A stretch of 64,000 nucleotides of DNA from Saccharibacillus brassicae (GTDB lineage Bacteria; Bacillota; Bacilli; Paenibacillales; Paenibacillaceae), in NCBI RefSeq assembly GCF_006542275.1, contig NZ_CP041217.1, forward strand, positions 5,334,501 through 5,398,500, read 5' to 3'. This document shows positions 1 through 64,000 of this stretch, piece after piece (within the stretch, counting starts at the first letter, position 1; each line of letters begins with the position of its first letter). Position numbers and translations under genes: made by a program. Below the pieces are notes generated by a model, which searched no databases, had not been told where the DNA came from, and was given only the letters and a program-made list of their open reading frames with translations.

Positions 1-189
1 ACGGGCCAGGTGAACGATGCCATCGTCGACGTGCAGGGCATCGCCCGCGAATCGGCCATGAATACGCAGAACATCTCGGCTGCCACCGAGCAGCAGCTCG
101 CTTCGATGGAAGAAATCTCGTCTTCTTCGCAGGCGCTCGCCGTGCTGGCCGACGATTTGCAGACGATCATCAAGCAGTTCAAGATTTGA
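1..189 (+). CDS. Methyl-accepting chemotaxis protein, C-terminal end (partial)
   Basis: The reading frame is open from the window edge and ends at TGA 187-189, giving 62 residues. It reads as the last part of the cytoplasmic signalling domain of a chemoreceptor: an alanine- and glutamine-rich helix with the segment ISAATEQQLASMEEISSSSQ, followed by a helix ending in IIKQFKI. The AATEEQ-like stretch and the closing amphipathic helix with a short basic tail are usual for chemoreceptors that signal to CheA/CheW. The sensory and membrane parts lie outside the window, so the ligand cannot be named. A strong terminator follows within 30 bases. Confidence 0.88.
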   Translation, partial: TGQVNDAIVDVQGIARESAMNTQNISAATEQQLASMEEISSSSQALAVLADDLQTIIKQFKI

Positions 190-215
190 TTGCGATTGGA
201 TAAATGTCAAACACA

Positions 216-250
216 AAAAGGAAGCGCCGACGCCGGCGCTTCCTTTTTTA
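216..250 (+). terminator. Rho-independent terminator of the chemoreceptor gene
   Basis: A stem of about 12 bp (AAAGGAAGCGCC paired with GGCGCTTCCTTT) with a short loop is followed by a run of T. It starts about 27 bases after the stop codon. Confidence 0.88.
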
Positions 251-359
251 ATGTCTTTTTTTATGCCTTTTTTAATCCTTTTGTTAATGCCTTTTTCGCA
301 GCCCTGCGCAATTCCCGATCATGCCCGGCCATGCGGTTCGTGCCCCGTTTCCCGTTCGG

Positions 360-731
360 CTAAGCCTCGACCCGGTTGATCCGCAGAACCAACCGGCTGC
401 GGCGTCCGAGCGTCAACTCGACCGGCTGTCCCAGCGGGAAGTTTTCCGGTTGTTGGGAAGCATCGATGACGCAGCTTTTGTGGCTGCCGTTAGGCAGCGT
501 GACCCAGACTTGGTTGCGGTGCCGGCTCTTGACGGCTCCGCGGATTTTGGAAAAGTCTTTGATCGCGAGATCCAGCGCGGCTACGGATACGAGGTATAAC
601 CCGATCAGTCCGGCCAGCCCGAAAAAGACGAGCAGCGCCGTATTGCCGTCTGCCCCCAGATTGCTCCACACCTGCCAGATTCCGATAAGCAGCATGAACG
701 AAGCGGTGAAAAGCGTTGTTTTGATCTGCAC
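360..731 (-). CDS. Small membrane protein of unknown function
   Basis: Encodes 123 residues from a GTG start chosen because AAAAGGAGAGG lies about 10 bases upstream; the frame stays open further upstream but that part overlaps the neighbouring gene. The N-terminal half holds two hydrophobic segments (roughly residues 5-20 and 29-48), and the soluble C-terminal part of about 70 residues has a basic patch (KSRHRNQVW) and ends in LRINRVEA. No motif known to me points to a function. It lies 20 bases downstream of another unknown gene on the same strand, so the two may be co-transcribed. Confidence 0.7.
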   Translation of the reverse strand: MQIKTTLFTASFMLLIGIWQVWSNLGADGNTALLVFFGLAGLIGLYLVSVAALDLAIKDFSKIRGAVKSRHRNQVWVTLPNGSHKSCVIDASQQPENFPLGQPVELTLGRRSRLVLRINRVEA

Positions 732-751
732 TCGGGTACGTCCTCTCCTTT

Positions 752-1150
752 TTAGGCGAAAATATCTGTCATATCCCGCTTGGTGAAAATCGGCGGAATA
801 TCGGATGCGGCCGCGAAAGCGAGAAACAACGCTTCCGCCCCCGCCGCGTCGAACGTCTCGCTGACCTGCCGCTCCCGCTTGGTGCGCAGGCGCAGCGGTC
901 CGGTCTTCTCGACGTGCTCGACGACGTGGCCGATCGCGTAATGCCGAAACCCGTCGCCGGCCGCCCGCCGCATCTCGACGATCATCCGGTCCGCAGAACC
1001 GGCGCACTGGATGTACAGATGGTCGCTGACGGACAGGACGCAGAACGTGCGGTCGGCATCGTTCATCAGCCGCAGCTTTTGCCCGATCGACTCCGGCTGC
1101 ACGTCCTGTTCGAGCACTTCACCCCGGTTTTCTTCATAGCGAAAATCCAT
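752..1150 (-). CDS. Hypothetical soluble protein
   Basis: A 132-residue acidic protein starting MDFRYEENRGEV. The start at 1150 is preferred over an in-frame ATG at 1183 because GGGAGG lies about 9 bases before it. The protein has no signal peptide or membrane segment. The middle part (DADRTFCVLSVSDHLYIQ) suggests a beta-rich fold, but I do not recognise the family. It directly precedes the small membrane protein gene at 360-731, so an operon is likely. Confidence 0.65.
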   Translation of the reverse strand: MDFRYEENRGEVLEQDVQPESIGQKLRLMNDADRTFCVLSVSDHLYIQCAGSADRMIVEMRRAAGDGFRHYAIGHVVEHVEKTGPLRLRTKRERQVSETFDAAGAEALFLAFAAASDIPPIFTKRDMTDIFA

Positions 1151-1236
1151 GTCTCCATCCTCCCGTTCTTCGCCGGGGCGCACAGCCCGTATTTCGACCG
1201 TCCGATTGCCCGGCGTATGTAACCGAAGCCCCTAAT

Positions 1237-1265
1237 AGACGACGAAACGCGAAGTTTCGTCGTCT
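1237..1265. repeat. Palindromic hairpin between genes
   Basis: Perfect 12-bp arms AGACGACGAAAC and GTTTCGTCGTCT flank a 5-base spacer. A T-rich tail follows only on the plus strand, while both flanking genes are on the minus strand, so a terminator role for the upstream reductase gene is uncertain. Confidence 0.5.
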
Positions 1266-1335
1266 AGGTTTATTTTATACGCAGCAGGCGCGGGGAACAA
1301 GGCGGAAGTCCGGCGAACGGAATATCGCTAGGCGA

Positions 1336-2289
1336 TCAACGGTTCGGCACCGCGCTGCGGGATTCCCAGTCGGCTTCCAGCAGATCGGAGTTGATCATTA
1401 CGGCCGCCATCGAACCTGCGGCCACGGCGGCGGCAACCTGGTATTTCTGCGAAGCGCCGTCGCCCGCTCCGAATACGCCGCTGACGTCCGAGCGTCCGAA
1501 TTCGTCGACCGCCATCGCGCCGGATTCGGTCACGGCGCAGCCGAGCACAGCCGGCAGCTCCGAACCGGGAGCGAGCTTCGGCGCGAAGAAGATCGCCGTG
1601 CGCGCAACTTCCGTTCCGTCTTCCAACACGATCGCCCGCGTCTGCCCGGATTCCGACGAGATGCGGACAATCGGGGATTCGTAGACCGGCACGCCTTTGC
1701 CGCGCAGCAGTTCCTTGTCCCCGTCGGACAAAGCTTCTCCTTCTCCGTGGACAAACAGCGCGATATCGTCGGTCCAGCCGGACACGACACGGGTCAAATG
1801 CATCGCATGGGCGCTGCTCGCGATAATCGCGATCGGACGGTCCCGCATTTCCCAGCCGTCGCAGTAAGGACAGACAAAAGCGCTTTTGCCGTAGACATCC
1901 TGCAGCCCTTCGAGCTCGATCGGCAGGTCCTGCATGCCGACGGCGAACAGAAGCTTGCGTGCCCGGTAAGTCCGGCCGCTGCCGGTCGTGACTTCGAACC
2001 GGCCGTCGACACCTTCCGCGCGCACGGCCCGATCCTGTACGAACGCGACACTCGGATAGGCCGCGATCTGCTCGCGGGCCGCTCTGCGCAGTTCGGCAGG
2101 TTCCACCCCGTCCTGGGTCAGGAAGCCGTGGGAATGGCCGGTCACCCGGTTGCGGGGCAGCGCTTCGTCGATGACGATCACGTCCCGACGGGCCCGTCCC
2201 AGCACCAGCGCCGCGCTCATGCCTGCCGGGCCTCCTCCAATAATTATTACGTCAGCGGATACGGACAGATCGATCGATGGTTTGGTCAT
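1336..2289 (-). CDS. Thioredoxin-reductase-like FAD/NAD(P) oxidoreductase
   Basis: Encodes 317 residues. The N-terminal FAD-binding motif GGGPAG sits at about residues 17-22. A redox CxxC appears as CPYCDGWE near the middle, and the second FAD motif GVFGAGDGA is near the C-terminus. This order is that of low-molecular-weight thioredoxin reductases. The CPYC centre (rather than CATC) is more like the thiol-oxidising branch that includes fungal GliT-type enzymes, so the substrate need not be thioredoxin. The start ATG at 2289 has AAGGAG 11 bases upstream; an ATG three codons earlier is only 1 base from it. A promoter lies about 140 bp upstream. The true housekeeping trxB is probably elsewhere. 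Confidence 0.85.
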   Translation of the reverse strand: MTKPSIDLSVSADVIIIGGGPAGMSAALVLGRARRDVIVIDEALPRNRVTGHSHGFLTQDGVEPAELRRAAREQIAAYPSVAFVQDRAVRAEGVDGRFEVTTGSGRTYRARKLLFAVGMQDLPIELEGLQDVYGKSAFVCPYCDGWEMRDRPIAIIASSAHAMHLTRVVSGWTDDIALFVHGEGEALSDGDKELLRGKGVPVYESPIVRISSESGQTRAIVLEDGTEVARTAIFFAPKLAPGSELPAVLGCAVTESGAMAVDEFGRSDVSGVFGAGDGASQKYQVAAAVAAGSMAAVMINSDLLEADWESRSAVPNR

Positions 2290-2427
2290 TTTTATCATGC
2301 TCCTTTTAAGTCTATAAAAGACTATTAATATCTCTGATCTTGCGAAAAAAAGGGATTGCGAGCGTCTGGCGGTCAAGCTGCTGTAGGACATGTACAGGGT
2401 AGTTCTAATCAAGGACTACATGTATCT

Positions 2428-2457
2428 ATGATATTCGTAATCGTTTCGATTTGTCAA
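2428..2457 (-). promoter_or_regulatory. Probable sigma-A promoter of the CxxC reductase gene
   Basis: On the minus strand a perfect -35 TTGACA (2452-2457) is followed after 18 bases by TATCAT (2428-2433), one mismatch from the -10 consensus. Confidence 0.65.
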
Positions 2458-2600
2458 CCTAATCTTTTCCCGGATCGGTGTTGATTATTTTTCCGGGATG
2501 TGCGATTGCTTTTTTCTCGTTTTTTTGGGTTTATTGTTGTGAATTTTTCATATAATGAAATTTGATTTATTTAGGTATTCCTCCTCTATCTTTTGTCGGC

Positions 2601-2636
2601 AAAAAAAACACTCCCCCGCATGGAGAGAGTGTTTGA
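2601..2636 (-). terminator. Terminator of the siderophore-binding protein gene
   Basis: Arms AAACACTC and GAGTGTTT plus inner pairs form a hairpin that, read on the minus strand, runs into eight T residues just after the stop codon at 2646. Confidence 0.8.
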
Positions 2637-2645
2637 AATCGATTT

Positions 2646-3665
2646 TTATTTGACCGACAGCAGGCTGTCCGTCAAAAATTTCAGTTGGCCTTCCAGCGTC
2701 ACGGGATCGTTGTACGTGTCGGACGTCGGGTCCAGTTGGAATACGTGTCCGGCTTTGACGGCAGGCAGGTTTTTCCACAGGCTGTTGCCGTAGACCACTT
2801 CCGGGTCCCCGTCGTCGCCCGACCACGGGCTGGTGAAGATGATGTCCCCCGCATACTCCGGCAGGACTTCAAGCGAGATCGATGCCGTGCCTTTGCCGCT
2901 GTCGATCGCTTCGGCCTGCGCTTTGGTCGGAGCTTTCAAGCCGAATTCGCCGTACAGAATCTCTCCTCCGCGTCCGTAATTGTGTCCGAACACGTACACG
3001 CCTTTGGCATACGGATTCAAAATGGACACGGTGCGGTCGCCGACGGCTGCCAGTACCTGCGGTTTCACTTCGGCGATTTTGGCTTCCCACTTTTTCACCC
3101 AGTCTTGAGCGGCTTCTTCCCGATTGGTCAGCTTGCCGATCTCAAGCATCAGATCTTTGTAGTTGTGTTTGCCGTATTCGAGCTGTACGACCGGCGCGAT
3201 CGTCGACAGCTGATCGATACCGTCCGTTCCTTTGTACACGACGATCAAATCCGGCTTCAGGTTCAGGATCGGTTCCGCCGTCGGCAGTTCGCCGAGGTCG
3301 GTCGTGCCTTCCGCTTTGAGCTGCTCGTTGATGTACTTGTTGTTCATCGCGCCCGACAGCGCGCCCACGACCGGAGCATCAAGTGCGACGAAATAGCCGG
3401 TTGTAAAAGAAGTCAGGTCGATGATGCGCTGCGGATCGGCGGGAACTTCCACGTCGCCCACGTCCGATTTGTACGTGACGGTCTCCGCGCTGCCTGCCGC
3501 GGTCTCTTCCGCGGGCTTCGCCGCCTCGTCTGTAGACGCCTGCTTATCCGCAGCCGTCGCGGTGCTTGCGGCCGGCTCGGTGCTCGCCGCCTGTTGTCCG
3601 CACGCGCTCAGCAGCAGCAGCGCGGACAGAATCAGCAGCAGCATAAAATTGGATCTTCTCAGCAA
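2646..3665 (-). CDS. Iron-siderophore ABC transporter substrate-binding lipoprotein
   Basis: A 339-residue protein of the FecB/FhuD class. The signal peptide ends in a lipobox (LLLLSACGQ, Cys at about residue 22), so the protein should be lipid-anchored outside the membrane. A low-complexity Ala/Glu/Thr linker follows, then the binding-protein fold with PQRIIDL, the helix-starting LKPDLIVVYKG, and a C-terminal LWKNLPAVKAGHVFQLD segment. The start is TTG with AAGGGTGG 7 bases before it. A near-perfect Fur box sits directly upstream, so iron starvation should induce it. No permease or ATPase gene is nearby; it must share one encoded elsewhere. The specific siderophore cannot be read from sequence. 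Confidence 0.9.
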   Translation of the reverse strand: MLRRSNFMLLLILSALLLLSACGQQAASTEPAASTATAADKQASTDEAAKPAEETAAGSAETVTYKSDVGDVEVPADPQRIIDLTSFTTGYFVALDAPVVGALSGAMNNKYINEQLKAEGTTDLGELPTAEPILNLKPDLIVVYKGTDGIDQLSTIAPVVQLEYGKHNYKDLMLEIGKLTNREEAAQDWVKKWEAKIAEVKPQVLAAVGDRTVSILNPYAKGVYVFGHNYGRGGEILYGEFGLKAPTKAQAEAIDSGKGTASISLEVLPEYAGDIIFTSPWSGDDGDPEVVYGNSLWKNLPAVKAGHVFQLDPTSDTYNDPVTLEGQLKFLTDSLLSVK

Positions 3666-3687
3666 AATAAACCCACCCTTTTTTTTT

Positions 3688-3706
3688 GATAGTGATAATC
3701 ATTATC
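3688..3706 (-). promoter_or_regulatory. Fur box
   Basis: GATAGTGATAATCATTATC matches 18 of 19 bases of the classical Fur consensus GATAATGATAATCATTATC and lies 22 bases before the start of the siderophore-binding gene. Confidence 0.9.
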
Positions 3707-3796
3707 AAAAATAGCATGCTCCGCTCCTTTTGACAAGCAAATGTTGCAAAATGGAGCGGACATTTAGGGCGAAAGCTTTTTTTAGCCCACGCGCTG

Positions 3797-4042
3797 TCAA
3801 AAAATCAACGTGCAGAGCCCGACAATCAGCGCGAACAGCCCGGTCAGCATCGACAAAGCGAAATACCCCCGCCGGTTTTTGCCGCGTTCGTCAAAAGCCA
3901 TCGCGATCGCCATCAGTCCCAAAAAAACGAACATGACCGGCGTAGCCGAAAAGTTTTGCGTAATCAGCCCGAATAAAGCCACGATGATCGTAAGGGCGGC
4001 GCAGAACAGTTTTAACGCAAACCAAGTTTTTTTACGCGTCAT
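3797..4042 (-). CDS. Small three-helix membrane protein, DUF3953-like
   Basis: Encodes 81 residues starting MTRKKTWF; GGGAG is 9 bases before the ATG. Three hydrophobic segments cover nearly the whole length (about residues 8-26, 31-48 and 58-80), separated by a short basic loop DERGKNRRG. Size, the LITQNF turn after the first helix and the FLGLMAIAM segment resemble DUF3953 proteins of Bacillales. No function is known for that family. Confidence 0.65.
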   Translation of the reverse strand: MTRKKTWFALKLFCAALTIIVALFGLITQNFSATPVMFVFLGLMAIAMAFDERGKNRRGYFALSMLTGLFALIVGLCTLIF

Positions 4043-4175
4043 TGCGTGTGTCTCCCTTCGTCGTGAAATGCGTTCTCCGCTATAGACGCGCGAAACGCCG
4101 TAAACGTTTGGGCCGCGTATAAAAATCCGGAAAACTCCCCCTCCTGCCGAAGCCGTCAGCGCGGCGCACACCAAA

Positions 4176-4205
4176 ACGACCCTGCCGCGGGAAGCCGAGG
4201 GTCGT
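4176..4205 (-). terminator. Terminator of the gene at 4217-5059
   Basis: Arms ACGACCCT and AGGGTCGT lie just after the stop codon and are followed on the minus strand by TTTT. Confidence 0.65.
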
Positions 4206-4216
4206 CGGGACTTGCC

Positions 4217-5059
4217 TTATCTGACTTCTTCGCGTTCCGCGCCGCCGCCGCTCTCCCGGGTGCGCCGCATACGGCGTTCGGCTTTGCTCTCGGTCTCGGC
4301 TTCCCGCATCCCGTCCCGGGCGAAGATCAGCTCAAGCTCCAGCAGCCGGTCGGACAGCCGCAGCGGAATCGCTTCGCGCAGCTCGTCCCAGGGCATGAAC
4401 TGTTCCGGCAGCAGCCGGACTTCGCCGTATTCCAGCGCCGGCGTGAACGCGAACGAACGCAGATACCGGCGCACCCTCGCGTCGATCTCGTCCGCTTCGA
4501 CCCCGGCCGGCAGCAGGCAGGCGGGCTCCCCGCCCGCGCCGCCCGCGTACAGCCCGTCCGCTCCCGCCCGGGCGCCGGCAGCCAGATACAGATCCGGCAG
4601 CAGCTCGAACAACTCCGGCATCGGCGACAGCGCATGCTTGCCCGGCTGCGCGAACAGCCGCACATGCGTGCCGTCGCTGAGATTGCTGCGGTTTTTCAAT
4701 AATCCTTTTAAAAGACGGCCGTGAAAAGTAACTTCGCAATCGAGCACTTCGCCATTCGGACCCAAATAGATCCATACATGCTCCAATTGATGCAAATGGC
4801 CGATCTCGTAATCCCACCAAATCGCGTATTCCAAAATACGGTCCGTGCGCGGATCGGCTTCCGCGAACGATCGCGGGAACGAAGCCGATATTCCGTCCGG
4901 TTCCAGGCGCGTAAATCCGACCAGATTGGGCAGAAAAGGCTCGCGCAGATCGAACATCAAATAAGGCGCGTAGCGCTCGCACAGCGTCCGGTCTGCTGCC
5001 CGGTCCGCCGCTTCTCCGTCTTCCGGTCTTGGCCCTTCATGCGCCGCCGGCTCGTTCAT
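4217..5059 (-). CDS. Hypothetical protein, possibly Vps62-like fold
   Basis: Encodes 280 residues; AAGGAG lies 8 bases before the ATG. No signal peptide or membrane helix. The segment RYAPYLMFDLREPFLPNLVG, then EYAIWWDYEIGHLHQLEHVW and LDCEVTFHGR, resembles proteins annotated as Vps62-related or NPP1-like in other Bacillales, with conserved acidic and histidine residues that could bind a metal. I give this only as a similarity in pattern. The last 40 residues are charged and probably disordered. A terminator follows, and the gene seems to be monocistronic. Confidence 0.75.
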   Translation of the reverse strand: MNEPAAHEGPRPEDGEAADRAADRTLCERYAPYLMFDLREPFLPNLVGFTRLEPDGISASFPRSFAEADPRTDRILEYAIWWDYEIGHLHQLEHVWIYLGPNGEVLDCEVTFHGRLLKGLLKNRSNLSDGTHVRLFAQPGKHALSPMPELFELLPDLYLAAGARAGADGLYAGGAGGEPACLLPAGVEADEIDARVRRYLRSFAFTPALEYGEVRLLPEQFMPWDELREAIPLRLSDRLLELELIFARDGMREAETESKAERRMRRTRESGGGAEREEVR

Positions 5060-5212
5060 CTTCTCAACTCCTTAACATTTCACTGCATCCAAACGGCATT
5101 TTTCGGTCCGAATGCGGATTCATTTTTCCGATATCTCTATTTTGCGGGAAAAATGTTCGGTGAATGTTAAGGCGGGTTGCCAAAAGCGTTAACTTTGTAA
5201 CCGAGCTGTCGA

Positions 5213-6148
5213 TCAAACGCCGCTCGCGGCGGCCGTCTCCCGTTCGTACGCTTCCAAGCCGTATTGCAGCGATTCCGCGTCGTCCGTATCAAGGCCGTGC
5301 AGCGCTTCGCGCAGCGGCATGAGACCGGCATGGAACACCGCCCGCTTCGCCAGCGCCTCGCCGCCGGGATAACGCTCCGCGCATCGGGCGAAAAAGGAAG
5401 GTCCGTAAGCGAACAGCACGTCGGCCAGATCGAGCGCCGGATCATCGATCCGGGCCGATCCGAAACCGACGACGCCCGCTACCGCTTCTTCCTGCGCGTC
5501 CCACAGCAGATGGGCGGGTCCGAACGCGCCGTGAATCCAGCAGCGGCTTGGCGCCGTCTCCGCGTACCCGGAGCGAAACGCCGCGTACTCCCGTTCGAAC
5601 CGCTGCCGCGATCGCAGGCTCAACCGCTCGAACAGTTCGCCCAAGATGCGCCCGTGCAGTTTGTCCGCTGGCAGCGTGCGCAGGTCTTCTTGCTCCGCCA
5701 CTTCGTCTTCGTCGTCCTCAAGTCGACGTTCATGCCCGGCCGGCAGGTCCAGCGTATGCAGCGCATACAAAAACGCCGCGATGACTTCCGCCGCCTGTTC
5801 GATAACGTCCGGCTCCTCCAGGCTGCCGAGCGTCTCGGGCCACAGCGGTTCGCCGTCGATCCGTGCATAGCCCATAAAAGCCGCTCCCGGTTCAAGCCGC
5901 TCGAACGAACAGCGCTCCGGGCGCGGAACCGGCAGGGAGGCGGCGCGGGCGACGGCGGGCAGCAGCACCTCTGTCTCCCACCGCATCGCCTCCGCTGTCG
6001 TCGGAGTTATGGCAAAACGGAAAATCAGGCGGTAATTGACCGTAAACACGATATGACGCTGCGCGGCATGTTCGGTCTGCACGTCCACGATCGGCATCTC
6101 GGGATAACAGTCCTGAATGCGGCGCGCAAAAGGATGGGTCATGGGCAA
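5213..6148 (-). CDS. APH/macrolide-phosphotransferase fold protein, predicted inactive kinase
   Basis: A 311-residue protein with the layout of the aminoglycoside/macrolide phosphotransferase family: N-terminal lobe with FTVNYRLIFRFA, the helical linker, and a C-terminal lobe. The two signature motifs are present but altered. The catalytic loop, usually HGDLxxxN, reads HGAFGPAHLLW (His206-Gly-Ala208), so the catalytic Asp is Ala. The metal-binding IDFG/IDW motif reads VVGFGSARIDD (226-236), so that Asp is Gly. The downstream DPALDLAD is normal. It therefore probably binds a ligand or nucleotide without transferring phosphate, or uses another mechanism. GAGGA lies 8 bases before the ATG. Nothing else in the neighbourhood points to antibiotic resistance. 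Confidence 0.8.
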   Translation of the reverse strand: MPMTHPFARRIQDCYPEMPIVDVQTEHAAQRHIVFTVNYRLIFRFAITPTTAEAMRWETEVLLPAVARAASLPVPRPERCSFERLEPGAAFMGYARIDGEPLWPETLGSLEEPDVIEQAAEVIAAFLYALHTLDLPAGHERRLEDDEDEVAEQEDLRTLPADKLHGRILGELFERLSLRSRQRFEREYAAFRSGYAETAPSRCWIHGAFGPAHLLWDAQEEAVAGVVGFGSARIDDPALDLADVLFAYGPSFFARCAERYPGGEALAKRAVFHAGLMPLREALHGLDTDDAESLQYGLEAYERETAAASGV

Positions 6149-6330
6149 AGTCCTCTTTTCAAATGGAATAAGATCAGGTCGGTCCGCGTCGTTTCATCAT
6201 ACCAAAAAAAGATTCGAAATGATTATTTACCTATCGTTCTCAAAATGACAGCTCTTTCCCCTGTCCCCGGCACGATCTCCCTTGGGTCCGGTCTACTGCC
6301 GCCTCACCCGGGATCGATATACTCGCCGCG

Positions 6331-6370
6331 CCAAAAACCGCCGAAGCCTAAGCTCCGGCGGTTTTTGGCG
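6331..6370 (-). terminator. Terminator of the NUDIX gene
   Basis: Perfect 13-bp arms CCAAAAACCGCCG and CGGCGGTTTTTGG just after the stop codon; it could work in both directions. Confidence 0.8.
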
Positions 6371-6378
6371 TGCTCGTC

Positions 6379-7020
6379 CTAACTTTCCGAACCGTCCAAA
6401 CCCTCAAGCGCGCCGAACACCAATCCGTAATATTCGGGCGTATTGTCGGTGAAATCGTCCAGCGTCACCGAACGCTCCTCGAATACCGGGCGAAGCTGAT
6501 CGTCGTAGGTCAACCCTTTGGCCGACAGCGTCGTCCGTCTCCCTTCGATCAGCTCGCGGAACGCCTCCGCTTCGACCCGGAACAGTCCGGATATTTCGCT
6601 ATGTTGTACCCGGTACGCTTCAAGCGGCAGGTCGCAGCGATGCAGATGCACATGCGTGAACTCGCGGTCCATATAATGTTCGGAGATGCGGTATTCGTCC
6701 CGGTGCAGCCCGCAGTAGACCAGCTGCTCGTAACGGGCGTTCAAGCCGAGTTCTTCTTCCAGCTCGCGCAGGCCGTCTTCCGGCGTCTCGCCTGCCAGCA
6801 GATGCCCCGCGCTCGACGTATCGAGCTTGTCCGGGAACGATTCCTTGTCCGGATGGCGCAGTTGGAACAGCAGCTGCCAGCCGGCCGCCGCCGAACCCGA
6901 CACGATCCAGCAGTGAAACACCTGATGCCAGAGTCCCCGTTCGTGCACTTCGCTGCGGGCTGCCGTTCCGATAAGCTCGCGGCGTTCGTTGAAAATGTCC
7001 AAAATTTCCGTGACGGCCAT
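6379..7020 (-). CDS. NUDIX hydrolase
   Basis: Encodes 213 residues. The Nudix box is seen as GHLLAGETPEDGLRELEEEL at about residues 72-91; it is one residue shorter than the textbook GX5EX7REUXEEXGU spacing, as in the IPP-isomerase-like YfcD group of Bacillales, which also share the N-terminal EILDIFNERRELIG and the GLWHQVFHCW segment. Such proteins hydrolyse nucleoside diphosphate derivatives, but the substrate cannot be deduced. The gene is the most downstream of a same-strand group (HesB-like, hydrolase fusion) with a 69-bp gap. Confidence 0.88.
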   Translation of the reverse strand: MAVTEILDIFNERRELIGTAARSEVHERGLWHQVFHCWIVSGSAAAGWQLLFQLRHPDKESFPDKLDTSSAGHLLAGETPEDGLRELEEELGLNARYEQLVYCGLHRDEYRISEHYMDREFTHVHLHRCDLPLEAYRVQHSEISGLFRVEAEAFRELIEGRRTTLSAKGLTYDDQLRPVFEERSVTLDDFTDNTPEYYGLVFGALEGLDGSES

Positions 7021-7089
7021 GTTCCGGTATGCCCCTTTCGATTCGGACCCGGAAGCTGCCGGGTCCGTGTAGTGCCCGCTGCCGGGCCG

Positions 7090-7380
7090 TTACAACGCGC
7101 AGCGGTCGTCGCTGCGCATGACGAGGCCCGTGCCCCGCCCATCGACGAGCAGGTCGAGCGTGACCGTATCGACGAAGCTGACCGCATGCGGCTCATAGGC
7201 CACTTCGAGGCCGTTGACGGTGAGCATGCGGTCGTTTTGCTCCGCATGGCCCAGCTTGACCAGAAAGCCCGGTCCGCAGCAGCTGCAGCTTCGGCCGCTC
7301 GACAGAACGCGCAGCGTCGGAATGCCTGTTTTTAGCATTTCGCGCTCGATAAAAATTTTGGCGTCGTCGGTAATGTTCAC
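7090..7380 (-). CDS. HesB-like protein with CSCCGP motif
   Basis: A 96-residue protein of the HesB/IscA superfamily. A start at GTG 7378-7380 overlaps the stop of the upstream gene by four bases (GTGA), so translation is probably coupled. The family normally carries Cys ligands for an Fe-S cluster; here they are clustered as SCSCCGPGF (Cys32, Cys34, Cys35), as in the HesB-like (seleno)protein group in which one of these cysteines can be selenocysteine. This copy uses cysteine. A last cysteine is near the C-terminus (DDRCAL). Role in Fe-S or redox chemistry is inferred from family only. Confidence 0.75.
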   Translation of the reverse strand: MNITDDAKIFIEREMLKTGIPTLRVLSSGRSCSCCGPGFLVKLGHAEQNDRMLTVNGLEVAYEPHAVSFVDTVTLDLLVDGRGTGLVMRSDDRCAL

Positions 7381-8822
7381 GGATGGATCGCCTCCCCGCC
7401 GCCGAATTCTTTTTCCTCTTCCGCCATGTCTTTCGGATTCAGGATCGCCAGCAGCACGTGATCGCGCCAGCGTCCGTCGATCTGCACGTTGCGGCGCGAC
7501 AAGCCTTCGCGCAGGAAGCCCGCTTTTTCCAGCACGCGCAGCGAAGGTTCGTTATGGGGCATGACGCCCGCCTCGATCCGGTGCAGCACGAGCACTTCGA
7601 ACGCATGCCGCACGACGTAGCGAACCGCTTCCGTCATGTAGCCTTTGCCGTTATGCGCCCGGTCGAGAAAATAGCCGAGCCAGGCGCTTTGCAGGCTGCC
7701 CCGGCTGACGCCGGTCAAATCGACGAGGCCGATCGGCTCGTCGAAGCCGCGTTCGCGCACGACGAACAGATACCGCTCGTCGGCCGCCGCCGCGTCGACG
7801 GCCCGCCGGACCCGCGCCTCCTGTTCGTCCCGCGTATAGAACGATTCTTCGCGCGTGCCGGTGAACATCCGAAAAAAGTCGCGGTTGCCGAGTTCGAGCG
7901 CCAGCAGGCCGTCGACGTCGCCGACCTGCACCGGCTCGATCCGCAGACGCTCCGTGCCGTCGCTATACAAGCCGAGCGCGCCCGGACCGTCTTCCCGGGA
8001 CGGACGCTCCACGTGCTGAACGACAGGCGCGGCAGCCGAATCGGGCTCTGCGGGCGCTTCGGCCGGCCGGGCAGAGCCTACAGCTTCGGCTGCAAACGAG
8101 CGAACCGTCGTCCGCCGTTCCCCTTGCATGGCTGCGGACGGTTCCTCTTCTTCAAGCGGAGCGCGTCCCGAAGACGTATGTTCCAAAAACCACCGGTACA
8201 GCCCGTCGTTCGCGTATACTTTTCGCCAACAGTCGTGGGCCAGGCCCGGATACAGCGTGAGCTCGACTTCGGCGCCTTCGCTTCTCATCGCTTCGGCGAT
8301 CTTCTCCGACTCCGCCGGCCGGATCACCTGGTCTTCCATACCGTGAAAGATCCACGTCGGCATCCCTCCAAGCTTGCGGGCAAAAGCGGGATCGCCGCCT
8401 CCGGATACCGGCGCAATCGCGGCGAAACGTTCGCGGTTATGGGCGGCCAGCTGCCAGACGCCGTAAGCGCCCATACTGAACCCGGTCAGATAGACGCGAT
8501 CCCGGTCGATATCGAGATTGTCCGTCACTTCGCCCAGGATCGCCATCACTTCGTCTTCGCGCATATTCCAGAACACGCCGATCGGGCATTGGGGCGCGAC
8601 GACGACGAACGGAAAATCGGGTTCGCTCTCCAGTCTCGCGGGCAGCCCTTCCTTGCGGATCTGATCCAGCTGCATGCCGCTTCCTCCCGCGCCGTGCAAA
8701 TACAAAATCAGCGGCCATTTTTTCGAAGATTCCGCTTCATAGCCCGCAGGCACGTAGAGCAGATAGTCCATACAGATGCTTTTGACGATTTGGGTATCGA
8801 TTCGGAGCTGTTGGCTGTTCAT
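7377..8822 (-). CDS. Fusion of alpha/beta hydrolase (esterase-like) and GNAT N-acetyltransferase
   Basis: A 481-residue two-domain protein. Residues about 10-215 form an alpha/beta hydrolase of the feruloyl-esterase/phospholipase-carboxylesterase type, with oxyanion segment YLHGAGGSG, nucleophile GFSMG (Ser116), Asp164 in GMEDQV and His196 in GLAHDCW, so the triad is complete. A charged, alanine-rich linker (about 216-295) joins it to a RimJ/RimL-type GNAT domain with LGYFLDRAHNGKGYMTEAV (acetyl-CoA loop NGKGYM) and the typical HRIEAGVMPHNEPSLRVLEK. No stop or frameshift is seen between the halves. The protein is cytosolic. Substrates are unknown. Confidence 0.85.
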   Translation of the reverse strand: MNSQQLRIDTQIVKSICMDYLLYVPAGYEAESSKKWPLILYLHGAGGSGMQLDQIRKEGLPARLESEPDFPFVVVAPQCPIGVFWNMREDEVMAILGEVTDNLDIDRDRVYLTGFSMGAYGVWQLAAHNRERFAAIAPVSGGGDPAFARKLGGMPTWIFHGMEDQVIRPAESEKIAEAMRSEGAEVELTLYPGLAHDCWRKVYANDGLYRWFLEHTSSGRAPLEEEEPSAAMQGERRTTVRSFAAEAVGSARPAEAPAEPDSAAAPVVQHVERPSREDGPGALGLYSDGTERLRIEPVQVGDVDGLLALELGNRDFFRMFTGTREESFYTRDEQEARVRRAVDAAAADERYLFVVRERGFDEPIGLVDLTGVSRGSLQSAWLGYFLDRAHNGKGYMTEAVRYVVRHAFEVLVLHRIEAGVMPHNEPSLRVLEKAGFLREGLSRRNVQIDGRWRDHVLLAILNPKDMAEEEKEFGGGEAIHP

Positions 8823-8876
8823 GCTTGTTCTCCCCTTCCGGTCGAGTCTGCGTGCCCTCTATCTCTTTGTTTACCC

Positions 8877-9866
8877 TTAACGGATCACGCGCAGCACATC
8901 CAGCAGCAGCGCTTTGAACAGTGGGCGATCGATGCCTTGACATACGCGCACGTTCGCCGGGCGTCCGAGGCGGCCGTTGACGTCGACCACGCTGTAGCCG
9001 CGCGTCCATTCGCCCTTCGTCTCCACGTCGACGAAATAGTCGCCGCTGCGGGTCATGATTCCCTCGTCGGCGGCCACCGCCATGAGCAGCGTATCGGGAT
9101 GCGTCGTGCCGTTCAGGCGATGCACCGTTTTGTTGAACGACATGACCACTTGATTGACCGCCGCGAAAAAGGCCGCGCCCGACGTGCCGAGCGCCGCGAT
9201 CTCCGCATGATCGTCGTCGTCCATGAGCGAAAAGTCCGTGCACATCTCCCAGCCGACCATCGTCGCGGGAATGCCGGAGTTCAGCACGAGGCTGGCCGCT
9301 TCCGGATCGGTATAGAAATTGTATTCCGCCGCCGGCGTAATGTTGCCCAGCGCGTTGTTCGTGCCGCCCATGACGTACAAATGCGCGATTTTCGGGACGA
9401 TCGTCGGATCTTTCTGGATCGCCATCGCGATATTGGTCAGCGGCGCGATCGCGAGCAGCGTCATTTCGCCCGGATGCCGGTGCACCGTCTCGATCAGGAA
9501 ATCGACCGCATGTCCTTCCGCGGGCCGCTGGACGGCCGGCGGAAAGTTCGCGCCGCCCATGCCGTCGCTGCCGTGCACGTCTTCGACGGTGAGGTGCGTC
9601 GGCGAATTCCACGGGGCCAGCAGCGGCCGCTCGCAGCCTTTGTACACCGGAATACGGCTGTCCGCCCCGCCTTGGCCGGCGACCTGGATCGTGTACAGCG
9701 CATTTTCGACTTCCTGATCAAACCGGACGTTGCCGCCCGTAATGAGAACGCCCAGCACGTCGAAATGATGCAGGGCGGTCAGGATCGCGATCGTGTCGTC
9801 TCCCGCCGTATCCGTATCGATGATCACTTTGCGCCGCTTGACGGCGGCTTCTTCTTGGATGTTCAT
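8877..9866 (-). CDS. Inosine/uridine-preferring nucleoside hydrolase
   Basis: A 329-residue member of the nucleoside hydrolase (IUNH) family that cleaves the N-glycosidic bond of ribonucleosides. The calcium-binding N-terminal signature appears as DTDTAGDD at residues 17-24. Further family elements are the LLAIAPLTNIAMAI segment, the YVMGGTNNALGNITPAAEYN loop holding ribose-binding Asn and Glu residues, and a late Asp in THPDTLLMAV. Length is normal. A GAGAGG sequence is 11 bases before the ATG. It lies between a hydrolase fusion and an SgrR-type regulator on the same strand, with gaps of 54 and 78 bp; purine/pyrimidine salvage is the likely role. Confidence 0.9.
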   Translation of the reverse strand: MNIQEEAAVKRRKVIIDTDTAGDDTIAILTALHHFDVLGVLITGGNVRFDQEVENALYTIQVAGQGGADSRIPVYKGCERPLLAPWNSPTHLTVEDVHGSDGMGGANFPPAVQRPAEGHAVDFLIETVHRHPGEMTLLAIAPLTNIAMAIQKDPTIVPKIAHLYVMGGTNNALGNITPAAEYNFYTDPEAASLVLNSGIPATMVGWEMCTDFSLMDDDDHAEIAALGTSGAAFFAAVNQVVMSFNKTVHRLNGTTHPDTLLMAVAADEGIMTRSGDYFVDVETKGEWTRGYSVVDVNGRLGRPANVRVCQGIDRPLFKALLLDVLRVIR

Positions 9867-9944
9867 GCTTGTATCAGCCTCTCTTTCGCGTTCGCGGCCT
9901 TAGGCCGGCTTCCTCTTCAAGTATAGAAGCCAACGCTGCCCGGT

Positions 9945-11729
9945 TCAATGCTTGCCCGCCGCTTCACCGTCGCTGTCCTCGCCCCGTACCCAGAGCCGGG
10001 ACAGGTTCGGAAACCCGAGCGAACCCATACGCAGGCCGTACAGACTGCGGTTGAAATAGGCGCGGTGGCTCGTATGCGCGCCGTACAGCAGCCAGTTGTT
10101 GTCGCCCAGCAGGCGCTGCGCCCGCGCGAAAATATCGGCCCGTCCGTCAGCGTCTTCCCTCATGAACCCGTCGAACAGCGCCAGCAGTTCTTCCCGCTGT
10201 TCGTCAAGCAGCATCCGCCCCAAATAATTGATCCCGTTCAGAAAAAAGTTCAGCAGGTCGAGCTCCCAATCGTCTTCGAGCACTTCCGAGGCGATCGCAA
10301 GCTCCGCTTCGTCCACCTGCGGATACCCGAGCGCGGGATCGTACGGACACGGTTCGAGGCGCAGGCCGATCTGCTCCGCGCGGCGGCGCAGCCAGTTCGC
10401 TTCGATCCATTCTTCCTTCTTGTCGGTAAAAACGAGCCGGACCGCTTCTCCGCCGTAGCCGCTTGCGCGCAGAAGATCCCGGGCTTCTTCCAGTGTCCCC
10501 GAAGAAAGGGCGGACGGATCGCTGAACCGGGGCAGGAAGCCCGAAGCCGGCGACAGGCGGTCCCCGCCCAATTCGCTGACCAGCAGTTCCCGGTCGTACA
10601 GAATGCGTATCGCCCGGCGAAAATCCGCCCGATGATGCGGCCCTTCCCTGTGAAAATTAAAGATCAGGTATCGGCAGCCCTGCGCAGGCGAATCGATCTG
10701 CCGGCTGCCTGCCACTTCGTCGTCTTCGGACAGATGATACGTGCGCAGATCATGATCGGCGTTCGGCATGAACCAGACGTCGACCCGGTCCAGCAGCGGC
10801 CGATACCCGTAATAGCCGTCGAAAGCGCTGAGCGACAGCCGGTGTTCGCTCAGCTCGGATACGCGAAACGGTCCGCTGCCGATCGGAAGATTCCCTTCGC
10901 CGGATTCCGCCGGCACGACGGACAGGTACAGACTGCCGACCAGATGCAGGAAAAAAGCGTTGGGACGCGACAAGCGGAAGATGACCGTATATTCGCCGCT
11001 CGTCTCCACCTGCTCGATGTCGCGCAGCAGGCTCAGCGCCGCCGACTCTTTGCGGCGCAGCCGCAGCAGCGTCTCGCGCACGTCGGCGGACGTCAGCAGG
11101 CGGCCGTTATGAAAGCGGACGCCTTTGCGCAGATGGAACGTCCAGCGGTCTCCGCGCTCGCCGGCTTCCCAGCGATGCGCAAGCCGCGGCTGGAATTTGC
11201 CCGAAGCCGCATCGTATTTGATCAGCGGCTCGTAAATTTGGCCGAGGATATACACTTCGAACGCCGTATACGCGGAAGACGTGTCGAGCGGTTCCATTTT
11301 GCGGTAGCGGATCATGCGCAGCACGTCGTAATCCTGGCTGTCCGCCGGCTCGCTGTGCAGCCCGAGATAGCGATTGAACGGCGACCACAGCCGCGCCTTC
11401 AGCCCTTCGTCCGCGCCCGATTGCGCGATCAGGTCGAGCGCGTCGCTGGCCCGCCCTTGTTCGAGCAGGCTGCGCACGCGCAGCTCCAGCACGTCTTCCG
11501 CCGAGCGCAAAAAGCGCAGCTTCGATCCGTTGCCCCGCCCGCGGCCCGGCACCCACACAATCCAGCCCGCTTCTTCCAGCTTGCGCAGCACGAACTTCAC
11601 GTTGCGCGGCGTGCAGTGCAGCAGTTCCGCCAGCTGCGCGACGGTGACGGACGCTTCTTCTTCCCCGCCCGGGCGGGCGTTCCGCAGATGATCGTGAATC
11701 GTAATGTACTGCCTCATGACGTGGTCCAT
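9945..11729 (-). CDS. SgrR-type regulator: HTH plus peptide-binding-protein domain
   Basis: A 594-residue protein. Residues about 1-120 form the SgrR N-terminal winged helix region (VTVAQLAELLHCTPRNVKFV as recognition part), and residues about 150-580 form a solute-binding domain of the oligopeptide family (SBP_bac_5; EPLIKYDAASGKFQPRLAHR and FHNGRLLTSADV are typical). There is no signal peptide, so the binding domain acts as an intracellular sensor. SgrR of E. coli controls sugar-phosphate stress genes; in Gram-positives the paralogues usually sit beside MFS transporters, as here, where the gene is divergent from one. A perfect inverted repeat lies between the two genes. The effector is unknown. 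Confidence 0.85.
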   Translation of the reverse strand: MDHVMRQYITIHDHLRNARPGGEEEASVTVAQLAELLHCTPRNVKFVLRKLEEAGWIVWVPGRGRGNGSKLRFLRSAEDVLELRVRSLLEQGRASDALDLIAQSGADEGLKARLWSPFNRYLGLHSEPADSQDYDVLRMIRYRKMEPLDTSSAYTAFEVYILGQIYEPLIKYDAASGKFQPRLAHRWEAGERGDRWTFHLRKGVRFHNGRLLTSADVRETLLRLRRKESAALSLLRDIEQVETSGEYTVIFRLSRPNAFFLHLVGSLYLSVVPAESGEGNLPIGSGPFRVSELSEHRLSLSAFDGYYGYRPLLDRVDVWFMPNADHDLRTYHLSEDDEVAGSRQIDSPAQGCRYLIFNFHREGPHHRADFRRAIRILYDRELLVSELGGDRLSPASGFLPRFSDPSALSSGTLEEARDLLRASGYGGEAVRLVFTDKKEEWIEANWLRRRAEQIGLRLEPCPYDPALGYPQVDEAELAIASEVLEDDWELDLLNFFLNGINYLGRMLLDEQREELLALFDGFMREDADGRADIFARAQRLLGDNNWLLYGAHTSHRAYFNRSLYGLRMGSLGFPNLSRLWVRGEDSDGEAAGKH

Positions 11730-11788
11730 ATCCCGTCTCCTTTCCGTGCGTTTGCCCCCGGCAAACCGCCTCGTTCATTGCAGCATAT

Positions 11789-11836
11789 AAAAGGGGAAGA
11801 AAGCAAACAAATTCTTGCCCTTTTTCTTCCCCTTTT
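11789..11836. promoter_or_regulatory. Inverted repeat, candidate operator of the divergent pair
   Basis: Perfect 14-bp arms AAAAGGGGAAGAAA (11789-11802) and TTTCTTCCCCTTTT (11823-11836) lie midway between the SgrR-type gene and the MFS gene. A symmetrical site between a regulator and its likely target suggests the regulator's own operator. Confidence 0.55.
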
Positions 11837-11898
11837 AGCGGCTTACAATAAGGGAAACGGAAATCGCAACGAAAGTCGCGAACAAGGAGGCCACGGCC

Positions 11899-13128
11899 AT
11901 GCTGCCGCAAGCGTTCAAACAGATTCACCCTCTTGCCTGGACGATTATCGTCGGCACGATGTTCGGCCGCCTCGTCACGTCGATGAGCATCCCGTTTCTC
12001 GCCATCTACCTGACGAGCTCGATGGGCGTCTCCGCCACCCTGACCGGCGTGATCGTCGCTGCAAGTTCTCTCGCCGGTGTGTCGATCAGTTTCTACGGCG
12101 GCTATATTTCCGACCGGATCGGACGCAAAAAAGTGCTGCTCGTCTCGGTATTTTGCTGGGCGGCTGTCTTTTTCGGCTTCGCCGCAGCGAGCGAAATCTG
12201 GATGTTTTTCGTCGTGAACGTCCTGAACGGGCTGTGCCGCTCCGTATTCGAGCCGGCTTCGCGCGCCCTGCTGTCGGACACGACGCCGCCCGAACACAAG
12301 CTGCTCGTGTTCAACCTGCGCTATGCCGCGATCAATATCGGGGTCGTGTTCGGCCCGATCATCGGGCTGCGCCTCGGTTCGGCGGAATCGATGTTCCCGT
12401 TTCTCGTCGCGGGCTTCGTCTACGTGCTGTACGGGCTCGTGCTGATTATGCAGTTCGCCGCGCATGCAGACGCCCTGCCGCAGCGAAGCACAGCCGAAGC
12501 TCCGAAGATCCGCGAAGCGTTCGCGGTGACGAGCCGGGACCGGATCTTCCTGCCGGTGCTGATCGGAACGACGTTCTGCGTGCTCGGCTACGGCCATTTC
12601 AGTTCGACGCTGGCGCAGTATTTGACGCTGAGCCCGCATATCGCCAATGGCAAAGAACTGTTCTCCTACATGCTGGCGATGAACGCGGCGGTCGTGCTGC
12701 TCGTCCAGTATCCGATCGTCAAAACGGTCAGCCGGTACCGTCCGGTCGTGCCGCTGATTCTCGGCAATGTGCTCGTCTCCGCGTCGCTGCTCATGTTCGG
12801 GCTCGGCCACAGTCTGGCGCTGCTGCTCGCCGGCGTGTTCGTGTTCACCGTCGGCGAAGTGCTGCTGTTCACGATGATGGACATGCTGATCGACCGGATT
12901 GCCAAGCCGCAGTGGAAAGGCACCTATTTCGGCACGATCGGCTTCAACAACGTCGGCAGCGTTGCCGCGCCGATCGTCGGCGGGCTGCTGCTCGACCGGT
13001 TCGCCGCGCTAAGCGGCTTTGCCGTCTTCGCGCCGCTCGCCCTGCTGACCGCCTGCGGGCTGCCGTTCCTGCTGGCGGCGCACAGACGGCTCACGGCCAG
13101 GGAAGCGGCGGAAGCCGCCCGAATATGA
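11899..13128 (+). CDS. MFS transporter
   Basis: A 409-residue membrane protein with about 12 hydrophobic segments. The MFS loop 2-3 motif is visible as GGYISDRIGRKK (about residues 65-76). A central loop after helix 6 (DALPQRSTAEAPKIREAF) separates the two six-helix halves. AAGGAGG lies 8 bases before the ATG. It is divergent from the SgrR-type regulator, so it is probably induced by the ligand of that regulator; sugars or drugs are both possible cargo. A strong terminator closes the unit. Confidence 0.88.
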   Translation: MLPQAFKQIHPLAWTIIVGTMFGRLVTSMSIPFLAIYLTSSMGVSATLTGVIVAASSLAGVSISFYGGYISDRIGRKKVLLVSVFCWAAVFFGFAAASEIWMFFVVNVLNGLCRSVFEPASRALLSDTTPPEHKLLVFNLRYAAINIGVVFGPIIGLRLGSAESMFPFLVAGFVYVLYGLVLIMQFAAHADALPQRSTAEAPKIREAFAVTSRDRIFLPVLIGTTFCVLGYGHFSSTLAQYLTLSPHIANGKELFSYMLAMNAAVVLLVQYPIVKTVSRYRPVVPLILGNVLVSASLLMFGLGHSLALLLAGVFVFTVGEVLLFTMMDMLIDRIAKPQWKGTYFGTIGFNNVGSVAAPIVGGLLLDRFAALSGFAVFAPLALLTACGLPFLLAAHRRLTAREAAEAARI

Positions 13129-13155
13129 CGCTGCCGGATTGTGCTTAGGCAGGCC

Positions 13156-13201
13156 AAAAAGCTGAGCGGTTCCCGTAATGAGGAACCGCTCAGCTTTTTT
13201 T
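13156..13201 (+). terminator. Terminator of the MFS gene
   Basis: Arms of about 17 bp (AAAGCTGAGCGGTTCC and its complement) are followed by T7. Confidence 0.92.
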
Positions 13202-13332
13202 GGCGCGCTCCGGTTTTTCGCGGATCGGCCTTTTTTACGTCTCTTTTCACGCATTGAAACGTTTGGCCTGCGCTTCGGATGTTTACACTGTAGAGAGTAA
13301 GCAATCAAGATTCGTTTTTCAAGGAGGACGTT

Positions 13333-14703
13333 ATGCCACCCACGCTCAATCGACAAGAATTGTACATCCAACAGTTAACCGAAGAAACGCTCGGCCTGCT
13401 GGACCGGGAAAGCTTTGCCGATTTTCACCGATTCGCCAAAGACGTGCATCCGTACGATCTGGCCCAGATCTACGAAGAACTTCAGCCCCGCGACCGGAAT
13501 CGATTCCTTATGCGTATGCCGACCGAACGGCTCGCCGATCTGACGGAATCGATGAACAGCGCCGATCAGGCCGAGATTTTCCGGCTGCTCGGACCCGACC
13601 GCTCGCTCGACGTCATGCAGCAGATGGACGAAGGCGATCTCGTGCGCTTCCTGCACGAGCTTCCGCCGAAGAAACGCGAAGAACTGCTGAGCTATATGCA
13701 GCTCAGCAGTTCGACCGCCTTGCGTACGCTGCTCGGCTACCCGCCGGAGAGCGCCGGACGGTTAATGTCGGACCGCTTCATCTCGATCGCCGCCGAAGAC
13801 ACGGTGCAGGAGTCGCGGGAACATATCCGGCGCGCCGCTTCGATGTCCGACACGATCAGCTATTTGTACGTCGTCGACGGACAGGGACGCCTCGCGGGCG
13901 TCGTCTCGTACCACGACCTGTTCTTCGCGGAAGAAGATCGCAAAGTCGGCGAACTGATGAAGACGCGCGTCGTGACCGCTTCCGCGACGATGGATCAGGA
14001 AGAAGCGGCCCGGCTGATCCAGCGCTACGATTTTCTCGCCCTGCCTGTCGTCGACGAAGACCAGAAGCTGTGCGGCGTCATTACGGTCGACGACATTCTC
14101 GATATCGTCGTCTCGGAAGCGGACGAAGACGTGGCCAAGATGGGCGGCGGCGGCAAAGACATCGATTTCGACACGAAAGCGATCGTCGCCGTTCGGCGGC
14201 GCCTGCCGTGGCTCGTGCTGCTGCTGTTTATCGGGCTCGTCTCCGGCAGCATCGTCGATTACTTCGAAGACACGCTCAAGCAGATCGTCGCGCTTGCGTT
14301 CTTCATGCCGATGATCGCGGGCATGACCGGCAATACCGGCACCCAATCGCTTGCCGTCGTCGTGCGGGGCCTGAACGGCCGCAAATTGACGAAGCAGACG
14401 GTGCTGAAGCTGATTCGCCGGGAATTGATCGTCGGGATCACGATCGGCCTCTCCTGCGGCGCGATCATTACGCTGATCGCCTATTTCTGGCAGGGAAGCC
14501 TCGTGCTCGGAGGCATCATCGGCCTGTCGCTGATCGCTACCCTGATCATCGGCACGCTGACCGGCACGTGCATCCCGCTGCTGCTCAGCCGCTTCAAAGT
14601 CGATCCGGCCGTCGCGTCCGGCCCGCTGATCACGACGCTCAACGACATTCTGTCCCTGTTTATCTACTTCGGCATCGCCAGCCGCTTTCTCGGCATGCTG
14701 TAA
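13333..14703 (+). CDS. mgtE: Magnesium transporter MgtE
   Basis: A 456-residue MgtE. The N-terminal superhelical domain covers about residues 20-130 (LYEEL-like repeats such as YDLAQIYEELQPRDRNRF). Two CBS domains follow (about 135-255; SDRFISIAAEDTVQE and MKTRVVTASATMDQEEAA), then the plug helix and five membrane helices (about 285-455) with the selectivity segment GMTGNTGTQSLAV that is the family signature. The channel lets Mg2+ into the cell and closes when the cytosolic domains bind Mg2+. AAGGAGG is 5 bases before the ATG. The leader is short, about 130 bp, and shows no M-box riboswitch. It converges with the radical SAM gene with only 15 bp between the stops. Confidence 0.95.
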   Translation: MPPTLNRQELYIQQLTEETLGLLDRESFADFHRFAKDVHPYDLAQIYEELQPRDRNRFLMRMPTERLADLTESMNSADQAEIFRLLGPDRSLDVMQQMDEGDLVRFLHELPPKKREELLSYMQLSSSTALRTLLGYPPESAGRLMSDRFISIAAEDTVQESREHIRRAASMSDTISYLYVVDGQGRLAGVVSYHDLFFAEEDRKVGELMKTRVVTASATMDQEEAARLIQRYDFLALPVVDEDQKLCGVITVDDILDIVVSEADEDVAKMGGGGKDIDFDTKAIVAVRRRLPWLVLLLFIGLVSGSIVDYFEDTLKQIVALAFFMPMIAGMTGNTGTQSLAVVVRGLNGRKLTKQTVLKLIRRELIVGITIGLSCGAIITLIAYFWQGSLVLGGIIGLSLIATLIIGTLTGTCIPLLLSRFKVDPAVASGPLITTLNDILSLFIYFGIASRFLGML

Positions 14704-14718
14704 CTTATCGAATCGCGA

Positions 14719-16146
14719 TCAGCGGCAGCCCGGCGAGGAATCCCAGGCTGTCGCGATTTCGGCTTTGCGCTCTTCGAGCAGTGTCTCCTTGTCGTCCCGG
14801 TAGAACATGTTGTACGTATCGAACGGGATGATCCGGCCGTCCGGATGCGCGATATGCACGCACGATTTTTTGACCGAACGCACATCGAAATTGTAGGCAT
14901 CGAGAAACTGCATGATGATGACCCGGAACACATTGTCGTACACGATCTCTTCCGGCACGGCCGCAAGCGGCAGGCAGCAGAGCAGGCTTTTGAGCGACAG
15001 CGCCGAAGAGACGGGCGAATGGCCGGTCGACAGCAGCTCGAACAGTTTGCCGCGCACGACCGGATCGTGTTCGAACACGATCGTGTTGCTGTCGCCTTCG
15101 AGCAGCGTCTCCTTGTCGATCATGCGCGTCAGCGGCAGCACTTCCCCGCCGAGCTTGAGCGCGTACCCCATCGCCAGGCAGTCGGGATGGCACGGTACCG
15201 GCAGGATGTCTTCCGGTTCGAATACGCCCGACTGATCGATGATCATCCGGCGCACTTCGCTGACCGTAAGGCGGTCGGTCGCCGGATCGTAGCCTTCGAG
15301 GCGGCCTGCCGCCTGAATCGGCTGGATCGTCACGCCCCGCACCGCTTTCTGCTTCAACCCGTATTGAATGATCGTGCCGACCTCGTGGTCGTTCAGCCCT
15401 TTTTTGAGCGTGACGACGAGGGTCGTGGACAGGTTGAACTCGTTCAGGTGTCGAATCGCGTCCTCGCGAATACGCCGGACGTCGGCGCCGCGCAGCTCTT
15501 TGAGCACATGCGGTTCGAAGCTGTCGAACTGCAAATAGATTTCGAAGCCCGGCATGTAGGACGCGAGCCGCTCGGTAAAAGCCCGGTCCTGCGCGATGCG
15601 CACGCCGTTCGTGTTGACCATGATATGCTTGATCGGCCGCGTGCGGCACAAGTCGAGAATTTCGAAAAACTGCGGATGCGTCGTCGGCTCCCCGCCGCTG
15701 ATCTGCACGATGTCCGCTTCGCCTTCGTTCTCGATGATACGGTCCAGCATGAATTCGATCTGCTCCAGCGAACGGTGCGTCGTGCGCTGCGGCGAAGATT
15801 CGGCAAAACAAATCGGGCATTTCATATTGCAGTGATCCGTGATCTCCAGCAGCGTCAGGCAGCTGTGCTGCTCGTGATCCGGACACAAGCCGCAGTCGTA
15901 GGGACAGCCGTATTTGATCGGGGTATTCCAGCGCAGCGGCATTTCCGCCGCTTTGATAAATTCACGCGTTTTTTTGTAATAATCGACGTCGGTCGAGATC
16001 AGCACTTTCTCGGGCCCGTGCACGAGGCAGCGCTTGAGCATGTACATGCGGCCGTCTTCTTCGATAATCTTCGCTTCCACTTTGCGGTAGCAGGTCGAAC
16101 AGATGCTGTTGGTCAGCTCATGGTAGAGGTACGGACGATTCGGCAT
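14719..16146 (-). CDS. Radical SAM protein of the tetraether lipid synthase (Tes) type
   Basis: A 475-residue enzyme rich in cysteine. An N-terminal rubredoxin-like metal site is suggested by CSTC (16-19) with Cys40 and His43. A second cluster region is CPYDCGLC (81-88) plus Cys96. The radical SAM motif CNMKCPIC gives Cys106, Cys110 and Cys113. QISGGEPTTHP (GGE motif) and a long C-terminal part with CHPDC, LLCC and KKSCVHI follow. This order of cysteine groups matches archaeal tetraether lipid synthase (MJ0619 type), which couples lipid tails through C-C bonds. In a bacterium the substrate is unknown. It follows an Lgt-like gene by 18 bp with AAGGAG 11 bases before the ATG, so both are probably made together and may work on lipids or lipoproteins. 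Confidence 0.8.
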   Translation of the reverse strand: MPNRPYLYHELTNSICSTCYRKVEAKIIEEDGRMYMLKRCLVHGPEKVLISTDVDYYKKTREFIKAAEMPLRWNTPIKYGCPYDCGLCPDHEQHSCLTLLEITDHCNMKCPICFAESSPQRTTHRSLEQIEFMLDRIIENEGEADIVQISGGEPTTHPQFFEILDLCRTRPIKHIMVNTNGVRIAQDRAFTERLASYMPGFEIYLQFDSFEPHVLKELRGADVRRIREDAIRHLNEFNLSTTLVVTLKKGLNDHEVGTIIQYGLKQKAVRGVTIQPIQAAGRLEGYDPATDRLTVSEVRRMIIDQSGVFEPEDILPVPCHPDCLAMGYALKLGGEVLPLTRMIDKETLLEGDSNTIVFEHDPVVRGKLFELLSTGHSPVSSALSLKSLLCCLPLAAVPEEIVYDNVFRVIIMQFLDAYNFDVRSVKKSCVHIAHPDGRIIPFDTYNMFYRDDKETLLEERKAEIATAWDSSPGCR

Positions 16147-16164
16147 GCCGAAACACGCTCCTTG

Positions 16165-16938
16165 TCATTGGGATGGGTCGAGCACGGATTTGGGACGCAG
16201 CAGCAGCCAGCCGTAATAGATCAAGCCCGCGATGCAGGCCAGCTGAATATTGTTGAGCCCGAGATACGGGTGCGGCGTCGGTTTGATAAACTCGATAACA
16301 AAACGGAACGCGAGATAGCCTCCCATGAACGCCTGAAACATGCGTCCGGGCACGTAACCGGCCCGAATCGCTTCCGGGTCGCGGCTGCTGCGGTACATCG
16401 GATAGAGAATGAGCCCGAGCGCCAGCAAAAAGCCGATCTCGTACAGCTGCGCCGGATGGCGCGCGATCCCGTCGCCGAAATCGACGCCGGTGATCCAGGA
16501 CGTCGCGACGCCGTATGTATGGTCTTCGAGCCCGGTCAGGAAGCAGCCGACCCGTCCGATTGCCATGCCGACGATCAGCGGATAGACGAAGTCGTCGCCG
16601 GTCGACGACTTCCATCCGGTCCACTTTTTGGCCCATTCGACGCCGATCAATCCGCCGAGCAGACCGCCCACGATCGTCTTGCCGCCCCATAGCCAGTTGC
16701 CCTGAAGCAGCTGTTCCCATGCGGCGGCCGGATCTTCGAAATAATACAGCAGCTTGGCGCCGAGCGCGGCGCCCAGAATCGTACCCGCCAAAATCTGCAG
16801 GCTGGTCAGCTTCGACATGCCGCTCGGACGGCGCGTCCACAGATAGAGACGGAAGCCGATGAAATAAGACAGCGTCTCGAACAGGACGTGCGGATGGATT
16901 CGCCACGGTCCGAGCGCGATATACACGGGAAATTCCAC
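16165..16938 (-). CDS. Divergent prolipoprotein diacylglyceryl transferase (Lgt) family membrane protein
   Basis: A 257-residue protein with about seven hydrophobic segments and a GTG start 6 bases after AAGGAGG. It has the family hallmarks IALGPWRIHPH near the N-terminus, GRVGCFLTG (128-136) in place of GRxGNFxNG, and RHPAQLYE (160-167). The Arg of the signature is kept, but its two Asn are Cys132 and Thr135, and the HGG histidine of true Lgt aligns with Val90 in KTIVGGLLGG. True Lgt transfers diacylglycerol from phosphatidylglycerol to the lipobox cysteine. With these changes this copy is unlikely to be the housekeeping enzyme. Its pairing with a radical SAM gene suggests a role with a modified lipid. 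The regular lgt should be elsewhere. Confidence 0.82.
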   Translation of the reverse strand: MEFPVYIALGPWRIHPHVLFETLSYFIGFRLYLWTRRPSGMSKLTSLQILAGTILGAALGAKLLYYFEDPAAAWEQLLQGNWLWGGKTIVGGLLGGLIGVEWAKKWTGWKSSTGDDFVYPLIVGMAIGRVGCFLTGLEDHTYGVATSWITGVDFGDGIARHPAQLYEIGFLLALGLILYPMYRSSRDPEAIRAGYVPGRMFQAFMGGYLAFRFVIEFIKPTPHPYLGLNNIQLACIAGLIYYGWLLLRPKSVLDPSQ

Positions 16939-17024
16939 AGACTTCCTCCTTCGGATTCGGCGAAAATGGACAATCGGTCATTCACGAAAAACAGTAATTT
17001 AGAGAGATCAGCAGTTCAGCAAAA

Positions 17025-17339
17025 TCAATAGTTCAGGAAAATCATTCCGCCGCAGATCGCCAGCAGCAGCAGGAACAACCCGCCGATGATCGCCAGAATC
17101 GAGATCGCGATCTGACAGCCGGGATTGGACGACGGACCGGACGGCCGCTGCGGACGGCGCTCCCGGCCGTCCCCGTACCGGGGATCGGAACCGTTCCGCA
17201 TTCCGGCGCCCGCACAGTCTGCGAACTTGCAGCCGCCCGCCTCGGAGTCGTAACACTCGTCGCACAGCATACGCCCGCAGCGGCTGCATTGATGGTCGGC
17301 TTCACGTTCGGGATGATACGCACAGTGCCTTTTTGGCAT
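17025..17339 (-). CDS. B-box-type zinc finger protein with one membrane helix
   Basis: A 104-residue protein. The start at 17339 has GGAGGTGA a few bases upstream. Residues 1-40 (CAYHPEREADHQCSRCGRML then CDECY) form a B-box-like zinc site with paired Cys and His. A Gly/Arg/Pro-rich linker follows, then one membrane helix near residues 78-102 (IAISILAIIGGLFLLLLAIC). The zinc finger should face the cytosol. It lies 86 bp upstream of the Lgt-like gene on the same strand and may belong to that unit. Its function is unknown. Confidence 0.72.
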   Translation of the reverse strand: MPKRHCAYHPEREADHQCSRCGRMLCDECYDSEAGGCKFADCAGAGMRNGSDPRYGDGRERRPQRPSGPSSNPGCQIAISILAIIGGLFLLLLAICGGMIFLNY

Positions 17340-17404
17340 CTCCTCACCTCCATCGCTTATTCTTCGCGGCCGCCCCGTCTTTTCCCTGCCCATCTTCTCC
17401 AAAA

Positions 17405-17443
17405 TAAACCAAACCAAAAAGGAACCGCCGGCGGCGGTTCCTC
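17405..17443 (-). terminator. Terminator downstream of the metal ATPase gene
   Basis: Arms AGGAACCGCC and GGCGGTTCCT with a 3-base loop, followed on the minus strand by TTTTTGG and a T-rich stretch. It lies about 130 bp after the ATPase stop. Confidence 0.75.
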
Positions 17444-17446
17444 CAA

Positions 17447-17550
17447 GAGTCGATAGAAAGAGTCGGATAGAAAGAGTCGATAACACTTGAGATCAGAAAA
17501 CTTGAAATAAGGAAACTTGAAACAAGAAAACTTAAAATAAGGAAATCGGC
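17447..17550. repeat. Short AT-rich tandem repeats
   Basis: Three copies of GAGTCGATAGAAA-like units are followed by about three copies of a 15-16 base unit resembling AAACTTGAAATAAGGA. They lie between the ATPase stop and its terminator and contain no open frame of note. Confidence 0.6.
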
Positions 17551-17568
17551 AGCTTGGCCGATTCCGGC

Positions 17569-19911
17569 TTACACTTCGAGCGGACGGTCCGCCGATTGCG
17601 CCGCGGCCGGAGCCGCGGGGCTTCGGTCGACCCGCAGCACGCGCATCGCGTTCAGCACCGCGATCAGCGTGACACCGACGTCGGAGAACACCGCTTCCCA
17701 CATCGTCGCGATACCGAACGCGCCGAGGATCAGAAATACCGCTTTGACCCCAAGCGCGAAAATAATGTTCTGCCACACGATCCGGCGCGTCCGCTTGGCA
17801 ATGCCGATCGCCGTCACGAGCTTCGACGGTTCGTCCGTCATGATGACGACGTCCGCCGCTTCGATCGCCGCGTCCGAACCGAGCCCGCCCATCGCGACGC
17901 CGATATCGGCGCGGGCCAGCACCGGCGTATCGTTGATGCCGTCGCCGACGAACAGGATTTTGCCTTTGGGCGATTTGGATCGCTCCAACCGTTCGATCTG
18001 CCCGACCTTGTGCTCGGGCAGCAGTTCGGCATGCACTTCGTCGATGCCAAGCGTGCGTCCGACCGCTTCGCCGACGCTTCGAACGTCGCCGGTCAGCATG
18101 ACCGTCCGGCGAATGCCGAGCGCCTTCAGGCCGCGCACGGCTTCCGCCGCATCGGCCTTGATCTCGTCCGCGATAACGATGCGGCCCGCGTAGCGGCCGT
18201 CTACCGCGACGTGCACGACGGTGCCGGGCGCCGTCTCTCCGTCAAACGCTACGTGCTCGCTGCGCATCAGCTTGGCGCTGCCGGCCAGCACGGTCGCGCC
18301 GTTCCATGCGGCGCGAATACCGAGTCCCGAAATTTCTTCGTAGTCGGCGACCTTCGACTTGTCGAGTTCGCCGCCGTAAGCTGCGCGAATCGAGTCGGCG
18401 ATCGGATGGTTCGAGTGCAGCTCGGCATAAGCCGCCGTCTCCAGCAGTTCCTGCTCGGAGATTCCACCGGCCGGGCGAATCTCCGTGACCCGGAAGCTGC
18501 CCTGCGTCAGCGTGCCCGTCTTGTCGAACACGACGATCTCCACCTGGTTCAGCGCTTCAAGGTAATTGCCGCCCTTGACCAGAATGCCCTGCTTGGAAGC
18601 GGCGCCGATGCCGCCGAAGAAGCCGAGCGGGATCGAGACGACAAGCGCGCAGGGGCAGGAGATGACGAGGAAGATCAGCGCGCGGTAGATCCAGTCCGAG
18701 AAGGTCGCGCCGGGCACGACGAGCGGCGGCACGACGGCCAGCAGCAGCGCGGTGATGACGACGACCGGCGTATAACCGCGCGCGAACTTGTTGATGAACG
18801 TCTCGGTCGGCGCTTTGCGGCCGGCGGCGTTCTCGACCAGTTCCAAAATTTTGGATACCGACGATTCGCCGAACGTGCGCGTCACTTCCACGGTCAGCAC
18901 GCCGTTTTTGTTGACGAAGCCGCCGAGCACCTCGTCTCCCGACCGTACGCCGCGCGGCACCGATTCGCCTGTCAGAGCCGACGTGTCGACCATCGAGGAA
19001 CCTTCGATCACGCGGCCGTCCAGCGGCACTTTCTCGCCGGGACGAACCAGAATCAAAGAGCCGACCGATACCGACTCGGGATTCACCCGCTCCGTCTCGG
19101 CGCCGGTCTTCAGGTTGGCGTAATCCGGCCGGATGTTGAGCAGCGACGTGATCGATTGGCGCGACCGGTTGACCGCCAGGCTCTGGAACAGCTCGCCGAT
19201 CTGGTAGAACAGCATGACCGCGACGCCTTCGGGATACTGCCCGATCGCAAACGCACCGACCGTCGCGACCGACATCAGGAAATATTCGTCGAAAAGTTGG
19301 CCGCGGAACATGTTCTTGAGCGCCTGGAGCACGACGTCCCCGCCGACGCTCACGTAAGCGAGCAGGAACAGCGCAAGTTCCAGGCCCGGCCCGAGCGGAG
19401 CCAGCATCGCGGCCGCCATCAAGCCGGCGCCCAGCACCAGTCTTGCGATCAGCGTCTTCTGCCCGCGGCCTTCTCCATGCCCGTGCGCATGACCCGCATG
19501 GACATCATCGGCAGCTTCGTGCCGGGAATTCCCGCCGATCGATTGCGGTGCGGAACCTTGTGCCGCGCCCGAAGCGTGGCGGCCGCCGTGCATGCCTGCC
19601 TGCGCGTCCCCGGCATGCGATGCTGGCGCCTGAATGGCCGCGCCCGAAGCGTCGACGGTCTGGCGGGTGCCTTTGACGACGATCCGGACATGCGGTTCCA
19701 GCTTTTTGATCGTGCCGGCGGCCCGGGACGACAATTCCTGTTCCCGGACAGGGTCGGCTTCGAACGTCAACGTCTTATTGACGAAATTGAGCGAACAATC
19801 GGATACCCCCGGCATTTTCCGGACGCTGTTTTCGATCTTGAGCGCGCAGTTGGCGCAGTCCAATCCTTCGAGCACCCACTCGCGCTTCACGGTTCCCGCT
19901 GCGGTTCCCAT
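17569..19911 (-). CDS. cadA: Zinc/cadmium/lead-exporting P1B-type ATPase
   Basis: A 780-residue ATPase. The N-terminal heavy-metal-associated domain has the metal site GLDCANC at about residues 14-20. A histidine-rich linker follows (HAGHAHGHGEGRG). The CPC membrane motif ISCPCALV, the phosphorylation site DKTGTLT and the hinge GDGINDTPVLARADIG are all present. The CPC plus this pattern fits the Zn2+/Cd2+/Pb2+ group (CadA/ZntA). It pumps metal out of the cytosol. GGGAGGG is 6 bases before the ATG. It is divergent from an ArsR-family sensor, and an operator shared with the CDF exporter overlaps its promoter region, so metal should induce both exporters. Confidence 0.93.
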   Translation of the reverse strand: MGTAAGTVKREWVLEGLDCANCALKIENSVRKMPGVSDCSLNFVNKTLTFEADPVREQELSSRAAGTIKKLEPHVRIVVKGTRQTVDASGAAIQAPASHAGDAQAGMHGGRHASGAAQGSAPQSIGGNSRHEAADDVHAGHAHGHGEGRGQKTLIARLVLGAGLMAAAMLAPLGPGLELALFLLAYVSVGGDVVLQALKNMFRGQLFDEYFLMSVATVGAFAIGQYPEGVAVMLFYQIGELFQSLAVNRSRQSITSLLNIRPDYANLKTGAETERVNPESVSVGSLILVRPGEKVPLDGRVIEGSSMVDTSALTGESVPRGVRSGDEVLGGFVNKNGVLTVEVTRTFGESSVSKILELVENAAGRKAPTETFINKFARGYTPVVVITALLLAVVPPLVVPGATFSDWIYRALIFLVISCPCALVVSIPLGFFGGIGAASKQGILVKGGNYLEALNQVEIVVFDKTGTLTQGSFRVTEIRPAGGISEQELLETAAYAELHSNHPIADSIRAAYGGELDKSKVADYEEISGLGIRAAWNGATVLAGSAKLMRSEHVAFDGETAPGTVVHVAVDGRYAGRIVIADEIKADAAEAVRGLKALGIRRTVMLTGDVRSVGEAVGRTLGIDEVHAELLPEHKVGQIERLERSKSPKGKILFVGDGINDTPVLARADIGVAMGGLGSDAAIEAADVVIMTDEPSKLVTAIGIAKRTRRIVWQNIIFALGVKAVFLILGAFGIATMWEAVFSDVGVTLIAVLNAMRVLRVDRSPAAPAAAQSADRPLEV

Positions 19912-19941
19912 GGCGATCCCTCCCGCTATTCGAAAATTTTA

Positions 19942-19972
19942 CGATTTATATATGAGCATATGTTCATGTGTT
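19942..19972 (-). promoter_or_regulatory. Operator of the metal ATPase gene
   Basis: Contains the imperfect palindrome ATGAGCATATGTTCAT. A second copy precedes the CDF exporter gene; about 27 of 31 bases agree. It lies about 30 bp before the ATPase start, so a bound ArsR-family repressor would block it. On the minus strand a TATATAAA stretch inside it could be the -10 region. Confidence 0.72.
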
Positions 19973-20104
19973 AGTTCGATTATAGTCTCCTTCCCGCCCG
20001 AAGTCAAAGCCCAAGTCGACGGTCGGACCGCTCAAACGCCTATTCGTAATCTCAACGATGTTTGGTATAATGGGTCCATAACGCATACGGGAAGGTGATG
20101 ACGC

Positions 20105-20494
20105 GTGACACAGGAAACGCTGCGCGATGACATGATCGACGAATGCGGCCACGACGGCGCGGACAGCTCGGCTCCCCGCGATACGCTGGCCCGGATCAAG
20201 GAGAACTTCGTGGACGACTCCACGGCGATCGATATGGCCGAAATGTTCAAAGCGCTCGGCGATCCAACGAGGGTCCGATTGATCTATACGCTGCTCCAGC
20301 AGGAATTGTGCGTGCATGATCTATGCATCGTTCTGGACATGACGCAGTCGGCGGTCTCGCACCAACTCCGCTATCTGCGCAACACGCGCATCGTGAAGCG
20401 GCGCAAAGTCGGCAAAACGGTATTCTATTCGCTCGACGATCGCCATGTGGAAGAGATTTTCGCCCAGACGCTTCAGCATCTCAAGCACGGCTGA
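20105..20494 (+). CDS. ArsR/SmtB-family metal-sensing repressor (CzrA-like)
   Basis: A 129-residue winged-helix repressor with a GTG start 7 bases after GAAGGTG. The typical core is seen: MAEMFKALGDPTRVRLIYTL, then CVHDLCIVLDMTQSAVSHQL as recognition helix, and a wing RRKVGKTVFYSL. A C-terminal helix DDRHVEEIFAQTLQHLKHG offers Asp and His residues spaced like the alpha-5 zinc sites of CzrA/SmtB, and a CVHDLC element could give an alpha-3-like site as in CadC. Zinc or cadmium binding should release DNA. It is divergent from the ATPase gene and likely controls the two 31-bp operators. The N-terminal acidic tail (DECGHDG) may also hold metal. Confidence 0.9.
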   Translation: MTQETLRDDMIDECGHDGADSSAPRDTLARIKENFVDDSTAIDMAEMFKALGDPTRVRLIYTLLQQELCVHDLCIVLDMTQSAVSHQLRYLRNTRIVKRRKVGKTVFYSLDDRHVEEIFAQTLQHLKHG

Positions 20495-20587
20495 ATCGAT
20501 CCGGCGGCGAAGCGTGCGAACGTACAGCCGTATAGTCATGCAGTCGCGTGAGCGAAGCGCCGGACGATCTCCAAGCGGCCGACGCCA

Positions 20588-20622
20588 AAAAAGGAAGCTC
20601 CCGGCAGGAGCTTCCTTTGCTT
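20588..20622 (-). terminator. Terminator between the ArsR-type and CDF genes
   Basis: Arms AAGGAAGCTCC and GGAGCTTCCTT; T6 follows on the minus strand, and a weaker T stretch follows on the plus strand, so it may serve both convergent genes. Confidence 0.8.
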
Positions 20623-20675
20623 TTACCGGATCGTTCCGAACTTGACCGTGACCGATCCGTGACGCTGCGTGATGC

Positions 20676-21701
20676 TTAATGAGACTCGTGCTTGTGGTCG
20701 TGGTGAGGCTCATGCTTGTGGTCATGGTGAGGCTCATGCCCGGACTCTTCGTCCGTCACCCGGCAGACCATGCCCGGCAGATCGAGCTGGATCGTAATAT
20801 GCCCGATGCCGAACCGTTCGGTGAGCAGGCTGCGCGCCCGGTTCATGACGTCGACGGCTTCGGCGGGATCGTCGAGCAGCAGATGGCCGCTCAGCAGCGG
20901 CACGTCGGAGGACAGCGACCAGACATGCAGGTCGTGCACGCCGCGAACGCCCGGCAGGATACTCAGTTCCCGGCGAATCTCGTCCGCGTCGTAACCCGCC
21001 GGCGTGCCTTCCATCAGGATATGGATCGAATCGCGGGTAATGCGGTACGCGCTCAGCAGCACGAGCAGGGCGACGACGACGCTTGCGATCGGATCGGCGA
21101 GGTTCCAGCCGAACGCCATGATGAGCAGCGCCGCGACGATCGCTCCGACCGAACCGAGCAGGTCGCCGATCACGTGCAGAAAAGCGCTGCGAATGTTCAG
21201 GTTGTGCGATGTGTCGCCTCTCATCAGAATATAGGCGGCCGCGATATTCACGAGCAGCCCGATCACCGCGATTGTCAGCATGCCCGAACTCAGGACGCCG
21301 GGCGGATCGGAGAAGCGCCGGAACGCTTCATAGAAAATGTAGAGCGAGATGCCGAGCAGCGCGAGCCCGTTCAGGAACGCCGCCAGCACCTCGAAGCGCT
21401 TGTAGCCGTACGTCTTCGCGCTGCTTGCGCCGCGTTCGCCCCAGATCATCGCCAGCAGGCTGAATCCGAGCGCCGCCGCGTCGCTGAGCATGTGTCCCGC
21501 ATCCGACAGCAGCGCGAGGCTGTTCGTCATCAGGCCGCCGATCACTTCCACCACCATATAGGAAGCGATCAGGAAAAAGGACAGCTTGAGCGCTTTTTTG
21601 TTCGCACCGTGCGTATGGGAATGGGCATGGGAATGTCCGCCCTTGCCGGCAGGATGCGAATGGGCATGTGCGTGATCCGGATTGCCGTTGGAAGCCTTCA
21701 T
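20676..21701 (-). CDS. czcD: CDF-family zinc/cadmium exporter (CzcD-like)
   Basis: A 341-residue cation diffusion facilitator. The start at 21701 is chosen because GAGAGG is 8 bases before it, rather than a GTG three codons upstream. A His-rich N-terminus (HAHAHSH and HSHAHSHTHG) precedes six membrane helices. The metal site in helix 2 is SLALLSDAGHMLSD and in helix 5 HVIGDLLGSV. The C-terminal cytosolic domain ends in two copies of HEPHHDHK. It exports Zn2+ or Cd2+ using the proton gradient. The gene carries the same operator as the P-type ATPase gene, so it belongs to the ArsR-type regulon. A terminator follows. Confidence 0.93.
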   Translation of the reverse strand: MKASNGNPDHAHAHSHPAGKGGHSHAHSHTHGANKKALKLSFFLIASYMVVEVIGGLMTNSLALLSDAGHMLSDAAALGFSLLAMIWGERGASSAKTYGYKRFEVLAAFLNGLALLGISLYIFYEAFRRFSDPPGVLSSGMLTIAVIGLLVNIAAAYILMRGDTSHNLNIRSAFLHVIGDLLGSVGAIVAALLIMAFGWNLADPIASVVVALLVLLSAYRITRDSIHILMEGTPAGYDADEIRRELSILPGVRGVHDLHVWSLSSDVPLLSGHLLLDDPAEAVDVMNRARSLLTERFGIGHITIQLDLPGMVCRVTDEESGHEPHHDHKHEPHHDHKHESH

Positions 21702-21719
21702 CGTTCTCACCTCTCTTTT

Positions 21720-21750
21720 CGATTAACATATGAGCATGTATTCATGTGTT
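21720..21750 (-). promoter_or_regulatory. Operator of the CDF exporter gene
   Basis: Contains ATGAGCATGTATTCATG and matches the 31-bp site before the P-type ATPase gene at about 27 positions. It lies about 20 bp before the start codon. Confidence 0.72.
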
Positions 21751-21820
21751 AATCTTAGTCTTTTTTCCCGTGGATAGCAAGTGTTTTCCTTCGCCGCCGT
21801 GCGCACACAGCGGTTCCATA

Positions 21821-21850
21821 TTGACAAGCTGCCTGCCGACCCGGTATGAT
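21821..21850 (+). promoter_or_regulatory. Sigma-A promoter of trpE(G)
   Basis: TTGACA (21821-21826), an 18-base spacer and TATGAT (21845-21850). Transcription should start near 21857, leaving a leader of about 195 bases. Confidence 0.82.
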
Positions 21851-21856
21851 TTGCGG

Positions 21857-22051
21857 TAAGTCCGGAGAGCCGGACGGCCGCGGAAGAGTCCGCACGTTTG
21901 ACCGAGACGATTTATTTAAGCAGCAGAGCCTGAGCAGAGACTAGAGCAGAGACAAGTTGAGCGGAGCCGAGACCCCTTTTCAATCGCATATCCATCACAC
22001 TTTCTTTCTCTTTTCTCTCCAACCCTTTACCTACCCAAGGAGGAGAAAAAG
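21857..22051 (+). promoter_or_regulatory. Predicted TRAP-type tryptophan leader with masked ribosome-binding site
   Basis: Two small 5' hairpins with AGAG loops come first (21860-21875 and 21880-21893). Between 21926 and 21971 there is a run of NAG triplets, mostly 5 bases apart: GAG at 21926, 21932, 21937, TAG at 21942, GAG at 21949, AAG at 21954, GAG at 21959, 21964 and 21969. TRAP (MtrB) binds such (G/U)AG repeats when loaded with tryptophan. Further down CUUUUCUCUCC (22010-22020) can pair with the ribosome-binding region (22038-22051), which would hide AAGGAGG. No attenuator terminator was seen, so control is probably at translation. Confidence 0.72.
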
Positions 22052-24250
22052 ATGAAATTCAAAGCTACCCTTTCCCCCCAGCAGGCAACTTACGCCACGC
22101 GGGGCGAACTCGAAGTCACCCGTACGCTGACCCCTCTCGATTCGTCGGAGGCGATCGCTTCCATCCTTACCGCCATCGATACCCATCGCGGCGCCCTGTT
22201 CACGAGCGGCTACGAATTTCCGGGCCGTTATTCGAGATGGGACGTCGGTTTTCTGAACCCGCCGATCGAGCTTCGCTCTTCGCGCGGTCTTTTTGAGATT
22301 CAGGCGCTTAACGAACGCGGCGACCTGCTGCTCGATTTCCTGCATCGCCACCTGTCCGCCGATCCGGTGTTCGAGCTTGGCCGCGACGGGCGGCTGATCT
22401 CCGGCTCCATTCTTCGCCAGGGCGACGAGGACGAGCGGCTCTCCGAAGAAGAACGGACCCGCCGCCCGTCGATCTTCACGCTGATTCGCAGCATCAAGGA
22501 AGCGCTGGAATCGCCGGAAGACTCCCAGCTCGGCTTGTACGGCGCTTTCGGCTACGATCTGGTGTTCCAGTTCGAACCGATGGAACTCAAGCACGAGCGG
22601 ACGCTGGAGCGTCCCGACGTCGTGCTCTACCTGCCGGACGAGATCGTCATTGTCGACCGCCAGCAGGATCAGGCGTACCGCCTGAGCTACGATTTCACGT
22701 CGGAAGGACGTTCGACGCACGGGCTTGACCATTCCACGCCGGTCACCCGCGCGCTGGCGGCAAGCCCGGCTCCCGAGCAGCTGCCGGCCTACGTGCCGGG
22801 ACGCTATGCGAGCCTCGTCGATACGGCGATCGAACAGTTCAAAGTCGGCAACCTGTTCGAGGTCGTGCCGACCCAGACGATCTACGAACCTTGCCCGGAC
22901 GCGCCGTCCGTCGTATTCGAACGGCTGAGCGCGATCAACCCGAGCCCGTACGGCTTTATCGTCAACCTCGGCAACGAGCATCTCGTCGGTTCTTCGCCGG
23001 AGATGTACGTTCGCGTCGAAGGCAAACGCATGGAGACCTGCCCGATCTCGGGCACGATCAAACGCGGCGCTTCGCCGATCGAAGACGCGGAGCAGATCCG
23101 CAAGCTGCTCAATTCGCGCAAAGACGAAGCCGAGCTCAATATGTGCACGGACGTTGACCGCAACGACAAATCCCGCGTCTGCGAACCGGGTTCGGTCAAT
23201 GTGATCGGGCACCGGCAGATCGAGACGTATTCGCATCTGTTCCATACGGTCGACCACGTGGAAGGCACGCTGCGCGAAGGTTCCGACGCCCTGGACGCGT
23301 TCATGACCCATATGTGGGCCGTCACCGTGACGGGCGCTCCCAAAAAGGCGGCGATCCGCTGGATCGAAGACCACGAAGATTCCCCGCGCGACTGGTACGG
23401 AGGCGCGGTCGGATTCTACAGTTTCGACGGCGGGCTGAACACGGGCCTTACGCTGCGCACGATCCGTATCCGCGAAGGCACGGCCGAGATCCGCGTAGGC
23501 GCGACGCTGCTGTACGACTCGATTCCCGCCGAGGAAGAAGAAGAGACGCTGACCAAAGGCGCGGCGCTCGTGAAAGCCGTTCGCGGCCTGCCTGCCGCTG
23601 CGGCGGCTTCCTCCCCTGCCGATTCCGACGCGGCGCCGGGCAAAGGCCGACGGCTCCTGTTCGTCGATCACGAAGATTCGTTCGTGCATACGCTCGCCGG
23701 CTACTTCAAGGAGACGGGAGCCGAAGTGCTCGTCCTGCGCACGCCGGCCGCGCTTCGCATCCTGCAGGAAGGCCGCGAAAGGTTCGACGCGCTCGTGTTG
23801 TCGCCCGGTCCGGGGCGGCCGGACGATTTCCGCATGCGGGAAGTGCTGGATCTTGCGGCGAAGCGCGAACTGCCGCTGTTCGGCGTCTGCCTCGGCCTGC
23901 AGGGCATCGTCGAATATTACGGCGGCAGCCTCGGCATCCTGGACGTTCCGCAGCACGGCAAGCCGGCGCTCGTCAGTACGTCGGCGGACTGCCCGCTGTT
24001 CGAAGGCATCTCCGACGCGTTCAAGGTCGGCCGCTACCACTCGCTGCATGCGGACAGCATGCCGGACTGCCTTGAAGTGACGGCGCGTTCGGAAGACGGC
24101 GTCGTTATGGGCATCCGTCACCGCGAACTGCCGGTGTACGCCGTGCAGTTCCATCCGGAGTCGCTGCTGACCGCCGGCGGCCGCATCGGACATCGGATCA
24201 TCGACAATTTCATGCGTCAGGTGAACTTGAGCGAATCGGCAGTCCGCTAA
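22052..24250 (+). CDS. trpE(G): Anthranilate synthase, fused TrpE and TrpG
   Basis: A 732-residue fusion. Residues about 1-510 are the chorismate-using TrpE part with LFEVVPTQTIYEP, GSSPEMYVRVEGKRMETCPI, GTIKRG and the LxLRTI stretch. After an Ala/Ser linker, residues about 530-725 are a class I glutamine amidotransferase: LSPGPGRPDD, nucleophile GVCLGLQG, and AVQFHPES with His and Glu of the triad. It turns chorismate and glutamine into anthranilate, the first step of tryptophan synthesis. AAGGAGG is 8 bases before the ATG. Length and order match TrpE(G) of rhizobia, Legionella and actinobacteria; a phenazine PhzE is shorter, and the tryptophan-type leader argues against it. No other trp gene is near. 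Confidence 0.9.
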   Translation: MKFKATLSPQQATYATRGELEVTRTLTPLDSSEAIASILTAIDTHRGALFTSGYEFPGRYSRWDVGFLNPPIELRSSRGLFEIQALNERGDLLLDFLHRHLSADPVFELGRDGRLISGSILRQGDEDERLSEEERTRRPSIFTLIRSIKEALESPEDSQLGLYGAFGYDLVFQFEPMELKHERTLERPDVVLYLPDEIVIVDRQQDQAYRLSYDFTSEGRSTHGLDHSTPVTRALAASPAPEQLPAYVPGRYASLVDTAIEQFKVGNLFEVVPTQTIYEPCPDAPSVVFERLSAINPSPYGFIVNLGNEHLVGSSPEMYVRVEGKRMETCPISGTIKRGASPIEDAEQIRKLLNSRKDEAELNMCTDVDRNDKSRVCEPGSVNVIGHRQIETYSHLFHTVDHVEGTLREGSDALDAFMTHMWAVTVTGAPKKAAIRWIEDHEDSPRDWYGGAVGFYSFDGGLNTGLTLRTIRIREGTAEIRVGATLLYDSIPAEEEEETLTKGAALVKAVRGLPAAAAASSPADSDAAPGKGRRLLFVDHEDSFVHTLAGYFKETGAEVLVLRTPAALRILQEGRERFDALVLSPGPGRPDDFRMREVLDLAAKRELPLFGVCLGLQGIVEYYGGSLGILDVPQHGKPALVSTSADCPLFEGISDAFKVGRYHSLHADSMPDCLEVTARSEDGVVMGIRHRELPVYAVQFHPESLLTAGGRIGHRIIDNFMRQVNLSESAVR

Positions 24251-24349
24251 AGCGGGCTTGGCCGTGGCCGGGCAGTCTGCATCGTTCGGCATTGCGAGCC
24301 TGCTATCTACGGCGATATTTGAAAAAAAAACGCAAAATCCGCAATCCAA

Positions 24350-24395
24350 AAAAACGTCCCGCCGCATTCCGAGGAATGCGGCGGGACGTTTTTGG
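24350..24395 (+). terminator. Very strong terminator after trpE(G)
   Basis: Perfect 21-bp arms (24350-24370 and 24373-24393) around a tight turn, with T5 downstream and A5 upstream; it can act in both directions. Confidence 0.92.
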
Positions 24396-24547
24396 GTTGC
24401 GGATCGAACGGATGCACCAAGTTGAGGCGGCGCGGTCAATCGGAAGTACGCAGAAGCTGATTGCCAATCAGCGCAACCGATCGAGCCGGGCGAGTAAGCG
24501 CCGAGCCTTCGGGGCCAAGCGCCGCAGCTTGTCTTCGGGTGTCGAAT

Positions 24548-25585
24548 TCAGGCTTTGGCCTGCTTGGACGAACCGCCGGCTTTGTTCTTTGGTTTGGCCG
24601 CTTTTTTCGCGGAAGCGGTCGTACCCGCTGTAACGGCTTGCGGCTTGCGCTGCCCCGGGGTCGACGCAGCAGACTTGGCCGGGGGATTCGTTTTGCCGGA
24701 TTTACCCGACTTGCCGGACCCGTGCGCGGCAGGCTGCTGCGGCTCGGCCGGTTTTTCTACAGCCGCCTGAGCCTGCATAGCCGAGATCGCCTCGGGGTTC
24801 GTCGGATACATTTTGCGGAACAGCAGCGTCTGGATCAGCAGGAACATGCCGCTGACCATCCAGTACAGCGGCATCGCCGCCGGAGCGCTGAACGAGAAGA
24901 ACAGCATCATGAGCGGCGAGATGTAGCCCATGATCGCCATCTGCTTGCGCTGCTCCGGCGTCATGCTGTACTGCGACACTCTCGCCTGCACCAGATACAA
25001 CGCCGCGACCAGAACCGCCATGATCCAGTCCGGCTGACCCAGCTTGAACCACCAGAACGAATGCGTGGACAGTTCCGGCGTCAGCCGAATCGCGGTGTAC
25101 AGTCCCGACAGGATCGGAAGCTGAATCAGGATCGGCAGGCAGCCGATATTCAGCGGGTTGAAGCTGTGCTTCTTATAGACTTCCATCATTTCCTGCTGCA
25201 TCAGTTTTTGCTGCTCGGCGTCTTTTTTGTTCTCGTACTTTTGCTTGAGCGCATCAAGATCCGGCTGCATCACGCCCATTTTGATCTTCATCTGCTGCTG
25301 CGCGCGTGCCTGCCGCATCATGAGCGGGAACAGCACCGTTCGCACGATCAGTGTAATCAAAATAATGCCGATTCCGTAGCTTCCGCCGAACCAGCCCGCC
25401 AAATGCTGAATCAGATACGAGATCGGAAACACGACGTAATGATTGAAAAATCCCGGGGTCGAACTCGTAATCTCCCCGTTCTGCGCGCCGCAGCCCGACA
25501 GCAGTACCATCAAGCCCAGCAGCACCGCTAAGCCGAAAAACCGTCCTCTTTTTGAACCGAAAATGAATCCTTTTGCCTGTTCCAT
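24548..25585 (-). CDS. yidC: Membrane protein insertase YidC (YidC2-like)
   Basis: A 345-residue lipoprotein-type YidC. The signal peptide ends in LLSGCGAQ. Five membrane segments follow, with the family elements GIGIILITLIVRTVLFPLMM (conserved Arg in helix 1), a charged cytosolic hairpin (KQKYENKKDAEQQKLMQQEM), NPLNIGCLPILIQLPIL and FSFSAPAAMPLYW. The last 75 residues are Lys/Pro/Ala-rich. It inserts proteins into the membrane. AAGGAGG is 6 bases before the ATG. It is not beside rpmH-rnpA, so it is probably the second copy (YidC2/YqjG type). Its start is overlapped by an upstream leader ORF, and the ribosome-binding site can be masked by a hairpin. Confidence 0.93.
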   Translation of the reverse strand: MEQAKGFIFGSKRGRFFGLAVLLGLMVLLSGCGAQNGEITSSTPGFFNHYVVFPISYLIQHLAGWFGGSYGIGIILITLIVRTVLFPLMMRQARAQQQMKIKMGVMQPDLDALKQKYENKKDAEQQKLMQQEMMEVYKKHSFNPLNIGCLPILIQLPILSGLYTAIRLTPELSTHSFWWFKLGQPDWIMAVLVAALYLVQARVSQYSMTPEQRKQMAIMGYISPLMMLFFSFSAPAAMPLYWMVSGMFLLIQTLLFRKMYPTNPEAISAMQAQAAVEKPAEPQQPAAHGSGKSGKSGKTNPPAKSAASTPGQRKPQAVTAGTTASAKKAAKPKNKAGGSSKQAKA

Positions 25586-25872
25586 ACTGCTCCTCCTTGT
25601 CGATTGTCCGAGACGTCATCGATAAGGAAAAAGCAGTCGCCACCGTCTTCATCGGGAGCTTCGCGGCGCCGGACCATCCGGCTCAGCCTTGAGGGCGATC
25701 CGCCCCCTCCGGGCGCCGGGATCGACACGAAATGAATACGGTGATCGTAATAACCGAAGTCGATCCAGGTTAACCGAAGTCCGCCGTACACAAACATCAG
25801 GTAAAAATACCTCAAGATCAGCAGCAGGCTGATCGAGAACAAATAGGGAAGCAGGTCTTGCAGATCAAGCAA
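25528..25872 (-). CDS. Candidate regulatory leader peptide upstream of yidC (MifM-like layout)
   Basis: A 114-residue frame starting at TTG 25872, which lies 7 bases after a perfect AAAGGAGGTGA site. A GTG inside that site is too close to be used. Residues 7-32 form one hydrophobic helix (LLPYLFSISLLLILRYFYLM). The later part has a basic stretch RLSRMVRRR (62-70) and then PDEDGGD (73-79). The frame runs on into yidC by 58 bases. The acidic codons lie directly before the 5' arm of a hairpin that covers the yidC ribosome-binding site. In B. subtilis mifM, an N-terminal helix, a basic arrest motif and DEED codons occupy similar places. No sequence homology is claimed. It could be a chance frame, but the start signals argue otherwise. 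Confidence 0.62.
   Translation of the reverse strand: MLDLQDLLPYLFSISLLLILRYFYLMFVYGGLRLTWIDFGYYDHRIHFVSIPAPGGGGSPSRLSRMVRRREAPDEDGGDCFFLIDDVSDNRQGGAVWNRQKDSFSVQKEDGFSA
25586..25637 (-). promoter_or_regulatory. Hairpin masking the yidC ribosome-binding site
   Basis: On the minus strand ACTGCTTTTTCCTT (25637-25624) can pair with AAGGAGGAGCAGT (25598-25586) with one bulge and three G-U pairs, and an inner TCGAT/ATCGA stem extends it. This locks the AAGGAGG of yidC into the stem. A ribosome paused in the leader ORF just upstream would open it. Confidence 0.62.
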
Positions 25873-25922
25873 AGGATTCACCTCCTTTCGCCGTTCAAAT
25901 CATTAAATCTTCAATTGTGAAT

Positions 25923-25951
25923 ATTATAACATCCTTGTGGGGAAAGGTAAA
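25923..25951 (-). promoter_or_regulatory. Probable promoter of the leader ORF-yidC unit
   Basis: On the minus strand TTTACC (25951-25946), a 17-base spacer and a perfect TATAAT (25928-25923) lie about 40 bp before the leader ORF. Confidence 0.65.
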
Positions 25952-26083
25952 CGGCAGCGGTCTAAACGGTTACTATTAGGCCGTTTTAATTTTAGGTTTT
26001 ATGAATCAAGAGAACAAGTTAGGATCTATTCACGTTTGGGTTTTTTTGGTATATTAAGGACATAAAAATAAAGGGGTGGTACT

Positions 26084-26509
26084 TTGAGAAATAAGTTTTT
26101 TGCTTTTTCGTTTCTCTTTATGTTTTTAAGTATGCTTGTTCTGAATCCGCAAGTACAAGCAGCCACAACGCAAAACCAAGCGGCAATCTATATCAATCCG
26201 GCGGACCTTGAAATCTATTCTTATGATGGACGTACCTTTTTAGGAACGTTATCTACGAATACTTATGATCCCGATTCTGTTTTTAACAAGTACGGTTTGT
26301 ATGGAAGCAAATATCGCATAGATAGCATTTGGAATCAATACGGATTATTTGGAAGTGATTACTCACTAACAAGTGCTTGGAATAAGTATACCGTTACTCC
26401 GCCGATCCTTGTCTATGACGGTGAAATTGTGGGATATGTATCAGCCAATAAATCTTTGTCATATGCCTTTCATCCAAATGTACTTTGGAAGTTGGCAAAG
26501 TCTTTTTAG
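26084..26509 (+). CDS. Small secreted protein with NxYG repeats, unknown function
   Basis: A 141-residue protein with a TTG start a few bases after GGGGTGG. A signal peptide is clear (hydrophobic core FAFSFLFMFLSMLVL, cleavage near VQAA at residues 25-28). The mature part has three related units between about residues 64 and 103: SVFNKYGLYGSKY, SIWNQYGLFGSDY and SAWNKYTVT. Then follow VYDGEIVGYVSANK and a short tail. The gene is clearly poorer in G+C than its surroundings, which suggests recent acquisition. It is flanked by its own terminator. No catalytic motif is visible. Confidence 0.75.
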   Translation: MRNKFFAFSFLFMFLSMLVLNPQVQAATTQNQAAIYINPADLEIYSYDGRTFLGTLSTNTYDPDSVFNKYGLYGSKYRIDSIWNQYGLFGSDYSLTSAWNKYTVTPPILVYDGEIVGYVSANKSLSYAFHPNVLWKLAKSF

Positions 26510-26519
26510 CTTTCAAAAA

Positions 26520-26562
26520 TAAAACAAGTCCATCACCGAAGGGGGAGGGCTTGTTTTTATTT
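26520..26562 (+). terminator. Terminator of the secreted-protein gene
   Basis: AAAACAAGTCC pairs with GGGCTTGTTTT (one G-U pair) and is followed by a T-rich tail, 12 bases after the stop codon. Confidence 0.8.
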
Positions 26563-26784
26563 TTATGTTTCATCCTTTTTTAAAAAGCAAAAAATTTAAC
26601 TTCTAAAATCTTGTGAATTTTTTAACATAAATATCTCTCGAAATCCTCACTCCTCCGCCCCAAACCACCCCAAATCCCGCTCTTTCCCTTTTGCCCTCTG
26701 CTTCAAGGTCAGATTTTTTAGGTAAGAGACAGTAAAGCATTTACAAAACTGACCAGCAAATCGACCAGGAAAGCAGGAAACATC

Positions 26785-29052
26785 ATGATGAGTTATCGAA
26801 AAAAACAACTCCTCGGTTTCGGGGTCATTCTATTTGCTCTGATGATTCTGCTGCTCATTCTGACTTTCATGCTCGACGGAGTCAAAAAAAATCTGGCCGA
26901 GATCATGGACGAGCGCTATGACAAAGTCAGCCGCGCCGTTACCTTCCGCAACAACTTCTCCGCGATTAACAGCGATCTCGGTTATCTTGTCTTCGAGACG
27001 GACCCCCTGCGCTCGGAAAATCACCTCATCGAAATCCGCAGCAAAAGCGAAGCGGCTTACGCCGACCTGACTTCCCTTCAAGCGCACAGCGGAGACAATT
27101 CCGGCGAAGAACTGCTTGCCGCGGTCCGGAACGGATTCGACCGCTACATGCTGATCGTGGACCGCGTGGCGGAAGCCCGGGCAGCCGGCAGCAACCTGGA
27201 CGCCGCTTCCTTATACGTGGAAAACGCGCAGAGTGTCCGGCTCAACCTGCTGCGAACGCTCAGCGAGTATACGGCCGTGCAGGAGAACAAGATGAATTGG
27301 ACCCGCATGGAAGCCGAACGGCAGTTTTCCCGCATGCTGACGGTCAGCGCGGTATCCGCGGCGGCTATCTTGTTGATCGGCATTTTGTCGGCCGTATGGG
27401 TCATTCGGGGCACAGGCCGCAATTTGAGAAGAATCACCGATGCCATGGACAAGTTCGATCCCGGCGCCATCGCACCCATTCCCCGACTGGAGGTCGACAG
27501 CAACGATGAAATCGGCAATATCGCTCGCGGTTACAACCACATGATCGACACCCTGGAAGACCATAATCGCAAAGTTCGGGAATTCAACCAGAAGATCGAA
27601 GAGAACCATTGGCTGCAGACGAAGCTCAGCGAATTGGCGCTGCTGTACCAGCAGGCCGAAGACAAAGATTCGCTGGCCCGGTTGTTCCTGTCTTCCGTCT
27701 CCCCCGCCGTTAACGCTTCTTCCGGCTTGTTCTACAGCCGCGACACGGACGGAAACGGCGAACGGTTCGTGCGGATCGCCGCTTATGCGACGGATCGTCC
27801 GGAAGGATCGAACGAAGCTTTCCTGCCCGGCGAAGGATTGATCGGGCAGGCGGCGCTCGACGGACGCGATATACTGATCGACGTGTCTCCCGAACATGAC
27901 GGCACGACGATCCTCGCCGGCGGCGGGACGTACCGTCCGCGCCAGATCTGGGTCATTCCGATCGAAGCGAACGACCGGGTCGAAGCGGTCGTGGAGCTGT
28001 CCACGCTGGTGCCGTTCACCGAACTGCATCGGCAGTTGATGGAGCAGCTGCGTTCCACGCTCGGCATCGCGCTCCAGAACGTGAACGGACGCATGGAAGT
28101 CGACCGTCTGCTGCAGGAGTCGCAGCTGCTGACCGAAGAGCTGCGCACGCAGCAAAAAGAACTGCGTTCCGTCAACGACCAGCTCAAGCAGCAGTATATC
28201 CAGGCGGACCGGAGCCGGATCGAACTGCTGGAAACGCAGCACGAGCTGGAGCTCAGCGCCGAAGAATTAAGGCGTTCGTCGCAGTATAAATCGGAATTTC
28301 TCGCCAATATGTCGCATGAACTGCGAACGCCGCTCAACAGCATCTTGATCCTCTCGCAGCTGATCGCGGAAAATGCCGAAGATACCGGGGACGAAGGCCG
28401 CAGCTACGCCGAAATCATCCATCGCTCGGGCCAGGATCTGCTGGAGATCGTCAACGACGTGTTGGATTTGTCCAAAGTCGAAGCGGGCATGCTGGACATC
28501 AACCCCGAGCCGGTCTCGCTGCACGATTTTCCCGAGCTGATCAATTACGGATTCGATACGATCGCCAAGCAGAAAAATCTGGAATTCGAAGTCCATGTGT
28601 CGGACAATTTGCCGGAAGCGTTCTATACCGACGGCAAGCGGATGCAGCAGATTATCAAAAACCTGCTCTCCAACGCGTTCAAATTCACGCAGTCCGGCAA
28701 AGTCTCCTGCAGCCTCGAAAAAGCGGATGCCGAAGCGCCTCCGTGCACGACCCCCGAAGGAGAAGCCGACCAGACCGCTATTGCGATCAAAGTGTCGGAC
28801 ACGGGCATCGGCATTCCCGAAGACAAGCGCGACATGATTTTCGAAGCTTTTCGCCAGGGCGACGGACGAACCGAGCGCATGTACGGCGGCACCGGACTCG
28901 GACTGTCGATCTGCCGGGAATTCGCCGGGCTGCTGGGCGGCTGCCTAACGGTCGAAAGCGAAGAAGGGCAAGGCAGTACCTTCACGCTGTACCTGCCTTC
29001 GATGCCGCCGGACCGCTTGTCTGCCGACGCCCAGACGGGCTTGCATCAATAA
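26785..29052 (+). CDS. Membrane sensor histidine kinase with HAMP and GAF domains
   Basis: A 755-residue kinase. A membrane helix at about residues 10-29, an extracytoplasmic helical sensor (about 30-185), a second helix (about 188-208), HAMP (about 210-262), a GAF domain (about 275-435), a coiled coil, then the HisKA domain with MSHELRTPLNS, and the ATPase domain with NLLSNAFKFT (N box), VSDTGIGIP (G1) and GGTGLGLSI (G2). All catalytic elements are present, so it should phosphorylate itself. It has no receiver domain at its end and no response regulator gene next to it, so its partner is unknown. The start is one of two adjacent ATGs after AGGAAA. Confidence 0.92.
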   Translation: MMSYRKKQLLGFGVILFALMILLLILTFMLDGVKKNLAEIMDERYDKVSRAVTFRNNFSAINSDLGYLVFETDPLRSENHLIEIRSKSEAAYADLTSLQAHSGDNSGEELLAAVRNGFDRYMLIVDRVAEARAAGSNLDAASLYVENAQSVRLNLLRTLSEYTAVQENKMNWTRMEAERQFSRMLTVSAVSAAAILLIGILSAVWVIRGTGRNLRRITDAMDKFDPGAIAPIPRLEVDSNDEIGNIARGYNHMIDTLEDHNRKVREFNQKIEENHWLQTKLSELALLYQQAEDKDSLARLFLSSVSPAVNASSGLFYSRDTDGNGERFVRIAAYATDRPEGSNEAFLPGEGLIGQAALDGRDILIDVSPEHDGTTILAGGGTYRPRQIWVIPIEANDRVEAVVELSTLVPFTELHRQLMEQLRSTLGIALQNVNGRMEVDRLLQESQLLTEELRTQQKELRSVNDQLKQQYIQADRSRIELLETQHELELSAEELRRSSQYKSEFLANMSHELRTPLNSILILSQLIAENAEDTGDEGRSYAEIIHRSGQDLLEIVNDVLDLSKVEAGMLDINPEPVSLHDFPELINYGFDTIAKQKNLEFEVHVSDNLPEAFYTDGKRMQQIIKNLLSNAFKFTQSGKVSCSLEKADAEAPPCTTPEGEADQTAIAIKVSDTGIGIPEDKRDMIFEAFRQGDGRTERMYGGTGLGLSICREFAGLLGGCLTVESEEGQGSTFTLYLPSMPPDRLSADAQTGLHQ

Positions 29053-29116
29053 TCAATAAGACTTTCCAGTAGGGACTTCCGCATAGAGGCGTTTTCGACA
29101 AAAGATCCCCATATTC

Positions 29117-29187
29117 CAAAAAAACCCCCGCTCTCCAATATGGAGTCCAAAAAAACCCTCGCTCTCCAATATGGAGAGCGGGGGTTT
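29117..29187 (-). terminator. Terminator of the agmatine operon with a duplicated half
   Basis: The stem AAACCCTCGCTCTCC (29153-29167) / GGAGAGCGGGGGTTT (29173-29187) ends the minus-strand unit, with a T-rich run after it. Almost the same left half plus loop occurs just before, at 29117-29146, as an incomplete copy. Confidence 0.75.
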
Positions 29188-29204
29188 GCGATTTATTGTC
29201 CGAT

Positions 29205-30086
29205 TTACTGTCCGAGCTTCCGCTCGCCGTCGTACGTCGCCAAGACGCCGTACAGTTCCGGTCTGCGGTCGCGGAACACGCCCCATTCGATCCGGTCGAT
29301 CTCCAGCTGGTCGAGATCGAACTCGGCGGTCAGCACTTCTTCGCGGTCGCGGCTCGCTTCGACAATCTTGCTGCCGCGCGGTCCCGCGATGAACGAAGAA
29401 CCGTAGAAGTTGATCGACGAATCTTCGTCGCTTTCCGGGCCGATCCGGTTGGAGGCGATGACCGGAATAAGGTTCGAACCGGCATGGCCGAGCATGCACG
29501 CCTGCCAGTGGTCTTTGGAATCGATCGAGCTGTCCTGCGGCTCGGACCCGATTGCGGTCGGGTACAGCAGAATCTCGGCGCCCATCAGCGCCATGGCGCG
29601 GGCGGCTTCCGGATACCATTGATCCCAGCAGATGCCGACGCCGATTTTGCCGTAACGCGTATTCCATACTTTGAAGCCGGTATCGCCCGGATTGAAGTAG
29701 AACTTTTCTTCGTAGCCCGGTCCGTCCGGAATATGGCTTTTGCGATACGTGCCGAGAATCTCGCCGTCCGCGTCGATCATCGCGAGCGCGTTATAGCGGG
29801 CGTAGTTTTTCTTTTCGTAAAAGCTGATCGGCAGCACGACTTCCAGTTCTTTGGCAATCTGCTTGAAATGATGGATCGCTTTGTTGCTTTCGAGTTCGGT
29901 CGCGTATTGGTAATATTCGGCCTTTTCCTTTTGGCAGAAATAAGGCGTCTCGAACAGTTCCTGCAGCAGGATAACCTGTGCGCCTTGCGCCGCCGCTTTG
30001 CGCACGAGCGCTTCGGCTTTGCGGATATTGTCGTCGATGTCCCAGGTGCAGCTCATCTGGGTCGCGGCCACTTTCACTTTTCTCAT
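29205..30086 (-). CDS. aguB: N-carbamoylputrescine amidase
   Basis: A nitrilase-family amidase of about 293 residues. The catalytic triad is visible: Glu in LLQELFETPYF, Lys in YRKSHIPDGPG and Cys in GVGICWDQWYPE. The ELFE...YRKSHIPDG...ICWDQW pattern is typical of AguB, which turns N-carbamoylputrescine into putrescine, CO2 and ammonia. The upstream neighbour is agmatine deiminase, 101 bp away, so both steps from agmatine to putrescine are together. Start choice is uncertain: ATG at 30086 matches the family start (MRKVKVAATQ) but is 14 bases from GGAG, and a GTG at 30098 is only 2 bases from it. Confidence 0.93.
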   Translation of the reverse strand: MRKVKVAATQMSCTWDIDDNIRKAEALVRKAAAQGAQVILLQELFETPYFCQKEKAEYYQYATELESNKAIHHFKQIAKELEVVLPISFYEKKNYARYNALAMIDADGEILGTYRKSHIPDGPGYEEKFYFNPGDTGFKVWNTRYGKIGVGICWDQWYPEAARAMALMGAEILLYPTAIGSEPQDSSIDSKDHWQACMLGHAGSNLIPVIASNRIGPESDEDSSINFYGSSFIAGPRGSKIVEASRDREEVLTAEFDLDQLEIDRIEWGVFRDRRPELYGVLATYDGERKLGQ

Positions 30087-30187
30087 AAAAAAATTCACGT
30101 CTCCTCTCGATTGTCGGTGCTCTGGATATGCGGTGCTCGATACAGACTTACCCGATAAGCAGCTGCCGGTTCGGCAGTCGGTTCTGT

Positions 30188-31222
30188 TTAGTTCTGGCGT
30201 CCCGCCGGAATCTGCTGCGTCGTGCAGTGCACGTTGCCGCCTTCGCGGATGACGGCCATGCCGTCGACCGTGCGGATGCGGTAATCCGGGAACGTCCGCT
30301 GCAGCACTTCTTCGGCCAGGCGATCGGTCTCCTCGGCCGCTCCGCCGAAGACCGGCAGGATGATGCCTCCGTTGACGAAGTAGAAGTTCAGGTAGCTGAG
30401 CGTCAGCCGGCTGCCTTCGTATTCCGTATAGGGCGGCTGCTGGATCTTGACGATCTCAAGCTTGCGTCCGCGGGCGTCCGTCGACTGTTCCAGAATGCGC
30501 AGATTCTCCTGCGTAATGGCGTAGTTGTCGTCCGCCGGATCGTCGCAGACCTGGATAATCACTTTGCCCGGCGCGGCGAAGCAGGCGGCATTGTCGACGT
30601 GGCCGTCCGTCTCGTCGCCGGCCAGTCCCCGGTTCAGCCAGATGATCTTCTCGACGTTGACGAAGTCTTTGACGTGACGTTCGATCTCTTCGCGGCTCAG
30701 CTCCGGATTGCGGTTCTCGTTCAGCAGGCATTCTTCCGTCGTCAGCAGCGTGCCCTCGCCGTCGACGTGAATCGAGCCGCCTTCAAGCACGAGCGGCGCG
30801 TCGAACCGGCGCAGCCCGAGATGTTCCAGCACGGCCGGCGCTACCGCGTCGTCCAGATCCCACGGCGAATATTTGCCGCCCCAGGCATTGAACCCCCAGT
30901 TGATCCCGGCGCGCTCGCCGTCCGCGTTCATGACGATCGTCGGTCCGTTGTCGCGCAGCCACGCATCGTTATGGGCTATCGCCAGCAGTTCGACCGGATG
31001 ACCTTCGAAGATCGGCCGCAGGCGCTCCGCGTCTTCCGGGTTCACGACGAGCGTGACCGGTTCGAATTCGGCGATCGCTTTGACCAGTTCGGCGTAACCG
31101 CCGCACACTTCTTCGTAATTGTCGGGATAGACCATCGAAGACCGGATCGGCCAGGACAGCATCGTGCGTTCGTGCGGAGCCCATTCGGCGGGCATTGTAT
31201 AATGAAGAGCTTTTGGATTCAT
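30188..31222 (-). CDS. aguA: Agmatine deiminase
   Basis: A 344-residue member of the guanidino-modifying (peptidylarginine deiminase) fold. Recognised by PAEWAPHERTMLSWP at the N-terminus, NDAWLRDNGPT, GWGFNAWGGKY-like WGGKYSPWDLDD, LEGGSIHVDGEGT, GHVDNAACF and the catalytic cysteine in GGNVHCTTQQ near the C-terminus. It converts agmatine into N-carbamoylputrescine, the substrate of the next gene's product. Cytosolic. Together with aguB it gives an arginine-decarboxylase route to putrescine. Confidence 0.95.
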   Translation of the reverse strand: MNPKALHYTMPAEWAPHERTMLSWPIRSSMVYPDNYEEVCGGYAELVKAIAEFEPVTLVVNPEDAERLRPIFEGHPVELLAIAHNDAWLRDNGPTIVMNADGERAGINWGFNAWGGKYSPWDLDDAVAPAVLEHLGLRRFDAPLVLEGGSIHVDGEGTLLTTEECLLNENRNPELSREEIERHVKDFVNVEKIIWLNRGLAGDETDGHVDNAACFAAPGKVIIQVCDDPADDNYAITQENLRILEQSTDARGRKLEIVKIQQPPYTEYEGSRLTLSYLNFYFVNGGIILPVFGGAAEETDRLAEEVLQRTFPDYRIRTVDGMAVIREGGNVHCTTQQIPAGRQN

Positions 31223-31371
31223 CGGTAGTTGTCCCCTTGCCTGGAAAATGATCGCGCAAAAAACCTCTTATTCGCGAACACCATCATACAATAAGTTCGG
31301 CCTTTATTCAAAGGTTGTTTGCGTACGGACCGGCCGGCCTTGGGGCCTCTTTGTTCCGGAGTATTTTTTGT

Positions 31372-32361
31372 TTATGGTTTTTCTATTATGAATTTTTCAT
31401 GTAATGATTTATTTATTTTAAAAGAAGATGCGGCTTCGGCCTGTCTCGCCGCTTCGAGCAGGCCGTCCCAAGCCGGCGACGCTTGTCCGGACGCGCCCGC
31501 CCATCTGCCGAACACCCGGTCCAGCGCGTCGATTTCCGCAAAAGAACCGTCGATCAGCCGGGCGACCGGCAGTCGATGGTACAGCGCAAGCAGCAGGCGC
31601 AGCATAAGCTTATGGCGGCGGATCAGCCGCGCCTGCGCGGGCGGAACGAGCGGATAGCCGGCCGCTTCGAGCAGGTCGAAGCCTTCCCCCATTGCGTCGA
31701 CGACCTGCCGCAGCAGCCGCTTGTCGCGCGCCACCCGCCTTACGTCGCCGCCATGAATATGCAGGGCGGCGTTCAGCGGCACGATCGGCATCATATGGTT
31801 TTTGAGCCAGGCGTCGATCTCGGCATGCACCGCAAGCTTGCAGGAACTTTTGGCGAACGCTTTCCGCAGCAGCGGCAGGCAGGCGCTATCGCCGCCGAGC
31901 GCGCCCGCGATCAGCGTGCCGCCGCCGAGCTGGACGGACATCACCGTGCCGTCCTCTCTGCGAATGCCGCCTCCGACCAGAAAGCCGAACGCGAAGCTTT
32001 TATCTCCCCCGCCCAATTCCCGCAGCTTTTGTTCGGTATGCCCGGCGTCGGGATTGTTGCCGATCATGACGATATTAGCGCTCACGTTGGCCGCAAGAGC
32101 GGGCAGGATGCTTTCGATATCCGAATATTTCATGACGGTGAAGATCAGGTCGTACCGATCGTGTTGTTCAAGGCGACGGATGACCAGAGGACGCTCCACC
32201 GTCGTTTTGCGCTGTACATAATGCCGGATGACCAGTCCGCCTTGTTCGAGCTGCTCCGCCCTTTTTCCCCGCGCCAGCATCGTAACTTCGTGTTTGCCCT
32301 GCATCAGCAGATGCGCGAGCACGCTTCCCAATACGCCCGCGCCATAGATCAAAATTCGCAT
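31372..32361 (-). CDS. Ketopantoate-reductase-family protein (PanE/ApbA-like)
   Basis: A 329-residue NAD(P)-dependent reductase. The N-terminal Rossmann motif is GAGVLGSVLA (residues 7-16). ARGKRAEQL after the second strand, the conserved-type NPDAGHT stretch and the helical C-terminal half fit the PanE/ApbA family. The usual catalytic Lys region is hard to place with certainty (DAWLKNHMMPIVPLNA holds the likely Lys-Asn pair), so the substrate may not be ketopantoate. No other pantothenate genes are near. The last 16 residues are encoded by unusually AT-rich DNA. The gene is divergent from a TetR-family regulator and probably controlled by it. Confidence 0.8.
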   Translation of the reverse strand: MRILIYGAGVLGSVLAHLLMQGKHEVTMLARGKRAEQLEQGGLVIRHYVQRKTTVERPLVIRRLEQHDRYDLIFTVMKYSDIESILPALAANVSANIVMIGNNPDAGHTEQKLRELGGGDKSFAFGFLVGGGIRREDGTVMSVQLGGGTLIAGALGGDSACLPLLRKAFAKSSCKLAVHAEIDAWLKNHMMPIVPLNAALHIHGGDVRRVARDKRLLRQVVDAMGEGFDLLEAAGYPLVPPAQARLIRRHKLMLRLLLALYHRLPVARLIDGSFAEIDALDRVFGRWAGASGQASPAWDGLLEAARQAEAASSFKINKSLHEKFIIEKP

Positions 32362-32404
32362 AGGCTCGCTCCTTCTTCCTTTTTCGGGAGATTGAACTCC
32401 CTAT

Positions 32405-32446
32405 GATATTCGACAGTTGTTGATTCCTTGACAGCTGTTGAGTATC
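32405..32446. promoter_or_regulatory. Inverted repeat, candidate TetR operator
   Basis: GATATTCGACAG (32405-32416) and CTGTTGAGTATC (32435-32446) form 12-bp arms with two mismatches between the divergent reductase and TetR genes. A TTGACA lies between the arms at 32428. Confidence 0.55.
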
Positions 32447-32549
32447 ATTAACATAACCGACCTCGCCGCAAGCGGCAATCGTTGATGCAGGCGGTTTTGT
32501 CGCTTTTCCGACAGTGCCGCTATTTTTGTTCAGTAAAGGAGAAGAAACG

Positions 32550-33140
32550 ATGGACCGACGCGTGCGTAAAACGAGAGAAAGGCTGTTCGAGGCGCTGATC
32601 GGACTGCTGAAGGAGAAAAATTTCGAACGCATCACCTTGCAGGAGATCGCCGAGCGGGCAGATGTCAACCGGGGAACGGTCTATTTGCATTTCGAAGACA
32701 AGTTCGATCTGCTGAACCGCTGCATCGAGACGTATTTGCAGCAGTTGAACGACAGCTGCCGGTCGGCAAACGCTGCGGAAGCGCCCGAAGTCTTCATGCT
32801 GCGCACGTTCGAATATCTCGAAAGCCGGTTCGAGATCTATTCGGTGCTGCTGCGCGGCGACAGCCTGCCGGCTTTTCGCGTCCGGCTGTCGGAACTGCTG
32901 CGGCAGGGCGTGGAAGAGCAGTTCGACCGCAGCGTCCGGGACGAACGGGTCAACCGCGAGATCGCCGTCCAATTCGTCACGACCGCCATGGCGGGACTGC
33001 TTGAATGGTGGATCGTCCGCTCCATGCCGTATCCGGCGGCCGAAATGGTCCGGCAGTTAGCGATCCTGCTGCAGGACCACGGCCTTTACGGTTCGGGGGA
33101 GCCTCCACAGCAAACCCGCCCCGCTGCGGAGCGCCGCTGA
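32550..33140 (+). CDS. TetR-family transcriptional regulator
   Basis: A 196-residue regulator starting MDRRVRKTRERL, with AAAGGAG 8 bases before the ATG. The N-terminal helix-turn-helix is ITLQEIAERADVNRGTVYLHF (about residues 27-47). The C-terminal part has the TetR_C-type features YLESRFEIYSVLLRG and AMAGLLEWWIV, as in the YxaF/DhaS-like group. The ligand pocket cannot be assigned. It is divergent from the PanE-like reductase gene, with an inverted repeat between them, so autoregulation and control of that gene are likely. Confidence 0.88.
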   Translation: MDRRVRKTRERLFEALIGLLKEKNFERITLQEIAERADVNRGTVYLHFEDKFDLLNRCIETYLQQLNDSCRSANAAEAPEVFMLRTFEYLESRFEIYSVLLRGDSLPAFRVRLSELLRQGVEEQFDRSVRDERVNREIAVQFVTTAMAGLLEWWIVRSMPYPAAEMVRQLAILLQDHGLYGSGEPPQQTRPAAERR

Positions 33141-33221
33141 CTTGCGTCCGTTTTGTCCATTTTGTATGCTTACTAAGGAAGGTTTTCCGGAAAGATTAAG
33201 CCATGAATGGAGAAGTGCCGA

Positions 33222-34352
33222 ATGAACCAACCGAGAGTCTGGTCAGGACGATTCCGAAGATTGTTCCTGAACAACAAGTTTGTGCTGTTTTTGTTTATCG
33301 CGCTGCTGGTCGGCGTGAACGTTTTGGTCTTCTCCAAAATTTCGTTCATCTTCAACCCGCTGTGGGTGTTGGTGAAGACGATCGTCCTGCCGATCATCCT
33401 GACCGGTATCGTCTACTACCTGCTTAACCCGATCGTCGATTTTATGGAAAAAAGAAAAGTGAAGCGCATCTATACCATCTTGTGCCTGTACGTTCTGATC
33501 ATCGGCATTTTGACGACCGTGATCACGCTGATCGTGCCGGTCATCCGCGAGCAGCTGCTCGGCTTCTTCGAAAACTTCCCGGCTTACAGCCAGACGATCC
33601 AGACCGAGTTCGAAAAATGGATCGGCAGCGACCTGGTCACCCAGTTCCAGACCGCGACCAACCTGAACACGCAGGAACTCGTCAGCTCGTTCTCCGAGCG
33701 TGCCACGACCATCTTGAACCATACATGGTCGGGCATCGGCGGCGTGCTCGGCGTCGTCAAGGAACTGGTGCTTGCGATCGTCACGCTGCCGTTCATCCTG
33801 TTCTACCTGCTCAAAGACGGACGCAAGCTGCCGGGCTACATCCTCAGTTTCGTCCCGACGAAGCTTCGTCCCGGCTCCCTGACGGTGCTGCAGGAAACGA
33901 ACCATCAGATCAGCTCGTATATCCGCGGCCAGATCATCGTCAGCATGTGTATCGGCGTGCTGCTGTATATCGGCTACCGGATCATCGGGCTGGAGTATTC
34001 GCTCGTGCTTGCGATCGTCGCCGCGTGTACCGCGATCGTCCCTTACCTGGGACCCGCGATCGCGATCACGCCGGCTATCATCGTCGCGGCCGTCACGTCG
34101 CCGATCATGCTGCTCAAAATGGTCATCGTCTGGACGGTCGTGCAGTTGGTCGAAGGCAAGTTCATCTCGCCGCAGATCATGGGCAAATCGCTCAAGATTC
34201 ACCCGATTACGATCATCTTCGTCATCTTGACGTCCGGCAATCTGTTCGGCGTCGTCGGCATCCTGCTCGCCGTGCCGGGTTACGCCGTTCTCAAAGTGTT
34301 GGCGCATCACGTGTTCGACTGGTTCAAGATGCGTTCGCAGATGTATCTGTAA
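33222..34352 (+). CDS. AI-2E family permease (YtvI/PerM-like)
   Basis: A 376-residue membrane protein with about seven or eight helices. GGAG lies 9 bases before the chosen ATG at 33222; an ATG five codons upstream has no such site. The family pattern is clear: [28 protein letters not shown]-like [12 protein letters not shown] in the large loop, [15 protein letters not shown], the C-terminal [11 protein letters not shown]-like [12 protein letters not shown], and [19 protein letters not shown]. The members transport varied cargo, including a Na+ or Li+/H+ exchange role in some; AI-2 export is shown only for one. It is followed by a terminator and stands alone. Confidence 0.88.
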
Positions 34353-34357
34353 TCAAC

Positions 34358-34402
34358 GAAAAGCCCTCCGGTTCCGCGAGAGCGGAATCAGGGGGCTTTT
34401 TA
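34358..34402 (+). terminator. Terminator of the AI-2E family gene
   Basis: AAAAGCCCTCC...GGGGGCTTTTT with inner pairing TTCCGC/GCGGAA, directly after the stop. Confidence 0.88.
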
Positions 34403-34422
34403 CGTGCCGGTTATGGAAAAAC

Positions 34423-35310
34423 TCAGGTGCGTCCGGTCCAGTCTGCCGGCGCGATCTCCTGCCAGCGGCGGCGAATCTCTTCGTAACGGTCGGCCGCAAG
34501 CGGTCCCGCTTCGAGCAGCTTCGCATTCTGATGCCAGCGATCCGGCTTCGTCGTGCCGACGATCGCGGTATGGACGCCCGGCGTCGACAGCGTGAAGCGC
34601 AGCGCCGTGGCGACCGAATCGTCTTCGGACTGGAAGCCGTAGTTCAGATCGCGCAGCCGGTTCCAATACGCGTACGCGTATTCTTCGGGCTGCACCGTGT
34701 CGAACAGCCAGGCCGCGTTCGCGATCGGCCGCTTGACCGTCACGCCCATATTGCGCTTGATCGCTTCCGGCAGCGTCAGATTGATCGCTTCCTGATCGGC
34801 CACGTTCAGCGAAGTTTCGAGGCTGTCGAAAACGTCCGTTCGGATCGCGTACAGCGCGTCTGTCGTATCGCCGCTGTAGCCGATAAAGCGTGTCTTGCCG
34901 TCGCGCTTCGCTTTTTGCAGCACTTCGATCACTTCGCCCCGCCGCAGCACTTCTTCGGAGCAGCTGTGCAGATGGATCATGTCCACATGGTCGACCTGCA
35001 GGCGCTTCAAGCTGCGGTCAATCGTCGCGGCCAGCGTCACCGGGTCCCAATCGGGACCGTCGATACCGGAGGAATGTCCGCATTTGGTGAACAGGTAGAA
35101 GTCGTCGCGGCGATGCGCGATCGATCTGCCGATCAATTCTTCGCTGTCGCCGTAGCATTCGGCCGTATCGATAATGTTCAGCCCCGCGTCGATCGCGCTG
35201 CCGAGCAGCTTGTCCACGTCGCCTTGCGATACGCCGCTGCCGATCTCCGACGCTCCGAATCCGAGCACGCTGACCTCCATGCCGGTGTTGCCATAGATTC
35301 TTTTTTCCAC
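34423..35310 (-). CDS. Aldo/keto reductase
   Basis: A 295-residue NADPH-dependent reductase with the TIM-barrel pattern of the family: LGFGASEIG near the N-terminus, the catalytic Asp-Tyr pair in IIDTAECYGDSE, Lys in YLFTKCG and His in MIHLHSCSEE. The NADP end motif is FTLSTPGVHTAIVGTTKPD. GTG start 7 bases after GAGGAGG. The substrate is unknown; the NIxDTAECYG variant suggests a YqkF- or YccK-like group. It converges with the AI-2E gene. Confidence 0.92.
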   Translation of the reverse strand: MEKRIYGNTGMEVSVLGFGASEIGSGVSQGDVDKLLGSAIDAGLNIIDTAECYGDSEELIGRSIAHRRDDFYLFTKCGHSSGIDGPDWDPVTLAATIDRSLKRLQVDHVDMIHLHSCSEEVLRRGEVIEVLQKAKRDGKTRFIGYSGDTTDALYAIRTDVFDSLETSLNVADQEAINLTLPEAIKRNMGVTVKRPIANAAWLFDTVQPEEYAYAYWNRLRDLNYGFQSEDDSVATALRFTLSTPGVHTAIVGTTKPDRWHQNAKLLEAGPLAADRYEEIRRRWQEIAPADWTGRT

Positions 35311-35418
35311 TGCGCATCCTCCTCGTGTTGTCGCTCAAGTTGGGTTCCACAGACCCATTACCCGGCAAAGCCGTTTAAGAAAGCGTATTCTAAAATTCTT
35401 TTTGCAGCGGTATGGGTG

Positions 35419-35913
35419 TCAGCTCTCGAAATATTGGCTCGGATGGCCGTTGAACGGATGCGTACGCTCTTTGTAGGCACCGGTCGTATAGACGCCGATG
35501 ATCTGACGCCAGAAGCGCTGCGCGGGCTCGTTGTTTTTGAGCTGCGTCACTTTCCAGCGGCCTTGGAACCGGTCGAACAGCATGACGGCCGCCGCCGCTC
35601 CGACGCCGCGCCTGCGAAACTTTTGCAGCACGAAAAATTCGACCATGTAATACGAAGGACGCTTCCCTCCGTCGTCCGTCCGTTCGACCAGCGCGAATCC
35701 GGCCGGCTCGCCGTTCGCCCGTATCAAAAACGGGAATTTGCGCTCCGGCTGCGTCCAGAACTCGTGCAGGTCGGGATAGGCGGGCAGCCGGCCTTCTTCG
35801 TCCGCCGAGATGTCCAGATACAGCGTAAAATCATACAAATAAAACTGAAGCAGATTTTCGATCACCGTTTTGCGCGGCTCCGGCACAACTTCCAATTCCA
35901 CAATCGGTCCCAT
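35419..35913 (-). CDS. GNAT-family N-acetyltransferase
   Basis: A 164-residue acetyltransferase. AAAGGAGC lies 8 bases before the ATG at 35913. The acetyl-CoA loop is FRRRGVGAAAAVMLFD (R/Q-x-x-G-x-G/A motif) after the beta-strand VEFFVLQKF, and the C-terminal helix is RFWRQIIGVYTTG. The GRWKVTQLKNNEPAQRF stretch is typical of this subfamily. The acceptor is unknown. Confidence 0.85.
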   Translation of the reverse strand: MGPIVELEVVPEPRKTVIENLLQFYLYDFTLYLDISADEEGRLPAYPDLHEFWTQPERKFPFLIRANGEPAGFALVERTDDGGKRPSYYMVEFFVLQKFRRRGVGAAAAVMLFDRFQGRWKVTQLKNNEPAQRFWRQIIGVYTTGAYKERTHPFNGHPSQYFES

Positions 35914-36109
35914 TCTTTTCGGCTCCTTTTTCCGGCATAATCCGCACGTTTCCTTCTCTATCGTAACCGACGGCCCTCCTCTCCGGCAACTTCCGCGCGC
36001 CCCGTTCCCGAACGTCCACATACGTGCCGGAGCGCCTACTGTGGTAAACTAAACGTAAGAGCCGGGACCTGCCCGGACCGACGTTCACCCCGCGAAAAGA
36101 GGAACCGCC

Positions 36110-37201
36110 ATGAGCATTCAAAAAAACATCGACCGCGTGCGCCTCGGCGAAAAACTGCCCGAGATGCCCGGCTACGTCCAACAATTCATCGACTACAAAC
36201 TGCCCGATCTGTCGCCGTCCACGCTGCTGGAATACGTTCGCGACTACGAATCGTTCTTCAACTGGCTGCGGGCCGAAGGCTTGTCCGCCGGGACCGGGAT
36301 GAAGGACGTCACGCTCGAAGAACTGGAAGCGCTGCGTATGGACAATATTACGGGCTACCGGCTGCATCTGACGACGCGGACCGCAAGTCCCAATTCCCGC
36401 ACGACCGTTATCCGCAAACTGTCCGCGCTGCGTTCCCTGTTCCATTATCTGAGCCAGATCGCCGAAGACGACGATTTCTATCCGCTGCTCAAGCGCAACG
36501 TCATGGCGAAGATCGAGATCAAGCGCGCGAACAAACCGAAAGATACGGCCGCCAAGCTCAAAGGCAAAATTCTCGAAGAGCAGGAGCTGACCGAATTTAT
36601 CGACTATATACGCGAAGGGTATGCCGTCGATGTCGCGGGCAACAAGCAGGCGCTCTACGCCCATGCCAAAAACAAGGAACGCGACGCTTCGATCGCAAGC
36701 CTCATTCTCAATTCCGGCCTGCGCGTCTCGGAAGTGATCAACCTGAACCTTGCGGACCTCGACGCCGGCAACAAGCTGCTCTATGTCCTGCGCAAAGGCA
36801 GCAACGACGATACGTTCAAGACGCCGGTCTATTTCCGCGATCAGGCCCGGTTCGATCTCGAACGCTATCTGTCGCTGCGGGAGACGGAATACGCGGCGCC
36901 CAAACGGGAAAAAGCGCTGTTTCTCGCGATTCCGAACGGCCAGAAAGAAGGCAAACGGATGACCAAGCGCGCTATTCAGGCCATGATCATCAAATATGCC
37001 AAACGGTTCGGTAAACCTTATTTAACCGTGCACAAGCTGCGTCATTCGTTCGCCACCGATTATTATTTGCAGAACGATATTTACAAGACCAAAGAGCAGC
37101 TCGGCCACGCTTCGACGGAAACGACCGAAATCTACGCGCATCTGACCGACAAGACGATGTCCGAAGCGATCGAGCGGCGCGCAGCCGAAGAACAGCGGTG
37201 A
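36110..37201 (+). CDS. xerS: Tyrosine recombinase XerS-like
   Basis: A 363-residue recombinase. N-terminal SAM-like DNA-binding domain at about residues 15-135 (LPEMPGYVQQFIDYKL, the start typical of XerS), catalytic domain at about 165-355. The catalytic set Arg-Lys-HxxR-His-Tyr is complete: Arg in NSGLRVSEV, Lys in VLRKGS, HKLRHSF, LGHAS and the nucleophile Tyr in TEIYAHLT. XerS alone resolves chromosome dimers at a difSL site in streptococci; in Paenibacillaceae a homologue often exists next to XerCD. I did not find a dif site beside it. AGAGGAA is about 7 bases before the ATG. Confidence 0.92.
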   Translation: MSIQKNIDRVRLGEKLPEMPGYVQQFIDYKLPDLSPSTLLEYVRDYESFFNWLRAEGLSAGTGMKDVTLEELEALRMDNITGYRLHLTTRTASPNSRTTVIRKLSALRSLFHYLSQIAEDDDFYPLLKRNVMAKIEIKRANKPKDTAAKLKGKILEEQELTEFIDYIREGYAVDVAGNKQALYAHAKNKERDASIASLILNSGLRVSEVINLNLADLDAGNKLLYVLRKGSNDDTFKTPVYFRDQARFDLERYLSLRETEYAAPKREKALFLAIPNGQKEGKRMTKRAIQAMIIKYAKRFGKPYLTVHKLRHSFATDYYLQNDIYKTKEQLGHASTETTEIYAHLTDKTMSEAIERRAAEEQR

Positions 37202-37286
37202 ACAGCAGCGGTCTTCTGGCGGCGCCATAGTCGAAAAAGATACCGCAAGCGGCGTGCCCGGCATCGGACGCATGCGGCGGCATGCC

Positions 37287-37327
37287 AAAAAAGGGAGCAG
37301 CGGCGTTATGCCGATGCTCCCTTTTCG
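37287..37327. terminator. Bidirectional terminator between xerS and the DUF350 gene
   Basis: AAAAGGGAGCA and TGCTCCCTTTT with inner CGGC/GCCG pairs; runs of A and T on both sides serve the convergent genes. Confidence 0.82.
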
Positions 37328-37348
37328 CGAAAACGCCTTGCCGCAAGA

Positions 37349-37759
37349 TCAGATGGACAGAGCCGCCGTAATGATCATCGCCCCGATCACGTGCAGCGTG
37401 CCCGCAAACAAACCGTGCGCCACGTTGCCGCGTTCCGTGCCTTCGTCGAGGTTCAGCCCGCCCCATTTGCGCAGCACGAATTCGACCGCGCTCTCCAGCG
37501 CAAGCAGGATAACGAACGTAATGAACGACACGATCCACGCGCTCACGATGCTCGAAGAACCTTCCAGCACGTATTTCAAAATAAGCGCCTGCGCGAAAAT
37601 CTTCATCACCAGACGGATCGTCACCGCCAGATTGCCTCGTTTCAATTCCTGAAAATCTTTGTATTTCGTAAACAACGAATCGATGACCATCAACAGGGTC
37701 AGCAGCACCGCTCCGGAAAGCGTCCATACCGCAAGTCTTGCCAAATCCGAAAATTCCAC
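37349..37759 (-). CDS. DUF350 membrane protein (YjfL-like)
   Basis: A 136-residue protein with four membrane segments (about residues 6-25, 46-64, 71-89 and 113-134). The GTG start has AAGGAGG 7 bases upstream. The pattern of helix 1 to the loop (LLMVIDSLFTKYKDFQELKRGN) and NVAHGLFAGTLHVIGAMII is typical of DUF350. In E. coli a DUF350 gene (yjfL) sits with a PspA-type gene (yjfJ); here too the gene upstream is PspA. A role in membrane stress is therefore likely. A hairpin lies between the two genes. Confidence 0.85.
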   Translation of the reverse strand: MEFSDLARLAVWTLSGAVLLTLLMVIDSLFTKYKDFQELKRGNLAVTIRLVMKIFAQALILKYVLEGSSSIVSAWIVSFITFVILLALESAVEFVLRKWGGLNLDEGTERGNVAHGLFAGTLHVIGAMIITAALSI

Positions 37760-37830
37760 TTTCCGTCCTCCTTGCACCGTCGATTATGTAGGTCTGTTGC
37801 TGTGGAAGAAGCCGGGGACCTCAAACCATG

Positions 37831-37872
37831 AAAAAGCGAAGGGAGCCGCCGCGTACGCGCGTTCCCCTTCGC
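37831..37872 (-). terminator. Hairpin between pspA and the DUF350 gene
   Basis: GCGAAGGG...and its complement CCCTTCGC with GC-rich inner pairs is followed on the minus strand by TTTTT. It may end most pspA transcripts and let some read through. Confidence 0.6.
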
Positions 37873-37922
37873 CAGGCTTCGTTCGCCTTGCCGGCGCTTC
37901 GAGCCTTGTATGATTGCGGGTG

Positions 37923-38594
37923 TTATTCTTTCTTCTCGTACTGCTTCATCAGTGCCGCCAGCTCACTGTCTACTGCACTGTTCTTGCCGAGTTCGGCAAA
38001 TTCGTCGTCGAGCGATTTGCCTTTGGACGACATTTCGTTGCTCGCTTCGGCCTGTGCTTCCATATTGAGCATCTTGTCTTCCATCCGCTTCAGGCCGGAA
38101 GTCGCGCTGTCGGAGTTGAAGCCGGACATCGTTTTGTTGATTTCCGTTTGCGCTTTGGCCGCGCTGTAGCGGGCGACCAGCGTATCGCGCTTATTTTTCA
38201 TTTCGGTCAGCTGCTTGCGCATTTCTTCAAGCTTGCCGCGCAGGTTGTCGGCGGCCGCTTTGTTCTGATCGAAACTGTTCTTGTATTCGGTCATCTTCTG
38301 CTCGGCCGCATTTTTCTCTTCGAGCGCGCGGCGGGCCAGGTCAACGTTCTGTGCCTGAGCGGCCATATGGGCCTGTTCCGTGCGGCGGTTCACCAGCTCG
38401 GACTGCTCTTCGTACAGCTGCTTGAACTTCTTCTCGATTGCGATCTGGGCGGCTACGGCTTTCTCCGCGTCGGCCAGATCTTCCTGCATGTCGCGGATGT
38501 ACTGATCGGTCAATTTGACCGGATCTTCGGCCTTCTCGATCATGGCATATACATTGGACAACGTGAGATCTCTTAATCTTTTGAAAACGGACAT
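37923..38594 (-). CDS. pspA: Phage shock protein A / IM30 family protein
   Basis: A 223-residue, highly charged, almost fully alpha-helical protein. The start at 38594 has AAGGAGG 8 bases upstream. An N-terminal amphipathic helix MSVFKRLRDLTLSNVYAMIE is followed by LTDQYIRDMQEDLADAEKAV and long coiled coils to about residue 180; this is the order of ESCRT-III-related PspA/LiaH/Vipp1 proteins. It binds stressed inner membranes and stabilises them. The DUF350 gene lies directly downstream. Confidence 0.93.
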   Translation of the reverse strand: MSVFKRLRDLTLSNVYAMIEKAEDPVKLTDQYIRDMQEDLADAEKAVAAQIAIEKKFKQLYEEQSELVNRRTEQAHMAAQAQNVDLARRALEEKNAAEQKMTEYKNSFDQNKAAADNLRGKLEEMRKQLTEMKNKRDTLVARYSAAKAQTEINKTMSGFNSDSATSGLKRMEDKMLNMEAQAEASNEMSSKGKSLDDEFAELGKNSAVDSELAALMKQYEKKE

Positions 38595-38699
38595 TCGGGT
38601 TGCCTCCTTGAATGTAGTGTTCGCTGCTGTTTCAACCATTACCCTTATCTATTACGGAGGCTAACAAAATCGGTTTCATCCCGCGACAAAATTTTTAAA

Positions 38700-39056
38700 T
38701 TAATTTTTCGGTTCCTCGAGCCGCTCTCCGATTTTGCGTTGCACGACCGCCGAGATCTCGTCGATCTGCGCCCGGGTAAGCCCGTCGTAATGGATGCCCA
38801 TGGCGACCGTCACCGTACGGCGCAGCAGGCGGGCGGCGCGGCGGGCGGCAGGTTCGCTGAGCACCTGTTCCCGGTGCCCGGGGACGACGCACGTCTGCAC
38901 CCGGACTTCGCCGCGTTCCATATAAGCTGTCGAGACCGCTCCGATATGCGCGGCGCCGCCGGTCACGATAAGCAGCGTGTCCCGGCCGACGTCCCGGCGT
39001 TCGACTACGATCTCTTTTTGCGCAGCGTCCGAATGATACGTGTAGGTGCGTGCCAT
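38700..39056 (-). CDS. LpdD-like small protein
   Basis: A 118-residue protein starting MARTYTYHSD; a GGGGAAGG sequence is about 10 bases upstream. The middle is TGGAAHIGAVSTAY followed by VVPGHREQVLSEPAARRAA and TVTVAMGIHYDGLTRAQIDE. This pattern resembles LpdD, the small protein linked with prenylated-flavin gallate decarboxylases, where it is thought to be a chaperone. Here it follows pyrD by 32 bp, and no UbiD-type decarboxylase or UbiX is in the window. Function in this context is unknown. Confidence 0.6.
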   Translation of the reverse strand: MARTYTYHSDAAQKEIVVERRDVGRDTLLIVTGGAAHIGAVSTAYMERGEVRVQTCVVPGHREQVLSEPAARRAARLLRRTVTVAMGIHYDGLTRAQIDEISAVVQRKIGERLEEPKN

Positions 39057-39088
39057 GCCGGCTTGACCTTCCCCTGCCTGCATATCCT

Positions 39089-40090
39089 TCACAGTATGCC
39101 CCGGATCTCGCTCAGGCTGCGGATGCCTTCCGCGACCATGAACCGTTCGATGCCTGCGGCAAGTTCCGCTCCGGCCTGGACGTTGACGAAGTTGTACGTA
39201 CCGACCTGCACCGCTTCGGCGCCGGCCATGATGAATTCGAGCACGTCTTCCGCGCTTGAGATGCCGCCCATGCCGACGACGGGCAGGTTCACGTTCCGGC
39301 ACACCTGATGCACCATGCGCAGCGCGATCGGTTTGACGGCAGGGCCGGACAAGCCGGCGTACAGATTGTCGAACACGCTGCGGCGCCTGCGCACGTCGAT
39401 CTTCATGCCCGGCACGGTATTGATCAGCGACACCGCGTCCGCGCCTTCTTCTTCGCACATCTGCGCCATGCCGACGAGGTCTTCGGCGCCGGGCGACAGC
39501 TTCACCATCAGCGGCAGGATCGTCGCGCCGCGTACTTCCCGCACGACTTCGCGCGCGGCTTCCGTTCGAATCCCGTACGCGATGCCGCCTGCCTTGACGT
39601 TCGGGCACGAAATGTTCAGTTCGATCAGATCGACGGCGCGGCGGCCTTCCCGCTCCCGGATCCGGGCGTCGGCGTCGATCAGGCGCGCGCCTTCGGCGTA
39701 TTCCTGCACCGTGCCGCCGCCCAGATTGACGATGCGGACCGTGCCGAGCGTCTCCCAGAACGGACACTCTTGCTCTAAAAAGGCCGGGATGCCCGGATTT
39801 TCAAGCCCTACGCTGTTCAGCATGCCCGATGCTGTCTCGTATACGCGGATGCCCGGATTGCCCGGACGAGGATGCAGCGTGAGACCTTTGCCCGAAATGC
39901 CGCCGAGTCGGCCCAGATCGTAAAAGCTGCCATATTCCCGGCCGAAGCCGAACGTACCCGAAGCCATGACGACCGGATTTTTGAACGCGACTTCCCCGAT
40001 CCGGCAGACGGTATCGGGCCTTGTTTCAGGCGTCCCGGCCTGCCCTCCGGCCATACGGGCAAGGTCGACGCTGCGCATCGTCTCGCTCAT
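39089..40090 (-). CDS. pyrD: Dihydroorotate dehydrogenase B, catalytic subunit
   Basis: A 333-residue class 1B enzyme. [13 protein letters not shown] and [16 protein letters not shown] near the N-terminus bind FMN; the catalytic cysteine is in [12 protein letters not shown], the base region typical of class 1. Later parts are [19 protein letters not shown] and [20 protein letters not shown]. It oxidises dihydroorotate to orotate in pyrimidine synthesis and passes electrons to PyrK. The ATG overlaps the pyrK stop (ATGA), so the two are translationally coupled. The other pyr genes are not in the window, which is unusual for Bacillales, where they form one operon. Confidence 0.93.
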
Positions 40091-40785
40091 GCCAGCACCA
40101 CCTCTCCGGCCCGGAAGACCGGCCCGTCGACGCACGCTTTCCTGCGCCCGCCGGGGCTGCCCACGCTGCATACGAGGCAGGCTCCGACGCCGCAGGCCAT
40201 CCGGTTCTCCAGCGACAGGTACACGTCGGCCCGCCCCGAAGACAAGCCGCTTTTGATCTGGGCGGCGCGCAGCATCGGTTCCGGTCCGCACACCCATACG
40301 GTATCGTAAGCGTCGAAGTCGACCGTATCCAGCACGATGCCGCCGAGGTTGATCTCGACGGGGTGGCCGAGCGCGCGGAATTCGCGTTCTTCGTACGCTT
40401 CTTCGCTGAACCCCAAGTACAGATCGGCGCGCTCCAGATGCCTCGCCGCGTAATACAGCGGCGCGATGCCGATCCCTCCGCCGACAAGAGCGACGCGGCC
40501 CTGCGCCTGCGCAAGCGGGAAGCCGTTCCCGAGCGGGCCGAGCAGCGCCACGTCATCGCCCGGTCTCAGCCGAGACAGCAGGGCCGTTCCTTCCCCTGCC
40601 GCTTTATATAGAAACTTGACCCCGGTCTCGTCTTGATCGTACACGCTGAGCGGACGCGAGAGAAGCGGATACCCGCCCCACCCTCGCACCATAAAAAATT
40701 GGCCCGGCCGAGCTTCGAACCGTCCCTCCGCGTGCATCACGTAAATCCCTTCCGCCGTACGCCGATTGGAAATAACTATCGCCAT
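40087..40785 (-). CDS. pyrK: Dihydroorotate dehydrogenase B, electron transfer subunit
   Basis: A 232-residue flavoprotein. FAD site RPLSVYD with YPLLS before it, NAD-binding part [16 protein letters not shown], and a C-terminal [2Fe-2S] site made of CGVGACLVC and the later Cys in KACVDGP. It moves electrons from the FMN of PyrD to NAD+. GGAGG lies 5 bases before the second of two adjacent ATGs. It overlaps pyrD by four bases. Confidence 0.93.
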
Positions 40786-40867
40786 CATGTCCTCCCCCGG
40801 ATTGCTTGACTACGCATATCCTGTCCATGATGCCTTGCGCAGGCCGTGATCGCTATGACAAGCATCA

Positions 40868-40897
40868 CGAAAAGCCCGGACTCCAGAGTCCGGGCCA
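40868..40897 (-). terminator. Terminator downstream of the amino-acid ABC transporter genes
   Basis: GCCCGGACTC and GAGTCCGGGC with a 2-base loop; TTTT follows on the minus strand. Confidence 0.75.
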
Positions 40898-40984
40898 GGG
40901 CTTACCTTCTCTTTTCGCTTTACTTCTTGCAGGTTTGCCAGGTTTCAGGTTTTAAAATGTCCCTTCTCCTACTCCCACCTACCC

Positions 40985-41062
40985 GGTGAGCGTAATCCGC
41001 TTTGGAGTGACTTTGGCTTTCCGCAGGAAAACAACGGAACGAAAAAGCGGATTACGCTTACC
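40985..41062. repeat. Long inverted repeat, possible mobile-type intergenic element
   Basis: Arms of 19 bp with one mismatch: the left arm contains AGCGTAATCCGCTTT and the right arm AAAGCGGATTACGCT. About 40 bases lie between, with a small TTTCC/GGAAA hairpin inside. It has no T-run and lies just after the ATP-binding gene. Confidence 0.6.
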
Positions 41063-41075
41063 TCTTACTTTCCCC

Positions 41076-41804
41076 TTATAACACTTTACTCAAAAAATCT
41101 TGCGTCCGCGCGTTTTTCGGAGCGCCGAACACTTCTTCCGGCGTGCCTTCTTCGACGATTACGCCGCCGTCCATGAACAGGATCCGGTCGCCGACTTCGC
41201 GGGCGAAGCCCATTTCGTGCGTGACGATGACCATCGTCATGCCGTCTTCGGCCAGCTTCTTCATGACGTCCAGCACTTCGCCGACCATCTCGGGGTCAAG
41301 CGCCGACGTCGGTTCGTCGAACAGCATCACATGGGGCTGCATCGCAAGCGCCCGCACGATGGCGATCCGCTGCTTCTGGCCGCCCGACAGCTGCGCCGGA
41401 TAGGCGTTCTTCTTGTCTTCCAGGCCGACCGACTGCAGCAGCGACTCGGCGCGCTTGTCGGCTTCGGCTTTGGACAAGCCGAGCAGCTTGGTCGGAGCCA
41501 GCGTAATATTGTCCAGCACGGTCTTGTGCGGGAACAGATTGAACTGCTGGAACACCATGCCCATTTTCTCGCGGGTTTTGTCGATGTTGTGCTTCTTGTC
41601 CGTAATCGGTTTGCCTTCGAACAGAATCTCTCCGCCCGTCACTTCTTCGAGACGGTTCAGGCAGCGCAGGAACGTGCTTTTGCCCGAGCCGCTCGGCCCG
41701 ATCACGACGACGACTTCGCCCTGCTTGATTTCGGTATCGATCCCTTTGAGAACCTGGTTTTTACCGAAAGACTTTTGCAAATTTTTAGCGGATATCACCG
41801 GCAC
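41076..41804 (-). CDS. Polar amino acid ABC transporter, ATP-binding protein
   Basis: A 242-residue ATPase. Walker A GPSGSGKS (about 36-43), Q-loop FQQFNLF, signature [11 protein letters not shown], Walker [15 protein letters not shown] and switch His in VTHEMGFA are all present. The short form with [15 protein letters not shown] and [14 protein letters not shown] is typical of GlnQ/ArtM/TcyC-type importers of polar amino acids. The GTG start overlaps the end of the binding protein-permease gene by 20 bases, so the two are made together. Confidence 0.93.
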
Positions 41805-43260
41805 TCAACCTCCGTTCCAATACATTCAACAGCTTCGACAGAATAAGCGTCATGATCAGGTAGATACAGGCCGCGATCACGAGCGGATACAGGCCGGAAT
41901 ACGTCAGCGTACGTACGGCGTTGGCCTGGAACATCAGGTCGGCCACGCCGATAAACGAAACGATCGACGATTCCTTGATAATGACGACGAATTCGTTGCC
42001 GATCGCCGGCAGCACGCTTTTGATCGCCTGCGGGATAATGATGGTGCGCATGGCCAGGCCGCGCGGCATCCCGAGGGAACGGGCCGCTTCCATCTGCCCT
42101 TTGTCGACGCCCTGAATGCCCGCGCGGAAAATTTCCGCCAGATAAGCCGAGCTGTTCAGCGACAGGGTGATGATACCGGACTGGAGCACCGTAAATTTGA
42201 TATCGAAAGCACTGGCTAGGCCGAAATGGATAATGAGGAGCTGGACCAGCATCGGCGTGCCGCGCAGCACTTCGGTATAGGCGACGGCGATCCATTTGAG
42301 GATCTTGACGCCGGACAAGCGCAGCAGCGCGATCAGCAGGCCGATCAGGAAGCCGAACAGAACGCCCAGCGCGGACAGCAGCAGCGTATACTGGACGCCG
42401 TCCGCGTAGTAGCCGCGATATTTCCAGAAGAACGAGAAGATGTTGCCCGGCGCGTTCTCGCCGGAATTCAGTTCGTTCGCTTCCTGGATAAAACGTTCGA
42501 CCGCATTGTCGGCGTTGAGCCGCTTCAGCGTCGTATTGATCTCGCCCAGCAGTTCGGTATTGCCTTTCTCGACGGCGATCGCCATCGGCGTGTCGCTATC
42601 TTCCGGCACCGCTTCGGCGATCGCGAGGCCGGCCCGGTTCTTGACCTGCGCTTCCGCGACCGGTCCTTCGAACACGGCCGCGTTTACGCGGTCGGACAGC
42701 AGCAGGCTGACAACGTCGGAGATGCTTTTGACGGCGGTGACCTCGGCGTTCGGGATACCGTTCGCGATCTCTTCTTGAATAGAACCGGTCTGTACGCCGA
42801 TCGGTTGACCTTCGAGTTCAGCCATCGTCGGGTATTGGTCGGCATCTTCGGCGCGTGTCAGAATGACCTGTTTGGAAATGTAATACAGGTCGGAAAAATC
42901 GACGTTCTGTCTGCGTTCGTCGGTCGGCGTCATGCCGGAGATGACCATGTCGATCCGTCCGCTTTGCAGCGCCGGAAGCAGGCTGTCGAACGGCATGTTC
43001 TCAAGCTGCAATTCCGCGCCCATGTCGGCCGCGATCTGTTCGGCGATCATGACGTCGGAACCGACGATTTTGCTCTTGCCGTCGACCGTCATAATGAATT
43101 CGTACGGCGCGAAATCCGCGCTCAATCCGACGATAATCGTCTTTTTGTCGTTCGTGCCCGAGTCGGTCTGCGCTTGTGCTTGTCCGTGGCCGGGATACAG
43201 CGCCAACGTCAGCATCAGCAGAGCCAGCAGCATCGGGATGATCCGTTTCAGTCTCAGCAT
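41785..43260 (-). CDS. Amino acid ABC transporter, fused binding protein and permease
   Basis: A 491-residue fusion. The start at 43260 gives a signal peptide ([20 protein letters not shown]). Residues about 40-265 are a family 3 solute-binding domain ([48 protein letters not shown]). Residues about 285-485 form a permease with five helices and the EAA loop [20 protein letters not shown]. Binding domain and permease in one chain occurs in Firmicutes (as in GlnP-type importers). The substrate may be an amino acid such as glutamine, arginine or cystine. The gene is divergent from an M20 hydrolase. Confidence 0.92.
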
Positions 43261-43463
43261 GCTCTCTCTCCACTCTGTTGTAAAATGACAAGTCATTATA
43301 AAATGATATTCATATTTATACAACAATATTCAGCAAATGTCGCGTGTTTTTTTTTGCTTTTCTTTCTTTTTCACTTCTTCCAAAGCCGCGTCAGCATTGA
43401 AAACGTTCGCTGCCCATGCTAAAATTCACTTCTAAATAAACGAAGCGGGGAGTCTTTTCATTG

Positions 43464-44663
43464 ATGAATAATAAGGCGCATAAGCAGCGGATCGAAGCCG
43501 GGATCGACCGCCATGCCGCGGAGCTAACAGAGATCGCCGTCTATATCGCGCAGAACCCGGAGCTCGGCAACGAAGAATTCAAAGCGTCCGCCAGGCTCAA
43601 ACAATCGCTCGCCGCGCACGGTTTCGAGGTGGAAGCGCCGGTGCTCGGAATCGAGACCGCTTTTGTCGGCACGTTCCGCTCCGGGAAGCCGGGTCCGACC
43701 GTCGCGCTGCTGTGCGAATACGACGCACTGCCGGAAATCGGCCACGCCTGCGGACACCATCTGATCTGCACGATGAGCCTGGGCGCCGCGCTCGGGCTCA
43801 AAGACCTCGTCGCGCAGCTCGGCGGCACGCTGCGCGTCTACGGCACGCCGGCCGAAGAGACCCGGGGCGCCAAAGTCACGATGGCGGACGCCGGACTGTT
43901 CGACGACTGCGACTTTGCGCTGATGGCGCATCCGTACTACGCGTTCCAGAAGTCCGGCAGCGCGCTGGCGATGGACGCGATCCAGTACGAATTCTACGGC
44001 AAAGCGTCCCACGCCGCCGCCAGCCCCGAAGCCGGCGTCAACGCGCTCGACGCGGTGCTGCAGCTGTTCAACGCGATCAACGCGCTGCGCCAGCAGACGC
44101 GTACCGACGCCCGTATTCACGGCATCATCAATCACGGAGGCGTCGCCGCCAATATCATTCCCGATTACGCGTCGGCGCAGTTCTATATCCGTTCGGCCGA
44201 CCGGCCGTACACGGACGAGCTGGTCGCGAAAGTGCGCCGGATCGCCGAAGGCGCCGCGCTGCAGACCGGCTGCGAACTGAAAGTGTCGAATTACGAATAT
44301 TCGTACGACGAACTGATCACGAACGAGACGCTGTCCGAGACGTTCACCCGCAACCTGATCGAAGCCGGCATCGATCCGGGCGACATTCAAGAGCCGGTGA
44401 ACGGCGGTTCCGCCGATGTCGGCAACGTCTCCACCCGCTGTCCGGCGATCCATCCGTACGTTCAAGTCGTCCCCGAACGCCATGAGCTGCACAGTATCGG
44501 ATTCCGCGATCTGGCGCAGCAGGATGCCGCTTACGACGCCATGATCTTCGGCGCCAAGCTGCTGGCCGCTACCGCCTGCGACGTCTTGACCGTTCCCGGA
44601 CTGCTGGAGCGCGTGCGCGAAGAATTCCGCCGGCAGGCGTACCGCCCCGCGCCTTCGGCCTGA
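43464..44663 (+). CDS. M20 family amidohydrolase
   Basis: A metal-dependent hydrolase of about 399 residues. The metal and catalytic residues lie in EYDALPEIGHACGHH (M20D type, as in aminobenzoyl-glutamate or N-acyl-amino-acid hydrolases), TPAEETRGAK with the Glu pair, and AHPYY. The dimerisation domain is marked by FYGKASHAAASPEAGVNALDA, and a late His in HELHSIGF. A TTG at 43461 and an ATG at 43464 are both possible starts; GGGGAG lies 8 or 11 bases upstream. It is divergent from the ABC transporter, so peptides or acylated amino acids taken up could be its substrates. A strong terminator follows. Confidence 0.9.
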   Translation: MNNKAHKQRIEAGIDRHAAELTEIAVYIAQNPELGNEEFKASARLKQSLAAHGFEVEAPVLGIETAFVGTFRSGKPGPTVALLCEYDALPEIGHACGHHLICTMSLGAALGLKDLVAQLGGTLRVYGTPAEETRGAKVTMADAGLFDDCDFALMAHPYYAFQKSGSALAMDAIQYEFYGKASHAAASPEAGVNALDAVLQLFNAINALRQQTRTDARIHGIINHGGVAANIIPDYASAQFYIRSADRPYTDELVAKVRRIAEGAALQTGCELKVSNYEYSYDELITNETLSETFTRNLIEAGIDPGDIQEPVNGGSADVGNVSTRCPAIHPYVQVVPERHELHSIGFRDLAQQDAAYDAMIFGAKLLAATACDVLTVPGLLERVREEFRRQAYRPAPSA

Positions 44664-44673
44664 CGGCCGTCTC

Positions 44674-44711
44674 AACCCCGTTTCCGGTCTGTGCCGGAAA
44701 CGGGGTTTTTG
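44674..44711 (+). terminator. Terminator of the M20 hydrolase gene
   Basis: Perfect 14-bp arms AACCCCGTTTCCGG and CCGGAAACGGGGTT followed by T5. Confidence 0.92.
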
Positions 44712-44937
44712 TTGCGCCGACAAGGTAAGAGACCGACTACCGCCCCTCTCGGGTTTTGGTTTCAATGTAAACTTTTACCGGGTAATAACAGTCATATTTG
44801 ATGCTGCTGGGTAACTTGACCGGCTTTCCTCTGTTTCCGCCATGCTTGGGTTTGAACTGACAAAGCTCCGCGCCCTATCTCCTGCCCTCCATGTGCCGTT
44901 CTATCCGTATCTCCGATTTTACCAAAGGGGCGATTTC

Positions 44938-46728
44938 ATGTTTCGGGAAGCCATGTACCACGTACCGCGCGACAAATGGGCGTATGCGTACGACCTGCAC
45001 ACGATCCATTTGCGTTTTCGCACCAAAAAGAACGATGTCGACCGTGTAACCGCGCTGACCGGCGACAAATACGACTGGAACCGTACCTATTTCGAAGTCG
45101 AACTGGAAAAGGCGGCCAGCGACGAATATTTCGATTACTGGGAAGGTCCCGTCCGGCCCAAGTTCAAGCGGGTCGCTTACCTGTTCCGTCTGATCGCGGG
45201 CAGCGAGACGCTGTTCAAGTCCGATAACGAGTTTCACGACGGGATGCCGATGCCGACCGGCGGCTATTACGAATTCCCGTACATTCACCATGTCGATTTG
45301 TTCGCTGCGCCCGACTGGGCCAAAAAAGCGATTTTCTATCAGATCATGCCCGACCGTTTCGCCAACGGCAATCCGTCGAACGATCCGCCGGGCACGCTTG
45401 CCTGGGGCGGGCAGCCGACGCTGACGGATCATTTCGGCGGCGATTTGCAAGGCGTGCTGGACCATATCGACTACCTGGTGGAGCTTGGGATCAACGCGCT
45501 GTATTTTACCCCCGTGTTCACGGCGAATTCCTATCATAAATACGATACGGTCGATTACAAAACGGTCGATCCCCATCTCGGCGACAGCTCGATTTTGAAA
45601 AAGTTGGTCGAAGCCTGTCACGCCAGAGGAATCCGCGTCATTTTGGATGCGGTGTTCAACCACTGCAGCGACCAATTCCCTCCTTTTCAGGACGCCGTCG
45701 CCAAAGGCCCTTATTCGCCTTACGCCGACTGGTTCCACGTCAACGAATTCCCGCTTGCAGTCAAAGACGGCATCCCGACCTACGACACGTTCGGCTTCTA
45801 TTCCAACATGCCCAAATTCAATACCGGCAACGAGGAAGTGCGCAAGTACCTGCTCGGCGTCGCCAAATACTGGATCAAGGAAATCGGCGTCGACGGCTGG
45901 CGGCTGGACGTGGCCGACGAAGTCGACCACCACTTTTGGCGCGAGTTCCGGGACGTGGTCAAAAGCGCCAAGCCGGACGCGTACCTGGTCGGCGAAGTGT
46001 GGAGCGATTCGTTGTCGTGGCTGATGGGCGATCAGTTCGATTCGGTCATGAACTATCCTTTTTCCGATAAAGTATTGGCCTTTTTCGGCGGCGGCATGGA
46101 CGGCCATCATTTTGCCGGCCATATGGGCAGCCTGCTTATGCGTTATCCGCAGCAGACGAACGAAGTCGTGTTCAACATGCTGTGCAGCCACGATACGCCG
46201 CGCCTGCTCACCCGCCTCGGCGGCGACAAGCGCAAGCTGAAGCTTGCGATCGTGTTCCTGTTCACGTATATGGGCACGCCGTGCATCTTCTACGGAGACG
46301 AGATCGGGCTGCAGGGCGGAGCCGATCCGGACTGCCGCAAATGCATGGAATGGAATCCATCCCGCCAGGATCGCGAGCTGTACGACTTTTACCGCAAAAT
46401 GATCGTGCTGCGCAAAAGCAACCCGGCGCTGCGCGGCGGACGCTTCCGCTTCCTGATGGCCGATCCCGGCAATCCGTGCATCGTGTACGAACGGATCGAC
46501 GACCGGATCCATTTCACGTTCTGGATGAACAATACCGGGGAGCCGTCCACGCTGTCGCATCCGATGGAGACGGACGACTGGCGCGACGCGCTGACCGGCG
46601 AAGATTTCCCGACGGCGGAAGGACGGCTGTCGATTCAGCTCGACCCTTACGGCTACCGTATTTTGTATCGCAATTTGGACGGCAGCGGCGAGGCCGAGAC
46701 GAGCGAACGGCCGCAGCAAATCATGTAA
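44938..46728 (+). CDS. Glycoside hydrolase family 13 maltogenic amylase/neopullulanase
   Basis: A 596-residue enzyme. The start at 44938 has AAAGGGG 7 bases upstream. An N-terminal CBM34 domain (about 1-125) binds starch and makes dimers. The GH13 barrel follows with IYQIMPDRFANG-like FYQIMPDRFANG, DAVFNHCS (region I), GWRLDVADE with the nucleophile Asp (region II), GEVW with the acid/base Glu (region III) and CSHDTPR (region IV). The C-terminal beta domain begins near FRFLMAD. It lacks a signal peptide, so it acts on maltodextrins inside the cell. It lies near the glycogen genes but has its own terminator-free 3' end and a 274-bp upstream gap with no clear operator. Confidence 0.93.
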   Translation: MFREAMYHVPRDKWAYAYDLHTIHLRFRTKKNDVDRVTALTGDKYDWNRTYFEVELEKAASDEYFDYWEGPVRPKFKRVAYLFRLIAGSETLFKSDNEFHDGMPMPTGGYYEFPYIHHVDLFAAPDWAKKAIFYQIMPDRFANGNPSNDPPGTLAWGGQPTLTDHFGGDLQGVLDHIDYLVELGINALYFTPVFTANSYHKYDTVDYKTVDPHLGDSSILKKLVEACHARGIRVILDAVFNHCSDQFPPFQDAVAKGPYSPYADWFHVNEFPLAVKDGIPTYDTFGFYSNMPKFNTGNEEVRKYLLGVAKYWIKEIGVDGWRLDVADEVDHHFWREFRDVVKSAKPDAYLVGEVWSDSLSWLMGDQFDSVMNYPFSDKVLAFFGGGMDGHHFAGHMGSLLMRYPQQTNEVVFNMLCSHDTPRLLTRLGGDKRKLKLAIVFLFTYMGTPCIFYGDEIGLQGGADPDCRKCMEWNPSRQDRELYDFYRKMIVLRKSNPALRGGRFRFLMADPGNPCIVYERIDDRIHFTFWMNNTGEPSTLSHPMETDDWRDALTGEDFPTAEGRLSIQLDPYGYRILYRNLDGSGEAETSERPQQIM

Positions 46729-46872
46729 AACAAGCCGCCCGCTTTCTTTTGCGGACAGCCTGCCGAATTTTGCGAGAAATATGTAAAAGAAAGCGTTTTA
46801 AACCCTTTATTTTGGTTATTTCCTCTTAGATGGTGATGAGGATCAATCAGAAATTGAAGGAGGCGAACCGGC

Positions 46873-47007
46873 ATGTTCTTCGTCGTGTCGATGGCGGCTA
46901 TCGTGGTATCGGTGTTGGCGGTGTTGAAAAAAGTGGACGGAGGTTCGGTCGGCACGGGCGTCAAAACGGCGTTGTTCATGCTGCTGTACTATTTCAGCCC
47001 GTTCTGA
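46873..47007 (+). CDS. Small membrane protein of 44 residues
   Basis: A short frame with AAGGAGG 9 bases before its ATG, too good to be a coincidence. The product has one hydrophobic segment at the N-terminus (FFVVSMAAIVVSVLAVL), a short loop KKVDGGSVG, and a second hydrophobic part TALFMLLYYF ending SPF. The middle resembles a hairpin with two short helices. The family is unknown. It lies between the amylase gene and a convergent DUF1801 gene. Confidence 0.6.
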   Translation: MFFVVSMAAIVVSVLAVLKKVDGGSVGTGVKTALFMLLYYFSPF

Positions 47008-47068
47008 ACGTCTGGCCTAGACGGCAGCGCTGCGAGGCGCGCGGCTGCGCACCGTCCTCCGGCGAACG

Positions 47069-47440
47069 TCAGGCGCGCCAGAACGTCGTGCAGTCGGCTT
47101 TGTCTTCGATGTTGAACGCGATCAAGTCCCGAAGCAGTTCGTAATCGACCGGAGTTTTCCACGGAATGCGGAACAGCTGCGGCGTATGGGTGTAGCCGGC
47201 CTGCCCGATCCGTTCGCTGAAGACTTCGATCGCCGCTTTTTCCGGAGCGACAGACAGATGCGCTTTGGCGGTGCTGAAGCCGACGATAAACGTCTCATGG
47301 TCGGTAAACATCGGCTGGTTCCAGGCTATTTTCGAGCCCAGCTGCGGAAACTCGTCGCTGATCCACTGCAGCACGTGTTCAAGCCGTTCCTTTTGCAGCG
47401 GATCGTCGATTTTGTCCAGATATTCGTTAAACACTTCCAT
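47069..47440 (-). CDS. DUF1801 (YdhG-like) protein
   Basis: A 123-residue protein. The start at 47440 has GAGGAGG 7 bases upstream. The pattern YLDKIDDPLQKERLEHVLQW, then KIAWNQPMFTDHETFIVGFS, KAHLSVAPEKAAIEVFSERI and YTHTPQLFRIPW is that of DUF1801, which includes the B. subtilis YdhG/frataxin-like iron chaperone group. An iron-handling role is possible, not shown. Confidence 0.82.
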   Translation of the reverse strand: MEVFNEYLDKIDDPLQKERLEHVLQWISDEFPQLGSKIAWNQPMFTDHETFIVGFSTAKAHLSVAPEKAAIEVFSERIGQAGYTHTPQLFRIPWKTPVDYELLRDLIAFNIEDKADCTTFWRA

Positions 47441-47533
47441 GATGTAGCCTCCTCGGTTTGGGTTGCATTCATGCGAACGTGTGTCCCCTTCATTTTGCCG
47501 GATTTTTCTGCTGTTGACAAGCTTTTCACGCAA

Positions 47534-47605
47534 AAAAAGACCGGACGCTCCGCGTAAGATCAGGAAGCTTTCGCTTCGTGACCTTCTGCGGGACGTCCGG
47601 TTTTT
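47534..47605 (-). terminator. Terminator of the glgB-glgA unit
   Basis: Outer arms AAAGACCGGACG and CGTCCGGTTTTT with further pairing inside; a run of T follows on the minus strand. Confidence 0.75.
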
Positions 47606-47638
47606 GCGCGGCTTCCGGGAAAGTCCCGGTGCTGCGTC

Positions 47639-49069
47639 TTACGCTTTTAACTGCTCGTAAATGTTCAGGTATTCCTTGGCCGAAGACGACCAGCTGAAAT
47701 CTTCGCTCATGCCGTTTTGCACGATCTTTTTCCACGTGGGCTCTTCGCGGTAGAACGCAAGCGCCCGGCGGATCGTGTTCAGCATGTCGTGCGCGTTGTA
47801 CGAAGAGAAGCTGAAGCCGTTGCCTGCGCCCGTATATTCGTTGAAGGCGTGCACCGTATCGTTCAGGCCGCCTGTCTCGCGTACGACCGGCACGCTGCCG
47901 TAGCGCATGGCGAGCAGCTGGCTGATGCCGCACGGCTCGAACATCGACGGCATCAGGAACAGGTCGCTGGCGGCGTAGATGTTGCGCGACAGCGCCTCGC
48001 TGAAGCGGATCTGCACCGACAGCTGCTGCGGATGGCGGTAAGCCGCCTGGCGGAACCAGTCTTCATAGCCCGGTTCGCCGGTACCGAGCACGACGACCTG
48101 CACGTCTTCGCCGTACAGCAGTTCGTCCAGCACGCGCACGACCAGATCGAGGCCTTTCGGTTCGACCAGACGCGACACGATGCCGATCATCGGCGTTTTG
48201 GCGCTGACCGGCAGGCCGAGTTCGGTCTGCAGCGCCGTTTTGTTTTCGCGTTTTTTGGCCAGGCTGCTCTTATAACGGGTACGGAGCGTTTTGTCCGTGT
48301 TCGGGTTGTAGCTCTTCGTGTCGATACCGTTCACGATGCCGGTCAGCTTGTCGCCGATCGAAGACAGCAGGCCGTCGAGGCCGTAGCCGTAATACGAAGT
48401 GCGGATTTCTTCCGCGTAAGTCGGGCTGACCGTCGTCACTTTGCCCGAATACACGATGCCGGCTTTCATGAAGTTGACGTTGCCGTAGTATTCCGCGCCC
48501 GCATCCGTGAAATGGCGGTTGTCCAGACTCAGCAGCTCGCCGAACACCGCGTACGGGAACACGCCCTGGTACAGCAGATTGTGGATCGTGTAGACCGTCT
48601 CGATATTATCGTAAAAAGGATCATGCGCGTACGTATCCTGCAGCAGCAGCGGAATCATGCCGGTATGCCAGTCGTGGCAGTGGATAACGTCCGGCTTGAA
48701 GCCGATTTCCGGCAGGATGTCGAGCACCGCTTTGTTGAAAAAGGCGAACCGTTCGCCGTCGTCGCCGTAGCCGTACACGCCGTCGCGTCCGAAATAAAAT
48801 TCGTTATCGATAAAATAGACCGGAATGCCGTCGTCGTCGTATTCTTCGATGCCGCAGTATTGACCGCGCCAGCCGAGGCTCACCGTCGTCTCGCCTTTGT
48901 GCGTCATTTTTTCTTTGTACGCATCGGGGATGCCTTTGTATTTGGGCAGCACGACGCGGATGTCCGCGCCCGCCTGCTTGAGTGCGCGGGGCAGAGCTCC
49001 GATCACGTCGGCCAATCCTCCCGTTTTGATAAATGGTGCCGCTTCCGCGGCTGCAAACAATAACTTCAT
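47639..49069 (-). CDS. glgA: Glycogen synthase (ADP-glucose type)
   Basis: A 476-residue GT5 glycosyltransferase. The N-terminal ADP-glucose motif is KTGGLADV (residues 15-22). Other family parts: HCHDWHTGMIPL, TIHNLLYQG, GLDGLLSSIGDKLTGIVNGID, and SMFEPCGISQLLAMRYGSVP with the retaining-enzyme Glu. The protein extends alpha-1,4-glucan chains. Its ATG overlaps the glgB stop (ATGA), so both are coupled. Normal length. Confidence 0.96.
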   Translation of the reverse strand: MKLLFAAAEAAPFIKTGGLADVIGALPRALKQAGADIRVVLPKYKGIPDAYKEKMTHKGETTVSLGWRGQYCGIEEYDDDGIPVYFIDNEFYFGRDGVYGYGDDGERFAFFNKAVLDILPEIGFKPDVIHCHDWHTGMIPLLLQDTYAHDPFYDNIETVYTIHNLLYQGVFPYAVFGELLSLDNRHFTDAGAEYYGNVNFMKAGIVYSGKVTTVSPTYAEEIRTSYYGYGLDGLLSSIGDKLTGIVNGIDTKSYNPNTDKTLRTRYKSSLAKKRENKTALQTELGLPVSAKTPMIGIVSRLVEPKGLDLVVRVLDELLYGEDVQVVVLGTGEPGYEDWFRQAAYRHPQQLSVQIRFSEALSRNIYAASDLFLMPSMFEPCGISQLLAMRYGSVPVVRETGGLNDTVHAFNEYTGAGNGFSFSSYNAHDMLNTIRRALAFYREEPTWKKIVQNGMSEDFSWSSSAKEYLNIYEQLKA

Positions 49070-51180
49070 TTTGTTTTCCCCTTCCGTGTTGTCTCTTTTT
49101 TCGTTTCTTTTTTCGTTTCTTTTTTCGTCTCTTTTTTGGGATTTTCCAATTTGACGGCGTCAAGCGCTTCCGTCACGAGTTCTTTTGCTTTTTTGACCGG
49201 GCTTTTTCTTTTCGGTTTTGGCGCCGGTTCCGCGCTGTCCGCTTTGGACGGCGCCGATTTCAACAGATCGGACGCCCGCCCGCTTTTTTTGAGAATGACG
49301 ACGCCGAGCGCCGGCAGCTTCACCGACAGATTGTACTCGCGGTCGTGCCACGTTTCTTTTTCCGCGCGGAGAGGCCCTTCGTTAATCAGACCCCGGCCGC
49401 CGAAACGAAGTTCGTCGCTGTTGAACACTTCCTTGTAGGCGCCGGGCTTGTCCACCCCGATCCGGTAATCGTCGTACGACACCGGGCGGAAGTTGATCAG
49501 AATATACAGCGTGTCGCCGGGCTTTTTGCCTTTGCGCATAAAGCTGATGACGCTCTGCCCTTCGTCCGACGCGCTGATCCAGTCGTAGCCCGCCCATTCG
49601 TGATCGATTTCCCACAACGCTTTTTCGTCCAGATAAAAATGGTTCAACGCCGCGGTGTAGTCTTTCATCTGACGGTGCGCTTCATAATCGAGCAGAATCC
49701 AGTCGAGCGGCTCTTCGTCCCGCCATTCGATAAACTGACCGAACTCGCCGCCCATGAACAGCAGCTTTTTGCCCGGATGCGTCATCTGGTGGCCGAGCAG
49801 CACGCGCAGGCCCGCGAATTTCTCTTCGTAGGAACCCGGCATTTTGTCGAGCAGCGACTTTTTGCCGTGGACGACTTCGTCGTGCGACAGCGGCAGCACG
49901 TAGTTTTCCTGATGCGCGTACACGAGCGGGAACGTCAGCAGATTGTGCATGGACGGTCTCTCGCCGAAGTCGGCTTCCACGTACTTGAGCGTATCGTTCA
50001 TCCAGCCCATGTTCCATTTATAGTTGAAGCCGAGTCCGCCTTCGTGCGCCGGCGAAGTCACGAGCGGCCAGGCGCTGGATTCTTCCGCCGCCATAATCGC
50101 GTTCGGGTAATAGCCGAAGATCGCTTTGTTCAACTTGCGCAGGAACTCGATCGCATCGAAGTTCTCGACGCCCCCTTCATCGTTCGGACGCCATTGGTGC
50201 GGCTTTTTCTCGAAATCGAGGCGCAGCATGCTCGTTACCGCATCGATACGCAGGCCGTCGAAATGGAACACGTCCATCCAGTACAGGGCGCTGGAGATCA
50301 GGAACGACTGCACTTCGGGTTTGCCGAAATCGAACGACAGCGTGCCCCAGCCCGGCTTCTCGGCCAGCATCGGATCGGCATACTCGTACTGCGGCGTTCC
50401 GTCGAACTGCCGAAGGCCGTGCGCGTCTTTGGCAAAATGGCCGGGCACCCAGTCGAGCAGCACGCCGATGTCAGCCTGGTGGCAGCGGTCGATCAGGTAC
50501 ATGAGATCTTTCGCTTCGCCGTAGCGGCTCGTGGGAGCAAAATATCCCGTTGCCTGGTATCCCCATGACAGGTCGTAAGGGTACTCGGTGAGCGGCATGA
50601 ATTCGAGATGGGTATAACCCATTTCTTTGACGTAGGGGATCAGCACGTCGGCCAATTCCCGGTATGTATAAAACGTCCCGTCGGCTTTTTGCTTCCAGGT
50701 GCCCAGCTGCATTTCGTAGACGTTCATCGGTTTGTTGTAAGGCGAACGCCGCTTGCGCCGCCACGACTGGTCGCCCCACTGATACCCTTCGATCGATCCG
50801 ACGCGCGATGCCGTATTCGGACGCACTTCCGCGTAGACGCCGTACGGGTCCGCTTTGAGCAGCGATTCGCCCGTGACTGAGCGAATCGCGTATTTGTACA
50901 GGTCGCCGTGCGCCATGCCTTCGATGAAGCCGCTCCAGATGCCGCCGGATTCGGGCACGGATTCAAGCGGGTCGGCGCTTCCGTTCCAATCGTTGCGATC
51001 TGTCGCCACGCCAACCGATACGGCATTGGGAGCCCAGACGGTAAAGCGGACTCCTTCCGTGCCGTTCTCCGTAGTCAGATGGGCGCCGAACATTCTATAG
51101 CTGTGAAAAAAATTACCTTCATGAAATAAATAAATATCTTCCCGTGATAAAGATTGCGCTCCAGCCGATTGCTTGGCCAT
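49066..51180 (-). CDS. glgB: 1,4-alpha-glucan branching enzyme
   Basis: A 704-residue branching enzyme. A CBM48 domain is at about residues 25-115 (FTVWAPNAVSVGVATD). The GH13 core follows with WVPGHFAKDAHGL, FDGLRIDAVTSML with nucleophile Asp, MAAEESSAWP with Glu and LPLSHDEVVHGK. It makes alpha-1,6 branches. The start at 51180 has GAGAG upstream. The last 60 residues are unusual: Lys/Pro/Glu-rich and ending in KKET repeated four times, encoded by 12-base tandem repeats at 49085-49135. This tail is beyond the usual GlgB end and might be disordered. Confidence 0.96.
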   Translation of the reverse strand: MAKQSAGAQSLSREDIYLFHEGNFFHSYRMFGAHLTTENGTEGVRFTVWAPNAVSVGVATDRNDWNGSADPLESVPESGGIWSGFIEGMAHGDLYKYAIRSVTGESLLKADPYGVYAEVRPNTASRVGSIEGYQWGDQSWRRKRRSPYNKPMNVYEMQLGTWKQKADGTFYTYRELADVLIPYVKEMGYTHLEFMPLTEYPYDLSWGYQATGYFAPTSRYGEAKDLMYLIDRCHQADIGVLLDWVPGHFAKDAHGLRQFDGTPQYEYADPMLAEKPGWGTLSFDFGKPEVQSFLISSALYWMDVFHFDGLRIDAVTSMLRLDFEKKPHQWRPNDEGGVENFDAIEFLRKLNKAIFGYYPNAIMAAEESSAWPLVTSPAHEGGLGFNYKWNMGWMNDTLKYVEADFGERPSMHNLLTFPLVYAHQENYVLPLSHDEVVHGKKSLLDKMPGSYEEKFAGLRVLLGHQMTHPGKKLLFMGGEFGQFIEWRDEEPLDWILLDYEAHRQMKDYTAALNHFYLDEKALWEIDHEWAGYDWISASDEGQSVISFMRKGKKPGDTLYILINFRPVSYDDYRIGVDKPGAYKEVFNSDELRFGGRGLINEGPLRAEKETWHDREYNLSVKLPALGVVILKKSGRASDLLKSAPSKADSAEPAPKPKRKSPVKKAKELVTEALDAVKLENPKKETKKETKKETKKETTRKGKTK

Positions 51181-51416
51181 CCCTTCACTCTCCCTTGTCC
51201 GATGCTTAAGCCCGGTGTTGAGCCGGTGACTCTTTTTCATTCAAATTTGAACACATCAATATGTTTATTACCCGAATTTGGCGGAGCTGAATAAGTCGAT
51301 ACTAAAAAAATGTTTTCTAAAAAATGTCACCCATTTCCTTTTTTCATCGTTTCAAAGCGCTGCACTTCCGTTTAATTATATATCATGTTGACATACATCA
51401 CGGGAGGGAAATTAAC

Positions 51417-52646
51417 ATGAATAAGAAAGATTGTATCGCTATGCTGCTTGCCGGAGGGGAAGGCCGTAGACTCGCACCGTTGACTTCCAACCTTGCCAAA
51501 CCTGCCGTCCCTTTCGGCGGGCATTACCGCATAGTCGATTTTCCTCTCAGCAACTGCCTCAATTCCGGCATCGACACGGTAGGCGTGCTGACGCAGTATG
51601 CCGCCGAGTCGCTGCATGAACATATCGGTGACGGCACGCCATGGAGAACCGATTCGCCGAGCGGCGAAATCGTGCTGCTTCCTTCCGCTTCCAGCGACGA
51701 GTACCGCGGAACGGCAGACGCTATCACCAAAAATATCGCCTTTATCGATCAACAGGATCCCGAGCACGTGCTGATCCTGTCCGGCGATCATATCTACCAT
51801 ATGGATTATGCCGAGATGCTCGCCGACCATAAGCTTTCGGGAGCCGACGCGACGCTGTCCGTCATGGAAGTGCCGCTGAGCGAAGCGCATCGTTTCGGCA
51901 TCGTGACGACCGACAGCGCTTTGCGCGTCACGGAATTCAACGAAAAACCGGCCAAGCCGATGAGCAGCCTCGCTTCGATGGGCATCTACCTGTTCAAATG
52001 GTCGTATCTGCGGTCTTATCTGCTGAGCGACATGCACAGCGAAACGTCCGGCCACGATTTCGGCAAAGACCTGCTGCCGCTTATGCTGAGCGACGGATCG
52101 GCGCTGAAGGCGTACCCTTTCCGGGGCTACTGGAGAGACGTGGGTACCGTCAACAGCCTGTGGGAAGCGCATATGGACCTGCTCGGCGAAGACAGCGAAT
52201 TCCGGCTCAACAAATCGGAATGGCCGATGTATACGAACCGCCAAGCGAGCCGTCCCGCTTTGTTCCGCCGCACCCTCGCTCCGTCGCCGATCTCTTCGAT
52301 GGTGCACGAAGCATGCGTGAACGAAGGCAGCGTCAAGCATTCGGTCCTGTTCCGCGGCGTGCAGATCGGCAAAGGCTCGGTGATCGCGGACAGCGTCATC
52401 ATGCCGGAAGCGCAGATCGGCCGCAACGTGAAGATCGAATACGCGATCATCGGCGAGAATGCGATCGTCCGCGACGGAGCGGAGATCAAAGGCACGCCGG
52501 ATGACATCCTGATCGTCGGCCCGCATGAGACGGTCTACGCGAAGCCGGTCGTCCTGTCGCAAACGGCGTTGTCCCAGCCGGTACTGTCCACGCAGGAAGC
52601 ATACGAACCGGCGGCGCTGCGGCGCGCGGGCGGCCTGTCTTCCTGA
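51417..52646 (+). CDS. glgC: Glucose-1-phosphate adenylyltransferase
   Basis: A 409-residue enzyme making ADP-glucose, the donor for GlgA. The start at 51417 has GGGAGGG 8 bases upstream. The nucleotide-binding motif [14 protein letters not shown] and [18 protein letters not shown] are clear, as are [22 protein letters not shown] and [10 protein letters not shown]. The C-terminal left-handed beta helix has the [15 protein letters not shown] repeat. It is divergent from glgBA. A GlgD partner and glgP are not in the window. Bacilli often use a GlgCD complex, so the lone gene is notable. Confidence 0.94.
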
Positions 52647-52734
52647 TCGGCTACAACGCGGCGCCCGACCCGCTTGACCGGCTGAAGGTTCCTCTTCCAA
52701 AACCGGATGCAAAAATGCGGCGTCGCAACTCCCC

Positions 52735-52782
52735 AAAAAACCGTTCCCGAATTGGGCAAGCCATTCGGGAACGGTTTTTTGT
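52735..52782 (+). terminator. Terminator of glgC
   Basis: AAAAAACCGTTCCCGAAT and its perfect complement ATTCGGGAACGGTTTTTT around a 10-base loop; serves both strands. Confidence 0.92.
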
Positions 52783-52841
52783 CGTGTGCGGCCGCTTCGA
52801 CGTTCAACGGGCCGGGTCATTCAAAGCTGCGTTGAATCGAT

Positions 52842-53399
52842 TCAACGCGGCTCCGGCACTTCTTTTTCGTACAGGTTCACGTACCGTCCGCCCGTCTCCC
52901 GATTCAGGTCCTGTTCGGCCACGAACCGGAATCCGCTGCGCCGGTAATAAGCGTTCAAGGCGGGCAGATGCGCCACGCAGTCCAGGCGCAGTCCCCGCTT
53001 GCCGAGCCTTGCGGCTTCGCGCTCGGCGCAGCGCAGCATGGCGCCGCCGTAATCCAGTCCCCTGTAGGCCGGGCGGACCGTCAGGCGGTGCAGGTACAGA
53101 TAGCGCTCGTCGTTGCGCTCTTTCCAATACGCTGCGTCGCTGCCCTGCAGCGTGAACAATCCGGCCGGCTGTCCGTCCGCCGTCAGCAGAAACAACCGGC
53201 GGTGCCCGAAATAGTCAAGCACCGACTCGGTCGTGAACATCTCCGGCTTCCACTGCTCCACGCCCGCGCTGACCATCACTTCGGCCGCTTCGCGCAGCAT
53301 GACGGCCAGCATCTCCGCGTCGCTCCGCCGCGCTTCGCGAATGACCGGGAGAACTCCGCCTCCGCCTGCGGGCGGCCCCGAACGTTCGTTATCCGACAT
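52842..53399 (-). CDS. GNAT-family N-acetyltransferase
   Basis: A 185-residue acetyltransferase. The acetyl-CoA core is LYLHRLTVRPAYRGLDYGGA (beta4 and the loop RGLDYG), followed by LRLDCVAHLPALNAYYRRSG and the end FRFVAEQDLNRE. The N-terminal 20 residues are Gly/Pro-rich. It starts one base after the stop of the sensor kinase gene, so it is part of the same operon. The acceptor molecule is unknown. Confidence 0.82.
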   Translation of the reverse strand: MSDNERSGPPAGGGGVLPVIREARRSDAEMLAVMLREAAEVMVSAGVEQWKPEMFTTESVLDYFGHRRLFLLTADGQPAGLFTLQGSDAAYWKERNDERYLYLHRLTVRPAYRGLDYGGAMLRCAEREAARLGKRGLRLDCVAHLPALNAYYRRSGFRFVAEQDLNRETGGRYVNLYEKEVPEPR

Positions 53400-53400
53400 G

Positions 53401-54864
53401 TTACCGTTCCTCCGTTTCGGCAGGCAGCCCCGGCTGGACCGCCGGTTCCGCTTCCGGCTGCGGCTCGCCTTCCAGCAGCGGCAGCTTGACGCTGACCGTC
53501 GTGCCGACGCCGAGTTCGCTCGTCATATCGAGCCGGCCTTCGTGCAGTTCGACCAACTGCTGCGTAATGGCCAGGCCGAGTCCCGTGCCCCCGCCCTGCG
53601 TATTGACCTGGAAAAACCGGTCTTTGACCCTGTTCAAATTCTCTTCGTCGATCCCGATCCCGCTGTCCCGCACGTCGGCGCGTACCCATCCGTCTTCGAT
53701 CGACAAATGCAGCACGATGACCGAACTTTCGTGCGAAAACTTGACCGCGTTGTCCACGAGATTCAAAAAGACCTGCTTCAGCCGGTTGGCATCACCGTAT
53801 ACCGGGAAATAGTCGCCGTCCGATTCCACGCGCAGCTTCACCTTTTTGAGTTCGGCTTTTGCCCAGACGTTCAGCACGATTTCCTTGAGCAATTCCCGGA
53901 GTTCGACGCGCTTCATCGTCAGCTTCATCTCGTTCTGCTGCAGCTTGGAAAAGTCCAGCAGTTCTTCGACGAGCCCGATCAGGCGCTCCGTTTCCTTGGA
54001 AATGATGCCCATGCCGATCCGCGTCTCGTCCGGATCGTAGCCGCCGGAATCGAGCGTCTCGCTCCAGCCTTTGATCGATGTCAGCGGCGTGCGCAGCTCG
54101 TGCGAGATCGACGAGATGAAATCGTCTTTGATCTGGTTGCTGCGCACGATTTCTTCGGCCATGTAATTGAGCGTGGAGCCCATCTCGCCGAGTTCGTAGC
54201 GATAATCGCCTTCGACCCGGACATCGAACCGGCCTTTGGCCATCTGCGCTGACACGGCGATGATATTATTGATCGGCCGCACGATCGAGTTGGCCAGACC
54301 GATACTGACGATCAGCACGATGACGAGAATCGTCGCGATGATCGCCATCGAGACGAGCGTGATCTCCGTCAAGCGCTGATTGACCTTCTCGATCGAAGTG
54401 ACGAAGCGGGCCAGATATACCTGGCCGCCGCCCTGCTGCAGCGTCGTCGTCACGGCCATGACCGGCTCGCCCGTCGTCGCCTGGCGACCGATCCATTTCG
54501 CGGTGCCGCCCGAAGCGAGCGCCTGCGGAATATCGCTCGTCTGGACCGGCTTGTCCACCCCGAAGCCCGAAGAGCTGATCTGCACTTCGCCTTTGCCGTT
54601 CAGGATTTGCAGTTCCGACTCCGGCAGCTTGAGCAGGCTCACGATCTGCCCGAGGTATTCTTCCTTGTTGTAGTCGCTGGAATTGGTCGAGATCAACGCG
54701 CTGCGAACGGTCACGTCGATATGGCTTGAGATCATATTGTAGATCGTATCGTAGTAGTAGGCCCGGATCGCGAACAGAAACACGACTTCCACCAGCATCA
54801 GCGCCAGGAAGATGACGATGAAATAGTGCATCACGATCTGTCTGCCGATCCCTTTCTTGATCAT
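53401..54864 (-). CDS. Membrane sensor histidine kinase
   Basis: A 487-residue kinase. Membrane helices at about residues 14-36 and 175-198 enclose an extracellular sensor domain of about 140 residues. HAMP follows (NSIVRPINNIIAVSAQMAKG), then HisKA with SISHELRTPLTS and the ATPase part with NLVDNAVKFS, VRDSGIGID and GGTGLGLAIT. The ATG overlaps the response regulator stop (ATGA), which supports a coupled pair. The last 25 residues are Pro/Glu-rich. The signal is unknown; a cell-envelope input is likely because of the neighbouring lipoprotein gene. Confidence 0.93.
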   Translation of the reverse strand: MIKKGIGRQIVMHYFIVIFLALMLVEVVFLFAIRAYYYDTIYNMISSHIDVTVRSALISTNSSDYNKEEYLGQIVSLLKLPESELQILNGKGEVQISSSGFGVDKPVQTSDIPQALASGGTAKWIGRQATTGEPVMAVTTTLQQGGGQVYLARFVTSIEKVNQRLTEITLVSMAIIATILVIVLIVSIGLANSIVRPINNIIAVSAQMAKGRFDVRVEGDYRYELGEMGSTLNYMAEEIVRSNQIKDDFISSISHELRTPLTSIKGWSETLDSGGYDPDETRIGMGIISKETERLIGLVEELLDFSKLQQNEMKLTMKRVELRELLKEIVLNVWAKAELKKVKLRVESDGDYFPVYGDANRLKQVFLNLVDNAVKFSHESSVIVLHLSIEDGWVRADVRDSGIGIDEENLNRVKDRFFQVNTQGGGTGLGLAITQQLVELHEGRLDMTSELGVGTTVSVKLPLLEGEPQPEAEPAVQPGLPAETEER

Positions 54865-55559
54865 TGACCCTGACCTTTCCATTTATAGCCGTGCCCCCAT
54901 ACCGTCTGCAAATATTCCGGTTCCGACGGATTGTCTTCGATTTTTTGGCGCAGTCGGCGGATGTTGACGTCCACGATCTTCGGATCGCCCATATATTCTT
55001 TGCCCCAGACGTGATCAAGCAGCACGTCCCGGCTGAGCGGCGTATTTTCTTTTTCGAGGAAAAACTGGATCAGCGAAAACTCGGTCGGCGTCAGTTCGAT
55101 CGCCTGCGCGTTTTTCTTGAACTGCTTGGAGATCAGGTCCAGCTTGAACGGTCCCGAATCGAATGTAACCTTGGCGGCCGTCTCCCGGTGCACGTTGACC
55201 CGGCGCAGCAGCGAATGGATCCGCGCGATCAGCTCGGTCGGGCTGAACGGCTTGCTGACGTGATCGTCGGCGCCGACGGACAGCGCGTAGACTTTGTCCT
55301 GCTCCTGCACTTTGGCGGTCAGGAAAATGATGCCCATGCGCTCGTTCGTCTCCCGGATACGGCGGCATACTTCGAAGCCGTCGATACCCGGCACCATGAC
55401 GTCGAGCAGCGCGATATCGATGCCCGGTTCCGTCTGCAAAATATGCAGCGCCTCGTGGCCTTCCGCCGCTTCAAGCACCTCGAAGCCGTTGCGTTTCAAG
55501 TTGATCACGATAAAACTGCGAATCGATTCTTCGTCTTCCAAAATCAGCACCTTGCTCAT
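54861..55559 (-). CDS. OmpR/PhoB-family response regulator
   Basis: A 232-residue regulator. The receiver domain has the acidic pair DEE (9-11), the phospho-acceptor Asp in LLDVMVPG (about residue 53), Thr in FLTAKV and Lys in VSKPFSP. The C-terminal winged helix is seen in IELTPTEFSLIQFFL and VDVNIRRLRQKIEDNP. It should be phosphorylated by the kinase encoded next. It lies 60 bp after the FG-GAP lipoprotein gene. Confidence 0.94.
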   Translation of the reverse strand: MSKVLILEDEESIRSFIVINLKRNGFEVLEAAEGHEALHILQTEPGIDIALLDVMVPGIDGFEVCRRIRETNERMGIIFLTAKVQEQDKVYALSVGADDHVSKPFSPTELIARIHSLLRRVNVHRETAAKVTFDSGPFKLDLISKQFKKNAQAIELTPTEFSLIQFFLEKENTPLSRDVLLDHVWGKEYMGDPKIVDVNIRRLRQKIEDNPSEPEYLQTVWGHGYKWKGQGQ

Positions 55560-55618
55560 AAGACTCCCCTTCCCGGACTTTCGTGCCTATAGGTTTGTTC
55601 ACGGATCTTGCGTTGGTT

Positions 55619-56929
55619 TCAGTTCGTCGGAATGCCGGAATTGGCCGCGGCCAATGCGCCGTCCGGATTGACCCGGTACGCGATCACCTGGCTGCTTGTA
55701 CTGTACAGCTTGATCCAGCCTTTGTCCTCGGATTCGTTCTGCCATTGGATCGGCGTGAAGAACCGGACTTCTTCGAGCCATTCGCGCTCGCCGCTTTGGT
55801 CGTCGATCCGCACAAACTGCAAATATTTGTCGACCATCGATACGGTATTGAGCGTCACTTTGCCGATCAGCTTCTGGGGGAACGGCGGCAGCGTGAATCG
55901 GCCGTTCGCGTCGCGGTACTGTTCCCTGACCGGCGTGATGCCTTTTTCTCCGTTCCACTGGCTGTACACGGTCAGAAGCAGGATGTCTTCCTTATGCTCG
56001 AAGTCGCTCCATCCGGTCGGCGTCTTCAGCGTCGGAATCTCGATGATGCCGTCGCCGTTCATGTCTTCGCTTTTGACCAGTCCGTCGCGGAACGTCTTGT
56101 CTTCGCTGATCAGCGACTCCAAAATGCCGTTCTTCATCACGACGACCTGCGTGTAGGACCCGGCGCCGATCATGACGTCGAGCACGAGCGCGTTGCGATC
56201 GGGCGCGATTTTGCCCGCCGTCACGTTGTAATAGCCGGTCAGCGTCTTGCTCGGCAGAACGAGCGAAGCGAGCTCCTGGAAATCGCTGCCCTGGTACTGG
56301 TACACGCGGATTTCCGTGCCGACATTCGGCTTCATGTTGACCAGCACCAATTCCTGCCGGTCGTCATGGTTGATATCGACCAGCGCGAAATCCGAATACG
56401 GCAGCTCAAGCTTGGTGCCCAAAATTTCCAGCGCCTGACCCGCGTACGAATAGACCATCAAGATGCCGGTCGATCCGCTCGCCGGATCTTCGCCGTCCGT
56501 GCCGTAGCCGACCACAATATCCGTATAGCCGTCGCCGGAAATGTCCGTGAACTCCAGCTTGTCGAGCAGCGGGCCTTTGCCTTCGATATCGAGCACGTTC
56601 ACCCAAGCGTCGCCCTGCTTTTGCAAAATCATCAGATGGATGTTTTTCGCGCTTTCCACCGGTTTGTAGAACACGATCGCTTCGCGCGATCCGTCGCCGT
56701 CGAGATCGGCATAGTGTACCGCGTTCGTGTCGTCCGAATCGCGGGTACGGGTCGCCGTCGCGCCGGCCGGAAGCTGGCGGTCGATCGCGTTTTTGAGCAC
56801 TTCTTTTTCCGCCGGCAGGCGCGGAGGCCGGATCAGCGACGTCGGGTCCGGCAGCGACAGCGTGTCGCTGCAGCCCGACAAAAACAGCAGGCCTGCCGCG
56901 CAGGCGGCACTCCACCATATTTTTTTCAT
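55619..56929 (-). CDS. Lipoprotein with FG-GAP/VCBS-like repeats
   Basis: A 436-residue lipoprotein. The signal peptide ends in a lipobox (LLFLSGCSD, Cys about residue 18). The rest carries calcium-type repeat units: DLDGDGSREAIVFY, DISGDGYTDIVVGYG, DINHDDRQELVLVN and DMNGDGIIEIP, as in beta-propeller VCBS or FG-GAP proteins. It probably sits on the outer face of the membrane. No enzyme motif. It precedes the two-component genes by 60 bp and follows the orphan ABC ATPase gene by 76 bp, which suggests a role in sensing or in the same envelope process. Confidence 0.82.
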   Translation of the reverse strand: MKKIWWSAACAAGLLFLSGCSDTLSLPDPTSLIRPPRLPAEKEVLKNAIDRQLPAGATATRTRDSDDTNAVHYADLDGDGSREAIVFYKPVESAKNIHLMILQKQGDAWVNVLDIEGKGPLLDKLEFTDISGDGYTDIVVGYGTDGEDPASGSTGILMVYSYAGQALEILGTKLELPYSDFALVDINHDDRQELVLVNMKPNVGTEIRVYQYQGSDFQELASLVLPSKTLTGYYNVTAGKIAPDRNALVLDVMIGAGSYTQVVVMKNGILESLISEDKTFRDGLVKSEDMNGDGIIEIPTLKTPTGWSDFEHKEDILLLTVYSQWNGEKGITPVREQYRDANGRFTLPPFPQKLIGKVTLNTVSMVDKYLQFVRIDDQSGEREWLEEVRFFTPIQWQNESEDKGWIKLYSTSSQVIAYRVNPDGALAAANSGIPTN

Positions 56930-57005
56930 TCTTTTGCTCACTCTCTTCCGATTGGGCCGTTCCTTCCGTCGTTCGGCGTTCTTCGTTTGCTGCGCCGCAC
57001 AATCG

Positions 57006-57731
57006 CTACAGCCGGCTTTTCTCCGCCGTCGTCAGGCGACGTCCGCGGATATCGAGCACGATTTTGCCTTCTTCCATGCTCCAGATCCGGTGCGCGTGCT
57101 TCTCGGCCAGTTCGATCGGCAGTACGGCGACGACGGTCGTCTCCTGCGTCTCGCACAAATTTTTGAGCATGCCGAGCACGTTGTCCGCCGTATGCGGGTC
57201 CAGACCCACGACCGGCTCGTCGGCCAGCAGGACGTTCGCGCCGTGCGCCAAAGCTCGCGCTGTGGCAATCCGCTGTTTCTCGCCGCCGCTCAAACTGCCC
57301 GATTTGAGTTTGGCTTTGTCCAGCAGCCCGAACGATTCGATCATGTCCATCGCGCCCATGTAATCGGCGGTGCGGACCATGCCGGTAAAGCGGCGCCAGG
57401 CGGGCGTCTGCCCGACCTGGCCGATCAGTACGTTTTTCAGCGCGGTACGGTTCGGATCGAGATCCGGATTTTGCTGGAGATAAGCCCATTCCCTGTGAAT
57501 GCGCCGCCGACCCGACCAACCGGCTTTGAAAATATCGATATCGTCCACGACCAAACTGCCGCCGTCCCATTTTTCCTTCAGAGCCAGGCAGCGCAAAAGC
57601 ATGCTTTTGCCGCTTCCGCTCGATCCGACGATCGCGACGAACTCTCCGCGAACGAGATCGAAGTCTATGCCTTTGAGTACCGGTATCTTATCGCTGCTTA
57701 CGGTCTTTCTCAAGCCTCTCACCTTGATCAT
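57006..57731 (-). CDS. ABC transporter ATP-binding protein without a partner permease
   Basis: A 241-residue ATPase with PhnC-like traits. Walker A is GSSGSGKSM (about 36-44), Q-loop LQQNPD, signature LSGGEKQRIA and Walker B VLLADEPVVGLDP; the H-loop His is replaced by the stretch VAVLPIELA, where the switch histidine is not clear. No permease or binding protein is in the window next to it. Phosphonate-type or envelope-lipid transport are both possible. It is the first gene of a five-gene unit (ATPase, lipoprotein, regulator, kinase, GNAT). Confidence 0.85.
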   Translation of the reverse strand: MIKVRGLRKTVSSDKIPVLKGIDFDLVRGEFVAIVGSSGSGKSMLLRCLALKEKWDGGSLVVDDIDIFKAGWSGRRRIHREWAYLQQNPDLDPNRTALKNVLIGQVGQTPAWRRFTGMVRTADYMGAMDMIESFGLLDKAKLKSGSLSGGEKQRIATARALAHGANVLLADEPVVGLDPHTADNVLGMLKNLCETQETTVVAVLPIELAEKHAHRIWSMEEGKIVLDIRGRRLTTAEKSRL

Positions 57732-57804
57732 TCGACATCCGACTCCCCTGACTTGGTAAACTTCACTTCTCTAGTGTACCCCGAAACGATTGCTTATTGC
57801 CACG

Positions 57805-58980
57805 TCAGGCCGGCTTTTTCTCGATATTTTCCGGCTTCTTTCCTCTGAAAAAGAACCCGAGTGCGCCGAACAGCATATAGACGCAGCCCATGATCCAGAA
57901 CAACAGAAACGGGGAAGCGTGCTGCATGCCGTAACCGCCGATACCGGGGCCGGCCATACTGCCGATACTGAAATGGAACGAAGCGACGACGTTGGCCGAC
58001 GGGATCAGCCCTTTGGGCAGCAGGTCGGCCGCATAGGCCATGCCGAGCGAGTAGAACGAGCCGACCAAACCGCCGGCGGTCAGGAACAAGGCGATATTGG
58101 CCCAGAGGTTCGTTCCGGCCAGCGGAACGAGTGCGAACAGCAGGCCGCCGCAGATACCGGCCCCGATCAGGATCGGACGCCGCCCGAACCGGTCGCTGAG
58201 CATGCCGAGCGGAAGCTGCAGGATCAGTCCGCCGATACCGATGCAGAGCAGCAGCAGCGCGATGTCTTCTTTGGGCAGGCCGAGGCGCAGCCCGTAGACC
58301 GGGAAGTTGCCGTTCAGCGAAGCTTCCATATAGCCGTACAGGAAAGCGGGAATAAGCGCGAACCACGCATAACGGTAAATACGCGGGAACCGCGCAAATC
58401 CCGTCGAATGCTGCGCTTCGCGTTCCGGACGGTATTCCGGCAGAAACCGGACGACGAACACCAGCACGAGCAGGAACAGCAGCGCCAGGCCGACGAACGG
58501 CACGTAATCGCCGTAATCGACCAGCCCGATGCCGAGAGGCCCGATGCTGAATCCGATCCCGTACGACATGCCGTACAGCGACAGATTGCGCCCGCGCTTC
58601 TCCGGCGGCGTGACGAGCAGCACCCACAGCTGCGCCACATAGTTGAGCGCGCTGTCGCCGGCTCCGACGATCAGGCGCAGCACGAACCAGATGCCGATGC
58701 CCGGAATGAGCGGAAACAGCGGCAGGGCGATCATGACCATGAGCAGGCCGCCGATCAGCAGTTTTTTGAAGCCGACGACGCCGACGAGCCGCTCCGCGAT
58801 CAACGTCATCGCGAACGAGCCGATATAGAGCGCCGCCGAATTCAGTCCGTTGACCGAAGCGGACACCCCCTGTTCTTCAAGCAAAATGGACAGCAGCGGA
58901 AGCAGCATGCCCTGGCTCAGCCCCGCCATAACGACGACGCCGAGCAGGATGTAATAGGAAAAAGCGGAACGCGGAGACAA
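57805..58980 (-). CDS. MFS transporter
   Basis: A 391-residue membrane protein with about 12 helices. The start is TTG 58980, 6 bases after AAAGGAAG, giving MSPRSAFSYYILLG. An MFS signature can be seen in the second half as LGMLSDRFGRRPI. The central loop is RPEREAQHSTG. Export of a small molecule is likely. It is divergent from an ArsR-like regulator gene, with a 131-bp gap that holds both promoters. Confidence 0.87.
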   Translation of the reverse strand: MSPRSAFSYYILLGVVVMAGLSQGMLLPLLSILLEEQGVSASVNGLNSAALYIGSFAMTLIAERLVGVVGFKKLLIGGLLMVMIALPLFPLIPGIGIWFVLRLIVGAGDSALNYVAQLWVLLVTPPEKRGRNLSLYGMSYGIGFSIGPLGIGLVDYGDYVPFVGLALLFLLVLVFVVRFLPEYRPEREAQHSTGFARFPRIYRYAWFALIPAFLYGYMEASLNGNFPVYGLRLGLPKEDIALLLLCIGIGGLILQLPLGMLSDRFGRRPILIGAGICGGLLFALVPLAGTNLWANIALFLTAGGLVGSFYSLGMAYAADLLPKGLIPSANVVASFHFSIGSMAGPGIGGYGMQHASPFLLFWIMGCVYMLFGALGFFFRGKKPENIEKKPA

Positions 58981-59111
58981 TAGGATCTTCCTTTCGTAAG
59001 CGGCACGTCCAAGCGACTGCCGCGACCTCACTTAGTAGTGGACAAGTTCAAGCGAAAACATACATAATAGGTTCAAAAGGCAAGGCGACGTTCGGCCTAG
59101 GAGGTTATCGT

Positions 59112-60032
59112 TTGAACAATTATGAAATCAAGATCGACGTATCCGGGATTTACGAACTTCTCGGCAGTTTTATGGTGCATATTACGAAGAAATGGCTGCC
59201 CAACCTTGATATCGGTTCCGGCTGGTCCGAAGAAGCGGAAGCCGGCATGCCGCCCGAGATGCGGCAGCGGTTCGTCGAAGCGGCCGGCTGGCCTTTTCTC
59301 GATTTCGACGCGCTGTACGCTCTCGTGATCGAACGCGAAGCGGGCGAAGACATCCCCCTTTTCCTCGACCGCCTGCTTGCCGAACCGGCGGAACGGCTGC
59401 TTCAGCGGATCGCGCCGCAGCTGCCTTCGCTGACGCACGGCGACATGTCCCGCATCCAGCGCGACTACACGCCTCTGCTCAAGTCATGGTATACTTATTA
59501 CTTCAAGGGCATTCAGGATTCCGTCCTGCCGCTGATCGAAGAAGACGCGGCGGAGAAGCGCGAACTGCTGCTCAAGATGGATGCCAGCGCCCTGGTCGAG
59601 TACGCGTCGGGCGGCCTCGTCGTCGAGACGCCGCTGGATTTGAAGACGGTCATCTTGTTCCCGACCGTGCACAACCGGCCGATGAACACGTACTGCTTTT
59701 ACCAGAACGTGCTGCTGATCCAATATCCGGTCGACGTGCCGGAACCCGAAGAGAGCGAGCCGCCGACCGTGCTGCTGCGCATGACGCGGGCGCTCGCCGT
59801 GCCGGACCGGCTCAAGATGCTGCGTTACGTCGCCGATCAGCCGCGTTCCCTGCTTGAAATGGAGCGCGACCTGAAGCAGCCCGCCGAAGCGCTGAAGCAT
59901 CATATGGTGCTGCTGCGGACCGCCGGTCTGCTGCGCACGCATATCGGCGAACAATCGAACGAAAAATTTAGTATACGTCCCGACGGGGCGTCGGAACTGC
60001 AAATGTTTCTGGAATCGTATCTTCGCCTTTAA
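59112..60032 (+). CDS. ArsR-type winged-helix regulator with a large N-terminal domain
   Basis: A 306-residue protein with a TTG start 7 bases after AGGAGG. The first 210 residues do not resemble a DNA-binding domain; the stretch LLKSWYTYYFKGIQD recalls DUF5937-type regulators. The C-terminal 90 residues have a winged helix of ArsR type (TRALAVPDRLKMLRYVADQP, LEMERDLKQPAEALKHHM). It is divergent from the MFS gene at 57805-58980 and probably controls it. An imperfect promoter (TGGACA, 18 bases, CATAAT) lies about 40-75 bp upstream. Confidence 0.78.
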   Translation: MNNYEIKIDVSGIYELLGSFMVHITKKWLPNLDIGSGWSEEAEAGMPPEMRQRFVEAAGWPFLDFDALYALVIEREAGEDIPLFLDRLLAEPAERLLQRIAPQLPSLTHGDMSRIQRDYTPLLKSWYTYYFKGIQDSVLPLIEEDAAEKRELLLKMDASALVEYASGGLVVETPLDLKTVILFPTVHNRPMNTYCFYQNVLLIQYPVDVPEPEESEPPTVLLRMTRALAVPDRLKMLRYVADQPRSLLEMERDLKQPAEALKHHMVLLRTAGLLRTHIGEQSNEKFSIRPDGASELQMFLESYLRL

Positions 60033-60094
60033 TCGAATTCTCTGAATCATGAACGACCGACCCCCGCCCGGATTTTCGAAGGAGTGACTATCCC

Positions 60095-60859
60095 GTGACG
60101 GGTACCTGCCAACAACATTTGATTTTCGACCTGGACGACACGCTCGTCTACTGCAACAAATATTTTGACCAGATTCTGGATGCCTTTTTCGACCGGATGC
60201 TGGATTGGTTCGGCAAGTACGGCGTGACCGTCGAACAGGTCCGCTCCAAGCAGCTGGAGATCGATATCGCCGGCGTGCACGTGGTCGGCTTCGCCAGCCA
60301 TCATTTTCCGGAATCGCTGATCGCGACCTACCGGCATTTCTCGGCCGCGCATCACCGGATCGGCAGCGATGCCGAAGAAGCGGGCCTCGTGAAGCTCGGC
60401 CTCAGCGTATACGACCAGGAAGTCGAGCCGTACCCGGGCATGGTCGAGACGCTGGAGCGGCTGCGCGGCGAAGGGCACGCCCTGTATCTGTACACGGGCG
60501 GCGAAGACCGGATCCAGCAGCGCAAAATCGACCAGATGAAGCTGGGCACGTATTTCGGCTCCGACATCTTTATCCGCCAGCACAAAAACGTGCAGGCGCT
60601 CGAAGGCATCCTGCGCGCCAAATCGCTTCCGCGCCCGTCGACCTGGATGATCGGCAATTCGCTGCGGACCGATATCGCGCCCGCGCTCAGCGCCGACATC
60701 AACGCCGTCTATCTCAAGCAGGAACGCGAATGGGCCTACAATCTGATCGAGTTGGGCGAATCTTCCACCGGCTCGCTGCATACGGTAGCCAGGCTGCCGG
60801 AAGTGCCCGAGCTGATCAGCCGTGCCGCTCGCGCATCCGTTCAAAAACGGACCCTCTGA
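60095..60859 (+). CDS. HAD-family hydrolase
   Basis: A 254-residue phosphatase-like protein with a GTG start 10 bases after AAGGAG. Motif I is FDLDDTLV (about residues 11-18), motif II a Thr/Ser in LYLYTGG, motif III Lys near IRQHKNVQ, and motif IV WMIGNSLRTDIAPA. The cap sits between motifs I and II. Substrate unknown. It lies 62 bp after the ArsR-like gene on the same strand and may be co-transcribed. Confidence 0.88.
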   Translation: MTGTCQQHLIFDLDDTLVYCNKYFDQILDAFFDRMLDWFGKYGVTVEQVRSKQLEIDIAGVHVVGFASHHFPESLIATYRHFSAAHHRIGSDAEEAGLVKLGLSVYDQEVEPYPGMVETLERLRGEGHALYLYTGGEDRIQQRKIDQMKLGTYFGSDIFIRQHKNVQALEGILRAKSLPRPSTWMIGNSLRTDIAPALSADINAVYLKQEREWAYNLIELGESSTGSLHTVARLPEVPELISRAARASVQKRTL

Positions 60860-60874
60860 AGGGTCCGTTTTTTT
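60843..60874 (+). terminator. Terminator between the HAD and topB genes
   Basis: AAAAACGGACCCT and AGGGTCCGTTTTT; it serves the two convergent genes. Confidence 0.85.
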
Positions 60875-60884
60875 ACGTCCGCAT

Positions 60885-63176
60885 TTACGAGCCCCGCTTG
60901 GCCTGCTCCGGCTTGTCCGGTTTGCCTCCGCGGTCGGCGAATAAAAAGTCGAGCTTTTGCTGTTCCCTGTTCCAGGCAAGCGCCGCGTCGAACGTTTTTT
61001 CGCCTTTTTTGAATCCTTTGAGCATCAGCGTCTCCCCTTTGTCGAGCAGCCGTTTGACCTGGGTCTCCGAGATCGCTTTGCCGAGAATTTTTTTGGAAAA
61101 CGTAAACGTGCAGGACGGATAGCCCGTGCAGCCGTAGAAGTTCTTTTTGTCGACGACCGGTTTGCCGCAGATCGGGCACGCGCCAAGCTCCGCCGCCCCG
61201 CCGCGATCCTCGCGTCCGGCGTTCGATCCGCCGCGGTTCCCCGCGCTTTTCCCGTAGGCCGGACGTTCTTCGTTTTTGGGCAGTTCGACGGTGAACGTCC
61301 AGTCTTTCTCGGCCGCGACCGCGTCGGACACGATCTTCTGGGCGAGCCGCTGCGCTTGTTCCATAAAAGCTTTGGGCGACTCCTGCCCCCGTCCGATCTC
61401 GCCGAGCCGCTGCTCCCACTTCGCCGTCATTTCGGCCGAAGCCAGCACGCTTTGGCCGAGCGCTTCGATCAGCACCGTGCCTTTGTTCGTCGCGTACACC
61501 ATATTTTTGCGGACGTCGATATACTGGCGGTCTTTGAGTCCGCCGATAATGCCCGCACGCGTCGCTTCGGTGCCCAACCCTTCGGTACGCTGCAATACTT
61601 TTTCCAACTCCGCATTGTCCAGATGCTTGCCGGCCGTCTTCATCAAAGTGATGAGCTGTCCTTCGGTATAACGCTTCGGCGGTTGGGTCTTGCCTTCTTT
61701 GACCTGGACGTCCGCCACCGTGCCGGCATCGCCTTTTTGGACGGGCGGCAGCACGGACAGATCTTCGTCGTCTTCTTCTTTGTCGCTTTTATCGTCTTCC
61801 CGGCTGCTTTTCGCTTTCTTTTTCGCCGCGTTGTCGTACAGCACTTTGCGCCAACCTTCCTGCACGATCACTTTGCCTTTCGTCATAAACGGATCGCACC
61901 CGTCTACCATCGTCACGAGATTCGTGTAGTCGATGATCGCTTTCTCTTCGTGCGCGGCGATCAGACGCTTGGCGATCAGCAGGTACAAGTTAAGGTTCAT
62001 GCCCTGAAGCTTGCCCGGCTGCGGTACCTGCTCGGTCGGAATGATCGCGTAGTGATCCCCGACTTTGGAAGCATTTACGTAGCGTTTGTTGCCGATCAGT
62101 GTCGATTTGGGTGCCGGCAGGAAAATTTTGAGTTCATTGAAGCTTTGCAGTTTATTCAAAATGTCCGGAAACTGCTTCGCTTCCTCGTCCGTCACGTACG
62201 ACGAATCCGAACGCGGGTACGAAATGTAGCCGTCCAGATACAACTGCTGCAAAGCGCTCAGCGTATCCTGCGGCGAATATTTGAAAATCTGGTTGGCCGA
62301 CGCCTGCAGCGACGACAGGGAAAACAGCTGCGGCGGCTGAAACTCTTTGCGCTCCGTCTCGATCGATTCGACGACGGCGTCTTTGCCTGCGCAGCGCGCC
62401 CGAATCTCTTCGGCTTCTTCCGGCGTTTTCAGACGCGTCTCTTCGCCTTTGAACCAGGTGCCTTCATACTCCGCCCCGCCGATCGCGAAACGGGCTTTGA
62501 CTTCCCAGAACGGTTCCGGCTTGAAGTGGGCAATCTCTTTCTCCCGGTTGACGATCAGCGCAAGGGTCGGGCTCTGCACCCGTCCCGTCGAGAACACGCC
62601 CTGCACGCCGCGCCGCTGGAACAGCAGGGAGTAGACCCGGGAGCCGTTCATGCCGACAAGCCAATCCGCGCACGAGCGGCTGACCGCTTCGTAATACAGA
62701 TTGCGCGTCTCGCTCTCGTCTTTGAGATTGGCAAATCCCTGCTCGACCGCGCGCGGCGTCAGCGAAGAAATCCACAGCCGCTTCATCGGCTTTTTGACTC
62801 CGCTGAGCTGGATGACGATGCGGACGATATATTCGCCTTCCCGCCCGGCATCGCTCGCGATAATGATTCCGTTCACTTCCGGACGCTTGAGCAGTTCCTG
62901 CAGCAGATTAAACTGCTTGGCTTTGGACGGGGTGATGCGATGTTTGAATTTGCCCGGCAAAATCGGCAGGCTGTTCAGGCTCCACCGCTTGTACGCCGGA
63001 TCGTATTCTTCCGGGGGAACAAGCTCGCAAATATGCCCGACCGCCCAACTGACATAAGCCCCGTCCGGAAAAGTCGGGCATTTCTCGATTTGGATATAGC
63101 CCTGTGTTTTTTTGTGCTTGAACGGCGCCGCCAGCTTGGCTCCCTGATCGGGTTTTTCCGCAATAATTAGCAGCAA
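60885..63176 (-). CDS. topB: DNA topoisomerase III
   Basis: A 763-residue type IA topoisomerase. The start is TTG 63176, 7 bases after AGGAGG, giving the family start MLLIIAEKPDQG. The Toprim part has IIIASDAGREGEYIVR. The active-site Tyr is in DGYISYPRSDSSYVT. The central DNA gate is seen in FSTGRVQSPTLALIV. An acidic insert SREDDKSDKEEDDEDLS is near residue 480. The C-terminus has a four-cysteine zinc site (CPICG and CTGYPSC). It relaxes and decatenates single-stranded DNA. An ATG nine codons upstream has no ribosome-binding site. Confidence 0.95.
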   Translation of the reverse strand: MLLIIAEKPDQGAKLAAPFKHKKTQGYIQIEKCPTFPDGAYVSWAVGHICELVPPEEYDPAYKRWSLNSLPILPGKFKHRITPSKAKQFNLLQELLKRPEVNGIIIASDAGREGEYIVRIVIQLSGVKKPMKRLWISSLTPRAVEQGFANLKDESETRNLYYEAVSRSCADWLVGMNGSRVYSLLFQRRGVQGVFSTGRVQSPTLALIVNREKEIAHFKPEPFWEVKARFAIGGAEYEGTWFKGEETRLKTPEEAEEIRARCAGKDAVVESIETERKEFQPPQLFSLSSLQASANQIFKYSPQDTLSALQQLYLDGYISYPRSDSSYVTDEEAKQFPDILNKLQSFNELKIFLPAPKSTLIGNKRYVNASKVGDHYAIIPTEQVPQPGKLQGMNLNLYLLIAKRLIAAHEEKAIIDYTNLVTMVDGCDPFMTKGKVIVQEGWRKVLYDNAAKKKAKSSREDDKSDKEEDDEDLSVLPPVQKGDAGTVADVQVKEGKTQPPKRYTEGQLITLMKTAGKHLDNAELEKVLQRTEGLGTEATRAGIIGGLKDRQYIDVRKNMVYATNKGTVLIEALGQSVLASAEMTAKWEQRLGEIGRGQESPKAFMEQAQRLAQKIVSDAVAAEKDWTFTVELPKNEERPAYGKSAGNRGGSNAGREDRGGAAELGACPICGKPVVDKKNFYGCTGYPSCTFTFSKKILGKAISETQVKRLLDKGETLMLKGFKKGEKTFDAALAWNREQQKLDFLFADRGGKPDKPEQAKRGS

Positions 63177-63560
63177 ATTGATCTCCTCCTGTGGAATAAG
63201 CAAGCAAAAAGCCGAGAGCTGTCCTCCCGGCCGGCCTGGCCCCGTTTATTGCGTACGTTCGAACCGCTATCCGAATCCTCATTTTAGCATGCAGATTCGT
63301 TTTTCGCTACCGCCTTGAAAAGAGAACAAAATGGCTGAATCGTCTATAGAGTTAGGTATGTGTTAGTTAAAATAACTTGTATGCAAAAAAAGAAAATAAC
63401 GAATAGATTTTTCGCTTTATGTGTAATATAATATGACAAAAGGTTGCTGAATGACATGAAAAAGGGCCGTACCGGTGTACGACCCTTTCATTTCCCGCTA
63501 ATTGGAACAGAGTAGATCTGCTTGGTCACTCTGTCCGCGGCCGCTCCTGCTGCCAAGCGA
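63177..63560. other. AT-rich intergenic region, 384 bp
   Basis: Holds the topB promoter region on one side and, on the other, a hairpin ending gltD. No gene, riboswitch or repeat was recognised in the rest; the stretch 63340-63440 is particularly AT-rich. Confidence 0.6.
63461..63490 (-). terminator. Terminator of gltD
   Basis: AAAGGGCCGTAC and GTACGACCCTTT form a 12-bp stem with one mismatch; T residues follow on the minus strand. Confidence 0.72.
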
Positions 63561-64000
63561 TTAGACGAGAACCGTGGCTCCCATCAGGAACTTGTCCACT
63601 TCGCGAGCCGCTTCGCGGCCTTCGTTGATCGCCCAGACGACGAGGCTTTGTCCGCGGCGCATATCGCCTGCGGCAAACACTTTGTCGGAATTCGTTTTGT
63701 ATTCGCCGTATTTGGCTTTGACGTTCGTCCAGCGGTCCGTTTGCAGGCCGAGCTGATTCGCCAGCGTCTGCTCCGGTCCGTCGAAGCCGATCGCGATCAG
63801 CGCCATTTGAGCCGGGAACACTTTCTCGGTTCCTTCGATCGGTGCGTAGATTTTGCGGCCGTTTTCGTCGACGATCCGCTGAATTTGCACCGTATGCAGT
63901 TCTTTGAGATTGCCTTCGTCGTCGCCGACGAACTTCGTCGTCATGATCGAGAACTCGCGCGGATCGTCGCCGAAGATCGCTTTCGCTTCTTCCTGCGCAT
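63561..64000 (-). CDS. gltD: Glutamate synthase small subunit, C-terminal part
   Basis: The frame stays open to the window edge and ends at TAG 63561, giving 146 residues. It reads as the C-terminal NADPH/FAD part of Glt[14 protein letters not shown]-like [43 protein letters not shown] and [16 protein letters not shown]. The [16 protein letters not shown] motif is a typical feature of the beta subunit. It transfers electrons from NADPH to the large subunit GltB in glutamate synthesis. Start and upstream neighbours are outside the window. Confidence 0.93.

Follow-up and report, generated by a model that had tools for sequence, protein, structure and literature searches.

A putative MifM-type arrest peptide encoded before a second yidC gene in Saccharibacillus brassicae and other Paenibacillaceae

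The window considered here, that is, the whole stretch of DNA that was analysed, comprises 64,000 nucleotides of the Saccharibacillus brassicae genome (contig NZ_CP041217.1, positions 5,334,501 to 5,398,500). On its minus strand lies a yidC gene, preceded by a short upstream open reading frame (uORF). The parts of this locus, in window positions, are the following:

24548 to 25585, minus strand: yidC2 (60KD_IMP; PF02096, E = 1.3e-43), the second copy in the genome
25528 to 25872, minus strand: uORF of 114 codons with a TTG start, coding for a MifM-like putative arrest peptide (genus and family matches; selection on the core)
25923 to 25951, minus strand: promoter-like sequence of the sigma-A type, TTTACC-17-TATAAT, its -10 element preceded by TG (pattern scan, 10 of 12 matches)
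25878 to 25888, minus strand: Shine-Dalgarno sequence of the uORF, AAAGGAGGTGA (read from the sequence)
25786 to 25842, minus strand: hydrophobic N-terminal segment, residues about 11-29, with an acidic tail in front (hydropathy 1.91)
25633 to 25689, minus strand: putative arrest core, residues 62-80, RLSRMVRRREAPDEDGGDC (alignments)
25630 to 25641, minus strand: predicted stall codons 78-81, in the P-site (register with MifM 89-92)
25586 to 25637, minus strand: predicted hairpin sequestering the yidC2 Shine-Dalgarno sequence (folds and covariation)
25592 to 25598, minus strand: Shine-Dalgarno sequence of yidC2, AAGGAGG, within the 3′ arm of the hairpin (sequence and fold)
25528 to 25585, minus strand: overlap of the uORF and yidC2, 58 nt in different frames (103 of 118 members overlap; stop depletion)

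The Shine-Dalgarno sequence and the TTG start that the initial annotation had claimed for the uORF were both found on the minus strand (25888-25878 and 25872-25870), and the frame closes with a stop at 25528. The order given for the encoded protein also stands, namely one hydrophobic stretch, then RLSRMVRRR, then PDEDGGD, as does the run into yidC, which takes up the 58 nt of the overlap. GGAGGTG precedes the uORF start in 15 of the 16 loci of the genus. As for the promoter, the pattern scan found two promoter-like sites in the region against 1.1 in shuffles, and a TATAAT/TACAAT-like element stands at the matching position in the upstream sequences of loci L005, L008, and L011. Pfam has no family for the uORF protein, NCBIfam returned only chance matches for it (best E = 0.087), and a search of positions 24000-27000 with Rfam gave nothing above a gathering score. 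Two plus-strand genes lie farther along the window. The first (26084-26509) starts at TTG and codes for a small protein of 141 aa whose N-terminus resembles a signal sequence and in which NKYGLYGSKY / NQYGLFGSDY units recur, and there is no Pfam match for it; the second (26785-29052) codes for a sensor histidine kinase with 4HB_MCP, HAMP, GAF, HisKA, and HATPase domains.

It had been proposed in the initial annotation that the uORF frame and the hairpin be looked for upstream of yidC in other Paenibacillaceae. The frame is kept there: it is present in 16 of the 16 genus genomes searched (E = 4.4e-16 or better), and the uORF profile matches 118 of 245 genomes of the family. Within the genus, the uORF overlaps yidC by 55-70 nt in the 15 readable loci, the 16th ending at its contig end. 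All 118 family loci that were fetched have yidC directly behind the uORF, 117 of them in the assigned frame and one (L141) in another frame, its start being mis-set. Kinship among these loci was reduced only by a cut at 72% identity, which left 65 that are non-redundant. The Paenibacillaceae-only profile (A2) was made from 60 of 61 chosen representatives, L062 being omitted and six members with truncated starts having been excluded beforehand, and the starts assigned to the 118 members include 15 CTG and 2 TAT codons, which are edges of matches and not proven starts. Inside the genus, the residue-changing share of codon differences is 0.37 in the core, against 0.83 in the linker and 0.90 just after the core. 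By this measure, the core L.R..[KR]R[KR]E[AS]PD[DE]D..DC is maintained as protein, while the linker and the tail are not, and the comparison of sequences indicates that the minus-strand frame before yidC is a real gene.

The genome that contains the window has two yidC genes, and the other one lies behind the genes for ribosomal protein L34 (PF00468) and the RNase P protein (PF00825), rpmH-rnpA. This is the usual position of the primary yidC, and the yidC of the window is consequently taken to be the second. The same association is seen more widely. Among 59 genomes of the family, yidC occurs in two copies in 41, in one copy in 17, and in none in a single genome that is 75% complete. The uORF profiles match 32 of the 41 two-copy genomes and 0 of the 17 one-copy genomes (Fisher p = 1.6e-8, kinship ignored). 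The 32 are made up of 29 found with profile A1, which was run on all 59 genomes, and three with A2, run on part of them; by A1 alone, the contrast is 29 of 41 against 0 of 17. Nine two-copy genomes have no match. A diverged uORF with the motif can be made out by eye in five of them (L266, L267, L269, L270, and L272), three have another transmembrane (TM) uORF before a distant yidC with 26-29% identity to that of the window, and in the remaining one (G024), both yidC copies adjoin rnpA. In one genus of the Paenibacillaceae (g8), a different TM uORF precedes a shorter, distant second yidC at loci L268, L271, and L273. Inspected by eye, these three uORFs have WIRRK[IM]PSR[KR]PRKK..DDE in common and also extend into yidC, and they may represent either a more strongly diverged form or an arrest peptide in its own right.

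The protein that the uORF would encode has a hydrophobic stretch with a Kyte-Doolittle 19-mer mean of 1.91. Since the transmembrane call is based on hydropathy, it should be noted that this value is 1.6 or less in 27 of the 118 members. The N-terminal tail is net negative in 114 of 118. The net charge after the helix is 0 in the window protein, with a median of -1 across the members, so that the positive-inside rule does not point clearly to an N-out/C-in orientation. From the end of the TM segment to the proline of the core there are 44 residues in the window protein and a median of 48 in the 118 members (range 15-53, the shortest belonging to L080, whose start is truncated). The predicted stall site lies 5-8 residues beyond this proline, and the nearly constant spacer is MifM-like, the median distance from TM segment to arrest site in MifM being 54 (PMC10987492). 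The same source describes 631 yidC uORFs, 619 of them from Firmicutes, that clustered with MifM and from which the ones showing an acidic run between residues 70 and 100 were retained; the window protein has such a run in PDEDG at residues 73-77, with a mean charge of -0.6 over the five residues by hand count.

In the core, several positions, here numbered as in MifM, are conserved among the 65 non-redundant members. Leu or Ile is found at position 74 and Arg at position 76 (60 of 65 each), Lys or Arg at position 79 (64 of 65), Arg at position 80 (63 of 65), and Lys or Arg at position 81 (65 of 65). The proline at position 84, which is Pro73 in the window, is present in 65 of 65, as is Asp or Glu at both 85 and 87, and a cysteine at position 91 (Cys80 of the window) in 54 of 65. 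Position 73 is Trp in 25 and Arg in 24 members, the window being among the latter. The cysteine is written TGC or TGT, and its codon falls outside the consensus helix of the RNA. Thus, the cysteine was probably selected as a residue and not for RNA pairing.

MifM stalls with D89, A90, G91, and S92 in the P-site (PMC4423224). Mapped by register, these sites correspond to codons 78-81 of the window uORF, which would place Asp79-Cys80 at the predicted peptidyl-transferase position. A pause had been expected in the initial annotation near 25640-25655, and the MifM register puts the predicted stall codons slightly downstream, at 25641-25630. Met90 of ribosomal protein uL22 modulates MifM stalling (PMC4423224), and this residue, located by hand count, is retained in all seven sequences aligned, the eighth (G054) having been left out of the comparison.

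The predicted hairpin pairs the yidC Shine-Dalgarno sequence (25598-25592) with codons 79-85 of the uORF. Together with its flanks, it has a folding energy of -23.6 kcal/mol (z = -2.6), and 2 of 200 shuffles were as good. The element is more stable than the mean of ten of its own mononucleotide shuffles in 118 of 118 loci, and at least five of the six bases of the yidC Shine-Dalgarno hexamer are paired in 105 of them. The distance from the proline codon to the yidC Shine-Dalgarno sequence is 58 nt in 69 of the 118 loci and 52-64 nt in 117.

Covariation was assessed in a set (A5) made up of the window and 48 others drawn from the 58 distinct sequences in which the spacing is 58 nt, the set omitting five near-duplicates and five of other register. 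RNAalifold called nine pairs in these 49 sequences, five of them with compensatory changes. Over 11 named pairs, 86.8% of the cells are paired, against 29-66% when the partner is slid, and the covariation score is 0.244, against 0.035-0.081 in the slid versions. There are 49 double-change cells, where shuffles give 16.7; two cruder counts, pairs showing a double change (6) and further pair types (15), do not rise above those of the slid versions (up to 7 and 17). Taken together, these comparisons indicate that the hairpin over the yidC Shine-Dalgarno sequence covaries and that its distance to the core hardly varies. The pairing of 25586-25637 with the yidC ribosome-binding site, as first proposed, is thus borne out by fold and covariation alike, and the hairpin is found in the relatives as well. 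One might suppose that the uORF encodes a free-standing small membrane protein that acts in trans and stands before yidC2 by chance, as it is a conserved small protein with a hydrophobic N-terminus that precedes an insertase gene. This is scarcely credible, because the linker and the tail are unconserved, and because the spacing from the core to the Shine-Dalgarno sequence and the covariation link the peptide to an RNA element in cis.

The uORF extends past the yidC start in 103 of the 118 loci, with an overlap of 31-200 nt, and stop codons are scarce along the way. Between the core and the yidC start, the uORF frame has stops at 10 of 1392 codons in the 65 non-redundant loci, against 5.2% expected from composition. 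Within the hairpin loop, there are 7 stops in this frame against 19.4 in nucleotide shuffles, and in nucleotides 3-33 of yidC, 4 stops in the 56 overlapping loci against 12.2 in synonymous shuffles, none of 200 being as low. Beyond nucleotide 33 of yidC, there is no stop depletion in the uORF frame. Depletion was judged by shuffles, the two other frames being no neutral controls. The third frame is also low in nucleotides 3-33 of yidC (17 stops against 26.1; 2 of 200 shuffles), so part of the depletion may be codon bias. Altogether, there is a moderate case, from these counts, for selected read-through of the uORF across the yidC start. In the hairpin loop of the 65 non-redundant loci, frame 1 has a twofold excess of stops (38 against 19.2 in shuffles), perhaps from GTTGA near the 5′ arm.

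These data also bear on whether a specific arrest has to be assumed, as a translated leader might regulate yidC2 only through ribosome traffic or translational coupling. The frequent overlap and the stop depletion across the yidC start agree with such coupling. Nevertheless, for mere coupling there would be no need of a core that comprises about 19 residues, is under selection as protein, and keeps a near-fixed distance to the hairpin, and only 1 of the 118 uORFs has its stop in the zone from -20 to +30 around the yidC start, in which restart after termination is expected to be most efficient. This gap is not universal, since outside the family three uORFs do end inside the zone (L303 at +25, L304 at -9, and L175 at -18). 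On balance, regulation by coupling with no sequence-specific arrest appears very unlikely.

The reading that we favor, with considerable confidence, is that the uORF encodes a leader peptide of yidC2 that works as an insertion sensor of the MifM type. We infer the membrane topology, the stalling, its relief when the helix is inserted, and the way in which yidC2 responds. In this scheme, the N-terminal helix would be a substrate of YidC. Its prompt insertion would exert a pull on the nascent chain that keeps the ribosome moving, the hairpin would re-form over the yidC2 Shine-Dalgarno sequence, and little YidC2 would be made. If insertase were short, the core (residues 62-80) would stall the ribosome when roughly codons 78-81 occupy the P-site. 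The stalled ribosome would then cover the 5′ arm of the hairpin, and the yidC2 Shine-Dalgarno sequence, by our estimate some 18-28 nt beyond the leading edge of the ribosome, would be left free, so that YidC2 could be translated.

The likeness to MifM (YqzJ), which precedes yidC2 (YqjG) in Bacillus subtilis, extends to several features. Both are uORFs before a secondary yidC with a hydrophobic N-terminus, a spacer of about 50 residues, and a core that is first basic and then acidic, and in both, a hairpin covers the yidC Shine-Dalgarno sequence at the same distance from the core, 54-57 nt in five mifM loci of the B. subtilis group. There are also differences. The window uORF enters yidC by 58 nt, whereas the five uORFs of the B. 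subtilis group end before the Shine-Dalgarno sequence, 27-33 nt before the yidC start. In addition, the MifM residues R69, I70, W73, I74, M80, and N81, which are essential (PMC4423224), correspond to G58, S59, R62, L63, R69, and R70. Thus, five of the six are absent from the window protein, with I74 to L63 as the only conservative change. Gly stands at two of the four DEED positions, and the protein has instead R-[KR]-E-[AS]-P-D-[DE]-D followed by a cysteine at the predicted P-site.

In view of such differences, it is reasonable to ask whether the two systems share descent. A direct profile comparison with the B. subtilis group gave an hhalign probability of 3%, which is not significant. The Paenibacillaceae profile by itself reaches the best MifM sequence at E = 0.63, and when Paenibacillaceae rows are joined to the intermediates, the best MifM score weakens to E = 0.21. 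An hhalign probability of 98% obtained with a mixed set was rejected as proof of homology, as that set includes recruits of the Paenibacillaceae profile and is partly circular. The link runs through intermediates. Profile A2 has matches in 50 of 398 genomes of the class, and outside the family, those with yidC directly behind are in groups f18, f42, f15, f34, f45, f52, f4, and f57, f15 also containing the five genomes with B. subtilis-type MifM. Some class-wide A2 matches at E = 0.002-0.01 are false, and since the noise level is near E = 0.003, only matches with yidC behind were counted. Four (L180-L183) were discarded as false, with no yidC on the fetched stretch, and L170 (f18) was not counted, as its yidC match is short (E = 2.4e-9) and no yidC start can be read.

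A profile with no Paenibacillaceae rows (A3) has matches in 25 of the 398 genomes. It finds four Paenibacillaceae uORFs (E = 0.001-0.003) and adds new yidC uORFs in f28 and f54; three of its matches (L305, L311, and L312) have no yidC beside them. Within the genus, it recovers the correct locus for 5 of 16 genomes, with E = 0.058 at best, and misses that of the window genome. A profile of nine intermediates only, with E-values computed at Z = 100000, reaches all five MifM sequences of the B. subtilis group (E = 1.4e-4, 1.8e-4, 0.0045, 0.0068, and 0.033). The best value belongs to one of the five, and L164, which is nearest to B. subtilis, has 0.0068. The same profile reaches Paenibacillaceae uORFs down to 3e-11, the window ORF itself having only 0.086. 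Through these intermediates, the core aligns with MifM W73-D89 without gaps.

The initial annotation had read the locus on the plan of mifM-yidC2, and the plan before a second yidC is well supported. It had also considered the sequence not alignable to MifM and perhaps independently evolved. Although the direct comparison is indeed not significant, the gapless register through the intermediates and the reach of their profile make an independent origin less likely. A sensor that arose separately and converged on the MifM plan would account for the lack of R69, I70, W73, M80, and N81 in the window core, for the weak direct comparison, and for the E of 0.086, and Sec/YidC arrest peptides are thought to emerge repeatedly (PMC10987492). 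Nevertheless, yidC uORFs with the same core and the same TM-spacer layout occur in ten other family groups of the Bacilli (f4, f15, f18, f28, f34, f42, f45, f52, f54, and f57), the intermediates connect to both ends, and Trp is retained at the MifM-73 position in 25 of 65 non-redundant Paenibacillaceae members. We therefore regard convergence as unlikely, though clearly less so than coupling or a protein acting in trans. The link to MifM is transitive and not strong, and descent shared with MifM through the intermediates, with the arrest core almost wholly replaced, is likely. Because the residues essential in MifM are absent from the window protein, it is not filed as MifM in the strict sense. 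It is better described as a probable MifM-type sensor in a Paenibacillaceae variant, the MifM-like working being held with more confidence than identity with MifM.

Overlapping uORFs are also found in f15 (g58), f42, f45, f18, and f28, so that the overlap with yidC may be old. At loci L171-L179, L303, and L304, which belong to several further families of the Bacilli, a MifM-like uORF precedes yidC, in some cases overlapping it and in others not. A more daring reading, which we put forward tentatively and consider rather doubtful, is that the MifM switch of the Paenibacillaceae was rebuilt in two ways, by new contacts of the core with a cysteine at the P-site and by a silencing overlap. The core would have acquired new tunnel contacts, R..[KR]R[KR]E[AS]PD[DE]D, ending in a conserved cysteine that is often Asp-Cys, and its stalling would be chemically unlike that of MifM, with a cysteine at the predicted peptidyl-transferase position. 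On the same tentative footing, the uORF would be maintained without stops across the hairpin, the Shine-Dalgarno sequence, and the start of yidC2; stalling would turn yidC2 on, and a released ribosome would sweep the yidC2 start and thus actively turn the gene off.

Three named arrest peptides are linked to yidC, namely MifM, ApcA, and CliM (PMC13183943). CliM (uC_KYxIW) of the Clostridia is likewise encoded by a yidC uORF, has a TM segment at its N-terminus, and is accompanied by a stem-loop that covers the yidC start; according to its authors, it shows no similarity to the other arrest peptides (PMC13183943). Neither the window protein nor the consensus of A1 or A2 contains its arrest motif, K-Y-x-I-W. 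ApcA of the Actinobacteria is also a yidC uORF, with one or more TM segments and a conserved C-terminal sequence, for which folding programs were reported to give no hairpin over the downstream Shine-Dalgarno sequence (PMC7897499). The RAPG-type motif attributed to it (PMC10987492) is not in the window protein, and the R-A-P-P/G motif of ApcA/RQH (RAPP-like) was not found, the A-P of the consensus occurring only as E-[AS]-P-D. In SecM and VemP, a stalled leader also opens a stem-loop over the Shine-Dalgarno sequence of the next gene (PMC10987492), but these peptides monitor Sec export, and their core sequences differ (PMC7897499). Paenibacillus is not named in the main texts of PMC10987492, PMC7897499, and PMC13183943, and the supplementary MifM list of PMC10987492 may include these ORFs. 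Among the papers searched, none pairs MifM with Paenibacillus or Saccharibacillus with yidC.

If the favored reading is true, sensors of the MifM kind would extend to the Paenibacillaceae, where they would accompany a second yidC. An arrest core would then be almost wholly replaceable while the hydrophobic segment, the spacing, and the hairpin persist. The cysteine at the predicted P-site and the stop-poor overlap offer precise predictions on how a nascent chain may stop the ribosome and on how its release may silence the target gene.
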